Under the pieces are notes generated by a model. It was not told where the DNA came from and ran no database searches. It saw only the letters and a program-made list of their open reading frames with translations. From Desulfobulbaceae bacterium (lineage in GTDB: Bacteria > Desulfobacterota > Desulfobulbia > Desulfobulbales > Desulfobulbaceae), in NCBI GenBank assembly GCA_011389815.1, contig JAABTP010000017.1, forward strand, positions 1 through 45,449: a stretch of 45,449 nt of DNA. The letters run 5' to 3'. Below are positions 1-45,449 of the stretch, one piece after another (position 1 is the first letter of the stretch; the number at the start of each line of letters is the position of its first letter). The position numbers and the translations under genes were made by a program.

Positions 1-1431
1 AAACTGAAAGAACTCGGTTTTACCAGCCCGCAACTTGCTGCGGCCCTTGGCAGCATAATTGGTCGGGCATGTCACCCTGCTAGCGAACGGTCCACCCATG
101 ACTGGCTGCAGAATTTCTCGGCCCTTGGCGAGCTTATTTCATATGATTTCGAAAAGATAAGCCTGAGCCGCATGTACGAAATCGCTGATAAGCTTCTGAA
201 ACACAAAACAGCACTGGAAGAGCACCTCTCAGAGCAGGAACGCTGTATTTTCAGTCTGAAAGAGACGATTACCCTCTATGATCTGACCAATACCTATTTC
301 GAAGGAGCATCTGGAGACAATACCCTGGCTGCGCGTGGCCGATCCAAGGAAAAACGCTCTGATTGCCCTCTGGTAACCCTGGCTGTGGTTCTGGATGGAC
401 AAGGTTTTATCAAGCAAAGCAATGTGTTCGAAGGAAATGTGAGTGAAGCAAAAACTCTTGCCACAATGATTGAAGACCTGGAGGAAAAATATCCACCGAA
501 TGGTCTGTTTATAAAAGAAAAACCAACTGTTGTTATGGATGCCGGGATCGCCACCGAGGAAAATATCCAATGGCTGAAGGACAAGGGGTATCCCTATCTG
601 GTTGTCAGTCGAAAAAAGCATCGCGAATTTGATGAAGAACAGGCTGTTTTTGTTAAAAAAGACAAAAAAGGCACAGTGAAGGCACAAAAGGTCGTTGACG
701 AAGAAACCGGTGAAATCCTTTTGTATTGCCACTCAACCCAGCGTGAGAAAAAAGAGCGGGCCATCAATAATCGCTTTGCGATACGCTTTGAGGAGGCTTT
801 GGAAAAACTGGATAAGGGTCTGCGTAAAAAGGGTTGCCTTAAGAAATATGATAAAGTTATCGAAAAGATAGGGAGATTGAAACAACGGTATCCCAAAGCT
901 GCGGCACAGTACGAGATTGCTGTGGAGCAGGATGAGCAGAGCGGCAATGCAACGCTCATCACCTGGGAGTCTCAGCCAAAAGACAATACAAAGCAAACAT
1001 TACCAGGTGTTTATTGCATCAGAACCTGTCAGGACTGGGATGAAAAAACACTTTGGAGCACCTATACGATGCTCACTGACGTTGAAGCGGTTTTTCGTTC
1101 TCTGAAGTCAGAACTTGGCTTGCGGCCTGTATTTCACCAGCAAACTGAGCGTGTTACAGGGCACTTATTTATCAGTGTGCTTGCCTATCACCTGATTCAG
1201 GCAATACGGTACCGGTTAAAAAAAGTAGACATTCACGATAGCTGGAAGACCATTCGTGAACAAGTGGGCGACCATAGCAGAATTACTGTCACTGTACAGT
1301 GTAAAAATGGAGATACGGTTCATATCCGAAAAAGCTGTCGCCCGGAACCGAGACAACAAAGAATATATGACGCTCTTGGCCTGCCACATCATCCTGGCAG
1401 GATTATCAAGAGGACGATTCCGGCAAAATAA
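1..1431 (+). CDS. IS1634-family DDE transposase (5' end outside window)
   Basis: The frame is open from base 1, so the gene starts left of the window; an internal ATG at 172 is not the true start. The product is a DDE transposase that cuts and joins insertion sequence ends. The visible motifs are those of the IS1634 branch of the IS4 group: DLTNTYFEG near the first catalytic Asp, VVMDAGIAT with the second Asp, then YPYLVVSRKK, and EAVFRSLKSELGLRP with the catalytic Glu. The C-terminus looks complete (stop at 1429-1431). It appears intact over the visible 476 codons, so the element may still be active. The downstream gene fragment suggests it inserted into an FGE-fold gene. The family call rests on motif recognition only. 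Confidence 0.88.
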   Translation, partial: KLKELGFTSPQLAAALGSIIGRACHPASERSTHDWLQNFSALGELISYDFEKISLSRMYEIADKLLKHKTALEEHLSEQERCIFSLKETITLYDLTNTYFEGASGDNTLAARGRSKEKRSDCPLVTLAVVLDGQGFIKQSNVFEGNVSEAKTLATMIEDLEEKYPPNGLFIKEKPTVVMDAGIATEENIQWLKDKGYPYLVVSRKKHREFDEEQAVFVKKDKKGTVKAQKVVDEETGEILLYCHSTQREKKERAINNRFAIRFEEALEKLDKGLRKKGCLKKYDKVIEKIGRLKQRYPKAAAQYEIAVEQDEQSGNATLITWESQPKDNTKQTLPGVYCIRTCQDWDEKTLWSTYTMLTDVEAVFRSLKSELGLRPVFHQQTERVTGHLFISVLAYHLIQAIRYRLKKVDIHDSWKTIREQVGDHSRITVTVQCKNGDTVHIRKSCRPEPRQQRIYDALGLPHHPGRIIKRTIPAK

Positions 1432-1525
1432 AAATTTGTAGTGCCATAGGAATAGTCAAAAAATAAGCAACTTGTTGTTTTTGCATAACTTTGACTTTTT
1501 ATGTCACGAACTTGGGTTAAGTCAA
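1..1525 (+). mobile_element. Insertion sequence, right part (IS1634-like)
   Basis: The transposase gene is followed by about 90 non-coding bases, after which FGE-fold coding sequence begins in mid-domain at about 1532. The right end of the element must therefore lie between about 1500 and 1530. The left end is outside the window, so terminal inverted repeats and target duplication cannot be checked here. The right boundary is an inference from where homology to the FGE domain resumes. Confidence 0.5.
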
Positions 1526-1531
1526 GAAATC

Positions 1532-2059
1532 GGCCAGACCTATCGCTTGCCCACCGAAGCCGAGTGGGAATACGCCTGCCGGGCAGGGAGTGAGTCGGCA
1601 TATTGTTTTGGGGACGATGAGAAGTTGCTGGGCGAGTATGCTTGGCATGAGAAGAATTCTGGGGGAAAGACACACCCGGTAGGCGAAAAGCTTGCCAATG
1701 GCTGGGGTCTGCACGATATGCACGGCAATGTCTGGGAATGGTGTCAGGATTGGTATCGCAACAAATACTATGCCCAATGTCAGAAGAGAGGGATGGTGAA
1801 GAATCCGCAGGGTGCCCGAAGGCCCGTCGAGTACCGTGTCGTACGCGGCGGCTCTTGGTTCGGCACGGCGGGGCGCTGCCGTTCCGCCTGCCGGTTCAGG
1901 TACGAGCCTGTCTCCCGCTACGTCGATTTCGGCTTTCGCTGTGCCCGAGTTCAGGGTGAGCTGGCCGGAGGGCCTGTTAAGGAGGAAAGTGCCAGACGTA
2001 CTTTTCCGTCGCAGAGCAGCAGGACAGCACCGTCGCAGCACCATTCCGCCCGGCGTTGA
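1532..2059 (+). pseudogene. FGE-sulfatase / C-type-lectin-fold gene fragment, N-terminus lost
   Basis: From about 1532 the frame encodes the C-terminal part of a formylglycine-generating-enzyme-like (FGE-sulfatase, C-type-lectin fold) domain: YRLPTEAEWEYACRAGSE, then GWGLHDMHGNVWEWCQDWY, then RVVRGGSW and DFGFR. The same motifs occur in order in the intact gene at 3589-5673, where about 590 residues precede them; here they are missing. The sequence upstream of residue G21 of the open frame does not match the domain, so the gene was probably cut by the IS1634-type element. The segment between RGGSW and GFR has mostly NNC codons (see the variable region entry). A tail of about 38 residues follows the domain end, longer than usual for DGR targets. 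Translation without an N-terminus seems unlikely, but a start at 1472 would give 195 residues. Confidence 0.75.
1856..1939 (+). other. Putative DGR variable region (NNC codon signature)
   Basis: The segment runs from the Trp of RGGSW to the Arg of GFR. Positions that are Asn (AAC) in template repeats of known diversity-generating retroelements are here codons TTC, GGC, CGC, TGC, TTC, TAC, GTC, TCC, TAC, GTC and TTC, all ending in C. The conserved Arg, Ser, Ala and Pro scaffold codons lie between them. This is what adenine-specific mutagenesis of AAC codons leaves behind. It is a pattern seen in the sequence. No reverse transcriptase, Avd protein or template repeat is present in the window, so whether the site is active cannot be judged. 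Confidence 0.6.
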
Positions 2060-2250
2060 AACACCGGGCTATTTTCTGCCGTCCCTTTGGGACTTTTGTC
2101 CCGGAGGGACATTCGATCATAGCCCAGTGATTTATCGCTGGGCAGCCTGGGGCAATTCGTGCTCTATATTGCCCTTTCAGGGCATCGAACCCTGCGATCA
2201 GCCACCAACCCGTAGGGCGCGAACCCCTGTGTTCGCCCTGAAACATTGAT
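2060..2250. repeat. Cluster of short intergenic hairpins (dispersed-repeat type)
   Basis: Several perfect or near-perfect small hairpins are packed together. They are GTCCC-TTTG-GGAC at 2081-2093, GTCCC-GGA-GGGAC at 2099-2111, GCCCAGtGA/TCgCTGGGC at 2123-2143, GCCCTTTCAGGGC at 2171-2183, and a GTAGGGCGCGAACCC...GTTCGCCC arm at 2212-2239. The last arm recurs in similar form at 21390-21415. No open frame here looks like a protein. Such hairpin clusters are typical of dispersed palindromic repeats in environmental bacterial genomes; function unknown. Confidence 0.6.
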
Positions 2251-2275
2251 GCCGGAGGCCTTATCAGTATCGAAT

Positions 2276-2647
2276 CATCATCCTACGGCATGTCAGAACG
2301 ATGCTGCAACGCTGTAGAGCCTTCCTGCACCGTTGACGAATGATGCAAAGACACATAAGAACGACCCTGCGACGGTGCAGAATGATCCTGCGGAAGCTAC
2401 GAACGTTCCGGTACCGATGACGGAAGCCTCGTCACCATCGCAGAATGATCCTGCAATAGGGGATAGTCTTGCGTCACAAGGGGATAATCCTTCGTACATG
2501 GGGGATAGCCTTCCGTCACAAGGGGATTGCTCTGCGTACATGGGGGATAGCCTTCCGTCACAAGGGGATTGCTTTGCGTCACAGGGGGATTGCTCTGCGT
2601 ACATAGGGGATAGCCTTGCGTCACCGGGGGAGAACTCTTCGTATCCG
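2276..2647. repeat. 21-bp tandem repeat tract, two related families
   Basis: The tract is periodic at 21 bp. Eight full units of type A (consensus close to AATGATCCTGCGACGGTGCAG without its last base) run from 2276 to 2443 with a 15-base partial unit to 2458. Nine full units of type B (close to GGGGATAGCCTTCCGTCACA plus A) run from 2459 to 2647. Type B units alternate between a TCACAA and a TACATG ending. Because 21 is a multiple of three and units lack stops, more than one frame is open. The plus frame 2333-2719 would encode heptads such as GDSLPSQ and GDCSAYM. No ribosome binding site or domain supports real translation, so I call it a repeat and not a gene. Confidence 0.85.
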
Positions 2648-2813
2648 GGGGAGCTGCACCATCCCTTAAATCCTGTTGATCAATCATCGGGAAGGATCTT
2701 GCCATCTTGCCATTGTTAAGTATTTTATGTTATGCTTTACAGCATTAATTGTCATGTTGCCGTTTGCAATTCATCTTTACTCTTCCCAAATACCAAAAAG
2801 AAGGAGAAAGTAC

Positions 2814-3290
2814 ATGAAAAAGTATCAAATGTTGTTCCGAGGAACCTCCCTGTTTATCGCAGCTGTAGTCCTGTTCTGCACCACCTCCTGTGGAACGATC
2901 ATGTATCCCGAACGCCGTGGTCAGTCGGCAGGCCGGATAGATGTCGGGGTCGCAGTATTGGACGGTATAGGCCTGCTGTTCTTTTTTGTTCCCGGCGTTG
3001 TTGCCTTTGCGGTCGATTTCGCAACCGGTGCCATCTATCTGCCCTACGGCTCTTCTGATCTCGACCTCTCACCGACCGACCTGAAGAACGCAGAGGTTGT
3101 TCAGGTTGAGCCGACCTCGTTAAGCCGCTCTGAGATTGAGTCCATAGTCAAGGAGAAAATCGGCAAAGATGTGGAATTGACCTCCCCTGCAACACGAGTG
3201 GCCAAGGTCGTTCCAGGAGATGAGCTGGCCTGGACCGGCATTGCGGAAGTACTGACACCTCAGCAGCTGGCAAACTTTGAAAACAACTGA
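2814..3290 (+). CDS. Small lipoprotein of unknown function
   Basis: A 158-residue protein starts at the ATG at 2814, chosen because AAGGAG lies just upstream at the right spacing; an upstream in-frame ATG at 2676 lacks this support. The N-terminus is a classic lipoprotein signal: MKKYQMLFRG, a hydrophobic stretch, then the lipobox-like CTTSCGT with the modified Cys near residue 26. A second hydrophobic stretch (LLFFFVPGVVAFAVDFATG, about residues 59-77) follows, as in YceK/DUF-type small lipoproteins that carry a GTI...P motif after the Cys. The C-terminal half is soluble and charged. It is flanked by 21-bp repeat units on both sides. I do not recognise a specific function; outer-membrane or periplasmic anchoring is inferred from the signal. 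Confidence 0.8.
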   Translation: MKKYQMLFRGTSLFIAAVVLFCTTSCGTIMYPERRGQSAGRIDVGVAVLDGIGLLFFFVPGVVAFAVDFATGAIYLPYGSSDLDLSPTDLKNAEVVQVEPTSLSRSEIESIVKEKIGKDVELTSPATRVAKVVPGDELAWTGIAEVLTPQQLANFENN

Positions 3291-3360
3291 ATCCTGAGAG
3301 CAACAAGGGGTTGGCAACTCTTCTTTAGCTGGCAAGGTCCGCTTGAGTGCAACGAAGTCA

Positions 3361-3391
3361 GGAGAGAGTCTTGCGCCACAAGGGGATAATG
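3361..3391. repeat. Isolated type-B 21-bp repeat units
   Basis: Bases 3361-3381 match the type B unit of the upstream tract at 18 of 21 positions, and the next nine bases (GGGGATAAT) match the start of the following unit in the same order as at 2459-2488. The copy lies 3' of the lipoprotein gene, so the two repeat loci bracket that gene. Confidence 0.65.
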
Positions 3392-3464
3392 ATAATTTGA
3401 TTATCCCTTCCTATAAAAAAGAAATAACCAGTGGAGCCAAAATCCCATTCAGGTTACTCTACAA

Positions 3465-3495
3465 AACAGCCTGTCCTTTAAAAGGACAGGCTGTT
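3465..3495. terminator. Perfect 31-base palindrome, terminator-like
   Basis: AACAGCCTGTCCTTT pairs perfectly with AAAGGACAGGCTGTT around a single base. It lies between the lipoprotein gene and the NACHT-FGE gene. There is no T-run after the stem on the plus strand, so intrinsic termination is uncertain; it may instead be a dispersed palindrome. The rest of the 3291-3588 gap shows no gene. Confidence 0.45.
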
Positions 3496-3588
3496 CATCG
3501 TATACTGGGCAGGAAGGGTAAGACCCTTTTGTTCGTGCAGGCAACCAGCTTGAAATCACCCTAATCTGTTATCATGTAAAGAAAACCT

Positions 3589-5673
3589 ATGGGACTGTGG
3601 CCGGACTCGTTTTCCTTTGTCAATATTGAGTGGACCAGGCAGCTATACAGGCAGTTGAATCAACTCACCGGAGATAAGGCACAGGAGTTGAATCGGTTAA
3701 GGGATGATTTTGCTGATCCGCTGGAGCTGGCTCGTTTCTATGTTGAACCCTGTCTTCAGGCCTGTCGTCCGGTCACGTCCCGCAACGGAGTACCCCTTCC
3801 TGTCCCCTGCCAACCAGCTTTTTCCCTGCTCAATCGTTTCTTGGCCAGTGGTCGTTCAGATAACCGGGATGGAAGCCATCAGCTGTTCCTTCTTGGGGAG
3901 CCTGGTGCTGGCAAGAGTTCCCTCCTTCTGATTATCAAACTGATGCATCTTGCCGGTTTTTGGCCCCAGGATTATGATTGCCAGCTTTTCCTTTTGGATG
4001 AACACACGCTGGATTTGGTGGAGGATATAGGGGATAAGAGGCGAACAGTGCTCCTTATTGATGCCTTGAATCAGGATAAACAGGCCAGAAATCATCCCCT
4101 GAACCGCCTGTTTCCTCTGTTGCAGGCTGGCGAGCCCTTTTACCGGGTGATTATTTCCTGCCGCAGTCATTTTTTTCCAGCAGTGATACCAGATAGTACA
4201 GGACGACTGCGGATCAGGGCCTTGGCAGGCTATAACTACCCTATTCTCTATCTCTCTCCGTTTGATTCCCAGCAAATGGACCAGGTTCTGCAAAAACGAT
4301 TGGCCCGTAATATGTCAGATTTTATTGGCTTGCAGCGTTTCGGGATGGGGCAACAGCGGAAAAAGGCGGCTCTGTTTCTGACCAGGGCTGGTGAGCTGGG
4401 CCAACGGCCTCTTATTCTCCAGCATATTGCCACCCTGCTGAATATTGAAGAAAGCCGGATTCGTAATGCCTATATGATATATGAGTCCCTGATTTTCTAC
4501 TGGCTGGATCGTCAACTTGAAGCCCTGAAAGACTGCGGCTGTCGTTGTTTACCAGAGCGCTATGAACTTTTCAAAGCCTATGGTCGTCTTGCCCGTTGGA
4601 TGGAAAAGCGGGGTGTCAGGGAGATCAAGGAAAAGACATTGCAGGAGATTTTTTGTGAAAAGGCAGAGATTTGCCAATTTGCCCATTGTCAACCTGATCC
4701 GGCTTTGTTACGAATGACAACCCGGCATACCTATTGTTTTACCCATGCTACCTATCAGGAATTTCTTCTTGCCCATGCCCTTATTTATGACAGCATGCCT
4801 TTTACCGCCCCGTTGCGGGCTACTGATCAGGTTGTTCGTTTTCTTGATCTGGCCCATAGTATCAATGAGTATATCGGTCGCCTGAACCTGGTTGAGTTTA
4901 ATCCCTTTCGTTATACTGAGACCTACAGGACCATGTTTTCATGGCATGACAGGTTAGGCCGATCTCGTAATAAGGTGCTCAGGGGACCGGAGATGATCAT
5001 GGTGCCAGGGGGGCGATTCAGAATGGGAGATATTCAGGGAGACAGTTCCAGTGATGCCCGGCCAGTGCATGAGGTGGAGCTGGATGATTTTGCCTTGAGT
5101 CGTTATCCTGTAACCTTTGAAGAGTATGATCTCTTTTGCAGAGCTACCAACAGCCGCAGGCCTGCGGATAATGGTTGGGGCCGGGGGCAGCGTCCGGTGG
5201 TGGATATCAGTTGGCAGGATGCAAACAATTACTGCGATTGGCTGAGTATGGTCACCGGGCGACCCTATCGTTTGCCCACAGAGGCTGAGTGGGAGTATGC
5301 CTGTCGGGCAGGGAGTGAGACAGTGTATTTTTTTGGCAATGATGCCATTTTTTTGGGTGAATATGCCTGGTATGCAGGGAATGCTGGCAGTAGAATCCAT
5401 CCGGTTGGCCGCAAAAAGCCCAATGAATGGGGGTTCTATGATATGTATGGCAATACCTGGGAGTGGTGCGCTGATAGCTATCTGGAAAATTATTACACAG
5501 AATTGCCCATGAGTAATCCTACTGGTGCTGATCAGGGGGCAGGTCGGGTCTTGCGGGGCGGATCCTGGGACAGTGGCAAGCGCTTTATCCGTTCTTCCTT
5601 TCGTTTTCGCCTTTCTCCTGGCTTGCGCATTATCCGGGTGGGTTTTCGGGTTGCCCAGGGGTATCGGGAGTAA
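3589..5673 (+). CDS. STAND/NACHT-like NTPase fused to C-terminal FGE-fold domain
   Basis: A 694-residue two-part protein. Residues 1-95 carry the YVEP element often seen before the NTPase in such proteins. Walker A is GEPGAGKS at 103-110 and Walker B is RTVLLIDAL at 152-160, followed by CRSHFF, in the style of STAND/NACHT ATPases. A helical middle region spans to about 460. Residues about 466-694 form an FGE-sulfatase / C-type-lectin-fold domain (MIMVPGGRFRMGD, RLPTEAEWEYACRAGSE, GNTWEWC, RVLRGGSW, VGFRV). The Cys pair needed for formylglycine oxidation is absent after RGGSW, so enzymatic FGE activity is unlikely; a ligand-sensing role is inferred. Such fusions are known as putative antigen sensors in multicellular bacteria. 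Its terminal loop codons end in mixed bases and lack the clear NNC pattern seen in the fragment at 1856-1939. The start is only weakly supported by a ribosome site. Confidence 0.8.
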   Translation: MGLWPDSFSFVNIEWTRQLYRQLNQLTGDKAQELNRLRDDFADPLELARFYVEPCLQACRPVTSRNGVPLPVPCQPAFSLLNRFLASGRSDNRDGSHQLFLLGEPGAGKSSLLLIIKLMHLAGFWPQDYDCQLFLLDEHTLDLVEDIGDKRRTVLLIDALNQDKQARNHPLNRLFPLLQAGEPFYRVIISCRSHFFPAVIPDSTGRLRIRALAGYNYPILYLSPFDSQQMDQVLQKRLARNMSDFIGLQRFGMGQQRKKAALFLTRAGELGQRPLILQHIATLLNIEESRIRNAYMIYESLIFYWLDRQLEALKDCGCRCLPERYELFKAYGRLARWMEKRGVREIKEKTLQEIFCEKAEICQFAHCQPDPALLRMTTRHTYCFTHATYQEFLLAHALIYDSMPFTAPLRATDQVVRFLDLAHSINEYIGRLNLVEFNPFRYTETYRTMFSWHDRLGRSRNKVLRGPEMIMVPGGRFRMGDIQGDSSSDARPVHEVELDDFALSRYPVTFEEYDLFCRATNSRRPADNGWGRGQRPVVDISWQDANNYCDWLSMVTGRPYRLPTEAEWEYACRAGSETVYFFGNDAIFLGEYAWYAGNAGSRIHPVGRKKPNEWGFYDMYGNTWEWCADSYLENYYTELPMSNPTGADQGAGRVLRGGSWDSGKRFIRSSFRFRLSPGLRIIRVGFRVAQGYRE

Positions 5674-5697
5674 TCCCTTTGTCGGGGCTGCGTAGAG

Positions 5698-5719
5698 GGG
5701 CTGGTCTCTGTACCAGCCC
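5698..5719. terminator. Hairpin between convergent genes
   Basis: GGGCTGGT pairs with ACCAGCCC around a six-base loop, between the stops of the NACHT-FGE gene (plus) and trkA (minus). The position suits a bidirectional terminator, but no long T-run follows on either side. Confidence 0.4.
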
Positions 5720-5757
5720 GGTATGAAAGGTGATGCCTGTCATAATGGGTGCTGTGA

Positions 5758-7185
5758 TTACGCCGTAAACATTTTTCGTACTTCTTTGAGGTAATCAGAA
5801 TTACAGATCACAATGGCCCGATTCCCTTCCTGAATATGGGTGGATCCCACCGCAGTATGCCAGGCTCCGTCACGAAAAACACTACCAATGATGATATGAC
5901 CTGTAAAAGAGGGATCCAGCTTGGCTAAGGGTTTACGGGTCACCGGAGCACCTGGAGCTGCTATCAGGTCAACGACCTCAGCATCAAACCCGTGCATATG
6001 CATCACAGAAAGCAGTTCATTACGGCTGATATAGGTGAGGATTTCGTTTCCAGCCAGGATTTTTTTATTCAGGACAATATCTGAGCCACTGGTGGAAGCT
6101 AAGACCATGTAATCCGTATTATTGACCATGCATATGGTTTTTTTCAGATTACGCAACGAGTTGTCTGTTTCCGCTGGCTCCATAAGCTGTTTTGCCAGCA
6201 GGCAGCTCATAATATTGGTTTCATTCTGGCCTGTGGTGGCAATAAAGGTATCCATGTCCGGTAAGCCAGCCTCTTCCAGAACATATTTGTCTGACCCGTT
6301 GCCGTGCAGGATTTCCGTATGGGGAAGCAGGGAAGAAAGCTCGGTGGCCCGTTGTTCATCCTGTTCAATCAGGCGGACATGGACCTCTTTGCCCAGGAGT
6401 TCTGCCAAACGGCACCCGACCAGGCCACCACCGAGAATCATGATGCGATTTCTTCGCTGTTGCTGAATGCCAGCCAGATCAATAAGGCGAGGCAGGTCAT
6501 CCTTATTGGCCATAACCAGGATCTGATCATGGGGCAGAATTTCGTGTTCACCTCCAGGAATAATAGTGGTGATTCCCCGGGAGATTGCAATTACCCGAAA
6601 AGGAAATTCGTTATAGCTCTTTGCAATCTCAATAAGGGTTTTATTGGCCAGAGGAGAATCATCATGTATCCGGGCCGCCAGCACCTGCATCTGGCCCAGG
6701 GCAATGTCAATAATTTCATCACCAGCAGTCCGTTTGATCAGGCGGGCAATCTCCTGAGCAGCCAGCTCTTCCGGGTGGATGAAAAGGTCAATTTTTAAAT
6801 CATCCCCTTGGAGCAGGGCATCTTTATTACCGAAATCCAGGGACCGTACCCTGGCTATTTTGCAGGCAATGCCGAATTTGTCGGCAATCATGGAGGTCAT
6901 CATGTTGACCGCATCATTATCTGTTACTGCGATCATATAATCCATCTGATCAGCAGCAGCTTCCTGCCAACAGTCAATACTCATTGCACTCCCGTTGATA
7001 ATACGGGCATCCAGATTATCATCAGCATGTCGAACCAGATCCGGGTCTGATTCAATGACTGTGACCGAATACTCTTCATCCAGGAGTCGGGTTGCCAGAT
7101 GGTACCCAATGCCTCCCAGACCGAGAATGAGGAAGTTTTTTGATTCTGCAGGTTTTTTTTTAAGCTTTTTCAGTGCATTCAGCAT
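5758..7185 (-). CDS. trkA: Trk potassium uptake regulatory protein TrkA
   Basis: A 475-residue cytoplasmic protein matching the length of bacterial TrkA. It has two tandem RCK units. The first Rossmann fold begins FLILGLGGIGYHLATRLL at about residue 18, with Glu and Asp for NAD(H) ribose binding in VIESDPDLV. A TrkA_C domain follows (IHDDSPLANKTLIEI). The second Rossmann fold begins IMILGGGLVGCRLAELL at about 247 and ends in a second TrkA_C domain. TrkA gates the TrkH/TrkG potassium channel in response to nucleotides. No trkH is seen next to it. It is transcribed away from the rpmH operon and sits where dnaA is often found in other genomes. Confidence 0.92.
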   Translation of the reverse strand: MLNALKKLKKKPAESKNFLILGLGGIGYHLATRLLDEEYSVTVIESDPDLVRHADDNLDARIINGSAMSIDCWQEAAADQMDYMIAVTDNDAVNMMTSMIADKFGIACKIARVRSLDFGNKDALLQGDDLKIDLFIHPEELAAQEIARLIKRTAGDEIIDIALGQMQVLAARIHDDSPLANKTLIEIAKSYNEFPFRVIAISRGITTIIPGGEHEILPHDQILVMANKDDLPRLIDLAGIQQQRRNRIMILGGGLVGCRLAELLGKEVHVRLIEQDEQRATELSSLLPHTEILHGNGSDKYVLEEAGLPDMDTFIATTGQNETNIMSCLLAKQLMEPAETDNSLRNLKKTICMVNNTDYMVLASTSGSDIVLNKKILAGNEILTYISRNELLSVMHMHGFDAEVVDLIAAPGAPVTRKPLAKLDPSFTGHIIIGSVFRDGAWHTAVGSTHIQEGNRAIVICNSDYLKEVRKMFTA

Positions 7186-7562
7186 GGTAAAAAGAATTTT
7201 AAAAGCAATGATTCGCGATTAATGGTTTAGCCCGTCTGGATCTTTTTACCCCAGCCCAAAGGGTTGGGAAAGAAGGTAGAGGCAGATGCTGGTACATGGA
7301 ATTGACCTGCTTCTGCTGTTCCGGCGGGAAATGATTTGACAGTAAGGGGGCCTGTGATTAAAATACCTCCTTTTTGGAAATAAATGACCGGCTTTCATTT
7401 ATCGCTGTTTTGTCTCTTGATGCTGCTGGAATCTGTTATACTGTCCTCTGATTTTTAATTGTCATGTCCTGAATACCAGACAGGTGAGTATAAGCAAAGG
7501 GAAAATAGAGATAATGTTACGGTTTAACTGGTTTACAATAAGAGAGATAAAGGAATTATACC
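7186..7562. other. Intergenic region between trkA and rpmH
   Basis: About 377 bases separate the divergent trkA and rpmH. It must hold the promoters of both. A TATACT hexamer at 7437-7442 could be a -10 element for rpmH, but no good -35 lies at the right distance. I looked for DnaA boxes of the TTATCCACA type and saw none, so there is no support for an origin here. No other gene is apparent. Confidence 0.4.
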
Positions 7563-7700
7563 ATGAGTAAGAGAACATTTCAGCCCAGTAATCTGAAGCG
7601 CAAACGGAACCACGGTTTTCGGGTACGTATGAAAACCCGTTCCGGGCAGGCAATCATTAAGCGTCGTCGGGCCAAAGGACGGAAGAGCCTTTCAGCCTGA
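7563..7700 (+). CDS. rpmH: 50S ribosomal protein L34
   Basis: A 45-residue, highly basic protein beginning [19 protein letters not shown] and ending in [13 protein letters not shown], the standard L34 pattern. AAAGGA lies upstream of the ATG. L34 is part of the large ribosomal subunit. It is the first gene of the conserved rpmH-rnpA-yidD-yidC-jag-mnmE order, with rnpA 14 bases downstream. Confidence 0.97.
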
Positions 7701-7714
7701 TTTGCTGGATTCGT

Positions 7715-8077
7715 ATGCAACGGTTCGGACAGAGGAACTCTGTACGTCTCAGGCAAACCAGAGACTTTAACAGGGTGTACCGAAACGGGGACCGGTTATA
7801 CGGAAAAGGATTCACCCTTATCTATTTGGGGGGTGAGCAGAAAGACAGTTGTTTTACCGGGAGCCGATTAGGAATCTCTGTACCGAAAAAGGTTGGGAAT
7901 GCCGTACAGCGCAACAGGATAAAACGGATTATTCGTGAGGCGTTTCGCCTGCACAGGGAGGTGTTCCCCCAAGGCAGCGATATAGTGTTTGCTGTGCGAC
8001 CGGGGTTCCCTCTCACCGGGTTGCAGGCTGTCCGTGATGCGGTTGCCAGTATGACCGGGGCTGAAGGTGCTGAGTAA
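7715..8077 (+). CDS. rnpA: Ribonuclease P protein component
   Basis: 120 residues, the usual length. The motif [26 protein letters not shown] (given in parts: [12 protein letters not shown], then [13 protein letters not shown]) is the RNA-binding RNR signature of the RNase P protein, which together with rnpB RNA matures tRNA 5' ends. The start ATG at 7715 directly precedes the conserved basic [12 protein letters not shown] segment. Its TAA overlaps the start of yidD (TAATG), which suggests translational coupling. Confidence 0.95.
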
Positions 8078-8406
8078 TGTGTGGTTGTTCTCATGATCAG
8101 CATAATCAGCATAACCGGCATGAGCATTCTGAGCCATTACAGGCAGAAGACCTGGGGATGGTGGAGGTGATGCAATCCCCAAAAAAGACAGGTCTTGCGG
8201 CGTTTCTTTTGCTTTTCCTGGTAAAAGGGTACCGTTACGGTATCTCGCCGCTCTTCCCACCCAGCTGTCGCTATGTACCGACCTGTTCGGAATATGCTGT
8301 TGAGGCCATTGCCCGGTACGGTGCGCTACGTGGGGGATGGCTTTCTCTTTCCCGTATTCTGCGTTGTCATCCCTTTGTCGCTGGCGGCTATGACCCGGTT
8401 GAATAG
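8077..8406 (+). CDS. yidD: Membrane protein insertion efficiency factor YidD
   Basis: The 109-residue product carries the YidD core: [30 protein letters not shown], and RILRCHPF with the conserved Cys residues. YidD assists Sec/YidC-dependent insertion at the inner membrane face. The core starts near residue 35. The first 20 residues ([20 protein letters not shown]) are an unusual Cys/His-rich extension that could bind metal. A shorter start at the in-frame ATG at 8158 or 8170 would remove it, but the TAATG overlap with rnpA supports 8077. yidC follows after 67 bases. Confidence 0.92.
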
Positions 8407-8473
8407 TTTTTGTACTCTCCGTTCTCAATAATTCCTCTCTCTGGAACCTACCTATTTCAAGGAAAAATTTTTC

Positions 8474-10210
8474 ATGGACATGCAACGGGCCTTTTTGGCT
8501 ATTATTATTTCATTTGTTATCCTGATAGGGTATCAATCGTTCTTTATGCCCCCGGCGCCACCAGTTGCTCCGGGGCAGCTTGAGCAGCAGGGAAATACAG
8601 GTACAAGAGATACTACTGGTACGGTGCAACAGGGTGAGAGCGCAACCAGTGCGGTTGTATCGACTGACTCTGTTCCTGGAGGTCAGGCAGGACAAGCTTC
8701 GGTAATGCAGGCTCAGGCAACACAGAATGTTGTTGTAAATCTTGATGCCCGTGAGATTGTCGTTGAGACTCCTTTGTATACAGCTGTTTTTTTTGAGCAG
8801 GGCGGTGGTCTGAAAAGTTTTGTCCTGAAAAAATATCAGACAGCAAAGGCAGAAGATGCACCTCCGATGGAGATGATTACAACCAGTAATCCTGCTGAAT
8901 TTCCTATGGTCTTTTCTCTGGACAACGGGGCAGGCCAGGATCTCTTATTTTTTCAGGCTGAGACAGATTCTGTCCGGGTTGATGAAGGAGGAACCGGCAA
9001 GTTAATCATGACTGCGGACCAGGACAACGGGATAGAGATTGAACGGCATCTCACTTTTACTTCAAACACCTATCTCATTGATAGCAGGTATGTGATCAGA
9101 AATACTGGCGCAGTACCGCTTCAGATAAGTCCGGCCCTGGCAATGACCAATGCCCCGTTTTCTTCTGGTGCTGCTGGTGGTGGCCTGGCTGGTGCTTCTG
9201 CTGGCGTGTTTAACGGACCCAGTGCCTACATTAATGGTGAACTGGAGGAGATTGATAGAGACGACCTGATTGACAGACCGTTTTTAATGCAGGGAGATCT
9301 GAGTTGGGCCGCCCATGTGGATAGTTATTTTATGTGCGCCCTGATCCCTGCCAAAGGAAATATTGGTTCTTTTACTGCTGTGGGCCAGGAAAAGGTTCGT
9401 ACTGTCCTGGCAGGCGGTATTACGAAATTGCTCCCTGATGAAACCAGGGAGTTTCACTATGAGGGATATTTTGGTCCCAAAAAATTAGCATATTTAAAGG
9501 AAACCGGCTATAAGCTTGCAGAGGCAATTAATTTTGGCTGGTTTGATATTCTGGCTAAGCCAATGTTGTACCTCCTGAACTTTTTTCATTCTATTCTGGG
9601 AAACTACGGTATTGCCATTATCCTTTTAACCTGTCTGATTAAGGGCACTTTCTGGCCTATTACTCAGAAAGGGATGAAGTCCATGAAGAATATGCAGAAG
9701 TTGCAGCCCAAGGTTGCAAAGCTCCGGGAAAAACATAAGGATGATCCGGCCAGGATGAATCAGGAAATGATGGCCTTATATAAAACCTATAAGGTTAATC
9801 CCGTGGGTGGCTGTTTGCCCATGCTGATTCAGATTCCTTTTTTCTTTGCACTCTATCGGGTATTGATGGCAGCCATTGAATTACGTCATGCTCCCTTTAT
9901 GCTGTGGATTAATGACCTGTCAGCACCGGATCGTTTGATGATAGGCTTTGATATTCCAGTGTTACACGGGATCCCGGTGCTGACGATTTTGATGGGTGCT
10001 TCTATGTATTTACAGCAGAAGATGACACCAACAACAGCTGATCCGACCCAGGCCAGGATTATGCAGTTCTTGCCAATTATTTTTACTGTGATGTTTATTA
10101 ATTTTGCATCAGGTCTGGTTCTGTATTGGTTTGTTAATAACCTGCTTTCAATTCTTCAGCAGCAGTTGATTAATCGACAGACAGGCAAAGGAGCCGTCGC
10201 AACTGGCTAA
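8474..10210 (+). CDS. yidC: Membrane protein insertase YidC
   Basis: The 578-residue product has the Gram-negative YidC layout. TM1 is at about residues 5-24 (FLAIIISFVILIGYQSFF). A linker rich in Gln, Gly and Thr follows, then the large periplasmic beta domain (about 75-350). The 60KD_IMP insertase core (about 365-565) includes the conserved NYGIAIILLTCLIKG and the cytoplasmic KPKVAKLREKHKDDP-like helical hairpin. YidC inserts inner-membrane proteins alone or with SecYEG. The presence of a periplasmic domain supports a didermic organism. It lies in the rpmH-mnmE operon. Confidence 0.96.
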   Translation: MDMQRAFLAIIISFVILIGYQSFFMPPAPPVAPGQLEQQGNTGTRDTTGTVQQGESATSAVVSTDSVPGGQAGQASVMQAQATQNVVVNLDAREIVVETPLYTAVFFEQGGGLKSFVLKKYQTAKAEDAPPMEMITTSNPAEFPMVFSLDNGAGQDLLFFQAETDSVRVDEGGTGKLIMTADQDNGIEIERHLTFTSNTYLIDSRYVIRNTGAVPLQISPALAMTNAPFSSGAAGGGLAGASAGVFNGPSAYINGELEEIDRDDLIDRPFLMQGDLSWAAHVDSYFMCALIPAKGNIGSFTAVGQEKVRTVLAGGITKLLPDETREFHYEGYFGPKKLAYLKETGYKLAEAINFGWFDILAKPMLYLLNFFHSILGNYGIAIILLTCLIKGTFWPITQKGMKSMKNMQKLQPKVAKLREKHKDDPARMNQEMMALYKTYKVNPVGGCLPMLIQIPFFFALYRVLMAAIELRHAPFMLWINDLSAPDRLMIGFDIPVLHGIPVLTILMGASMYLQQKMTPTTADPTQARIMQFLPIIFTVMFINFASGLVLYWFVNNLLSILQQQLINRQTGKGAVATG

Positions 10211-10324
10211 GAGAATATTCTATTTCGCTTTTCAGTCTTACTGATTTGGGACATGAGAAGGTGAAATAAGCAGATGACGTGGTCGGGGTTTCCCAGCCAT
10301 TTTCATAGAAGAGGAACCGTTTAC

Positions 10325-11239
10325 ATGGTACAAGGAAAAGATTTTTACGGCGGCACTGTTACAGATGCTATTGCCGAGGCTTGTCAACAGCTTTCGATTT
10401 CTCAGGATGCATTGGATATTGAAATCCTGGAAACCGGATCGTCAGGAATTTTTGGACTATGTCGTAAAAAAGCGCATATCCGGGTAACAAAGAGGGAAGA
10501 GCAACAGGATGTTGCTGAGCAGGAACAAGCACAAGAGGCCCGAACGCAATCTGGGCAGAAGAGCAGGCAAAAGACAGCAGAACAGGCTGAAAGTGCAGAT
10601 CCCACTGTTCGTAAAGACAGTGGACGTAAAGAAAGTGGCTCGAAAGAAGATGGTAAGAAAACAGCACCACGGTCTGCACGGCATGCAGAGGCTGATCAGC
10701 CTCCGCCTGAACTTCCTTCTGAAGAACGTATGGCAGAGATTCAGGAAGACATCTCAACCATGCTGGAGCTGATGGGGTTTCCCTCAACAGTGACTGTTAT
10801 TCTGAAAAAATACACTGTTGCCTGCCATATCAGTGAGGAGTATGAGGAAGAGCTTGTGGGCAGAGAGGGCAGGACCCTGGACAGCCTGCAATATTTGTTG
10901 CGCAAAATGACCTCCAGACATCTGCCAGACCGGATTATGCTCTCCCTTGATGTGGGTACCTATCGGGAGCGTCGGGCTGAGGAGCTGAAAGAATTGGCTC
11001 TGGAGCTGGCAGCACAGGTCAGGGAAGAAGGCAAGACTCAGGCTATACCGGCTTTAAATCCTTCAGAGCGACGGGTAGTGCATATGGTGCTACAGGAGGA
11101 TAAGACCATTCGTAGTCGTTCTGTGGGAGCAGGCCTGTTTAAAAAAGTGCTGATTTATAAGCCTGGGAAAAAGAAATCCTTTCCTCGCAAGGGAAAGGGA
11201 AAAAAGGGACAGCAGGCTGAACGTACTTCAGAAAGCTGA
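10325..11239 (+). CDS. jag: Jag / KhpB-type RNA-binding protein
   Basis: A 304-residue protein if started at the ATG at 10325, preferred because AGAGGA lies nine bases upstream and because the Jag_N domain (GKDFYGGTVTDAIAEACQQL) starts immediately. An in-frame ATG at 10274 has no good ribosome site. Order of domains: Jag_N at 1-50, a long charged Gln/Lys/Ser-rich linker at about 60-145, a KH domain at about 150-225 (LVGREGRTLDSLQYLLRK), and R3H at about 230-285 (LNPSERRVVHMVLQ). The end is very basic. The protein binds RNA in the cytoplasm. Its place between yidC and mnmE is the usual one. Confidence 0.93.
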   Translation: MVQGKDFYGGTVTDAIAEACQQLSISQDALDIEILETGSSGIFGLCRKKAHIRVTKREEQQDVAEQEQAQEARTQSGQKSRQKTAEQAESADPTVRKDSGRKESGSKEDGKKTAPRSARHAEADQPPPELPSEERMAEIQEDISTMLELMGFPSTVTVILKKYTVACHISEEYEEELVGREGRTLDSLQYLLRKMTSRHLPDRIMLSLDVGTYRERRAEELKELALELAAQVREEGKTQAIPALNPSERRVVHMVLQEDKTIRSRSVGAGLFKKVLIYKPGKKKSFPRKGKGKKGQQAERTSES

Positions 11240-11251
11240 CGATACCGTCTG

Positions 11252-12652
11252 ATGATACCGTCTGACGATACCATAGCAGCCATTGCCACAGCTCCTGGGG
11301 TCGGCGGTATTGGGGTGGTTCGTATCAGTGGGTCTGCTGCTGGTGCGATTTTACGCAGGCTTTTTCAGCCCCACCGGCCAGAAAATCTGCATGCTGCTGG
11401 TTCATTGCCCAGTCATAAGCTCTGTTACGGTACAGTACAAAGTCGTGATGGTGTTGTGCTTGACGAGGTCATGGCTGTTTTTATGCAAGGGCCTCATACC
11501 TATACCCGTGAAGATGTGGCTGAGATTCAATGCCATGGGAGTTATCTGGTTCAACAGACTATCCTGGCAGAGATCCTGGCAGCAGGGGCAAGGGCTGCTG
11601 AACCGGGTGAATTCACCAAACGGGCCTTTCTTGCCGGTCGCATTGATCTGACCCAGGCTGAGGCGGTTATCGACCTTTTGCAGGCCCAGAGTATGGGGGG
11701 GGTTGAGTTAGCTGTTGGGCAGCTTCAAGGTCGCTTACATGAGCGTATTACCGCAATTCGGGATGCTCTTGTTGAGGTGTTAGCAATTGTTGAGCTGGCT
11801 CTTGATTTTCCTGATGATGAGACAGATATTCTTGATGCAGATCGTTTACTTAGCCAATTACAAGAACAGGTTGAGCAGCCCCTCCAGACCCTGCTTGCCT
11901 TGGCTGATCAGGGCAGGGTGATCCGGGAAGGGGTCAAGGCGGTGATTGCGGGCCGTCCCAATGTGGGCAAATCAAGCCTGCTCAATCAGCTGCTGCAGGA
12001 AGAACGGGCCCTGGTGACTGAGATTCCCGGAACAACCCGTGATACCATTGAAGAGCTGATCTCTGTTCACGGAATCCCTGTTCATCTGGTTGATACGGCT
12101 GGCATTCGGGAGCATAAAGATGCTGTGGAAGAGTTGGGTATTGAGCGGGCCCGCCAGAAGATGGGGGAAGCGGATTTGGTACTCTTTGTGGTTGATGCCA
12201 GTCAGGGGCTGACAGAGGTTGATCAGGCCCTGTATTCTTCCCTGGGAGAGCGAAAGCGGGTTGTGGTGTTGAATAAGGTTGATATTGCGGATAAGGCTTT
12301 GCTCCAGGATCTGGGCGATTTTTTTGCCCCAGCACCTCTGGTTCAGACCGCAGCTAAGAACGCTGTCGGCATCATTCAGCTTAGGGAAACCGTGTATCAG
12401 ACAATAATCGGCGAAGTAGAAGAGATGGGTGAACGGATTTCCTGTGCTCCTAACCTTCGCCATAAAATGGTCCTGGAAAAGACCTTGGCAGCCTGTGAGC
12501 AGGTTAAACAGACCTTATTGATGGCTGGCCCTGCTGATCTGCTGGCAGTCGATCTGCGGGCCGCTTTAGATTATCTTGCTGATATTGTTGGCCTGACCAC
12601 ACCTGATGATGTTCTTGATGTCCTCTTTACGCGCTTTTGTATTGGGAAATAA
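11252..12652 (+). CDS. mnmE: tRNA modification GTPase MnmE
   Basis: 466 residues. An N-terminal folate-binding domain starts at IAAIATAPGVGGIGVVRISG. The G domain lies inside a helical domain and shows G1 GRPNVGKSS, G2 GTTRDT, G3 DTAG and G4 NKVD. The C-terminus FTRFCIGK carries the conserved catalytic Cys motif. With MnmG it installs cmnm5U at the wobble position of tRNAs. The start region has a short direct repeat (GATACCGTCTGA twice) between jag and mnmE, so the start is moderately certain. Confidence 0.96.
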   Translation: MIPSDDTIAAIATAPGVGGIGVVRISGSAAGAILRRLFQPHRPENLHAAGSLPSHKLCYGTVQSRDGVVLDEVMAVFMQGPHTYTREDVAEIQCHGSYLVQQTILAEILAAGARAAEPGEFTKRAFLAGRIDLTQAEAVIDLLQAQSMGGVELAVGQLQGRLHERITAIRDALVEVLAIVELALDFPDDETDILDADRLLSQLQEQVEQPLQTLLALADQGRVIREGVKAVIAGRPNVGKSSLLNQLLQEERALVTEIPGTTRDTIEELISVHGIPVHLVDTAGIREHKDAVEELGIERARQKMGEADLVLFVVDASQGLTEVDQALYSSLGERKRVVVLNKVDIADKALLQDLGDFFAPAPLVQTAAKNAVGIIQLRETVYQTIIGEVEEMGERISCAPNLRHKMVLEKTLAACEQVKQTLLMAGPADLLAVDLRAALDYLADIVGLTTPDDVLDVLFTRFCIGK

Positions 12653-12867
12653 CCAGGCCAGGTTGCTTTCCAGGGGGTATATTAAGGGTTAAAAAAATTG
12701 AACCAATTCTGGGTTGAAAACACTTTTCAGCTTGACATATTTACCCCTCCCATTGTACTAAGTATAGTGTGGTTCTGTATAGCTGAGCTAATAACTGCTT
12801 TGTAATTATACAGGAAATTGGGTTGATTTTTACGATAAAACCATAAGTTTTTTTTGGAGGAGAAGTT

Positions 12868-13077
12868 ATGGAGATCAGATTAAACGGAGAATCTCGTTTT
12901 ATTGATAAGGTAACGAATTTGAGCGTTGCTGGTTTGCTGGAAATGGAGCAGGTGGCATCCCCTGAGATGGTGGCAGTACAACTCAACGGCGAGATCGTTG
13001 ATCGGGGCACCTACCAAAATACCATGATAGTGGACAGGAACGAGGTTGATTTCCTGTATTTTATGGCAGGTGGCTGA
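12868..13077 (+). CDS. ThiS-family sulfur carrier protein
   Basis: 69 residues with a ubiquitin-like beta-grasp pattern (MEIRLNGESRF, VAVQLNGEIVDR, VDFLYFMAGG) and the terminal Gly-Gly that is adenylated and thiocarboxylated. TTTTTTTTGGAGGAG lies upstream, a strong ribosome site. The partner E1 enzyme (13225) and a TusA-like protein (14095) follow. Such sets serve thiamine, cysteine or homocysteine sulfur donation; no thiazole synthase is present, so the pathway is not settled. A TTGACA at 12734-12739 may belong to its promoter, but no -10 element is well placed. Confidence 0.88.
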   Translation: MEIRLNGESRFIDKVTNLSVAGLLEMEQVASPEMVAVQLNGEIVDRGTYQNTMIVDRNEVDFLYFMAGG

Positions 13078-13104
13078 GAGTAATCTCTGGTAACTCTGTT
13101 GAGA

Positions 13105-13153
13105 TTCCTGTGCTCTTTACCTTGAGGAATAATTTGGGTAAAGGGCACAGGAA
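13105..13153. promoter_or_regulatory. Long inverted repeat between thiS-like gene and E1 gene
   Basis: TTCCTGTGCTCTTTACC (13105-13121) pairs with GGTAAAGGGCACAGGAA (13137-13153) at 16 of 17 positions, plus one G-U, around a 15-base loop. A second hairpin, ACAGGAT/ATCCTGT, lies at 13174-13194. They could modulate expression of the downstream E1 gene or stabilise the thiS-like mRNA end. No T-run follows either stem, so simple termination is less likely. Confidence 0.6.
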
Positions 13154-13224
13154 AGCTGTTTATAAAAAATTTTACAGGATGTTCAATATCCTGTGTACAG
13201 CAAACTGATTATTTGAACGAATTA

Positions 13225-14034
13225 ATGGTGCAATTAACCGACACGCAGCTGGATCGTTACAGCCGTCATATTATTCTTCAGGAAGTAGGTCCAGAGGGGC
13301 AGGAAAAACTCATGAATGCCCGGGTGCTGGTTATCGGTGCTGGTGGTTTGGGATCTCCGATTGCTCTTTATCTTGCTGCGGCCGGAGTAGGTTGCATAGG
13401 TATTGTAGATGCAGATGTTGTTGAGATATCGAATCTGCAAAGACAGGTGATTCATTTTTCAAGTGATATGCAACGTCCAAAGGTTGAGTCTGCTGCTGAA
13501 AAAATGCGTGCTATCAACCCTGATATTGAAGTAAATACCTACAAAATATATCTCAATGCTTCAAATATACAAGAAATAATAAGTGGCTACGATTTTGTTC
13601 TGGACGGTACTGATAACTTTGCCACCAAATTTTTGATTAACGATGCCTGCGTAATGGCTGGTTTGCCTTTCTCGCATGGCGGTATCTTACGTTTTGATGG
13701 TCAGACCATGACAGTTCTTCCTGGTCACTCTTCCTGCTATCGTTGTTCTTTCAGGCAGCCCCCGCCTCCTGATGCGGTTCCCAGTTGTTCACAGGCCGGG
13801 GTGCTCGGTGCCATCGCTGGTATGCTGGGAACGATTCAGGCTGCGGAAGCCCTTAAATTTATTACTGGAGCCGGAACCCTTCTCACAGATACTCTTCTTA
13901 CCTTTGATGCCAAAAATATGCATTTCCGGCGGGTGAGTCTGAAAAAACGCTCCGACTGTCCTCTTTGTGGAGAAAATCCCACGCTGCATGAGCTTGAAGA
14001 AGGGGATCGGGCAACCTGTGACCTGTCAGCTTGA
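13225..14034 (+). CDS. ThiF/MoeB/HesA-family sulfur-carrier adenylyltransferase
   Basis: 269 residues from the ATG at 13225; a TTG at 13213 is an alternative. No strong ribosome site is visible. The E1-like fold shows RYSRHIILQEVG, nucleotide loop GAGGLGSP, DADVVEISNLQRQ, DGTDNFATKF, the catalytic-Cys region PSCSQAGVLG, and a zinc site made of CYRC and CPLC. It adenylates the C-terminal Gly of a ThiS/MoaD-type carrier, most likely the one encoded just upstream. Length and zinc site fit MoeB/ThiF equally well, so no symbol is given. Confidence 0.9.
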   Translation: MVQLTDTQLDRYSRHIILQEVGPEGQEKLMNARVLVIGAGGLGSPIALYLAAAGVGCIGIVDADVVEISNLQRQVIHFSSDMQRPKVESAAEKMRAINPDIEVNTYKIYLNASNIQEIISGYDFVLDGTDNFATKFLINDACVMAGLPFSHGGILRFDGQTMTVLPGHSSCYRCSFRQPPPPDAVPSCSQAGVLGAIAGMLGTIQAAEALKFITGAGTLLTDTLLTFDAKNMHFRRVSLKKRSDCPLCGENPTLHELEEGDRATCDLSA

Positions 14035-14094
14035 TCGAATGTATACTCGACATCTGTCGTGGTTACACATCACACTACATCCAGCAATAACAAT

Positions 14095-14322
14095 ATGAAA
14101 GCAGATAGATTTGAAGATTTGAGTGGCGTGAGATGTCCTCTGAATTATGCGAAAACAAAGATGCTTCTAAGTAATATGGAATCAGGTCAGACCTTGGAGA
14201 TTATTCTGGACGACGGGCCTCCCATCAGAAACGTACCTGGTTCCGTACAACAGGAAGGGCATGTGATTTTATGTCAGGAAAAGCAGGGCGATCAGTGGAA
14301 TGTGGTGATCAAAAAGGTGTAA
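14095..14322 (+). CDS. TusA/SirA-family sulfur transfer protein
   Basis: 75 residues from the ATG at 14095. A GTG at 14059 would add 12 low-complexity residues and is less likely. The core DLSGVRCPLNYAKTKMLL has the single conserved Cys of TusA-family proteins in a CPLN context (usual CPxP). It continues with GQTLEIILDDGPPIRNVP as in this family. TusA relays persulfide sulfur. Its position after a ThiS-like carrier and its E1 suggests it delivers sulfur to that carrier, as proposed for similar clusters in sulfate reducers; this is inference. Confidence 0.85.
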   Translation: MKADRFEDLSGVRCPLNYAKTKMLLSNMESGQTLEIILDDGPPIRNVPGSVQQEGHVILCQEKQGDQWNVVIKKV

Positions 14323-14512
14323 TTTCCTGCGGATTTTCCAAGCAATTATCAGGGCAAAGCTGAGAGGGTGTACCCTTTCGCTGAAACTACGGTTTTTCTT
14401 TTTTTAACGGAAGAGGAAGATATTCTTCATGCCGTTGATCCTCTATTACCGTATTCATTCTTGAACGAGTGAAAACGGGCATTTTTTCCCTTTCTTCAAA
14501 AAATGATAAGCT

Positions 14513-15685
14513 ATGAAGCTGCATGAATATCAGGCAAAAGAACTTTTCAGCCGTTACGACCTGCCCATCCCGGAAGGGTGGCTGGCAAAAACACCGGAAA
14601 AGGCTATGAAGTATGTGAGGGAGCATGTGGGCAAAGAGGGGTTCCCCATTGCCATTAAGGCCCAGGTACATGCTGGTGGCCGGGGGAAATCCGGGGGAAT
14701 TTTGATTGCCTCGAACATGGAAGATGCCTGTAAGGCGGTTCACTCCATTCACGGGATGACACTTAAAACGCCGCAAACTGTGGGAGAAGGCACCACAGTG
14801 AATAAGCTTCTTTTAGAAAAGGGCGTTGCTATTGAGCGTGAGTTTTATCTTTCCATATTGCCGGATTCCTCAACCGGCTCTTTCCTTATCATTGCCTCAG
14901 CAGCAGGAGGCATGGATATTGAAGAGGTAGCTGCAACCCGGCCTGAAAAAATTATCCGGGTTCAGGTTGATCCCTTGGTGGGACTCCAGGCCTATCAAAA
15001 ACGAAGACTTGCCTATGCGCTTGGTTTGAGCGGCGAGCTCTTTGCCTCATTTTCTTCGCTTCTCTCTGATTTGTACCGAGCTGTGATGGAAAACGATCTC
15101 CTGCTGGCAGAGATCAATCCCCTGGCCTTGACTTCTGACGAGGATTTTTTTCTGATTGATGCCAAGGCTGAGGTGGATTCCAATGCTCTGTATCGACAAA
15201 AGGCATTGCTCGCCCTGTATGACAGTTCGGAGGATGATCCGCTGGAGCTGGAAGCGCGAAAGTATGGGTTGCATTATATCAGGTTGCATGGAAATATAGG
15301 GACTATTGTTAACGGTGCAGGTCTGGCCATGGCAAGCATGGATATCATCCAACAGGCCGGAGCAGAACCTGCAAACTTCCTTGATGTGGGGGGCGGTGCC
15401 AATGAAAACATGATTGAACATGGCTTTCAGATCCTGCTCTCAGATCCCCATGTTGAAGCAATCCTGATTAATATATTTGGCGGGATTTTGCGCTGCGATA
15501 TTCTGGCTGCCGGTGTTGTGGCTGCGGCCCAAAAGGTTGGCTTGCAATTACCGGTTGTGGTTCGGATGGAAGGAACCAATGCGGCTGAAGGCAGAAAAAT
15601 ATTAGCTGAATCCGGCCTGGATCTGATCACGGCAACAGATGTGGATGATGCATCGGCAAAATTAAAGGCATTGGGATTCGCTTGA
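14513..15685 (+). CDS. sucC: Succinate-CoA ligase (ADP-forming) beta subunit
   Basis: 390 residues, matching SucC. MKLHEYQAKELFSRY opens the ATP-grasp domain. GHVHAGGRGKSGG-type motif is seen as AQVHAGGRGKSGGI at about 48, and the CoA-ligase domain has IVNGAGLAMASMDI and NIFGGILRCD near the end. With SucD it interconverts succinyl-CoA and succinate with substrate-level phosphorylation in the TCA cycle. The alpha subunit gene is not adjacent: a DUF1566 gene lies between (15712-17013), which is unusual. Confidence 0.95.
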   Translation: MKLHEYQAKELFSRYDLPIPEGWLAKTPEKAMKYVREHVGKEGFPIAIKAQVHAGGRGKSGGILIASNMEDACKAVHSIHGMTLKTPQTVGEGTTVNKLLLEKGVAIEREFYLSILPDSSTGSFLIIASAAGGMDIEEVAATRPEKIIRVQVDPLVGLQAYQKRRLAYALGLSGELFASFSSLLSDLYRAVMENDLLLAEINPLALTSDEDFFLIDAKAEVDSNALYRQKALLALYDSSEDDPLELEARKYGLHYIRLHGNIGTIVNGAGLAMASMDIIQQAGAEPANFLDVGGGANENMIEHGFQILLSDPHVEAILINIFGGILRCDILAAGVVAAAQKVGLQLPVVVRMEGTNAAEGRKILAESGLDLITATDVDDASAKLKALGFA

Positions 15686-15711
15686 TGTCATAATAAGACT
15701 GGAAAGAATAC

Positions 15712-17013
15712 GTGAAGAATTCTATCAATCCGGTCACAGCAGGATTACTGCTGGCAGGATTATTTATGGCAACTGACGCCTTCTGGGTTCAAGAGTTCGC
15801 AGCAGAAAATTCCGGTGCTGCCGCGTTGCAGGGGACTTTTTCTCTGCTGCTTTTGAACGGCTCTTCAACAACAGAAACAGCTCTGAGTTACCCGATTGTG
15901 GATACAGGGGTGAGTGATTATTACAGCAACAACTCTCTCTTGGCCTCCACTCCGGCGACCGGTGAAGCCTTTTACGGTCAGGATGCTCATTATAACGGCA
16001 ATCAGCCTTCGTATACGGATAACGGAGACGAAACCATTACTGATAATGTCACCGGCCTGATGTGGCAACAGGACATGGGAGATAAGATGACGTGGTCAGA
16101 AGCCAACACCTTAGCATCAAGTTCAACCCTTGGTGGCTATACCGATTGGCGGTTGCCCACGATCAAAGAACTGTATTCGCTGATTTTGTTCACCGGAGCA
16201 AAAGGAGACGGCAGCGATCCAGATACCTATACCCTGTTTATTAATACCGACTATTTTGTTCAGCCCTTTGGTGATACAAGCAGCGGAGAACGGATTATGG
16301 ACGCTCAAACCTGGTCGGCCACCGAATATGTGGGCACGACCATGGATGGAGATGCAACGGTCTTTGGGGTGAATTTCATTGACGGCAGGATCAAGGGATA
16401 TCCGAAATACGATCCTCCTGCGAATACTGCCAGCGAAAGCACTGCGTATTTTCGTTTGGTGCGCGGAAATACTGACTACGGAACAAATAATTTTGTTGAT
16501 AACGAAGACGGAACAATCTCTGACCTTGCCACGGGCCTGATGTGGCAGCAGGCCGATGATGGAAGCGCTCGTAACTGGGAAGATGCACTGGCCTATGCTG
16601 AAGCCCTTGAGCTGGCTGGTCATGATGATTGGCGGCTCCCGAATCCAAAAGAACTGCAAAGTATTGTTGATTACTCCCGTTCACCGGATGAAACCGGGAC
16701 TGCTGCTATTGATCCGTTGTTTTCCACAACGCAAATTGTAGATCCGGACGGAAATCCGCAGTATCCATATTTCTGGACCGGAACTACGCATCTTGACAGT
16801 TATAATCCTCTGGTCTATGACAAGGCGGTGTATATTGCTTTTGGCGAGGCCCAGGGCAAAATTGACGATGTGCTGTACGATGTCCACGGGGCCGGAGCGC
16901 AGCGCAGTGATCCTAAATTCGGTGATTCAGAAAGTTTTCCAGATTATCTCGGCCCTCAAGGGGATGTTCGTTATATGTTGAATTATGTGCGATGTGTCCG
17001 CGATATAGATTAA
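15712..17013 (+). CDS. DUF1566 (Lcl C-terminal) surface-type protein
   Basis: 433 residues from a GTG start with GGAAAG upstream. The N-terminus has a hydrophobic stretch (TAGLLLAGLFMATDAFW) that may be a signal or anchor. Two DUF1566 units follow: DNGDETITDNVTGLMWQQ with GYTDWRLPTIKELYSLI (about residues 103-245), and DNEDGTISDLATGLMWQQ with GHDDWRLPNPKELQSIVDY (about 262-430). The family has a C-type-lectin-like fold and occurs in secreted or surface-bound proteins. It sits 26 bases from sucC and 25 bases from sucD on the same strand, so it is probably co-transcribed with them. A functional link to succinate-CoA ligase is not obvious. Confidence 0.85.
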   Translation: MKNSINPVTAGLLLAGLFMATDAFWVQEFAAENSGAAALQGTFSLLLLNGSSTTETALSYPIVDTGVSDYYSNNSLLASTPATGEAFYGQDAHYNGNQPSYTDNGDETITDNVTGLMWQQDMGDKMTWSEANTLASSSTLGGYTDWRLPTIKELYSLILFTGAKGDGSDPDTYTLFINTDYFVQPFGDTSSGERIMDAQTWSATEYVGTTMDGDATVFGVNFIDGRIKGYPKYDPPANTASESTAYFRLVRGNTDYGTNNFVDNEDGTISDLATGLMWQQADDGSARNWEDALAYAEALELAGHDDWRLPNPKELQSIVDYSRSPDETGTAAIDPLFSTTQIVDPDGNPQYPYFWTGTTHLDSYNPLVYDKAVYIAFGEAQGKIDDVLYDVHGAGAQRSDPKFGDSESFPDYLGPQGDVRYMLNYVRCVRDID

Positions 17014-17038
17014 AACTAAAGAAGCAGGTATCTAACCC

Positions 17039-17911
17039 ATGAGTATTTTTGTCAATCAGGACACTCGACTTCTTGTGCAAGGAATCACCGGGAAAGAAGG
17101 TCAGTTCCATACCCTGCAATGTCAGGAATATGGAACCCAGGTGGTGGCCGGGGTTACGCCGGGTAAGGCCGGGCAGGAGGTCGCCGGGATCCCGGTTTTT
17201 AATACAGTTCATGATGCTGTGCAGGAAACCAGGGCCAATGCCTCAATGATTTTTGTGCCCCCTCCTTTTGCCGCAGATGCCATTATGGAGGCCGCAGACG
17301 CCGGGGTTGACCTGATTATCTGCATCACCGAAGGGATTCCTATTCATGATATGTTGCGGGTGCGTGCAGCTCTCCAGAGAACTTCCAGCAGATTGATCGG
17401 TCCCAATTGTCCAGGGATTATCACACCAGGGGCTTGTAAGATCGGGATTATGCCTGGTCATATCCATAAACCAGGATCCATTGGGGTGATTTCACGCTCT
17501 GGAACCCTGACTTATGAATTGGTTGACCAACTCACCAAGGCGGGGCTGGGCCAGTCCACCTGTATCGGGATTGGTGGCGATCCTGTAAACGGAACAGGTT
17601 TTATTGACTGCCTTGCTGCCTTTGCCAAGGATGAACAGACCACAGGGATTGTTATGCTGGGTGAAATTGGCGGTACAGCTGAAGAAGAGGCAGCTGCCTT
17701 TATTCAGGAGACCGTGGATAAACCAGTGGTGGGCTTTATTGCTGGACTGACAGCACCTTCAGGACGGCATATGGGCCATGCAGGTGCTATTGTTTCAGGT
17801 TCACGAGGCAGTGCAAAGGCAAAGATTCAGGCCCTGGAAGCGAGTGGTGTGCATGTCTGTCAGGACCTGGGACGATTAGGCAAATTTTGTGCAGAGATTT
17901 TTTCAGAGTAA
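17039..17911 (+). CDS. sucD: Succinate-CoA ligase alpha subunit
   Basis: 290 residues, the usual SucD length. [21 protein letters not shown] starts the CoA-binding Rossmann domain (given here only as the opening residues). [11 protein letters not shown] and the GHAGAIVSG loop with the active-site His (phosphohistidine intermediate) are present. It forms the ligase with SucC, whose gene is separated from it by the DUF1566 gene. Confidence 0.95.
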
Positions 17912-17955
17912 CTTTGCTCCCATTCCCTGACTTCCCTGACCTGGGATAACACAGC

Positions 17956-18906
17956 ATGCAAGACCGTATAATGGGAGAGATGGGAGAGGATGCAGGAGCG
18001 GAAGATACCTGGGTGCTTGTGGCCAAGGGAGGGCTGGCCGATATAGAGGATTGGTCCTTGGTTCTCAGTGCTGTTGGCATTGATCAGCAGATCGACCGCC
18101 AAGCAGGTATCCTTCTCAGTCGAAAAAGAGATGCAAAGCGGGCTATGGGCGAACTCCAGGCCTTTCGGGAAGAAAATCGTTCCTGGCCTCCACCGCCTTC
18201 AGTGGTTCGTCCTGTTGTCCGCACTGATAATCCACCTACTTTGCTTATGATTGGTGGACTGATTATTTTTTATTGGTTGACTGGTCCCTGGCAGTCTGTT
18301 AATCCTTGGTTCAAGGTCGGGGCAGTGAATAGTTCTGCCATACTGGAGCAAGGGGAATGGTGGCGTTTGGTGACAGCATTAACCCTGCATGCTGACCAGA
18401 TGCATCTTGTTGGTAATTGTGTGATTGGCGGGGTGATTGTTCATTTGCTCTGTAAGGCCACAGGCTATGGTATGGGCTGGTTGATCCTGCTTATTGCTGC
18501 CATGACAGGCAATTTATGCAATATCATCTTTCGTAACACCCCACATTATTCAGTGGGTTTTTCCACAGCAGTATTTGCAGCTGTTGGCATTCTCTGCGGG
18601 CGACAACTGAATAATGGCGCGTCCACAGTGATTCGGCAGCTGGTTCTTCCGCTCGGTGCCGGGGTTGGTTTATTAGCTATGCTGGGAAGCGGGGGAGAAC
18701 GGACAGATTTTGGTGCCCATGTATTTGGTCTGGTCAACGGGGTACTTTATGGGGTATTGCTTCAACTCACAGATCTTGATATGCTAGGCCGTAAGCAGAA
18801 GCTTCAGCTGGTCTTATTTTTCCTTTCCTTGCTTTTGCTTGTCCTCTGCTGGCTGTTAGCTACTGGTGGAGAATACCCAAAGTTCCCTGTGGAACCTCTT
18901 CCCTGA
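17956..18906 (+). CDS. Rhomboid-family intramembrane serine protease
   Basis: 316 residues. A cytosolic N-terminal part (about 1-90) precedes roughly six to seven membrane segments. The catalytic Ser is in GFSTAVFAAVG and the catalytic His in FGAHVFGLVNG; TLHADQMHLVGN matches the conserved H...H..N segment of TM2. These are the hallmark residues of an active rhomboid. It cleaves membrane proteins within the bilayer; the substrate is unknown. The N-terminal WVLVAKGGLADIEDWSLVL segment resembles N-terminal domains of other bacterial rhomboids. Confidence 0.92.
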   Translation: MQDRIMGEMGEDAGAEDTWVLVAKGGLADIEDWSLVLSAVGIDQQIDRQAGILLSRKRDAKRAMGELQAFREENRSWPPPPSVVRPVVRTDNPPTLLMIGGLIIFYWLTGPWQSVNPWFKVGAVNSSAILEQGEWWRLVTALTLHADQMHLVGNCVIGGVIVHLLCKATGYGMGWLILLIAAMTGNLCNIIFRNTPHYSVGFSTAVFAAVGILCGRQLNNGASTVIRQLVLPLGAGVGLLAMLGSGGERTDFGAHVFGLVNGVLYGVLLQLTDLDMLGRKQKLQLVLFFLSLLLLVLCWLLATGGEYPKFPVEPLP

Positions 18907-19008
18907 AAAAACTGACAGGATTCTGCAACAGAATTTCATTTGCCTGCTGTAGATACTTTCGGAAAAAAAGCAAAAAACCACTTGTAAGACAATCCATTAC
19001 AGTTTCTA

Positions 19009-19041
19009 ATGTATGAATGTCTTAATCAACTATTCATACAT
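19009..19041. promoter_or_regulatory. Inverted repeat upstream of hflK
   Basis: ATGTATGAAT and ATTCATACAT are perfect 10-base arms separated by 13 bases, about 40 bases before the hflK start. The symmetry suits a repressor or activator site or an mRNA leader hairpin. No -35/-10 pair is convincing nearby. Confidence 0.4.
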
Positions 19042-19079
19042 ATTTCACACATCGTTTCTTCATCCGTAAAGGTATATTT

Positions 19080-20195
19080 ATGCCCATGAATGACCAATCC
19101 CCTTGGGGGAAAAAGAAAAAACCAGGAACTCCGGAAGATTTTCTGGCTGCCTTGATCCAGAAGATCAGAGACGCATTTAACGAAGAAGGTAAGGAAAAAC
19201 CACCTTCTCAAAAAGGGGAGGGGCCAGACCCTCGCAATGTCCTTGCCGGAATCGGTAAGATAGCCTTGATTGTGCTGGCAATCATATGCTTTCAGATTAT
19301 TTACTCTTCTTTTTACACCATTGAAGCCGGGTGGCAGGGCATTGTTATGCGCTTTGGTCAATATCACCGAACCACTGAGCCAGGACTCCACTTCAAACTA
19401 CCCTATATCGAAGATATGGAACGGGTGGATGTTAAAACCGTACGTAAAGAAGAGTTTGGCTTCCGTACCAGGACACCAGGCCAGAACACCACATTCAGTA
19501 AGGAAGGCTTTGATCTCGAGTCTTTGATGTTAACTGGTGACAAAAACGTCATTGATGTGGCCTGGATTGTTCAGTATACGATCAGTGATCCGGTTCGTTT
19601 TCTCTTCAGGGTTCGTGATGTCCCGCAGGCAGTTCGTGATAATTCAGAGACCGTGATTCGTCGGATTGTCGGGAATATGGATTTTGATTATGTGCTGGGA
19701 AATCGTTCGATTCTTGCTGGCATGGCCATGCAGGAGTTGCAGCAGGATCTGGATAAGCTGGAATGCGGGGTGCATATCAGTACCCTTCAGCTCCTTGACA
19801 TCACCCCCACAGATGCGGTTAAACCAGCCTTTAATGAGGTGAATGAGGCGGATCAGGATATGAAGCGCCTGGTGAATGAGGCAGAGGAATACTATAACAA
19901 GGTGATTCCCAAGGCTCGCGGCTCTGCAAAACAGATTATTGAGTCAGCCCACGGGTATGCTGTTCAGCGGATCAATGATGCAAAGGGTGAAACCACTCGT
20001 TTTAATGCCATTGTCCAGGAGTATATGAAAGCAGAAGAGGTCACCCGCAAGCGTATGTATCTTGAGACTATGCAGGATATTTTGCCCAAGGTGAAGCAAA
20101 TCTATGTGATGGATGGGAAAGAGCAACCTGTGCTTCCTTTTTTGAATTTGACAGAGAATGGGCAGACAGGCAGGGCTACTCCTCTTGAGCAGTGA
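19080..20195 (+). CDS. hflK: HflK, SPFH-domain regulator of FtsH protease
   Basis: 371 residues. An acidic/basic Pro-rich N-terminus (SPWGKKKKPGTPEDF) is followed by one membrane span at about 61-80 and the SPFH/band-7 domain from SFYTIEAGWQGIVMRFGQY. A long coiled-coil region (about 255-335) ends the protein. HflK forms a large periplasmic ring with HflC that encloses FtsH. The ATG at 19080 was chosen; a second ATG two codons downstream is equivalent. The partner hflC lies after a 215-base spacer with a tandem duplication. Confidence 0.94.
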   Translation: MPMNDQSPWGKKKKPGTPEDFLAALIQKIRDAFNEEGKEKPPSQKGEGPDPRNVLAGIGKIALIVLAIICFQIIYSSFYTIEAGWQGIVMRFGQYHRTTEPGLHFKLPYIEDMERVDVKTVRKEEFGFRTRTPGQNTTFSKEGFDLESLMLTGDKNVIDVAWIVQYTISDPVRFLFRVRDVPQAVRDNSETVIRRIVGNMDFDYVLGNRSILAGMAMQELQQDLDKLECGVHISTLQLLDITPTDAVKPAFNEVNEADQDMKRLVNEAEEYYNKVIPKARGSAKQIIESAHGYAVQRINDAKGETTRFNAIVQEYMKAEEVTRKRMYLETMQDILPKVKQIYVMDGKEQPVLPFLNLTENGQTGRATPLEQ

Positions 20196-20220
20196 TACAT
20201 GCACGTACTCATAAACTTCG

Positions 20221-20392
20221 ATCCCTTCCCTTGGGGAGGGATAACAACATATGAAAGCTACCCCTGAAGATCTCAAGGAATTAACCGGACTTTTATATAG
20301 AAATTCATCCCTCCCCTTGGGGAGGGACAACAAGATATGGAAGTTACCCCTGAAGATCTCAAGGAGTCAACCGGACTTTCATATAAAATAAC
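20221..20392 (+). repeat. Tandem 86-bp duplication between hflK and hflC
   Basis: Two copies, starting at 20221 and 20307, agree at most positions. Each opens with a hairpin (CCCTCCCC/GGGGAGGG type), followed by a short frame starting with ATG and reading TPEDLKE. Copy 1 has an open frame 20251-20391 (46 residues). Copy 2 has an open frame 20337-20414 (25 residues) whose TGA overlaps the hflC ATG (ATGA). Neither frame has a clear ribosome site. The arrangement could couple translation to hflC or could be a mobile palindromic repeat that was duplicated. Confidence 0.75.
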
Positions 20393-20410
20393 AGCAGGAT
20401 ACAATACATC

Positions 20411-21349
20411 ATGAAAAAGCTGATACAAATAGCCTCCCTTGTGCTTGTTGTCGCACTTATCCTCAGTATTATTGACGGTTTTTATATCCTTCGGGAAGAT
20501 AAACAGGCCGTTATTACCCAGTTTGGTGCTCCGGTGGGCGAATCCAAGACCACTGCCGGCTTAAAATTTAAACTCCCGTTTATCCAGCGAGTGCGCTTTT
20601 TTGAAAAACGTATTCTGATCTGGGACGGTGATCCCAATCAGATTCCTACCAATGATAAGACCTTTATCTTTATGGATAATACAGCCAGATGGCGGATCAC
20701 GGATGCTCTGCGTTATCTTCAGGCAGTAAAAAATGAAACAGGTGCTCAGACCCTGCTTGATGATATTATCAACGGTGCGGTTCGGGACCTGGTCAACCAA
20801 AATGATCTTATAGAAATTATTCGTTCTTCAGATTGGGATGAGGCATACAGTATTGCCCGCTCCAGAGACGAGGAAATGAACCGGGTTCCTGAAAAGGGCC
20901 GTGATAAGATCAGTGAGATGGTTCTGCAACAGGCATCTAAAAACACCAAGAAATATGGTATTGAGTTGATTGATGTTATGTTCAAGCGGGTCAACTACAT
21001 CCAGTCTGTTCGACAAAAGGTCTATAGCCGGATGATCTCTGAGCGGAAGCGGATCGCAGCAGAAAAAAGATCCCTGGGTGAGGGGCGCAAGGCTGAGATC
21101 CTTGGTAAGGTTGAGCGTGAGCTGAAGGAGATTACCTCTGAGGCTAATCGGAAGGCCACTGAGATTCGCGGTAAGGCTGATGCAGAAGCAACTGCCCTGT
21201 ACGGTACGTCCTATAACAGGCACAGGGATTTTTACTTCTTTCAGAAAAGTCTGGAAAGCTATCGTAATATTATCGGTGCGAATACCTCGCTGATTCTTTC
21301 ACCAAAATCTGAGTTGTTGCAGTTTTTGGAATCTACAGCGAGTCAATAA
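20411..21349 (+). CDS. hflC: HflC, SPFH-domain regulator of FtsH protease
   Basis: 312 residues. A short N-terminus and one membrane span (about 4-25) are followed by the band-7 domain beginning GFYILREDKQAVITQFG, and a helical tail rich in Glu, Arg and Lys (ISERKRIAAEKRSLGEGRK). With HflK it modulates FtsH. The ATG at 20411 overlaps the stop of a small upstream frame in the duplicated element, so translation may be coupled. Confidence 0.94.
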   Translation: MKKLIQIASLVLVVALILSIIDGFYILREDKQAVITQFGAPVGESKTTAGLKFKLPFIQRVRFFEKRILIWDGDPNQIPTNDKTFIFMDNTARWRITDALRYLQAVKNETGAQTLLDDIINGAVRDLVNQNDLIEIIRSSDWDEAYSIARSRDEEMNRVPEKGRDKISEMVLQQASKNTKKYGIELIDVMFKRVNYIQSVRQKVYSRMISERKRIAAEKRSLGEGRKAEILGKVERELKEITSEANRKATEIRGKADAEATALYGTSYNRHRDFYFFQKSLESYRNIIGANTSLILSPKSELLQFLESTASQ

Positions 21350-21389
21350 GGGATTCAACAAGAAAAATTTTACCCATTATTGGAGTGCC

Positions 21390-21450
21390 GTAGGGTCGAA
21401 CCTATGTGTTCGCCCTTTTATGCTGGGCAGACACGCAGGTCTGCCTCTAC
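21390..21450. repeat. 26-bp imperfect inverted repeat (dispersed palindrome)
   Basis: Arm 21390-21415 (GTAGGGTCGAAC...TTCGCCC) and arm 21425-21450 (GGGCAGACACG...CCTCTAC) pair at 19 of 26 positions around a nine-base loop. The left arm resembles 2212-2239. This type of paired arm, reading into CGCCC and GGGCAGAC, is common in intergenic regions of environmental genomes. No gene overlaps it. Confidence 0.6.
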
Positions 21451-21468
21451 AACATGCACCGAAAAAAA

Positions 21469-21603
21469 GGCTACCAGCTTAAGCCGGGACAAAAGTTCGG
21501 ATTCTGAGGTCTTCGAGACCGGCAAAAGGCACGCTATGAGCAGCTTGCGACGAACTGCGCAATTGCTTGATTTTGCAGGCTGTCCCGCCTTAAGTTGGTA
21601 GCC
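21469..21603. mobile_element. 135-bp MITE-like element with 23-bp terminal inverted repeats
   Basis: The ends GGCTACCAGCTTAAGCCGGG (plus ACA) and its partner at 21581-21603 match at 21 of 23 positions. An internal GGTCT-TCG-AGACC hairpin lies at 21509-21521. On the minus strand the right-hand arm is followed by a run of seven T (21462-21468), so a minus-strand transcript would end in a terminator-like structure. Both a mini transposable element and a structured RNA are possible. The rest of 21604-22049 holds the remnant gene and palindrome listed separately. Confidence 0.55.
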
Positions 21604-21674
21604 CGGTTCTTCAGGTCGGGGTGTTTGTTCAGCCGATCCAACAGTTTTTTATCTTCCTGTGACAGTGATAACAT
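21604..21674 (-). pseudogene. 5' remnant of a transposon-associated small gene
   Basis: On the minus strand AGAGGA precedes ATG at 21674, then MLSLSQEDKKLLDRLNKHPD and LKNR follow. This resembles the N-terminus of helical proteins associated with transposases (LxQEDKELLDRLNxHPELKxR). The match stops exactly where the 135-bp inverted-repeat element begins; the frame then runs through that element to a stop at 21534. This looks like a gene interrupted by, or fused to, the element. The family memory is tentative. Confidence 0.45.
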
Positions 21675-21780
21675 GATCATTTCCTCTGGAGCGATTATTA
21701 TATAGATGGACAGTTAGCGTGCTGACTGCTTTTTTCGATTATCTCTAAAAACAATCACTGTAACAGAAGCATAGGCTTTC

Positions 21781-21835
21781 GGCTCTTCGTAGATTAGTGC
21801 GGAACATGGCGTTCCCCACTAATCTGCGAAGAGCC
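21781..21835. mobile_element. 55-bp near-perfect palindrome with ISL3-type ends
   Basis: Arms 21781-21805 and 21811-21835 pair at 23 of 25 positions plus one G-T, around ATGGC. The outer ends read GGCTCTTCG, the start typical of ISL3-family terminal inverted repeats. The outer tips point outward as in an IS, but no transposase lies inside, so it is best seen as a solo inverted-repeat derivative. No clear target duplication is visible. Confidence 0.5.
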
Positions 21836-22049
21836 AAAAAAACAGCTCAGGTCGGAATCAAAAATAAACGAATCATGGCCAGTTGGGATAACGATTACTT
21901 GCTGAAAGTATTGAATGGTCTATAAATTAAATGCGTTTGCCCTGCGGGCGGCATTTCAGGCATGGTTTATTCCTTTTTGCAAGGCTTCCGGCGAGACATG
22001 AGACTGCCGGGATGGTTGCCAGATAGTCAACAGAGAAGATGGGTAAGTG

Positions 22050-22331
22050 TCAAGGTCTCTTCTTTGGATCCTGTCTGCTGTCAAACACGGAATGTACCAC
22101 GATTTCTTCGGACTCAATTGTATAGAAAATTGAAAACGGAAATCTTCTGATAACACAGCTCCGAAAATTCGCATAACGTATCTGATACATTTCGGGATGT
22201 TCAATGACGCTCTCCAAAGCTGACTCTACACAATCAAGAAAATCGAAACCGAGGCCTCGTCTCTGTCGCTCATACCATGAAAACGCCAGTTCAAGGTCGT
22301 TTGCTGACCTGTCGGTATAGCGCAGTCTCAT
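22050..22331 (-). CDS. ParE/RelE-family toxin
   Basis: 93 residues with the plasmid-stabilisation/ParE pattern: LRYTDRSANDLELAFSWYE, GLGFDFLDCVESALESVIEHP, RRFPFSIFYTIESEEIVVHSVFDSRQDP. ParE-type toxins inhibit gyrase; RelE-type toxins cleave mRNA. Which applies is not resolved from sequence. Its ATG overlaps the stop of the antitoxin gene (ATGA at 22328-22331), so the pair is translationally coupled. It is the last gene of a three-gene minus-strand operon. Confidence 0.88.
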   Translation of the reverse strand: MRLRYTDRSANDLELAFSWYERQRRGLGFDFLDCVESALESVIEHPEMYQIRYANFRSCVIRRFPFSIFYTIESEEIVVHSVFDSRQDPKKRP

Positions 22332-22555
22332 TTATACTTATTCCTCAAACCTTCATGAACAGTATGCCAGTCATGAAGATTCTGTTGTCCTGTTGTATAC
22401 TCTTTATACCTTTTGTCTAATTCCCTTTTCTGCAAATCGGGTAAAGGGACTTCGTCATTGTCCAACGCTATGGAGTCCCATAGGTCTGCAACTAAGAGCA
22501 GTTTCTCGGCAAGTCCCAATCGAATTGCTTCCTTTCTGATTGTTTCCGATCTCAT
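22328..22555 (-). CDS. Addiction-module antitoxin of the ParE-like pair
   Basis: 75 residues: AIRLGLAEKLLLVADLWDSIA and LPDLQKRELDKRYKEY match the Putative addiction module component family (antitoxins of ParE-type toxins). It overlaps the toxin by four bases downstream and the DUF2442 gene by two bases upstream (ATGA). It neutralises the toxin and probably represses the operon. Confidence 0.85.
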   Translation of the reverse strand: MRSETIRKEAIRLGLAEKLLLVADLWDSIALDNDEVPLPDLQKRELDKRYKEYTTGQQNLHDWHTVHEGLRNKYK

Positions 22556-22941
22556 ATTACATCCTCCGTTTCTATCTGCCTATTCAGCAATGTTCTTTTT
22601 GTTTCAGCCCAATCCATAGGTTCTTCAAACCCCGCCTGCCGACGGGCTTCAGTCACCTCCAGTTCTTTTTTGTGCCGGTTAGACTCATGCTGTTCATCCA
22701 TCAATTTTCCATGCTTCCATAATTCAAATTCACTGAGATCAATTTCATCGTTCCAGGAAACGGCCCAGCCTCCCTGTTCCACCCGAACAGATTTAAACAG
22801 GGCGTTGTTTTTCAAAGGAGAAAACATCTCTTTTTCGAGCAACGGAGTCACGTCATATTGTTTCGTCTCATGATTATCAAATTCAACGATCAGGATATAG
22901 TTATCAGTCGTCTTGACTGACTGAACTTTCGGGTATTTCAT
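22552..22941 (-). CDS. DUF2442 protein with C-terminal extension
   Basis: 129 residues if started at the ATG at 22941, which has GGAG seven bases upstream; a longer upstream frame lacks support. Residues 1-85 fit DUF2442: KYPKVQSVKTTDNYILIVEF, KQYDVTPLL, VRVEQGGWAVSWNDEIDLS, ELWKHG. DUF2442 genes are often found next to toxin-antitoxin genes and DUF4160 genes. Here it overlaps the antitoxin gene by two bases, and it has a charged helical tail (ESNRHKKELEVTEARRQAGF) of about 45 residues not typical of the domain. Function unknown. Confidence 0.8.
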   Translation of the reverse strand: MKYPKVQSVKTTDNYILIVEFDNHETKQYDVTPLLEKEMFSPLKNNALFKSVRVEQGGWAVSWNDEIDLSEFELWKHGKLMDEQHESNRHKKELEVTEARRQAGFEEPMDWAETKRTLLNRQIETEDVI

Positions 22942-23011
22942 GATATTACTCCAAGGGCGGCAGTTTGTGAAACTCCTGCTCAATCCACATAATGACTGCC
23001 GGGATGCACAC

Positions 23012-23419
23012 CTATTTTTGACTCCAATCCTCAAACGTTAATTTTTTGATTCTTGCAAAATGCTTTTGATTATGGGTAACAAGAACCAAATTATGAGCAA
23101 TAGCGACACCTGCAATCAGAAGGTCAATATCATCCAGCGGTTTTCCCTCCTTCCGCAATTCGGCGTATATCTCAGCGGAAATCTTTACAGATTGCTCTGT
23201 GAGCGGCAGCACGTTGTTTTTGGCAGCAAAATTGAGAAATAAAGACATCTTTTTTTGGGCATCACGGTGTATCAGGCCGCTCATGATTTCGTAATATGTT
23301 ATGATACTGATGTTTATCTTTTTGTGCCGTGCAAGATAAGATGCGAAACGGGCGATCACTTCAGGATCATTCCTGAAAAACATTGAGAGGATATCCGTAT
23401 CAATCAATGATGTTCTCAT
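23012..23419 (-). CDS. VapC-type PIN-domain toxin
   Basis: 135 residues from the ATG at 23419. The longer frame to 23482 overlaps the antitoxin gene heavily and is not preferred. PIN nuclease residues are visible: LIDTDILSMFF (first Asp), YYEIMSGL (Glu), PLDDIDLLIAGVAIAHNLVLVTHN (Asp residues, given in part). VapC toxins cleave initiator tRNA or rRNA. The start lies inside the upstream antitoxin gene (20-base overlap). Confidence 0.9.
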   Translation of the reverse strand: MRTSLIDTDILSMFFRNDPEVIARFASYLARHKKINISIITYYEIMSGLIHRDAQKKMSLFLNFAAKNNVLPLTEQSVKISAEIYAELRKEGKPLDDIDLLIAGVAIAHNLVLVTHNQKHFARIKKLTFEDWSQK

Positions 23420-23651
23420 GAGGTACCCTCCCGGAAAATGCCTGTCGACGACGGTCTGTGATTTCCTGTGAAAAATCCTCAAATTCCTCGTCTGTCATAT
23501 CCTGCCAGCAGCCCGCAAACTGCATGATATCTTCCGATTCATCCTGAACTTTCTCAAGGCCGAGCCTGAAAAAATGGATGAAATTATAAACGTCTCGCAA
23601 TCTGTTTTTCGGTACAAGCCTGATTTCTTCTATTACGTCTGTCAGTTCCAT
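23400..23651 (-). CDS. Antitoxin partner of VapC-type toxin
   Basis: 83 residues: VIEEIRLVPKNRLRDVYNFI at the start and a mid-region rich in Glu and Asp (MTDEEFEDFSQEITDRRRQA). It overlaps the PIN toxin by 20 bases and precedes it, the standard antitoxin-first order. The sequence resembles small DUF2281-like antitoxins and has no AbrB or RHH pattern that I can recognise. Confidence 0.8.
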   Translation of the reverse strand: MELTDVIEEIRLVPKNRLRDVYNFIHFFRLGLEKVQDESEDIMQFAGCWQDMTDEEFEDFSQEITDRRRQAFSGRVPHENIID

Positions 23652-23785
23652 ATACTCAATCTCTCAAACTTAGCTTTCTCTTCAAAGGCTTCCGGTGAAA
23701 CATTGATGACTGCCGGAATTGTTCCCGGATAATAGTCAACGGGGAACGTGCGTATTTTGTTTATTGGTCTTTTTCTGCGTTATAC

Positions 23786-24072
23786 TTAAACAATAGCCAA
23801 CTCTTTCGATCTTTCAGCACTGTTAGCAATATTGATCAACTCGACTTTTTCTGTGTAGAGTTTTCTAATAACTTTAAGGGTAATATCTAAACATTCCTCT
23901 CTGAAATTTATAGCTTCTTCGCAAATTGACAAAGAATTTTTTCTTTCTCTTGCGGCAGCTCAAAATCTGAGTTTAAAAGCTTTCCGGCATTCTCATTGGA
24001 AATATTGAGAATATAGGCAATCAATTTACTCCCCATATTCTTCACAAAGGGCGGTATCTCTATCTTAGCCAT
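23786..24072 (-). pseudogene. Small unknown gene with an apparent frameshift
   Basis: CAGGAG precedes an ATG at 24072. The frame gives 54 residues (MAKIEIPPFVKNMGSKLIAY...) and stops at 23908. The shifted frame continues without a break to 23786 with EEAINFREECLDITLKVIRK and ends SKELAIV. Joined, they make a helical protein of about 95 residues. The join lies in GCGAAGAAGC near 23912-23925. It could be a broken gene, a sequencing error, or two overlapping small genes. I recognise no family. The remainder of the 23652-24165 gap holds a boundary repeat at 23685-23740 and nothing else. Confidence 0.45.
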
Positions 24073-24165
24073 TTAATTCTCCTGTTTATAGAATCGTTCG
24101 ACAGCACTTACATCTCCCCCGACAACACCCCACACCGAAATGTTGCCGGGAAAACCTCTACTGTA

Positions 24166-26796
24166 TCACCCCTCCGCCTTCTCCGCAAACGCCTTCAACT
24201 CCTTCTTAAACACCCAATCCTTCATCACAGTCAACAGAGCTGGAAGAATCCAGAGGGTAGCCATGCCCGAGTAGAGCATAATCGTCGCCAGAAAGATACC
24301 CACGGTCTGATAGGGAACCAGCGGTGCCAGCAGGAGCGGGGTAAAGCCGATGGCGATAACAATGATGTTACGCAGGATAGCCCGGGCCGGATCATCAAAC
24401 ATATCCCGGATAGCCGCGCCCCAATCCCCGGTCTTAGCCATTGTCATCCTGGTACGCTGGAGGAAATGGATGGCAAAGTCCACAGCCAGTCCCAGAGCCA
24501 GGGAGGAGAGCACTGCCACCGGCATATCATAATCCTTGCCGATCAGGCCGATCACCCCGTAGATAAAGCCGATGGTAAAGGTCAGCGGCACCATTGCCAG
24601 CAAGCCCCAGGTCGGTGAGCGGAACAGGAAGGCCATCATCAGGAAGACCACCGCAAAACTGGAGAGAAAGGATTCCAGCATTCCGGTAACCATTTTGTCC
24701 TGCCAGACCACGTTGATGTAGGTCAATCCGGCCCAGTCATGGCTCATTTCCACCGGCGGCGGATTATCAGCAAAATACTGCTCCACTTCCTCAATCACCC
24801 GTTCCATATCTTTGTTATCACCGCTGCGTAGCTGCAACCAGATATTGGCCTTGGTGTAATCCGGGGTCACCAGATGCCAGAGGTCATCGGGTTTATGGCT
24901 GTTCTGAAAGGAAATCAGGGTCTGGGCTACAGCATTGACCGAGTCCGGAATGGTGTACCGTTCCCGATCCCCCTCAAACAGCTCCATATGCACCTTTTTT
25001 ACCACATCGGCAATCGTGTTGGACTTCCCTACATCACCTGATTTGACCAAATGGTCTTCCAGAGCTGAAATATAGCGCAACACATCAGGTCGCTTGAATA
25101 CCTCTTTCTGACTGCCTGTTCGCGGCAGGGTGTCCAAGGCTTTTTCCCATAAATAATAGACAGTATCATCGTCTTCCGGGGCATTGTCAAGTTCCATATT
25201 CCAGAGCTGGGCCAAGGCGTCCTTGAAGCCTGCAACGGTTCGCCTGTCCGCAACTTCCTGATCAATATCCTCCATTGCAGAGGTCAGAATTGCCGGAGAT
25301 TCCTGCAAGGAGGATTGAAGTTTTTCTTTCAACTGCGCAGCCACCTGGGCAACGGTCATCTCCTGCACATTCTCCTTCAATACCAGATAGGCCTCGTAAG
25401 TGCCGCCGAAATGACTGTTCAGTACCCGGTCAGCCACCCGGATTTCATGGCCCTTTTTAAACCACTTGACCGGGTTGTCATTAACCTGAATCATAAAGAT
25501 ACCAATTACACCGATAACCATGATGCCGATATTCACACCGATTACCAGCCAGGGCTTGCCGGATGAAGTTTTACCGATCCAGCGCAGATGGCGGTTGAGC
25601 AGAGAATTTTCATGGGATTCTGTTGCCCCGGCACCGAAATTCTCCAGGCTTTCTTCCTTCATCATCATCACATAGGCAGGGATGAAAATAATGGTCAGGA
25701 ACCAGGCCAGCAGAATACCCAGGGCCACAAAGATACCGAATGCCTGAACCGGCGGAATTGGGGTAAAGGCCAAGGATGCAAACCCGGCGGAAGAGGTTAG
25801 CGAGGTGAAGAGCATGGGCTTAAACAGATGCCTCATGACCTCAATCAGGGTCTCCTTTCTGCTTTTGCGCTGCTGATAGGCATCAAAAAATTCCGATAAT
25901 ATATGCACCGAATCCACCACCGCAATGGGCATGATAAAGATCGGGATCATGGAACTCATTATATGCAGGGTGTGGCCGGTGCCGATGAGCATCCCCATCG
26001 TGATGATGACCGTACACAGGGCAATGATCATCGGAGCGATAATCAGCTGGAGATTACGAAAGAAAAAGAGCATGAGCAGGAAAATCATGAGCATGGCAAG
26101 TGGTGCTGAAACCGCCATCTGAACAAACATCTCCTTGCCAAAGGTGTCTTCGGCCACAGGCAGACCAGTGATATGAAATTCATCATCACCTGCACCGATT
26201 TCAGCAATCTTGTCTTTCAGCTTCTCAGCCACGGAGTGGGCGAAATCCTTTTTGGTGATGGGCAGATAAATCCCCAGGGCTTTTCCGTCTTCCGAAACCA
26301 TTGTGCCTTTGAGCAGGGGATTGTCCAGGGCGGCATCCCGGATCTTCAGGGCTTCCTCCCGGGTCTTGGGCGGCTTTTTCATCAACCACTCAAAACGAAC
26401 CTGACCCAGTCCGGCCTGGATAATATTGTCCACATTATCCGGAGCAATGATATCCCGGCTCACCACCCGGCGTTCCGGGTCATCCGGGTCTGACAGGGTG
26501 GCCGCAAATTTACTCAGGGTGTAGACCCGCTGCAGGGTTTCCGGGTTAAACACACCATCCGGGTTATGTTCATTGACCACGCCCAACACCACCACATCAT
26601 AGAGACCGAACTCCTTCTTGGTCTGATCATGAAAAACACGCACCGGTTCATCTTCGGAAAGCATGTTCTCCGGATCTGTATCCACATGCACCTTCACGAT
26701 AAAGGCCCCGATGATCAGGGTAAGCACAACCATGATCGCAGTAACGATCTTGGGCTTATGCAGGGAAAGTTGAATCACTCTGGTTGAAAGCTTCAT
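24166..26796 (-). CDS. RND/MMPL-family exporter
   Basis: 876 residues with the twofold RND layout of MMPL/HAE3-type permeases. A TM near residue 17-36 precedes a periplasmic domain (VDTDPENMLSEDEPVRVFHDQ); five membrane spans follow at about 225-390. A second half repeats this from about 415, with spans at about 700-860. Conserved membrane motifs PIAVVDSVHILSEFFDAY and LALGLAVDFAIHFLQR carry the Asp residues used for proton coupling. Substrates of such pumps are often lipids, hopanoids or drugs; unknown here. It ends an ArsR-regulator operon (25 bases apart). Confidence 0.9.
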   Translation of the reverse strand: MKLSTRVIQLSLHKPKIVTAIMVVLTLIIGAFIVKVHVDTDPENMLSEDEPVRVFHDQTKKEFGLYDVVVLGVVNEHNPDGVFNPETLQRVYTLSKFAATLSDPDDPERRVVSRDIIAPDNVDNIIQAGLGQVRFEWLMKKPPKTREEALKIRDAALDNPLLKGTMVSEDGKALGIYLPITKKDFAHSVAEKLKDKIAEIGAGDDEFHITGLPVAEDTFGKEMFVQMAVSAPLAMLMIFLLMLFFFRNLQLIIAPMIIALCTVIITMGMLIGTGHTLHIMSSMIPIFIMPIAVVDSVHILSEFFDAYQQRKSRKETLIEVMRHLFKPMLFTSLTSSAGFASLAFTPIPPVQAFGIFVALGILLAWFLTIIFIPAYVMMMKEESLENFGAGATESHENSLLNRHLRWIGKTSSGKPWLVIGVNIGIMVIGVIGIFMIQVNDNPVKWFKKGHEIRVADRVLNSHFGGTYEAYLVLKENVQEMTVAQVAAQLKEKLQSSLQESPAILTSAMEDIDQEVADRRTVAGFKDALAQLWNMELDNAPEDDDTVYYLWEKALDTLPRTGSQKEVFKRPDVLRYISALEDHLVKSGDVGKSNTIADVVKKVHMELFEGDRERYTIPDSVNAVAQTLISFQNSHKPDDLWHLVTPDYTKANIWLQLRSGDNKDMERVIEEVEQYFADNPPPVEMSHDWAGLTYINVVWQDKMVTGMLESFLSSFAVVFLMMAFLFRSPTWGLLAMVPLTFTIGFIYGVIGLIGKDYDMPVAVLSSLALGLAVDFAIHFLQRTRMTMAKTGDWGAAIRDMFDDPARAILRNIIVIAIGFTPLLLAPLVPYQTVGIFLATIMLYSGMATLWILPALLTVMKDWVFKKELKAFAEKAEG

Positions 26797-26821
26797 GACT
26801 GCCTCCTGTTTTTATCTCTTC

Positions 26822-27106
26822 TTAAGCAATGGAGCAAAACAGCTGCTTCATTGTCTTCATTAACTCAATAATCCGTTCATCTGCAATACGATTATAAATA
26901 TAATTCGCTTCCTTGTGCGAACCGATAATACCTTGATTCCGCATTATGTTCAAATGCTGACTAATGTTCGCCCCGCTGGTTTCCACCTCTTCCCGAATTT
27001 CGCTGACCGTGAGTTCCCTGTCCTGAAGGAGACAGAGAATTTTCAGGCGAATGGGATGGGAAATTGATTTAAGCAAAACAGCCAGATCGTCAACTTGATC
27101 ATCCAT
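26822..27106 (-). CDS. ArsR-family winged-helix regulator
   Basis: 94 residues: SISHPIRLKILCLLQDRELTV, then SGANISQHLNIMRNQGII as the recognition helix. The canonical metal motif ELCVCD is replaced by RELTVSEI, so arsenic or cadmium sensing is not supported. Cys residues remain in ILCLLQD and near the end (LFCSIA). It lies 25 bases upstream of the RND gene and probably controls it. An AT-rich symmetric site is found just upstream. Confidence 0.9.
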   Translation of the reverse strand: MDDQVDDLAVLLKSISHPIRLKILCLLQDRELTVSEIREEVETSGANISQHLNIMRNQGIIGSHKEANYIYNRIADERIIELMKTMKQLFCSIA

Positions 27107-27128
27107 TATTTTCTCCAGACTGAATGTT

Positions 27129-27160
27129 TTAGTAATTAACTAATTAGCTATATAACTAAA
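27129..27160 (-). promoter_or_regulatory. AT-rich operator candidate upstream of the ArsR gene
   Basis: TTAGTAATTAACTAATTAGC and the following TATATAACTAA contain overlapping TTAG/CTAA half sites, about 25 bases upstream of the ArsR-family start. ArsR-type proteins commonly bind AT-rich inverted repeats over their own promoter, so autoregulation is plausible. Confidence 0.35.
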
Positions 27161-27194
27161 TACCAAACGCTCTTTTGTCAAGAAATATTTTTTT

Positions 27195-27240
27195 CTGTAA
27201 GGAGGGACGACCCTTGGGGTCGTCCGATCAACCTGTACAG
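27195..27240. repeat. Palindromic intergenic repeat
   Basis: GGACGACCC-TTG-GGGTCGTCC (27205-27225) is a perfect 9-bp stem, framed by CTGTA at 27195 and TACAG at 27236. It lies between the ArsR gene and the end of mqnE. It resembles widely dispersed repeats that read CGACCC...GGGTCG. It is not followed by a T-run. Confidence 0.5.
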
Positions 27241-27283
27241 CTGCGTTTTTTTCAGAAACCTTATTAGGGGTTTACAGAAAAAG

Positions 27284-28378
27284 TTAAAACCTCTCAAGCA
27301 CCTCATACAGGGTGTCACGCTCCACAGGCTCCCTGCCTGCTTCTTTAATAAGTTGGATTAAGGTGTTATGCCCCATGGCCTGCTCACTCTCTCCCCCTGC
27401 CATCCGGGTGATATGTTCTTCCTTTACTGTTCCGTCCAAATCATCTGCGCCAAATGATAATGCTACTTGGGCCAGTTTGGGACCAATCATTACCCAATAG
27501 GCCTTGATATGCGGAAAATTATCCAGCATTAAGCGAGCCACAGCGATATTTTTCAGATCCTCCATGCCCGTGGTTCGGGAATGTTCTGTCATGGCGGTAT
27601 TTTTTGGATGAAAGGCCAGGGGGATATAGGCCAGGAATCCTCCGGTTTCATCCTGGGCACGCCGCAGGGCATCCAGATGCTCCAGTCGTTCTTCAATGGT
27701 TTCGATGTGACCATAGAGCATGGTGGCATTGGTATGAAGGCCGTGTTGATGTGCGATCTTGGCAACCCGCAACCATCCTTCTCCATTCAGTTTATTTGGA
27801 CAGGTCAGCTCACGTATGCGGGGGGTAAAAACCTCAGCCCCACCGCCGGGTAATGAACCTAAACCAGCTTTTTTCAGCTCTTCCAGAGTATCACTCACAG
27901 ATTGCCCGTTGAGATCTGCAAGATGCTGAATTTCTACACAGGTGAAGGCCTGAATATGCACATCAGGACGTACTTCTTTGATACCTTGCAGTGCTTCAAG
28001 ATAATAGGAATAGGGAAGGTCAGGGTGAATACCTCCCACCATGTGGATTTCGGTGATGGGTTCTTCCAGCCGCTCCTGTACTTTCGCCTTAATCTCCTCA
28101 ACTGTCATTGTATACGCCTGTTCATTACCTTTTTCTTTGCCAAAGGCGCAGAATTTACAGAGATTGGTGCAGATGTTCGAGTAGTTAATATGCTGGTTAT
28201 AAATAAAATAGGCCTGGTTGTGATTTTTTTGTTCCCGCACAAGGTTGGCGAGATAACCAAGCGCTAACATATCGGAACAGGCAAAAAGGCGTTGACCATC
28301 TTCCAATGAGAGACGTTCCTGATGCTTTACTTGAGCAAGAATATCGCCTAATCCTGCTTGCTGTATAAGAGATTCCAT
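27284..28378 (-). CDS. mqnE: Aminofutalosine synthase MqnE
   Basis: 364 residues. A radical-SAM cluster motif C70-x3-C74-x2-C77 (CTNLCKFCAFG) follows HINYSNI. EIHMVGGIHPDLPYSYY, SLPGGGAEVF, TNATMLYGHIE and NFPHIKAYWVMIGPKLAQ are MqnE hallmarks. The enzyme joins SAM to 3-(1-carboxyvinyl)oxybenzoate to make aminofutalosine in the futalosine route to menaquinone. No other mqn gene is in the window. This route is typical of Desulfobacterota. Confidence 0.94.
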   Translation of the reverse strand: MESLIQQAGLGDILAQVKHQERLSLEDGQRLFACSDMLALGYLANLVREQKNHNQAYFIYNQHINYSNICTNLCKFCAFGKEKGNEQAYTMTVEEIKAKVQERLEEPITEIHMVGGIHPDLPYSYYLEALQGIKEVRPDVHIQAFTCVEIQHLADLNGQSVSDTLEELKKAGLGSLPGGGAEVFTPRIRELTCPNKLNGEGWLRVAKIAHQHGLHTNATMLYGHIETIEERLEHLDALRRAQDETGGFLAYIPLAFHPKNTAMTEHSRTTGMEDLKNIAVARLMLDNFPHIKAYWVMIGPKLAQVALSFGADDLDGTVKEEHITRMAGGESEQAMGHNTLIQLIKEAGREPVERDTLYEVLERF

Positions 28379-28473
28379 TGAAAAATATACGAAAAAGTTA
28401 ATATTATAACAGAAAAAAAATAATAAAGATCTTCAATAAATACACGATAATGACCGGAAGGGCCAGTAAAAAA

Positions 28474-28503
28474 CAAAAAAAGCCCCTTCCAACGGAAGGG
28501 GCT
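28474..28503 (-). terminator. Rho-independent terminator of the sigma factor gene
   Basis: On the minus strand AGCCCCTTCC pairs with GGAAGGGGCT around three bases, followed by seven T and a further T-rich stretch. It lies about 45 bases after the stop of the RpoD-type gene. Confidence 0.88.
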
Positions 28504-28545
28504 TGTACAATAACAACTGTATGTGCTACGGTTGTAGTGTTACGT

Positions 28546-29865
28546 TTAGTCGAGAAAATAGCGTAATTTTTCCCGTCGGCTTGAGTGGCGCAACCTATTC
28601 AGCGCTTTTTTCTCAATCTGACGAATACGCTCACGGGATACATTAAATTTTTTACCGATTTCTTCTAAAGTATACTCAGCCTTTTCCCCGATACCAAAAC
28701 GAAGGCGAACAATCTTTTCTTCTCGGTCTGTCAGGGTGGCAAGCACTTCGGTAACCCGTCCAGCTAATTCGCGATTTTGTACGGTACCGTAGGGAGATTC
28801 CGATTCCTGATTTTCAAGAAAATCACCCAAGGTAGAATCGTCATCTCCCACAGGTGTTTCCAAAGAAATCGGCTCCCGCGAGGCCTCCAGAATTGCCAGG
28901 ATTTTATCCATAGGCAAGTCTGTCATCTCAGAGATTTCAGCTGGGGTTGGCTCGCGGCCCAGTTCTTTCAGAAGCGAGTAAAAGGCTTTGAAAAACTGAC
29001 TTCGCAACTCCAGGAAATGAACCGGCAAACGGATGGTTCGGGTTTTATCCAGAATTGCCCTGGTAATGGCCTGCCTGATCCACCATGAGGCATAGGTGGA
29101 AAATTTATTTCCCTTGGTATAATCAAAACGGAAAACAGCCCGCATCAGGCCCAGATTCCCTTCCTGGATCAGATCAGCCAAGGTTAAGCCTTGGTGCATA
29201 TACCGCTTGGCAATGGAAACCACCAAGCGAAGATTGGCCCGGATCATACAGTCCTTTGCTGTTTCAATGGACCGATTATAGGCACCTAATCTTGTATGCA
29301 ACTCGAACAACTCTCGTTGATCCTGATAGCGGGTTGCGGCTTTTTCCACGCATTTCCGCATATAATTGAGCTGTTGTTTTTTGGGCTTTAAAGTGGGGTC
29401 GCGGCGCTCCCAGAGGTCAATCCGATCCACCAGACTTTTGATCTCCGGCACATCTGAGTCAATTTCACGGACAGCACAGATGATGGCATTAAAGCCTTCC
29501 CGGATCGCTCTGGAATAGTGGGCCTCCTCTTCCGGGGTCAACAGGTCAAACTGACCCATCTCCCGCAGATAGGTTGTGGTGGTCTCTTCAGATTCGTGTT
29601 CCTCAGTGACAGCAACCGCTCCGTGGTCATCCTCACCTGGGAAGGCTGCTTTGCCAGTCCACTCTTCCCCGGAAAGCGTTCTTTTTTTCCCCGAATCTTC
29701 AATAGTCACGATTTCTATATTATGAGCATTGAGAAAGTCAAAAACCGCTTCAATAGCCCCAGGATCTTTTACATCTTCTGGTAATAATTCATTGAGGTGA
29801 TTAAAGGTTATACATCCTTCGTCTCTTCCAGCCTTAAGAAGGTCTTCCTTGATACTTGCCAGCAC
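28546..29865 (-). CDS. rpoD: RNA polymerase sigma factor RpoD (primary type)
   Basis: 439 residues. A region 1.1-like N-terminus (about 1-70) precedes region 1.2 (YLREMGQFDLLTPEEEAHYS), region 2 (LIQEGNLGLMRAVFRFDY, KFSTYASWWIRQAITRAI), region 3 and region 4 with its helix-turn-helix (TLEEIGKKFNVSRERIRQIE). It directs RNA polymerase to -35/-10 promoters. It is shorter than the 600-residue RpoD of many proteobacteria because the non-conserved region between 1.2 and 2.1 is small. Alternative: a group 2 sigma factor; region 1.1 argues for the primary type. Confidence 0.88.
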   Translation of the reverse strand: MLASIKEDLLKAGRDEGCITFNHLNELLPEDVKDPGAIEAVFDFLNAHNIEIVTIEDSGKKRTLSGEEWTGKAAFPGEDDHGAVAVTEEHESEETTTTYLREMGQFDLLTPEEEAHYSRAIREGFNAIICAVREIDSDVPEIKSLVDRIDLWERRDPTLKPKKQQLNYMRKCVEKAATRYQDQRELFELHTRLGAYNRSIETAKDCMIRANLRLVVSIAKRYMHQGLTLADLIQEGNLGLMRAVFRFDYTKGNKFSTYASWWIRQAITRAILDKTRTIRLPVHFLELRSQFFKAFYSLLKELGREPTPAEISEMTDLPMDKILAILEASREPISLETPVGDDDSTLGDFLENQESESPYGTVQNRELAGRVTEVLATLTDREEKIVRLRFGIGEKAEYTLEEIGKKFNVSRERIRQIEKKALNRLRHSSRREKLRYFLD

Positions 29866-29958
29866 CTGCCTGTCACCCCCTGCGCATTGAATCTAAAAAA
29901 TAAGAGAAAAAATAAAAAAAACACTACTCGTCTAACTTTATAATGAACAAGAGCGTAT

Positions 29959-29987
29959 TGTATAGTATATTTTTTTTGAAAAAGCAA
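29959..29987 (-). promoter_or_regulatory. Candidate promoter of the sigma factor gene
   Basis: Read on the minus strand, TTGCTT (29987-29982) is separated by 17 bases containing an A-tract from TATACA (29964-29959), about 95 bases upstream of the rpoD start. Both hexamers are imperfect, so this is tentative. Confidence 0.3.
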
Positions 29988-30061
29988 ACAAAGAGTTCCG
30001 GTTTCTGGTTTTCGAGTAAATAGTATGTAAGAAATCAAGAGCTTTTCCCTTATTTCTTTTT

Positions 30062-31681
30062 ATGAACCCATTCAACAAAATTAACGCAATGCCTTCTCCG
30101 CAAAAAAACGCCTTTTTTCACAATACCAGGGGATCAGGTATTTTAATGCATATCTCTTCTCTGCCAAGCCAGTTTGGCATCGGCGACCTTGGAACAGGCT
30201 GCATTAATTTTATTGACTTTCTTGCTCACAGCGGACAGCAATACTGGCAGCTTCTCCCTCTTGGCCCAACCAGCGAAATATTTGGCAATTCACCTTATAT
30301 GAGCAGTTCAGCCTTTGCCGGCAATCCTCTCTTTATCTGTCCTGAGCAACTTGTCCAGATGGGCTTACTGGCTCAGGAGGACCTGCTTGCAGGATCTTTT
30401 TCAGAGTATGCTGTTGATTTTTCCCAGGTCACGGCCTGGAAAAAAGGGGTCATCCATCGGGCTTGGCAAACCTTTCAACAGCAACTATCTGCCGCAGAGC
30501 AAAAGAGCTTTTTTGCCCGATTAACAGGCAAGCACCACTGGTTGAGAAAATTCAGCCTGTTTATGGCATTAAAAGAGCAGTTCAATCAGCAAAGCTGGAT
30601 GGAGTGGCCAGAAAAGATCCGCCAATGCCATGATGAGGCTCTTCAGGAAGCAGAAAAAGAACTCCAGGAGCATATTCGCTACTTTCAATTTGAGCAATAC
30701 CTCTTCTTTAACCAATGGGAAAAAATACAGAGCCATGCCCGGGAAAAAGGGATTAAACTCATTGGTGATTTGCCTATTTATGTAGCACTGGACTCTGCTG
30801 ATGTCTGGGCCCATCAGGAGATATTTACTCTGACTGAGAACGGGGAACCAACGCAGGTCGCTGGTGTTCCTCCTGATTATTTTAGTAAAACAGGTCAGCT
30901 CTGGGGCAATCCTCTCTATCGCTGGGAGAGCACCGGTGCTGTGCAGGAAAAGCTTTTTTCCTGGTGGCAACAACGCCTGCAGGCCATTCTGTCCACAGTG
31001 GATATTATCCGCATTGATCATTTTCGTGGTTTTGAGTCCTATTGGTCTGTCCCGGCAGAGGAGGAAACAGCGTTACATGGTTCCTGGAAACCAGGTCCTG
31101 GCATCTCCTTTTTTCAGGAAATGGGTCACCGACTTGAAGACCTCCCCATCATTGCTGAGGATCTGGGGGTTATTACCCCGGCTGTAGAAAAATTGCGGGA
31201 TGATTTAGCCTTTCCCGGCATGAAAATCCTTCTTTTTGCTTTTGATGGGGACCCTGAGAATGCCTACCTACCCCATAATATGCCCCGTAACTGTGTGGTG
31301 TATACTGGAACCCATGATAACGACACCACTGTGGGCTGGTACCTGAGCGAAGAAGTTCCTTCCTGGTCCAAGGAATTGGCAACAATCTATGCTAACTGCC
31401 AACACCCTGATGCTGCTCATTTTCACCAGCAATTGATATACCTGGCCCAGTCCTCAGTCGCTGCTCTTTGCATCTTCCCCATGCAGGATGTGCTGGGGTT
31501 TGGTAATGATTGTCGTATGAATCAACCTGGAACAGCGAGAAATAATTGGCAATGGCGCTGTGCCCCCCGTTTTCTGACAGACTCGCTGGCCCGTGAACTC
31601 AGAAAAACGACAGCATTATTTGGTCGACTGCCAAAGCAGGCTTCACAAACAAAAAACAAGAAAGATAAAAAAGAAGATTGA
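30062..31681 (+). CDS. malQ: 4-alpha-glucanotransferase (amylomaltase, GH77)
   Basis: 539 residues. SGILMHISSLPSQFGIGDLG opens the GH77 barrel. YWQLLPLGPT, IKLIGDLPIYVALDSADVW, the nucleophile Asp in IIRIDHFRGFESYW, the acid/base Glu in IIAEDLGVIT and the third acid in YTGTHDNDTT are all present. It transfers maltodextrin segments between alpha-1,4-glucans. It is divergent to rpoD. No clear ribosome site precedes the ATG, so the first 20 residues are uncertain. It complements the amylosucrase encoded at 35.2 kb. Confidence 0.95.
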   Translation: MNPFNKINAMPSPQKNAFFHNTRGSGILMHISSLPSQFGIGDLGTGCINFIDFLAHSGQQYWQLLPLGPTSEIFGNSPYMSSSAFAGNPLFICPEQLVQMGLLAQEDLLAGSFSEYAVDFSQVTAWKKGVIHRAWQTFQQQLSAAEQKSFFARLTGKHHWLRKFSLFMALKEQFNQQSWMEWPEKIRQCHDEALQEAEKELQEHIRYFQFEQYLFFNQWEKIQSHAREKGIKLIGDLPIYVALDSADVWAHQEIFTLTENGEPTQVAGVPPDYFSKTGQLWGNPLYRWESTGAVQEKLFSWWQQRLQAILSTVDIIRIDHFRGFESYWSVPAEEETALHGSWKPGPGISFFQEMGHRLEDLPIIAEDLGVITPAVEKLRDDLAFPGMKILLFAFDGDPENAYLPHNMPRNCVVYTGTHDNDTTVGWYLSEEVPSWSKELATIYANCQHPDAAHFHQQLIYLAQSSVAALCIFPMQDVLGFGNDCRMNQPGTARNNWQWRCAPRFLTDSLARELRKTTALFGRLPKQASQTKNKKDKKED

Positions 31682-31722
31682 CAAGAGGAGCTGGATAGTT
31701 TATTTACCTCCTCATACTTTAT

Positions 31723-31797
31723 GGCCCCATCGTCTAGCGGTTAGGACGACGGCCTCTCACGCCGTAAACAGGGGTTCGATTCCCCTTGGGGTCACCA
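31723..31797 (+). tRNA. tRNA-Glu (anticodon CTC)
   Basis: GGCCCCA at the 5' end pairs with TGGGGTC at the 3' end, followed by a discriminator A and an encoded CCA. The D-arm region CGTCTAGCGGTTAGGACG, the anticodon arm ACGGCCTCTCACGCCGT (anticodon CTC at the loop centre) and the T-arm CAGGGGTTCGATTCCCCT fit a cloverleaf. It reads GAG codons. A terminator hairpin follows. Confidence 0.97.
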
Positions 31798-31807
31798 TAG
31801 ATTTTTC

Positions 31808-31840
31808 AGGCACTTAGCTGGTTTTGCTAAGTGCCTTTTT
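31808..31840 (+). terminator. Terminator after tRNA-Glu
   Basis: AGGCACTTAGC pairs perfectly with GCTAAGTGCCT around seven bases and is followed by TTTT. It lies ten bases after the tRNA. Confidence 0.88.
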
Positions 31841-31967
31841 CATTTCAAATCAACTGAGAAAAGGGAGATGGGCAAGCAATCCTGTTGCCACTTTAAGGTT
31901 TCTCCTCCTACTATCACCTCCTTGTTTATTCGCTCTAATACGCTGTAATAATAAAAAGAACGAGCAA

Positions 31968-32468
31968 ATGATTGATCCATTGGAACAAAAAATACTGGCT
32001 GAACTCAACAAAGGCCACAGTAAGCAGAATATTCTTAAAAAACTGGCAACTGATGAAAACAAGGAAGATCTGGTTTGGTATTTAAATCATTATCCGACTG
32101 AAAAGAAAAGAAAAAAAGTTCGTTTACTCAATTACCTTCTTATCCTTGTCATACTGATTGTCACGGTAAAAAAACTTTACTTTATTGCTTTGGTCCAGCT
32201 CAATGCAATTTCGATTAATCAGTTTTCTCCTCTGCTGCTGGTAGAGCTACTCGTTCCAGCGATTAATTTTTATATTATGGTAAAGATTATCCAATGGTAC
32301 AGACAAGGATATCAGTTTGCAGCAGTGCTGTCGCTTCTGGCCTTGATTCGACCGGAAAACCGCATCATGCCTGATGCAATTATGTATCTTGTTATTACGG
32401 TACTGTCTGTTTTTCTGCTTTTTCAACTTTTTCCACAACAGGAAAAACTGAGAGATCCAACAGGATAA
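31968..32468 (+). CDS. Small integral membrane protein, unknown
   Basis: 166 residues from the ATG at 31968; the same frame extends up to 31824 through the terminator of the tRNA, so the shorter start is preferred. The N-terminal 45 residues are charged (MIDPLEQKILAELNKGHSKQ). They are followed by about four hydrophobic segments (LLNYLLILVILIVTV, LLVELLVPAINFYIMV, FAAVLSLLALI, AIMYLVITVLSVFLLF). I do not recognise a family. It lies between the tRNA and recJ. Confidence 0.6.
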   Translation: MIDPLEQKILAELNKGHSKQNILKKLATDENKEDLVWYLNHYPTEKKRKKVRLLNYLLILVILIVTVKKLYFIALVQLNAISINQFSPLLLVELLVPAINFYIMVKIIQWYRQGYQFAAVLSLLALIRPENRIMPDAIMYLVITVLSVFLLFQLFPQQEKLRDPTG

Positions 32469-32522
32469 GATGATGAGCTGAACGTCAGGAAATAAAAAAC
32501 AAATTTTATTCGAGTCTACACC

Positions 32523-34322
32523 TTGGCCCTTAGAAGAGAACAGCCCCTGTATATATTTCCCTCCTCTCTGCCCCCTGCTGAGATTGCGATCAGCCAGAAA
32601 CTGGCCGGACATCTTGGGCTGCCCCAGATCATTGGCGAGCTCCTTTATCGGCGCGGCTGGACAAATCCAGAAAAGGCTGCTCTATTTCTTTCACCACAAT
32701 TAGCTGAGTTACCTTCGCCCACAGGGTTAAAGGGACTGGATGGGGCTGTTGATCTACTGGCGCAAACCATTCAGGCAGGGCAGCAAGTGGTTATCCACGG
32801 GGATTACGATGTGGATGGCATCACAGCAACAGTCTTGTTGACTGATTTCCTTGCTAAGTTGGGTATTGAGGCCATCTGGCATCTTCCTAACCGGTTGACT
32901 GATGATTATGGATTGACCATAAAATCCGTGGCTGGCTTAGCAAAGAAAGTCTGTATGCCAGCCCTGATGATCACCGTAGACTGTGGCATAACCTGTGCAG
33001 AAGAGGTCGCCTATGCCAAGAAATTGGGCTTTCGGGTGATTATCACCGATCACCACCGACCACCGAGTGATCCGGCAAGAATGCCCCAGGCCGATGCCGT
33101 GATCAATCCGCAACAAACAGACTGCACCTTTGCCTATAAGGGCTTGTCTGGCGTAGGCGTTGCTTTTTTTCTGATTACAGCCTTGCGCCGTAAAATGGTG
33201 GAACAAGGGGTTTGGACTCAAAAAAACATGCCTAATCTTCGCGATTCCCTGGACTTGGTGGCTCTGGGTACGGTTGCTGATGTGATGCCCTTAACCGGAT
33301 TAAACCGCATTATAGTCAGGGCTGGCCTGGAAGTACTGGCAGAACAGCGTCGACCTGGTATTCAGGCTTTGTGTAAGGTGACTAGGATCGGGCAGGGGAT
33401 GGTCACTGCGGAAGATATTGCCTTTCAGCTGGCACCCAGGATTAATGCTGCTGGCCGCTTAGGCACTCCTGAGTTGGCTGCTGAACTCCTTTTATGTACG
33501 AAAAATAATGCTAAGGATCTGGCCCAGGAACTGGAACAGGCCAATCTTTACCGGAGGGAGCTGGAAGCAGCTGTCCTGGATGAGGCCACACGTCAGGCTG
33601 AAAAGCAACTGAAAAAAGGCATGGAAACCCTGGTGCTCTATGGCAGAAACTGGCATTTAGGGGTTATCGGAATTATTGCCTCCCGTATGGTGGATCGTTT
33701 TCAATTACCAGCCTTGGTTTTCACCGGTGATACCCTGCCCTCTTCCACTGAAGAAGGAGAAATAACGGTACTGAAAGGATCTGGTCGTTCTGTACCTGGT
33801 TTGAATCTTCATCAGGCTCTGGAATTATGCCAGGAGCAGATTCTTCGCTTTGGTGGTCATGCCATGGCAGCAGGGCTGACTGTACGCCAGGATGCTTTTG
33901 CGGATTTCCGGGATCTGTTTGATCAACAGGTGCAGACAATGGAGCGCAATGAACAGGATCAGGGTATCAAAGTGGATGCAGTGCTTGATGATCAGCAAAA
34001 TTGCCGTGATATCCTCCGTGGATTGCAACAAATGGAACCCTTTGGTGAGGGCAATCCAGAACCGGTTTTTCTTGCCCGGAATATCCAGCTTGAAGATGTG
34101 CATTGCCTGCGTGAACATCTCAAGTTTTCAGTTCGACTCAATGGCACGCAGCTCGGCGGCATTGGTTTTTTTATGGCTGAGCAACAGGCTCCTGCTGTTG
34201 CAGGTCGGGTTGACTTGGCGTTTCGACTCAAGGAATCCTGTTTTCGAGGGAAAAAAAGGATTGATGTGCGTGCTGTTGCTGTCAGTCCAGCAGATTGCAA
34301 AGTGGATTACTCCTCTAGATAA
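32523..34322 (+). CDS. recJ: Single-stranded-DNA-specific exonuclease RecJ
   Basis: 599 residues from a TTG at 32523; the frame is closed by TAA at 32493 and has no ATG or GTG before this point, and no good ribosome site. DHH-family motifs are clear: VIHGDYDVDGITATVLL, MITVDCGI, VIITDHHRPP, GTVADVMPL, and DHHA1 with GGHAMAAG. A C-terminal OB-fold follows. RecJ degrades single-stranded DNA 5' to 3' in recombination and mismatch repair. The start codon is unusual but homology begins within 15 residues of it. Confidence 0.93.
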   Translation: MALRREQPLYIFPSSLPPAEIAISQKLAGHLGLPQIIGELLYRRGWTNPEKAALFLSPQLAELPSPTGLKGLDGAVDLLAQTIQAGQQVVIHGDYDVDGITATVLLTDFLAKLGIEAIWHLPNRLTDDYGLTIKSVAGLAKKVCMPALMITVDCGITCAEEVAYAKKLGFRVIITDHHRPPSDPARMPQADAVINPQQTDCTFAYKGLSGVGVAFFLITALRRKMVEQGVWTQKNMPNLRDSLDLVALGTVADVMPLTGLNRIIVRAGLEVLAEQRRPGIQALCKVTRIGQGMVTAEDIAFQLAPRINAAGRLGTPELAAELLLCTKNNAKDLAQELEQANLYRRELEAAVLDEATRQAEKQLKKGMETLVLYGRNWHLGVIGIIASRMVDRFQLPALVFTGDTLPSSTEEGEITVLKGSGRSVPGLNLHQALELCQEQILRFGGHAMAAGLTVRQDAFADFRDLFDQQVQTMERNEQDQGIKVDAVLDDQQNCRDILRGLQQMEPFGEGNPEPVFLARNIQLEDVHCLREHLKFSVRLNGTQLGGIGFFMAEQQAPAVAGRVDLAFRLKESCFRGKKRIDVRAVAVSPADCKVDYSSR

Positions 34323-34337
34323 GCGACACCAGGTATA

Positions 34338-35126
34338 ATGAACCTTTATTTTTTGCCTCAGATTGGTCTCATTCTTCTGACTTTTTGGGGAAGTACAGTG
34401 TCTGTAGGAGCACAGATCCCGCAGCCAAGTCAGTATACCTATTCCATGGTTCAGCAATATCCCCATGATCCCAAGGCGTTTACTCAGGGACTTGCCTGGA
34501 ATGCAGGGCAGGTATATGAGGGCACAGGCCTGTACGGTCGCTCCTCCTTACGAAGAGTGGACCTGAAAACCGGCTTGATCCATCGGCAACGAAAGTATAC
34601 CCGGAAATATTTTGGCGAAGGAATCACGATTTTTCAGGGGAAGATCTATCAACTCACCTGGAAAAACAACAAGGTCTTTCTCTTTGATAAAAAAGATTTC
34701 TCTTTGCTCAGAACCTGGTCGTATCCCCGTCAAGGATGGGGAATCACGCATAATGGCAGGGAGCTGATTACCAGTGATGGAACAGCACAACTCTATTTCC
34801 TTGATCCAGAGACCCTGGAGGAACAACGACGGATCCTTGTTCAGGATGATCAGGGGCCTGTGGCCCGGCTGAATGAGTTGGAATATGTCCGTGGAGCCAT
34901 TTATGCCAATGTCTGGAAGACAAATCAGATTGCGATAATTCGTCCTCAGGATGGTATAATTTTGGCCTGGCTTGACCTGACACGTCTTTCGCAGCAAGTG
35001 CAGAGCATATGGAAAGGAAAAGCAGATGTGCTCAACGGGATCATGTATGACCCTGAAGATGACCGTCTTTTTGTGACAGGTAAATTATGGCCTGCTCTCT
35101 TTGAGATCAAGGTGGCCCCCAGGTAG
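34338..35126 (+). CDS. Glutaminyl-peptide cyclotransferase
   Basis: 262 residues with an N-terminal signal peptide (LPQIGLILLTFWGSTVSVGA), so exported. The mature part is a beta-propeller glutamine cyclotransferase of the plant/bacterial type: YPHDPKAFTQGLAWNAGQVYEG, RKYFGEGITIFQGKIYQLTW, RLNELEYVRGAIYANVWKTN, DVLNGIMYDPEDDRLFVTGK (the last shown in full). It converts N-terminal Gln to pyroglutamate. The gene is 15 bases after recJ on the same strand and converges with the sucrose operon. Confidence 0.9.
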   Translation: MNLYFLPQIGLILLTFWGSTVSVGAQIPQPSQYTYSMVQQYPHDPKAFTQGLAWNAGQVYEGTGLYGRSSLRRVDLKTGLIHRQRKYTRKYFGEGITIFQGKIYQLTWKNNKVFLFDKKDFSLLRTWSYPRQGWGITHNGRELITSDGTAQLYFLDPETLEEQRRILVQDDQGPVARLNELEYVRGAIYANVWKTNQIAIIRPQDGIILAWLDLTRLSQQVQSIWKGKADVLNGIMYDPEDDRLFVTGKLWPALFEIKVAPR

Positions 35127-35234
35127 GTCAATGATTGCTTTCCACATTTTCTTGTTGCTTAAACATCCGCTTCCACCGTAGCCCAGGCTGGCAACAGGCA
35201 TATAATGCGCAACACCTCTTTATGAAGATGAGAT

Positions 35235-37202
35235 TTAACTGTTCTGTAGCCAATAAAATTGATAAGGAGAAAGAATCAGCTCATTACGAAAACAGTGGGG
35301 AGGACGTCCTGTGAAGATGTCCAGCCATGACTTGGTATCACCGAATCCGTGCTCCTTGAGAACAGCCAGGTCTGCGGCCTGGGGATGACGATCAAAATTG
35401 ACCAGAACGAAAACCGGTTCTACTGGATGCTGATGGTAATGCGGGTGACTGGAACGAATAAAGGCAAAGAGATGATCATTACCCAGATCAACAATCTCTC
35501 GGTTATTGAAATCCGCAAATGACTCTGTCTGTTTTCGGACAGATATCATCTTCCGCAATTCCTGAAAAATGCTGTATTCAATTGTGCCAGGCTCTTCTCT
35601 TTGGGCCAGAGTATCCCAGTCCAGCTTGGGGCGATGCATCCAGCGACTGTCGTCAGCCCTGTTTTCATCTTCCAGGTAGCGAAGATCGTTAAAGGTGCCG
35701 ACTTCGTCCCCGTAATAAAGCATGGGGAGTCCGCCAAAGGAAAGGATCAGGCTGTGCAGGAGCAGGATTCGCCGGACCGCAAAGTCAATCTCCTGAGCGT
35801 CTTCCTGTTGCATAGCAGATTCCAGTCCGGCCAGCGAGGCCAAAGTACCGGACACACGGGCATCACCGTTTTTTTGATTAAAGGCAAAGAGTTTCCCGGA
35901 AGCGTAGGAACCTTCAAATTCACCGGTCATATACTGCATAAGAAATCTGCGATGTTCTCCAGGGTTGTAGCCAGCCCGGTGGATATCCTCATCATCAAAG
36001 CCAAACCCTATATCATCATGACAGCGGATATAGTTGAGCCAGGTGGCCCGATCCAACTTGTTGGGTAAATTTTTAATAGCAAGAAGCAGCAGTTTGCTGT
36101 TATGAGTGGCAACGGCCTCCCAGAGCAGGGCCATGAAGGTGGCGTTGTAGGCTATCTCGCATTCCTTGGCCACAACCGCATCTTCGCCAAAATATTTGAT
36201 CACTTCCAGTGGGGCTACAATAGCCTCAGCAATAAAGAGCAGGCCCGGTGCTGTGACCTGACAGCAGTCCTTAAAGAGCTGCAGGAGCAGATGGGCTTCA
36301 GGACGATTTTGGCAGCTTGTTCCCAATTCTTTCCAGAGAAAGGCTACTGCGTCCAGACGGACAATATCAGCTCCCTGATTGGCCCAGAAAAGAATCACAT
36401 CCAACATTTCCAGAAAAACCTGCGGATTGCCGTAGTTGAGATCCCATTGATAGTTGTGAAAGACCGTCATCACCCATTTTTGCATGGTTTCATCCCAGGT
36501 GAAATTGCCAGGATCAGTATCAGGAAAGACCTCAGGCATGGTCTGTTCAAACATATCCGGGAGATTGCGATCTTCAAAAATGAAGAAATAATCCTGGTAC
36601 TGGAGATCACCCTGTCGGGTTTTTTCAGCCCATTCATGTTGATTCGAGGTATGATTGAGTACGACATCCAGGGTCAGCAGAATGTCGTGTTCCCGAAAGG
36701 CTGCAGCCAGCTCACGGATATCTTCCAGTGTACCGGCTTTTTCGTTTATTTTTCGGAAGTCACTTACTGCATAGCCACCATCGCTTTTTCCGACAGGGCT
36801 CTGCAACATAGGCATGATATGGACCAGATTGATTCCCAGATCAAGGAGATATGGTATCTTCTCCTTGAGACCCTGAAGATTTCCTGCAAATCCATCCAGA
36901 TACAGGGCCATTCCTACCCACTGCTGATGCAGAAACCAATTATGATCCTCTTCTCTGGAGTTATCCACTTCCTGAAGTTCATTTGGACGATCCAGATAGT
37001 TTTTAGCCAGTACCTCAACCAGTTTGAGCATATATTCTTCAAAGTCCGGTCGGTTGCCGTAGAGTTGACTGAAAAGTGAATGGATAGAATAAAAATTTGC
37101 CCCCAGACGGGTATAAAAATGGCGTAGATCCCGTTTCTGAAAATAGGGCTTCATATTATTGAGGATCCGGTTCAAAAGAGAATGGGAGACCTGCTCGTAC
37201 AT
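35235..37202 (-). CDS. Amylosucrase (GH13 family, subfamily 4 type)
   Basis: 655 residues, near the 630-650 usual for amylosucrases. An N-terminal helical domain (about 1-95) precedes the (beta/alpha)8 barrel: GINLVHIMPMLQSP, LTLDVVLNHTS, nucleophile Asp in DIVRLDAVAFLWKE, acid/base Glu in LLFIAEAIVAP, and third Asp in IRCHDDIGFG. It splits sucrose and extends alpha-glucan, releasing fructose. It is the last gene of the sucrose operon, next to the sugar kinase that would use fructose. A sucrose hydrolase or phosphorylase is an alternative. Confidence 0.88.
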   Translation of the reverse strand: MYEQVSHSLLNRILNNMKPYFQKRDLRHFYTRLGANFYSIHSLFSQLYGNRPDFEEYMLKLVEVLAKNYLDRPNELQEVDNSREEDHNWFLHQQWVGMALYLDGFAGNLQGLKEKIPYLLDLGINLVHIMPMLQSPVGKSDGGYAVSDFRKINEKAGTLEDIRELAAAFREHDILLTLDVVLNHTSNQHEWAEKTRQGDLQYQDYFFIFEDRNLPDMFEQTMPEVFPDTDPGNFTWDETMQKWVMTVFHNYQWDLNYGNPQVFLEMLDVILFWANQGADIVRLDAVAFLWKELGTSCQNRPEAHLLLQLFKDCCQVTAPGLLFIAEAIVAPLEVIKYFGEDAVVAKECEIAYNATFMALLWEAVATHNSKLLLLAIKNLPNKLDRATWLNYIRCHDDIGFGFDDEDIHRAGYNPGEHRRFLMQYMTGEFEGSYASGKLFAFNQKNGDARVSGTLASLAGLESAMQQEDAQEIDFAVRRILLLHSLILSFGGLPMLYYGDEVGTFNDLRYLEDENRADDSRWMHRPKLDWDTLAQREEPGTIEYSIFQELRKMISVRKQTESFADFNNREIVDLGNDHLFAFIRSSHPHYHQHPVEPVFVLVNFDRHPQAADLAVLKEHGFGDTKSWLDIFTGRPPHCFRNELILSPYQFYWLQNS

Positions 37203-37208
37203 AATAAG

Positions 37209-38081
37209 TTACCAGGATTGGAGATATGTTTGATAAAATTCAGGGGTTGTGCTCACCGCACCCTGAATGCTTACAACAGCTGAAGCAAAGTTCTGAGCAC
37301 GGGTTAAGGTATCTTGGAGACTCCAGGAACGCTGGAGGCCAAGGAGCAGGACTGAAGCAAATGCGTCACCTGCCCCTACAGTGTCTTGTACTTCCTGTAT
37401 CTGTTTGGGTTTTACCCGGATGACGTGGTTGTCTGGACCAAGGGCAAAGGCTCCTTTACTGCCGCAGGTCACTACAATTCCTTCCATGCTGTATTGGGCT
37501 TTGAGCTGTTGGGCAGCAGCCTCTGCATTGTTTTCTGCGCTAAGCTGCGTCAGCTCGTCTTCATTGAGTTTAAGCCAATGCACGCCGTTAAGCAGCTCCA
37601 TAATTCTGTCCTTGTTCCAGAACGGTGACCGGAGATTAATATCAACAAAGAATTTGCCCTGATGCTTTTTTTTCAGCAGGGCAAGCACTTCACGATTATG
37701 AACCGTGCGCAGGGCCAGGGAGCCAAAATAGAGAAAGCCGTCTGTGCGTTCCGGCAGGCAGTTCATGGGAATATTGTCGTAGGCCTGATTTTCTTCAATA
37801 GAATATGAGGGCTCACCGTTATTCAGGTTCACTGTCACTTTCCCGGTGGGATATCCACGAACAACTGCGAGATACTCCCGACTCATCTTCCAGCTGTCCA
37901 TCCTCTCCTGAATCTCTCGCCCCTGAGAATCGTCCCCCACTGCTGTGATTATCTTCGGACCAGCCTCAAAGGCGGCCAAATTCCACGCCACGTTAAAGGG
38001 AGCACCGCCCAAAACAGCGGTATTGTCAGGAAAGGAGTCAAACAGCACTTCCCCAAATATCCATATATCTGTTTTTTTCAT
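37209..38081 (-). CDS. PfkB-family sugar kinase, probably fructokinase
   Basis: 290 residues from the ATG at 38081, preceded by GAGAGAA; the upstream extension of the frame overlaps the neighbouring gene. IWIFGEVLFDSFPDN and LGGAPFNVAWNLAAF are typical of fructokinases. The anion hole and catalytic base lie in DTVGAGDAFASVLLLGL. It phosphorylates fructose to fructose-6-P. It sits between SPP and amylosucrase, so it can recycle fructose released from sucrose into sucrose-phosphate synthesis. Confidence 0.88.
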   Translation of the reverse strand: MKKTDIWIFGEVLFDSFPDNTAVLGGAPFNVAWNLAAFEAGPKIITAVGDDSQGREIQERMDSWKMSREYLAVVRGYPTGKVTVNLNNGEPSYSIEENQAYDNIPMNCLPERTDGFLYFGSLALRTVHNREVLALLKKKHQGKFFVDINLRSPFWNKDRIMELLNGVHWLKLNEDELTQLSAENNAEAAAQQLKAQYSMEGIVVTCGSKGAFALGPDNHVIRVKPKQIQEVQDTVGAGDAFASVLLLGLQRSWSLQDTLTRAQNFASAVVSIQGAVSTTPEFYQTYLQSW

Positions 38082-38097
38082 TTTGTTCTCTCTATTG

Positions 38098-38952
38098 TCA
38101 ATGTATTCCCATCTTATCAAGGCAGGTGCTCTGGATAAGTTTTGTGTAATAATGATTGACTCCTTCGAGAATTCCGGCACTGTAACAACCATTCATCCCC
38201 TGATACCCACCTTTGGCGAGATACAGACTCGTTGCATTCCCGGCTGCTGCTGCCATTTCCTTGGCCTTTCTTGCTACCTCTTGCCGGGCATTGGCAACCA
38301 GTACAGCCGGAATCTCGCTTGCCAGTACTTCCAGGTCATTGCCGCTGTCACCGGAAAAGAGCATTTCATCCAGCTCGTACCCTAACTGTTGGCGAAGAAA
38401 CTGAAGGGCCTGATATTTATCTGCGCAGGCAGGGAGAATATCCAGCAGTTCCTGGTCAGCCACCTCGTCATGGCTCCAGATCAACGAGGCATGGATGCCC
38501 TGTTCTGCCAAAAGAGAATTGATAGAGCGAGCAAGAGAAGCCCTGTCCGTATCAGCGTCCACATAATAACTGCATTTGAACCGGGTCAGCCGATCCTCTT
38601 CCTGAAGCCGAAGACCTGATAGACCCTGCAACAAGCTGGCCAATCCATTGCTGTCGATCTGATGCCAGTCCTTGCCCTGCTGGGCATCCCATTCCTGATT
38701 ACGATGCCAGTCATCTGGGTTACAATGATAAATGCTTGTGCCAACATCAGCAATCAAAATATCTGGAACAGGTATACAGTATTCCTGTATAGCCGCTTCA
38801 GTCAACTGAAGACTGCGACCGGTCACATAGGCAATGCAAACACGCGGATCTGCTGCCAGGGAGGCAAAGGCGGGGCGTGCTTCCGGCGATTCAGGCTGGG
38901 GCCCATTGGGCAGCAGGGTCCTGTCAAGGTCAGTAGATAAGAGTAGCTTCAT
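38098..38952 (-). CDS. spp: Sucrose-phosphate phosphatase
   Basis: 284 residues from the ATG at 38952. An alternative ATG at 38976 overlaps the stop of the synthase gene. HAD superfamily IIB motifs are intact: LLLSTDLDRTLLPNG (DxDxT), AYVTGRS, and FSGDSGNDLEVL. ILIADVGTSIYH is typical of SPP. It removes phosphate from sucrose-6F-phosphate made by the adjacent synthase. Intact motifs contrast with the degenerate HAD domain at the end of the synthase. Confidence 0.9.
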   Translation of the reverse strand: MKLLLSTDLDRTLLPNGPQPESPEARPAFASLAADPRVCIAYVTGRSLQLTEAAIQEYCIPVPDILIADVGTSIYHCNPDDWHRNQEWDAQQGKDWHQIDSNGLASLLQGLSGLRLQEEDRLTRFKCSYYVDADTDRASLARSINSLLAEQGIHASLIWSHDEVADQELLDILPACADKYQALQFLRQQLGYELDEMLFSGDSGNDLEVLASEIPAVLVANARQEVARKAKEMAAAAGNATSLYLAKGGYQGMNGCYSAGILEGVNHYYTKLIQSTCLDKMGIH

Positions 38953-38968
38953 GCGTTCTTCTCTATTC

Positions 38969-41134
38969 TTATTCATCAGCTGGTTCCTTTTGCTGTTCTG
39001 GCTGTTCAGCAAGAAAATCATAATGCTCAATCCCTTCAATAATACCATGCGCATATGATTTCTGAGCAAAATAAACCCCTTTGAGTTCATCAATATCTGA
39101 CAACTCCTCGTGATGTCGGTTGCCGACCACCACAGCACAGGTCTTACCGCGCATCATATCTTCATCTGCTCCGGAACCCCCTGCAACCAAAATATCTTCC
39201 AGCTGGATTTCCAGACGATGGGCAATATAACGCAGAGCAAGTCCCTTTGAGGCCCGCACTGGCAAAATATCCAGATATTGCCCAAAAGACAGCGTCATAT
39301 TCACTGATTGGTCGTGCTGACGGAGGTAGACATTCAGTTCATCAACACTGGGGGCTTTTTCCTCATCATAAAAATAGGAGACTTTAAATTTCCCCTGTTG
39401 ATCTCTTGCCTGAAGCCGGAGTCCTGGTATATCAGTCAACAGGCGTTTCAGGGTGGATGGTGTCCAGAGATAATCCAGATGATGTTGCCAGGTCAGATCA
39501 GGAATCAGGTTACGTCCGTAGTAAACAGAGGTTCCCAGACCGGTAATCAGGATATCTGGTTTGGGTATTTTCTTTTGCGCCATGATCGTCAAGGCTGAAT
39601 CCCTGGAACGACCAGTGACTATCCCGAACAGGAGTTTCTTCCGATTATTACGGAGCAGTTCAATAAGTTCTTTTCGACCATCAGAGCTACCGATCAGGTT
39701 TTGATCAAGGTCGGAAAAAGCAGCCTTATGTGTTGACCTGACTTTTTTCTGATACGGTTCCCGTTGGTCAAGTATTTGCCTTTTGCCGATTAACGGATCA
39801 ATCTGATGTAGATATTTTTTAACATGGGCCTGCCAGGAATAGTGTTTGCGCACACCTTCCAGCCCATTCCGTTGCAAAGATCTCCAAAAGGAGCGATCAC
39901 CGAGAACCCGAATCAATTGATCTGTGAGCTGTTCTTCGTTAAGCGGATCAAAAAGAAGGCCGTTTTGGCAATTTTGGACAATATCAACAGGTCCGCCGTT
40001 TTCAGTGGCCAGTAAGGGACAACCAGTGGCAGCTGCTTCAAGCAAAGTCAGCCCAAAAGGTTCGGTCAGGGCCGGATTGACAAAGACGCCGCCTGAGGCA
40101 GAGCACATTCTGTAAATACTTGGTACATCATCAGCACTATGGTGTTTTGGCAAGGCCACCTTACCGTAAAGATCATACAGATCAATAAGAAGGAGTAATT
40201 CCTGAATAACCTGCTGCGATCCTTCATCCATATCCCGGATATCGTCACGATTACCCGCCACAATCACCAGATTTGCCAGTTTGCGCAGTCGGGTGGATTT
40301 TCCGTATGCATGAAGGAGTGTTTTTATATTTTTTCGTTCGTCAGGCCGTGACAGGGCAAGGATCATCGGTTTTTTTACTTTGCGCAGAAAAGGACGAACG
40401 TTTTTCAAAAAGCGTGATTTTTTCCCAGGCTCAGGAGGATGGAACTGTTCTAAATCCGCTCCTGGCGGAATAACCACCATTTTTTCGGGCTGATAAAAGT
40501 CGTAAGATTCATATTGGTCTTCAATTTCATTCCCGGTGCTGGTCACCACCAGTTCTGCTGTTGCCAGCACTTCCTCTTCAGCATCAATACGATGAGCAAT
40601 GTTATAGCGGGATTCAATCTCATCTTTTTTCATGCCAGCAGCCAGCAGCCGCATTTTTTTGTCGCGGCCTAATGAATGCCCCGTATGAACCAACGGAATA
40701 CCAGTCAGGTGGGACAGGCGGGAGGCAACAAGACCTGCATCCGCATAATGCGAGTGGAGAATATCAGGAAACCGTTGCTGATTTTGAAAAAAAGCCAGCA
40801 GGTTGTCGGCAAAGATATCCAGATACTCCCAGAGTTTTTCCTTACAGGTATATTTTTCTGTTCCAATATCAATACGTACAATCTGCGAATGTGCATTCAG
40901 GGGTTCCAGTGCAACTGCATAATCCTTACTCACCTCATCATCCACAACCAGTTGTGTGATCAGGTCAACCCGCTCTACAGCTTGGTTTTCGCCTAAAGCC
41001 TGAGCCAGGTCACGGACATAGCGCGTTTGTCCGCCAGTGTCAGGATCTCGTCCCAATTCCAGATTATTGGCTCTGATTAAACCGTGAATACTGATCAAAG
41101 CAATATAGAGCCCATCTTTATCTTGTTTCGTCAT
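38969..41134 (-). CDS. sps: Sucrose-phosphate synthase with C-terminal HAD-like domain
   Basis: 721 residues. A GT4 glycosyltransferase part (about 1-460) begins YIALISIHGLIR, with RDPDTGGQTRYVRDLAQALG and DILHSHYADAGLVA, VHTGHSLGRDK, LALSRPDERKN and EPFGLTLLEAAATGCPLLA. It joins UDP-glucose (or ADP-glucose) to fructose-6-P. The C-terminal part (about 485-710) is HAD-IIB-like but reads FSDLDQNLIGS and VAGGSGADEDMM where the true phosphatase has DLDRT and GDSGND. Catalysis there is doubtful. First gene of the operon sps-spp-kinase-amylosucrase; its promoter should lie in 41135-41632. Confidence 0.92.
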   Translation of the reverse strand: MTKQDKDGLYIALISIHGLIRANNLELGRDPDTGGQTRYVRDLAQALGENQAVERVDLITQLVVDDEVSKDYAVALEPLNAHSQIVRIDIGTEKYTCKEKLWEYLDIFADNLLAFFQNQQRFPDILHSHYADAGLVASRLSHLTGIPLVHTGHSLGRDKKMRLLAAGMKKDEIESRYNIAHRIDAEEEVLATAELVVTSTGNEIEDQYESYDFYQPEKMVVIPPGADLEQFHPPEPGKKSRFLKNVRPFLRKVKKPMILALSRPDERKNIKTLLHAYGKSTRLRKLANLVIVAGNRDDIRDMDEGSQQVIQELLLLIDLYDLYGKVALPKHHSADDVPSIYRMCSASGGVFVNPALTEPFGLTLLEAAATGCPLLATENGGPVDIVQNCQNGLLFDPLNEEQLTDQLIRVLGDRSFWRSLQRNGLEGVRKHYSWQAHVKKYLHQIDPLIGKRQILDQREPYQKKVRSTHKAAFSDLDQNLIGSSDGRKELIELLRNNRKKLLFGIVTGRSRDSALTIMAQKKIPKPDILITGLGTSVYYGRNLIPDLTWQHHLDYLWTPSTLKRLLTDIPGLRLQARDQQGKFKVSYFYDEEKAPSVDELNVYLRQHDQSVNMTLSFGQYLDILPVRASKGLALRYIAHRLEIQLEDILVAGGSGADEDMMRGKTCAVVVGNRHHEELSDIDELKGVYFAQKSYAHGIIEGIEHYDFLAEQPEQQKEPADE

Positions 41135-41632
41135 GAAACCGTTACCTCACCTGTAAATACTTTTCTCTCTGTACAGCCTGTTTGATCCGACCTGCCAGCA
41201 GTATGATCGGCCTGGTCTGTTTCCATGCCTTTACATCAATGGCCTCAATTTTCTGGGAATCAGCCTTTTGATTTCAATGCCTTTCCACCCTGCCAGGCGT
41301 TCCATCTTAGACGAGTAAAATTTGTCTGTATTCCCTTGTCGTGTTGAGAACCAAAACAAGAGTATAGCTTTTTTGCTTCCTGAAAAAAAGGAATATTTTT
41401 TGCGCGGACTTTACCCCAAGTTATCTTCCCCATCTTTAGCCGGCAAATGAGGAACAATATTTTTTCTTAATTACCACAAAGTGTTACGGGAAGATTGCCA
41501 GTCTCTTTTTTAAAAAATATAAAATATTGTAATCAGAGGATTGTCGTACCGAGCAATATGATTTGACCTGCTGACCAAGAAAAAAAATGGGAGTTTTATT
41601 GCTCTCTATCATTCTCGTTTAATTAAAAAAAG
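41135..41632. other. Intergenic region between divergent sps and riboswitch-controlled gene
   Basis: About 500 bases with no convincing gene. A 65-codon minus frame (41260-41457) has no ribosome site or recognisable domain. The region must contain the promoter of the sucrose operon, which I could not place. Confidence 0.4.
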
Positions 41633-41661
41633 TTGACATAAAACTCGTTTTTATTTAAAAT
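41633..41661 (+). promoter_or_regulatory. Sigma-70 promoter upstream of the riboswitch
   Basis: TTGACA at 41633-41638 is followed after exactly 17 bases by TAAAAT at 41656-41661. Transcription would start near 41668, about 20 bases before the riboswitch. This is the best sigma-70 promoter seen in the window. Confidence 0.75.
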
Positions 41662-41688
41662 ATTGATCAGTGCCTCTATGCTTACACA

Positions 41689-41820
41689 GCGGGTACCTGA
41701 CTTTCTGGGCAAAACAGGAGAACAAATTCCTGTACTGGAAAGTTGATAAAGCCACAACCGTCGTGAGGCGGTGTCGGAAAGCCACGGATCTCTGATGGGA
41801 GAGACAGCCGGGTTACCTGC
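41689..41820 (+). ncRNA. Cyclic-di-GMP-I (GEMM) riboswitch, variant with inserted hairpin
   Basis: The core shows the GEMM pattern. A GNRA loop (GTGA at 41763-41766) closes the stem ACCGTC/GGCGGT. GGAAAGCCACGG and AGACAGCCGGGTTACC frame the second stem. P1 pairs GCGGGTACC (41689-41697) with GGTTACCTGC (41811-41820) with one bulge. By alignment to the Vc2 aptamer, the G contacting the ligand (G20) corresponds to G41751, A47 to A41778 and C92 to C41808. The G21-C46 pair is swapped to C41752-G41777. A hairpin of about 46 bases (41701-41746) is inserted between P1 and the GNRA-capped stem, which is unusual. It precedes a secreted-protein gene by 32 bases. Confidence 0.8.
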
Positions 41821-41852
41821 TTTTTAGTTTCCAATACCAGGAGGGTGGTATA

Positions 41853-42398
41853 ATGAGAGCAAGAGATTCTCTGGTGATCGCCAGTGTGGCAGGATTAGCG
41901 ATGTTGTTATTGATCGTTATTCCTCTTGCCGGACAAGCCGGTGTACCAAAAAACGTTGTTGTTGATGGTCAATATGATGACTGGGACCTGAACAAAGATT
42001 GTTTGACCCCTATGCATAGAGATCAAGGATGTGCCGGAGAGGCATTGCCAAAAGTGTATCTGCATTATGACAACATAATCAACACGGTCTTTGTCCTTGT
42101 CTTACAAAAAGGCGGCATAAAGGAGGGAAGTAATGCTCCTGTGGTGAATATATATTCGCTGGGTCATAATCTTCCGAATAATTTAAAGAGTGCTGATAGC
42201 ATTTCAAATTTTTCCTGGATCATGGAGGGAGCTACCCGGATAGGCTGGGAAGGGGCCTTTCAAATGACTCCGGGTGCCTCCTATCAATGTGACGCACCAG
42301 TACATACAAAGGAACGTTCTCAGTCAGCACGCAAGAAAAAAAACGCATCAGAAGTGGAGGTCATTGATACAGACAAACTTATGTTTGATTGCCATTGA
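41853..42398 (+). CDS. Secreted protein of unknown function under riboswitch control
   Basis: 181 residues with GGAGG before the ATG. The N-terminus is a signal peptide (SLVIASVAGLAMLLLIVIPL, then AGQAG as a likely cleavage site). VVVDGQYDDWDLNKDC opens the mature part, similar to the start of CBM9/DOMON-like domains in exported proteins. Three to four Cys in the mature part could form disulfides. The C-terminus is basic then acidic (RSQSARKKKNASEVEVIDTD). I do not recognise a family. The upstream c-di-GMP riboswitch suggests a role in surface attachment or matrix. Confidence 0.75.
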   Translation: MRARDSLVIASVAGLAMLLLIVIPLAGQAGVPKNVVVDGQYDDWDLNKDCLTPMHRDQGCAGEALPKVYLHYDNIINTVFVLVLQKGGIKEGSNAPVVNIYSLGHNLPNNLKSADSISNFSWIMEGATRIGWEGAFQMTPGASYQCDAPVHTKERSQSARKKKNASEVEVIDTDKLMFDCH

Positions 42399-42444
42399 CC
42401 CTCTTGTTTATCAATGAGTTGAGCTGGTAATAATAATGTTTGCT

Positions 42445-42475
42445 CAAAGGGGTGCCTGGTCAAGGCTCCTCTTTG
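42445..42475 (+). terminator. Terminator after the secreted-protein gene
   Basis: CAAAGGGGTGCC pairs with GGCTCCTCTTTG at 10 of 12 positions around seven bases and is followed by TTTCCC. The T-run is short. Confidence 0.5.
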
Positions 42476-42651
42476 TTTCCCTCTCCTGATCTTCCCGGCA
42501 ATGTATAATATTTGCCTTTCCAGCTTGTTTGCTGTATATCCTTTTCCACGGAAAAAATCACGTCTGTCTTGAAACAACGGGTTCTTTATTGCACCGTAAA
42601 AATTCGCTCCCTCTGAGGGTGATTATTTATTATCAACAACAGCCTCCTGTA

Positions 42652-43119
42652 ATGCAAACTGCTCCTTTTCATATTGTTCTGGTTGAACCGGAAATTCCTC
42701 CCAACACCGGCTCCATTGCCCGACTCTGTGGAGCAACAGATGCTGTTTTAGACCTGGTGCATCCATTAGGATTCAGCACAGATGATAAGCACCTGAAACG
42801 AGCAGGGCTTGATTATTGGCCCCATGTAACTGTCCGGCACTGGGAAAATTTTGATGCATTTCTTGAGCAGCACGATGAGCGCAGGCTCTTCTTTTTTACA
42901 ACCAAGACCGAGCGCTCATATTTTCAGGCCATGTTTACCCCTGGAGACTGCTTTATTTTCGGTCGAGAAACCAAAGGGCTGTCCAAAGAAATCCTTGCGC
43001 TCTACCCAGACCGTTGTTATACCATTCCCATGACAAATCCTCATATCCGCAGCCTCAACCTGGCCATGAGTGCCGGGGTTGTTTTGTACGAGGCCCTGCG
43101 TCAGATACAATCTACGTAA
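42652..43119 (+). CDS. trmL: tRNA (cytidine(34)-2'-O)-methyltransferase TrmL
   Basis: 155 residues from the ATG at 42652; the open frame reaches back to 42529 without domain support. SPOUT-fold motifs: IVLVEPEIPPNTGSIARLCG, DLVHPLGFSTDDKHLKRAGLDYW (in part), FIFGRETKGLS and IPMTNPHIRSLNLAMSAGVV with the trefoil knot. It methylates the wobble base of tRNA-Leu. It lies 30 bases before serC and is probably in the same transcript. Confidence 0.92.
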   Translation: MQTAPFHIVLVEPEIPPNTGSIARLCGATDAVLDLVHPLGFSTDDKHLKRAGLDYWPHVTVRHWENFDAFLEQHDERRLFFFTTKTERSYFQAMFTPGDCFIFGRETKGLSKEILALYPDRCYTIPMTNPHIRSLNLAMSAGVVLYEALRQIQST

Positions 43120-43149
43120 ACCCTTTTTACCAAAGGAGTACTCCATACA

Positions 43150-44232
43150 ATGCCAGAGAGAATTTATAATTTCAGTCCCGGACCAGCTACCCTGCCGTAT
43201 GCAGTTCTTGAACAAGCAGCTCAAGATATTGTCAACTTTAAGGACAAGGGCATCGGGCTGATCGAAATGAGCCATAGGTCCAAGGAATTCATGGCTGTTG
43301 CCGATGAAACCGAGGCCTTGGTGCGTGAACTGCTTGAGGTACCGGATAACTACAAAGTGCTTTTTCTTCAGGGCGGGGCCTCGTCGCAGTTTTTTATGGT
43401 TCCCATGAACCTGCTCAATGCAGGCAAAAAGGCAACCTATCTGAATACCGGCACCTGGTCTAAGAAGGCAATCAAAGAGGCCCAGCTGCTCGGGGATATT
43501 GATGTGGCCTATTCCAGTGAAGAAAGCAGCTTTAACCGGGTTCCTGAAGAAGATGAGTATACTGTGGATCGGGCTTCAGAATACCTCTATCTTTGTTCTA
43601 ACAATACCATTTATGGTACCCAGTTTGCCCGCTTTCCTGGCAAGGGAAAAATGCTGGTCTGCGACATGTCTTCAGATATCTTTTCACGACCCCTTGATGT
43701 GTCCCGCTTTGGTGTGCTCTTTGCTGGTGCGCAAAAGAACATGGGACCTGCTGGCGTGACCCTGGTTATTATTCGGGAAGACCTGCTGGATAATACCCCG
43801 GACAATATCCCCACCATGCTCCGTTACAAGACCCATGCGGATAAAGGGTCCATGTTCAACACCCCGCCCACCTTTGCTATCTACTGCGTGGGCCAGGTAC
43901 TGAACTGGCTCAAAGAGCAGGGCGGAGTTGCAGCCATGCAGCAGCTGAATGAGGAAAAAGCAGCTCTCTTATATGAGGCCATTGATGGTAATGTTTTTTA
44001 CCGTGGACATGCGGAGAAAAGCTCCCGCTCCCTGATGAACGTGACCTTTAATCTCCCTACCCCTGAACTGGAAGCCCAATTCATCGCTGAGGCTGCTGCT
44101 CTTGGTTTGGATGGTTTAAAAGGGCATCGCTCCATTGGCGGCTGCCGGGCCTCCATCTACAATGCCTTTCCCAAAGAAGGTGTTGAACAACTGGTGGCCT
44201 TTATGGCGGAGTTTGCTGCAAAGAACGGTTGA
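43150..44232 (+). CDS. serC: Phosphoserine aminotransferase
   Basis: 360 residues, the usual length, with AAAGGAG upstream. RIYNFSPGPATLPYAVLEQA starts the fold-type I PLP domain; FLQGGASSQFFMVPMNLL, the PLP Lys in GAQKNMGPAGVTLVI and GHRSIGGCRASIYNAF near the end are serC hallmarks. It makes phosphoserine from 3-phosphohydroxypyruvate and glutamate, and also serves pyridoxal phosphate synthesis. Confidence 0.96.
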   Translation: MPERIYNFSPGPATLPYAVLEQAAQDIVNFKDKGIGLIEMSHRSKEFMAVADETEALVRELLEVPDNYKVLFLQGGASSQFFMVPMNLLNAGKKATYLNTGTWSKKAIKEAQLLGDIDVAYSSEESSFNRVPEEDEYTVDRASEYLYLCSNNTIYGTQFARFPGKGKMLVCDMSSDIFSRPLDVSRFGVLFAGAQKNMGPAGVTLVIIREDLLDNTPDNIPTMLRYKTHADKGSMFNTPPTFAIYCVGQVLNWLKEQGGVAAMQQLNEEKAALLYEAIDGNVFYRGHAEKSSRSLMNVTFNLPTPELEAQFIAEAAALGLDGLKGHRSIGGCRASIYNAFPKEGVEQLVAFMAEFAAKNG

Positions 44233-44277
44233 TGTTCAGTCAGCTGTCCTGATCCATTGCATCAGGAGAGAAAACAC

Positions 44278-44317
44278 AAGGGGGTGGGCGGTTGATCTGC
44301 TCTCCCCCTTTTTTTAG
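44278..44317 (+). terminator. Rho-independent terminator after serC
   Basis: AAGGGGG pairs with CCCCCTT, extended inward by GGC/GCT-type pairs, followed by a run of T (44311-44317). Confidence 0.8.
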
Positions 44318-44447
44318 AAACTGGAAAACCTGTAAGAGGGTGGCGACAAGTTTATCTTGCTTTTTTTGTGCATAATGGTACGGTTTATTTCTGCGAAAGA
44401 GAGGAGAAATACACAACAAAAAAAGAGAATACGCAAGGAGGTAAAGC

Positions 44448-44609
44448 ATGATATCACGAAAAAATGCTGTAAAGGCCTTAGAGGACTTTGGTATCACAGG
44501 AGAACAAGTTTATCTGATTGATCTTATTCCGCTCATAGAGATTATGTGGGCAGATGGACAAATTCAGAAGGGCGAGATTGCTGTACTTGAAGATTATACA
44601 GGCCCCTGA
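44448..44609 (+). pseudogene. Truncated TerB-like gene
   Basis: A strong ribosome site (AAGGAGG) precedes ATG at 44448. The 53-residue frame reads NAVKALEDFGITGEQVYLID and IEIMWADGQIQKGEIAVLED, which resembles the start of TerB-like helical proteins (about 150 residues). It then stops within YTGP. A transposase fragment begins just after on the other strand, so the gene was probably cut at about 44598 by an insertion. The partner half is not in the window. Confidence 0.55.
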
Positions 44610-44655
44610 CAGCCTTTCTGTAAAATGGACATAAGGCGCAATAACCCGACAGCCC

Positions 44656-45449
44656 TCAGGTTGGAGGCTCTCTCAGGCTCACGTTAATCAGCTTACCGTT
44701 ACGTTGTATACCCAGAGCTGTTAACTCAGATGCTATATCACCCAGTACTTTTTTATAATGAGATGATAAGCCCGTTGTATTCAGCTCGTAGGTGATTTCC
44801 GACACAGTTTCCACGCAAACCCCACTTCGCCTGAAAAAAATTGACATGAGTGTATCAGCACCTATTTTTTGTTCCAGTTTGTCAATGAAAAGACTCATAA
44901 AAACCATTAATACATTCTCCGCCTTGAGGGTCCTGAAGGTCATGATCTTCTGCTTTCGTACATCCCGATCTGCTCGTTCTCCAACAGGGCCCAGAGAATC
45001 TATATCTTCTTTAATTTTACGTTCTTTTTCCTTGCTCTCTCTATAATCATTTTCTATAGTTTTTTTCTTGTTCTCTCTTTGTTCGAGTCGCTTTTTATGT
45101 TTTTTTTGTTTTGATTCAGCTACTTTTTCTTCCTGTTGAGCGAGCTCTTTTTTTTATTTTCTATTTTTTGACCGGCTTTTGCTGCCCGATCTTCAAGCTT
45201 TTTCAGCTTCCTATCCTTATGACGGTCCGGCCCAACGATCTTCTTTATTCCAAAGTTCACATTCAATGCACCGTTATTAATCATTCTTTTAAAGCTGTTC
45301 TCCTGAATTTCAGTGCGTCTGGAATACACTTCAGGCCATTCAACCGGTGGCACGGACTCCTGGAAGCCAGGGGTTGCCCAGTAGACCAATAACCGTCCGT
45401 CACTCTCTAAAATGACAAATATCCTGGGATCATCCTCTCTCGGGGTGGC
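44656..45449 (-). mobile_element. DDE-type transposase, 5' end outside window, needs -1 frameshift
   Basis: The minus frame from the right edge (45449) to 45120 has YWATPGFQESVPPVEWPEVY, then SRRTEIQENSFKRMI with the likely catalytic Glu of a Y-x2-R-x3-E type transposase, then a Lys-rich coiled coil, and stops. The -1 frame continues at 45147-45153 (A AAA AAG on the minus strand) with ELAQQEEKVAESKQKKHKKR to the stop at 44656 (ends SLREPPT). Either programmed frameshifting or a base error is possible. The IS family is not certain; IS4-like is my best guess. Confidence 0.65.

Follow-up and report, generated by a model that had tools for sequence, protein, structure and literature searches.

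Positions 1822–1954 of the window, by which we mean the whole stretch of 45,449 nucleotides analysed here (contig C85 of the Desulfobulbaceae assembly G000, of 4.0 Mb in 233 contigs and 97% complete), are in our estimate, with a probability of about 0.87, the variable region (VR) of a remote target of a diversity-generating retroelement (DGR), the target being a NACHT/STAND-like NTPase with an FGE-type sensor that was orphaned, cut by an insertion sequence (IS), and is likely a relic. In what follows, G, C, and L numbers denote genomes, contigs, and loci, respectively, and the template repeats and reverse transcriptases of the retroelements are abbreviated as TR and RT.

The target gene and its interruption by an insertion sequence

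The gene that carries the segment is split in two by the insertion of an IS at TTAA (Table 1). Nine matches to PF03781 were found in the own genome, and one of these (positions 3–109) is the matching N-terminal half, located on contig C225 within a 570-codon open reading frame (ORF) that is open at the contig end. Upon alignment to the frame of the G007 homologue, the C225 half corresponds to residues 33–580 (90% identity) and the window half to residues 580–730 (74%). Furthermore, in G007, G004, and G006 the neighbours of the C225 half, the target, its tandem paralogue, and the gene at window positions 5758–7185 lie in one stretch, which arrangement is found up to the paralogue in G002 and from the target onward in G003. 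Since the C225 and window halves join in one syntenic frame of the relatives, it is the IS that has divided the gene. The IS has 14 matches in the own genome, several of them at contig starts; its matching left end occurs on C225 and C109, the end sequences are CCCAAGTTCG/CGAACTTGGG, and the other copies are flanked by TTAA, CTAA, ATAA, TTAG, or TTAT. The target gene of G004 also looks broken, at its 5' end. As a separate observation, an Acido-Lenti-1 RNA (Rfam RF01687) was matched at window positions 2049–2094 (+), at L049 6638–6683, and at L046 7603–7648, in each of the three species at the target gene's end or immediately downstream of it.

That the window holds a fragment of an FGE-fold gene, as the initial annotation had stated, is correct: in addition to the PF03781 match in Table 1, the best solved structure for the fragment was the Treponema denticola variable protein 1 (2Y3C; E 8e-24). 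The RGGSW..GFR block aligns near the C-terminus of that protein, TvpA, and the VR, judged from these alignments, lies in the C-terminal region of the target, within a domain of C-type-lectin fold.

Table 1. Features of the interrupted target gene and its surroundings, in window coordinates.
Feature	Position	Strand	Basis
IS, 3' part	1..1516	+	DDE transposase ORF 1–1431, open at contig edge; PF01609 E 1.1e-11
IS right terminal inverted repeat ACGAACTTGGG	1506–1516	+	
TTAA at insertion point, both sides of IS	1517..1520	.	C225 side: '..caatggTTAAcccaagttcg..'
3' half of NACHT/STAND-like FGE gene (NTPase type predicted)	1521..2059	+	FGE (C-type-lectin) C-terminal half + tail; PF03781 positions 111–255
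Probable DGR variable region (orphan VR)	1822..1954, limits approximate	+	A-specific divergence from relatives' TRs; 3' end
VR core block RGGSW...GFR	1844..1939	+	conserved scaffold codons; variable codons at TR-A sites
Intact tandem paralogue, 694 aa	3589..5673	+	PF03781 E 1.3e-57; nSTAND3 below cut-off

Codon composition of the segment

The in-frame translation of 1856–1939 reads WFGTAGRCRSACRFRYEPVSRYVDFGFR, and the excess of C-ending codons first noticed in this segment is real: 17 of its 28 codons end in C versus 29/107 in the portion of the gene fragment that precedes it. This density exceeds the local background: 2394 overlapping stretches of 28 codons were counted across five other ORFs of the window, and the highest value reached was 13. 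The A content is 6 in 84 nucleotides, with as few A's in 8/2394 of the comparison stretches. The C-ending codons enumerated at the outset are indeed present, but that enumeration was selective, with ACG, GGG, GAG, and GAT among the codons omitted. As a sign of DGR activity, C-ending is by itself weak, being found in 9/15 codons with a TR A and in 8/12 of the other codons, but more telling at the eight codons for which the G005, G006, and G010 TRs all have AAC or AAT; in the window, seven of these eight end in C. Because C-ending fails to separate variable from scaffold codons, the case rests on the comparison with templates, and it is the pattern at the A columns of those TRs, not the codon endings, that we regard as diagnostic at the level of sequence.

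Comparison of the segment with the template repeats of relatives

TRs of the same family are present in the relatives G005, G006, G010 (contig C360), and G067, and the segment 1844–1939 carries the scaffold RGGSW..A..CRSA.R.R.EP..R....GFR. When compared with the TR of G010, which genome belongs to another genus, the window mismatches at 16/22 A columns and at 6/59 other columns (odds ratio 23.6, p 9e-8); the corresponding counts were 17/23 versus 11/73 for the G005 TR, 17/23 versus 13/73 for the G006 TR, and 18/24 versus 11/72 for the G067 TR. Over the four TRs, all of them from other species, the odds ratios were 13–24 with one-sided Fisher p values of 1.4e-6 to 9e-8, for which calculations the columns were treated as independent and the A's of the TRs sit in loop codons that are variable in FGE proteins anyway; the cross-species nature of the relation is likewise reflected in its 6–13 non-A differences. 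Against 13 other VRs, the window differed at 43–78% of the TR-A columns and at 9–38% of the remaining columns. A concentration of the differences at A positions, which the initial annotation had proposed as a check, was thus found against the TRs of all four relatives and supports the reading as a DGR variable region; through this VR–TR relation, the segment can be identified from its sequence as the hypervariable target region of a DGR. The limits originally given, 1856–1939, do fall within it, but the feature is larger, extending over about 1822–1954 and including an IMH-like 3' end.

As a control, we searched 84 inputs (80 public loci, the window, and three loci of the own genome), of which 37 yielded 46 blocks, counted only if they had exactly 32 codons with the motif; some of these blocks may themselves be VRs. 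The non-A mismatch to the G010 TR was lowest in the window VR among all 46 (0.10, the next being 0.22), with a median of 0.41 in the 44 blocks outside the window and values of 0.42–0.58 in the window paralogue and four FGE blocks on other contigs of the own genome. When the roles were reversed and VRs from other species served as mock templates, an A excess was obtained in 7/7 instances (odds 4.6 to infinite), although with p values of 0.0008 to 0.06 on only 4–13 A columns each; such an excess is expected if the leftover A's lie at TR-A sites, and it is not independent support. Among the non-A columns of the G010 TR, those with T differ in the window more often (3/13) than those with C (2/25) or G (1/21). 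A looser scan for A bias over the loci of the own genome and of the relatives (up to 12 non-A differences per 60) gave many A-rich chance matches, and from it only the full-length matches to L040, L041, L042, and L052 were kept.

The 3' ends of VRs and TRs are distinct. The window VR ends in gttcag (1949–1954) where the TRs have GCTCAC; [GT]TCAG was observed in 13/15 VR rows, the two without it being G003 and G067_VR2, and GCTCAC in 5/5 TRs, so that by its sequence the IMH-like end of the window is of the VR type and different from that of a TR. In all 13 VRs with [GT]TCAG the end is followed by NGAGC, though GAGC is also present in one of the five TRs (G010). A hairpin just 3' of the VR is known for the Bordetella phage DGR; when we looked for one at that place, no VR stood out from its shuffles.

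These comparisons bear on whether a retroelement needs to be invoked at all. Ordinary positive selection or gene conversion on the FGE ligand loop might in principle produce a variable segment whose C-endings simply reflect the local GC; FGE loops do vary generally, the segment is GC-rich, and C-endings are no rarer in its scaffold codons than in the variable ones. We nevertheless consider this explanation very improbable, because 53 of the 59 non-A columns are identical to the TR from the other genus while the whole gene, VR included, is only about 69% identical in DNA to its G010 homologue; because the equivalent block in the adjoining paralogue is nearly fixed; and because the VRs and TRs have the distinct ends just described and the control blocks are less close.

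Templates and targets in the relatives

The within-genome TR/VR pairs of the relatives, like that of contig C97 in the own genome, behave in their sequences as those of DGRs do. The single G010 TR fits three targets on three contigs, with mismatches to the VRs on C360, C182, and C214 at 15/22, 14/22, and 13/22 A columns and at 0/59, 1/59, and 1/59 other columns, respectively. The G005 TR mismatches its own VR at 16/23 A and 3/73 other columns, the G067 TR at 11/24 and 4/72, and the G006 TR at 16/23 and 4/73, or at 19/23 and 8/73 when compared with the NACHT-like target of that genome. Within G010, the window gene has its closest relative in the C214 gene, a 738-codon frame with 63% and 51% identity to the two halves, whereas the paralogues have 43–46% to the first half and 49–54% to the second; the C214 gene is therefore likely, from these identities, to be the orthologue of the window gene. 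That the G010 TR fits the C214 gene is the best sequence evidence that this gene family would be a remote DGR target.

The machinery itself is unevenly preserved. In G005, contig C106 carries a C-terminal RT fragment, a TR, and an FGE target side by side; in G006 (L041 4997–5992) the TR and a target are kept, but of the RT only a C-terminal remnant is left, 46 residues of which match the G005 fragment, near a small transposase-like ORF that is presumably a REP-type transposase. Among 30 RT loci scanned in the genus, the DGR-type motif was found in three (two in G000, one in G006), beside which stands the G005 fragment, from which the motif-bearing part is absent. The single-contig genomes G004 and G007 both carry the target, and in neither was a DGR-type motif seen in the RT loci scanned, two weak G004 matches lying outside that scan, nor did the DNA searches give any match readable as a TR. 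With so few DGR-type RT motifs in the genus and none seen in G004 and G007, either the target would have persisted repeatedly after its machinery had gone, or the scan overlooked distant RTs.

We also noted two more VR-like FGE ends in G007 (L214 4962 and 12721, minus strand), whose 3' ends look altered by eye, and another DGR in G010 (C102; L215 4400–6972, minus strand) with an FGE target, an RT, a TR, and, judged by eye, an HRDC-like ORF and a further small ORF that may be an Avd.

Template and reverse transcriptase in the own genome

Two complete-looking DGRs are present in the own genome. The first (L004 280–2858, minus strand, on C97) consists of an FGE target, an HRDC protein that overlaps the RT, the RT, and a TR, which TR mismatches its own VR at 14/26 A and 0/70 other columns. 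The second (L006 6326–10156, on C146) has an RT, a TR, and a target that contains collagen-like repeats and is interrupted by an in-frame stop ahead of its VR; here TR and VR differ at 23/49 A and 4/127 other columns, all four of the latter at the 5' limit of the region compared. Both RTs, each with its own TR, contain GLPIGNxxSQ, which we take to be the DGR form of the RT motif, and have as best PDB match 8ub7, presumably the Bordetella phage DGR RT; neither of them adjoins the window VR.

With two such elements at hand, the window VR might be thought a target of one of them, the more so as C97 also has an FGE target and its TR mismatches the window preferentially at A columns (21/26 A, 22/70 other columns; p 1.6e-5). 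Such an assignment is hardly credible: the 22/70 non-A mismatches, set against 0/70 to its own VR, speak against the C97 TR as the template, and the C146 TR codes for a block of a different type, its position being absent from the matches to the window VR. A search of the own assembly with the PF03781 profile found the C97 TR as the only FGE-type TR, and it fits poorly; DNA searches with the window gene (6 of the 19 candidates scored, among the matches listed), with the G006 TR (5/5 scored), and with the G010 TR (3/3 scored) returned the window VR, the C97 TR, and other FGE genes, but no fitting TR. The suggestion that the machinery is elsewhere or lost thus holds in its second half, provided that "lost" is widened to "or not assembled": DGR-type RTs do exist elsewhere in the genome, but neither of their TRs fits this VR, and the profile and three DNA searches found none that does.

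The fitting TR and RT being lost or not assembled, and the gene being cut by the IS, the copy is, as far as its sequence tells, most likely a relic that is now inactive. The alternative, that the target is still active, would place TR and RT in genome regions missing from the assembly, with the IS confined to some of the cells. The assembly is indeed in 233 contigs, both gene halves stop at an IS at which other contigs terminate too, the VR keeps its VR-type end, and intact and transposon-damaged DGR variants are described as coexisting in Thiohalocapsa (PMC10907252). We nonetheless think it unlikely, in view of an assembly 97% complete in which the profile and three DNA searches (one with 6/19 candidates scored) gave no fitting TR, and of the single-contig genomes G004 and G007, where the target stands with neither a TR-like match nor, over the RT loci scanned, any DGR-type motif.

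Under the relic interpretation, the sequence of events that we propose is the following. A TR transcript would have been copied by A-mutagenic reverse transcription, and the mutated copy would have homed in trans, from a remote TR, at the GTTCAG end, so as to rewrite the ligand face of the C-terminal FGE sensor. The fitting TR and RT would then have been lost from the own genome, or were not assembled, and the IS would have inserted at TTAA, cutting the gene in two.

The predicted NTPase part and the relation to known systems

In Pfam, no NTPase match was obtained for the C225 half, and the paralogue and the G007 and G010 homologues matched nSTAND3 or NACHT below the cut-off. NF058535 of NCBIfam, the model of the NACHT-domain antiphage protein EruA, gave 24.8 bits with the C225 half and 26.4 bits with the G007 homologue (residues 98–237; cut-off 1000), which is a weak similarity in the NTPase part, the window family not being a member. 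The structural model of the G007 homologue had a mean pLDDT of 55, with much of the FGE part below 50, and Foldseek with this low-confidence model matched NOD2, NLRC4, and NLRP proteins at query TM-scores of about 0.2, which matches are only supportive. PADLOC assigned no family to the C225 half, the G007 homologue, or the C182 protein. By likeness to the CLec-STAND targets of Thiohalocapsa, we infer that the target may be a STAND-type NTPase with a C-terminal sensor, and hence probably a bacterial immune sensor of a type that multicellular bacteria are known to carry.

The targets of DGR 3 and DGR 6 of Thiohalocapsa PB-PSB1 also combine a STAND/NACHT NTPase with a C-terminal CLec/FGE domain bearing the VR, diversification in trans was likewise inferred at some loci, and transposon damage and several DGRs per genome were reported there too (PMC10907252); unlike those described, the window gene stands in a genome where no fitting TR was found, is itself cut, and adjoins a nearly fixed tandem paralogue. 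The TvpA-type DGR of T. denticola (2Y3C) shares the FGE/C-type-lectin target with a C-terminal VR, an HRDC accessory overlapping the RT as in our C97, remote targets, and remnant targets in isolates without a complete DGR (PMC4891356); TvpA, however, has a predicted lipoprotein signal, whereas the FGE domain of the IS-split window gene caps a NACHT/STAND-like NTPase. In the FGS-fused VMAP ternary conflict systems, a DGR-diversified FGE-type C-lectin is also part of a putative conflict protein, though theirs are fused to vWA components and the domain discussed here to a NACHT-like NTPase (PMC7159879). Orphan and remote targets are already known from T. denticola and Thiohalocapsa, and the window gene is such an orphan target and not a complete DGR. 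Remote targets would escape the method of a large metagenome survey, as its authors themselves point out (PMC8144416). In the open literature searched, no paper was found that deals with DGRs in cable bacteria or under 'Desulfobulb', nor, by title, one on topic for Electrothrix with reverse transcriptase or for cable bacteria with NACHT.

The tandem paralogue

The paralogue downstream, 45% identical to the G007 target protein and matched by PADLOC to Avs2 at 19 bits, differs from the target in its variability. Across six species, a count that includes the G003 gene and the 5'-broken G004 gene, the mean identity within the block was 96% for the paralogue and 52% for the target gene, whereas over about 110 residues upstream of the block it was 84% and 73%, respectively. 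We put forward, as a tentative idea in which our confidence stays clearly short of even, that in this lineage (the family of Candidatus Electronema, probably Candidatus Electrothrix) tandem sensors were maintained of which one was rewritten in trans by a DGR and the other locked at 96%, with RT and TR being repeatedly lost. If this were true, each species would hold a frozen sensor repertoire, that is, diversity made by a retroelement and fixed in an immune receptor that is passed on by descent, next to an unvarying partner gene. Apart from this tentative idea, the reading of the window gene as a relic target accords with the view that in multicellular bacteria DGRs diversify sensors of the STAND type. 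It also shows that the TRs of relatives allow a target to be recognised in a genome where its own template is lost or not assembled, and the pair of variable and fixed paralogues provides an internal control for tests of ligand binding by the diversified face.

Tandem 21-nt repeats occupy window positions of about 2440–2650, in the stretch that separates the target fragment from its paralogue, with a further copy near 3360, and a c-di-GMP-I riboswitch (Rfam) was matched at 41741–41820.
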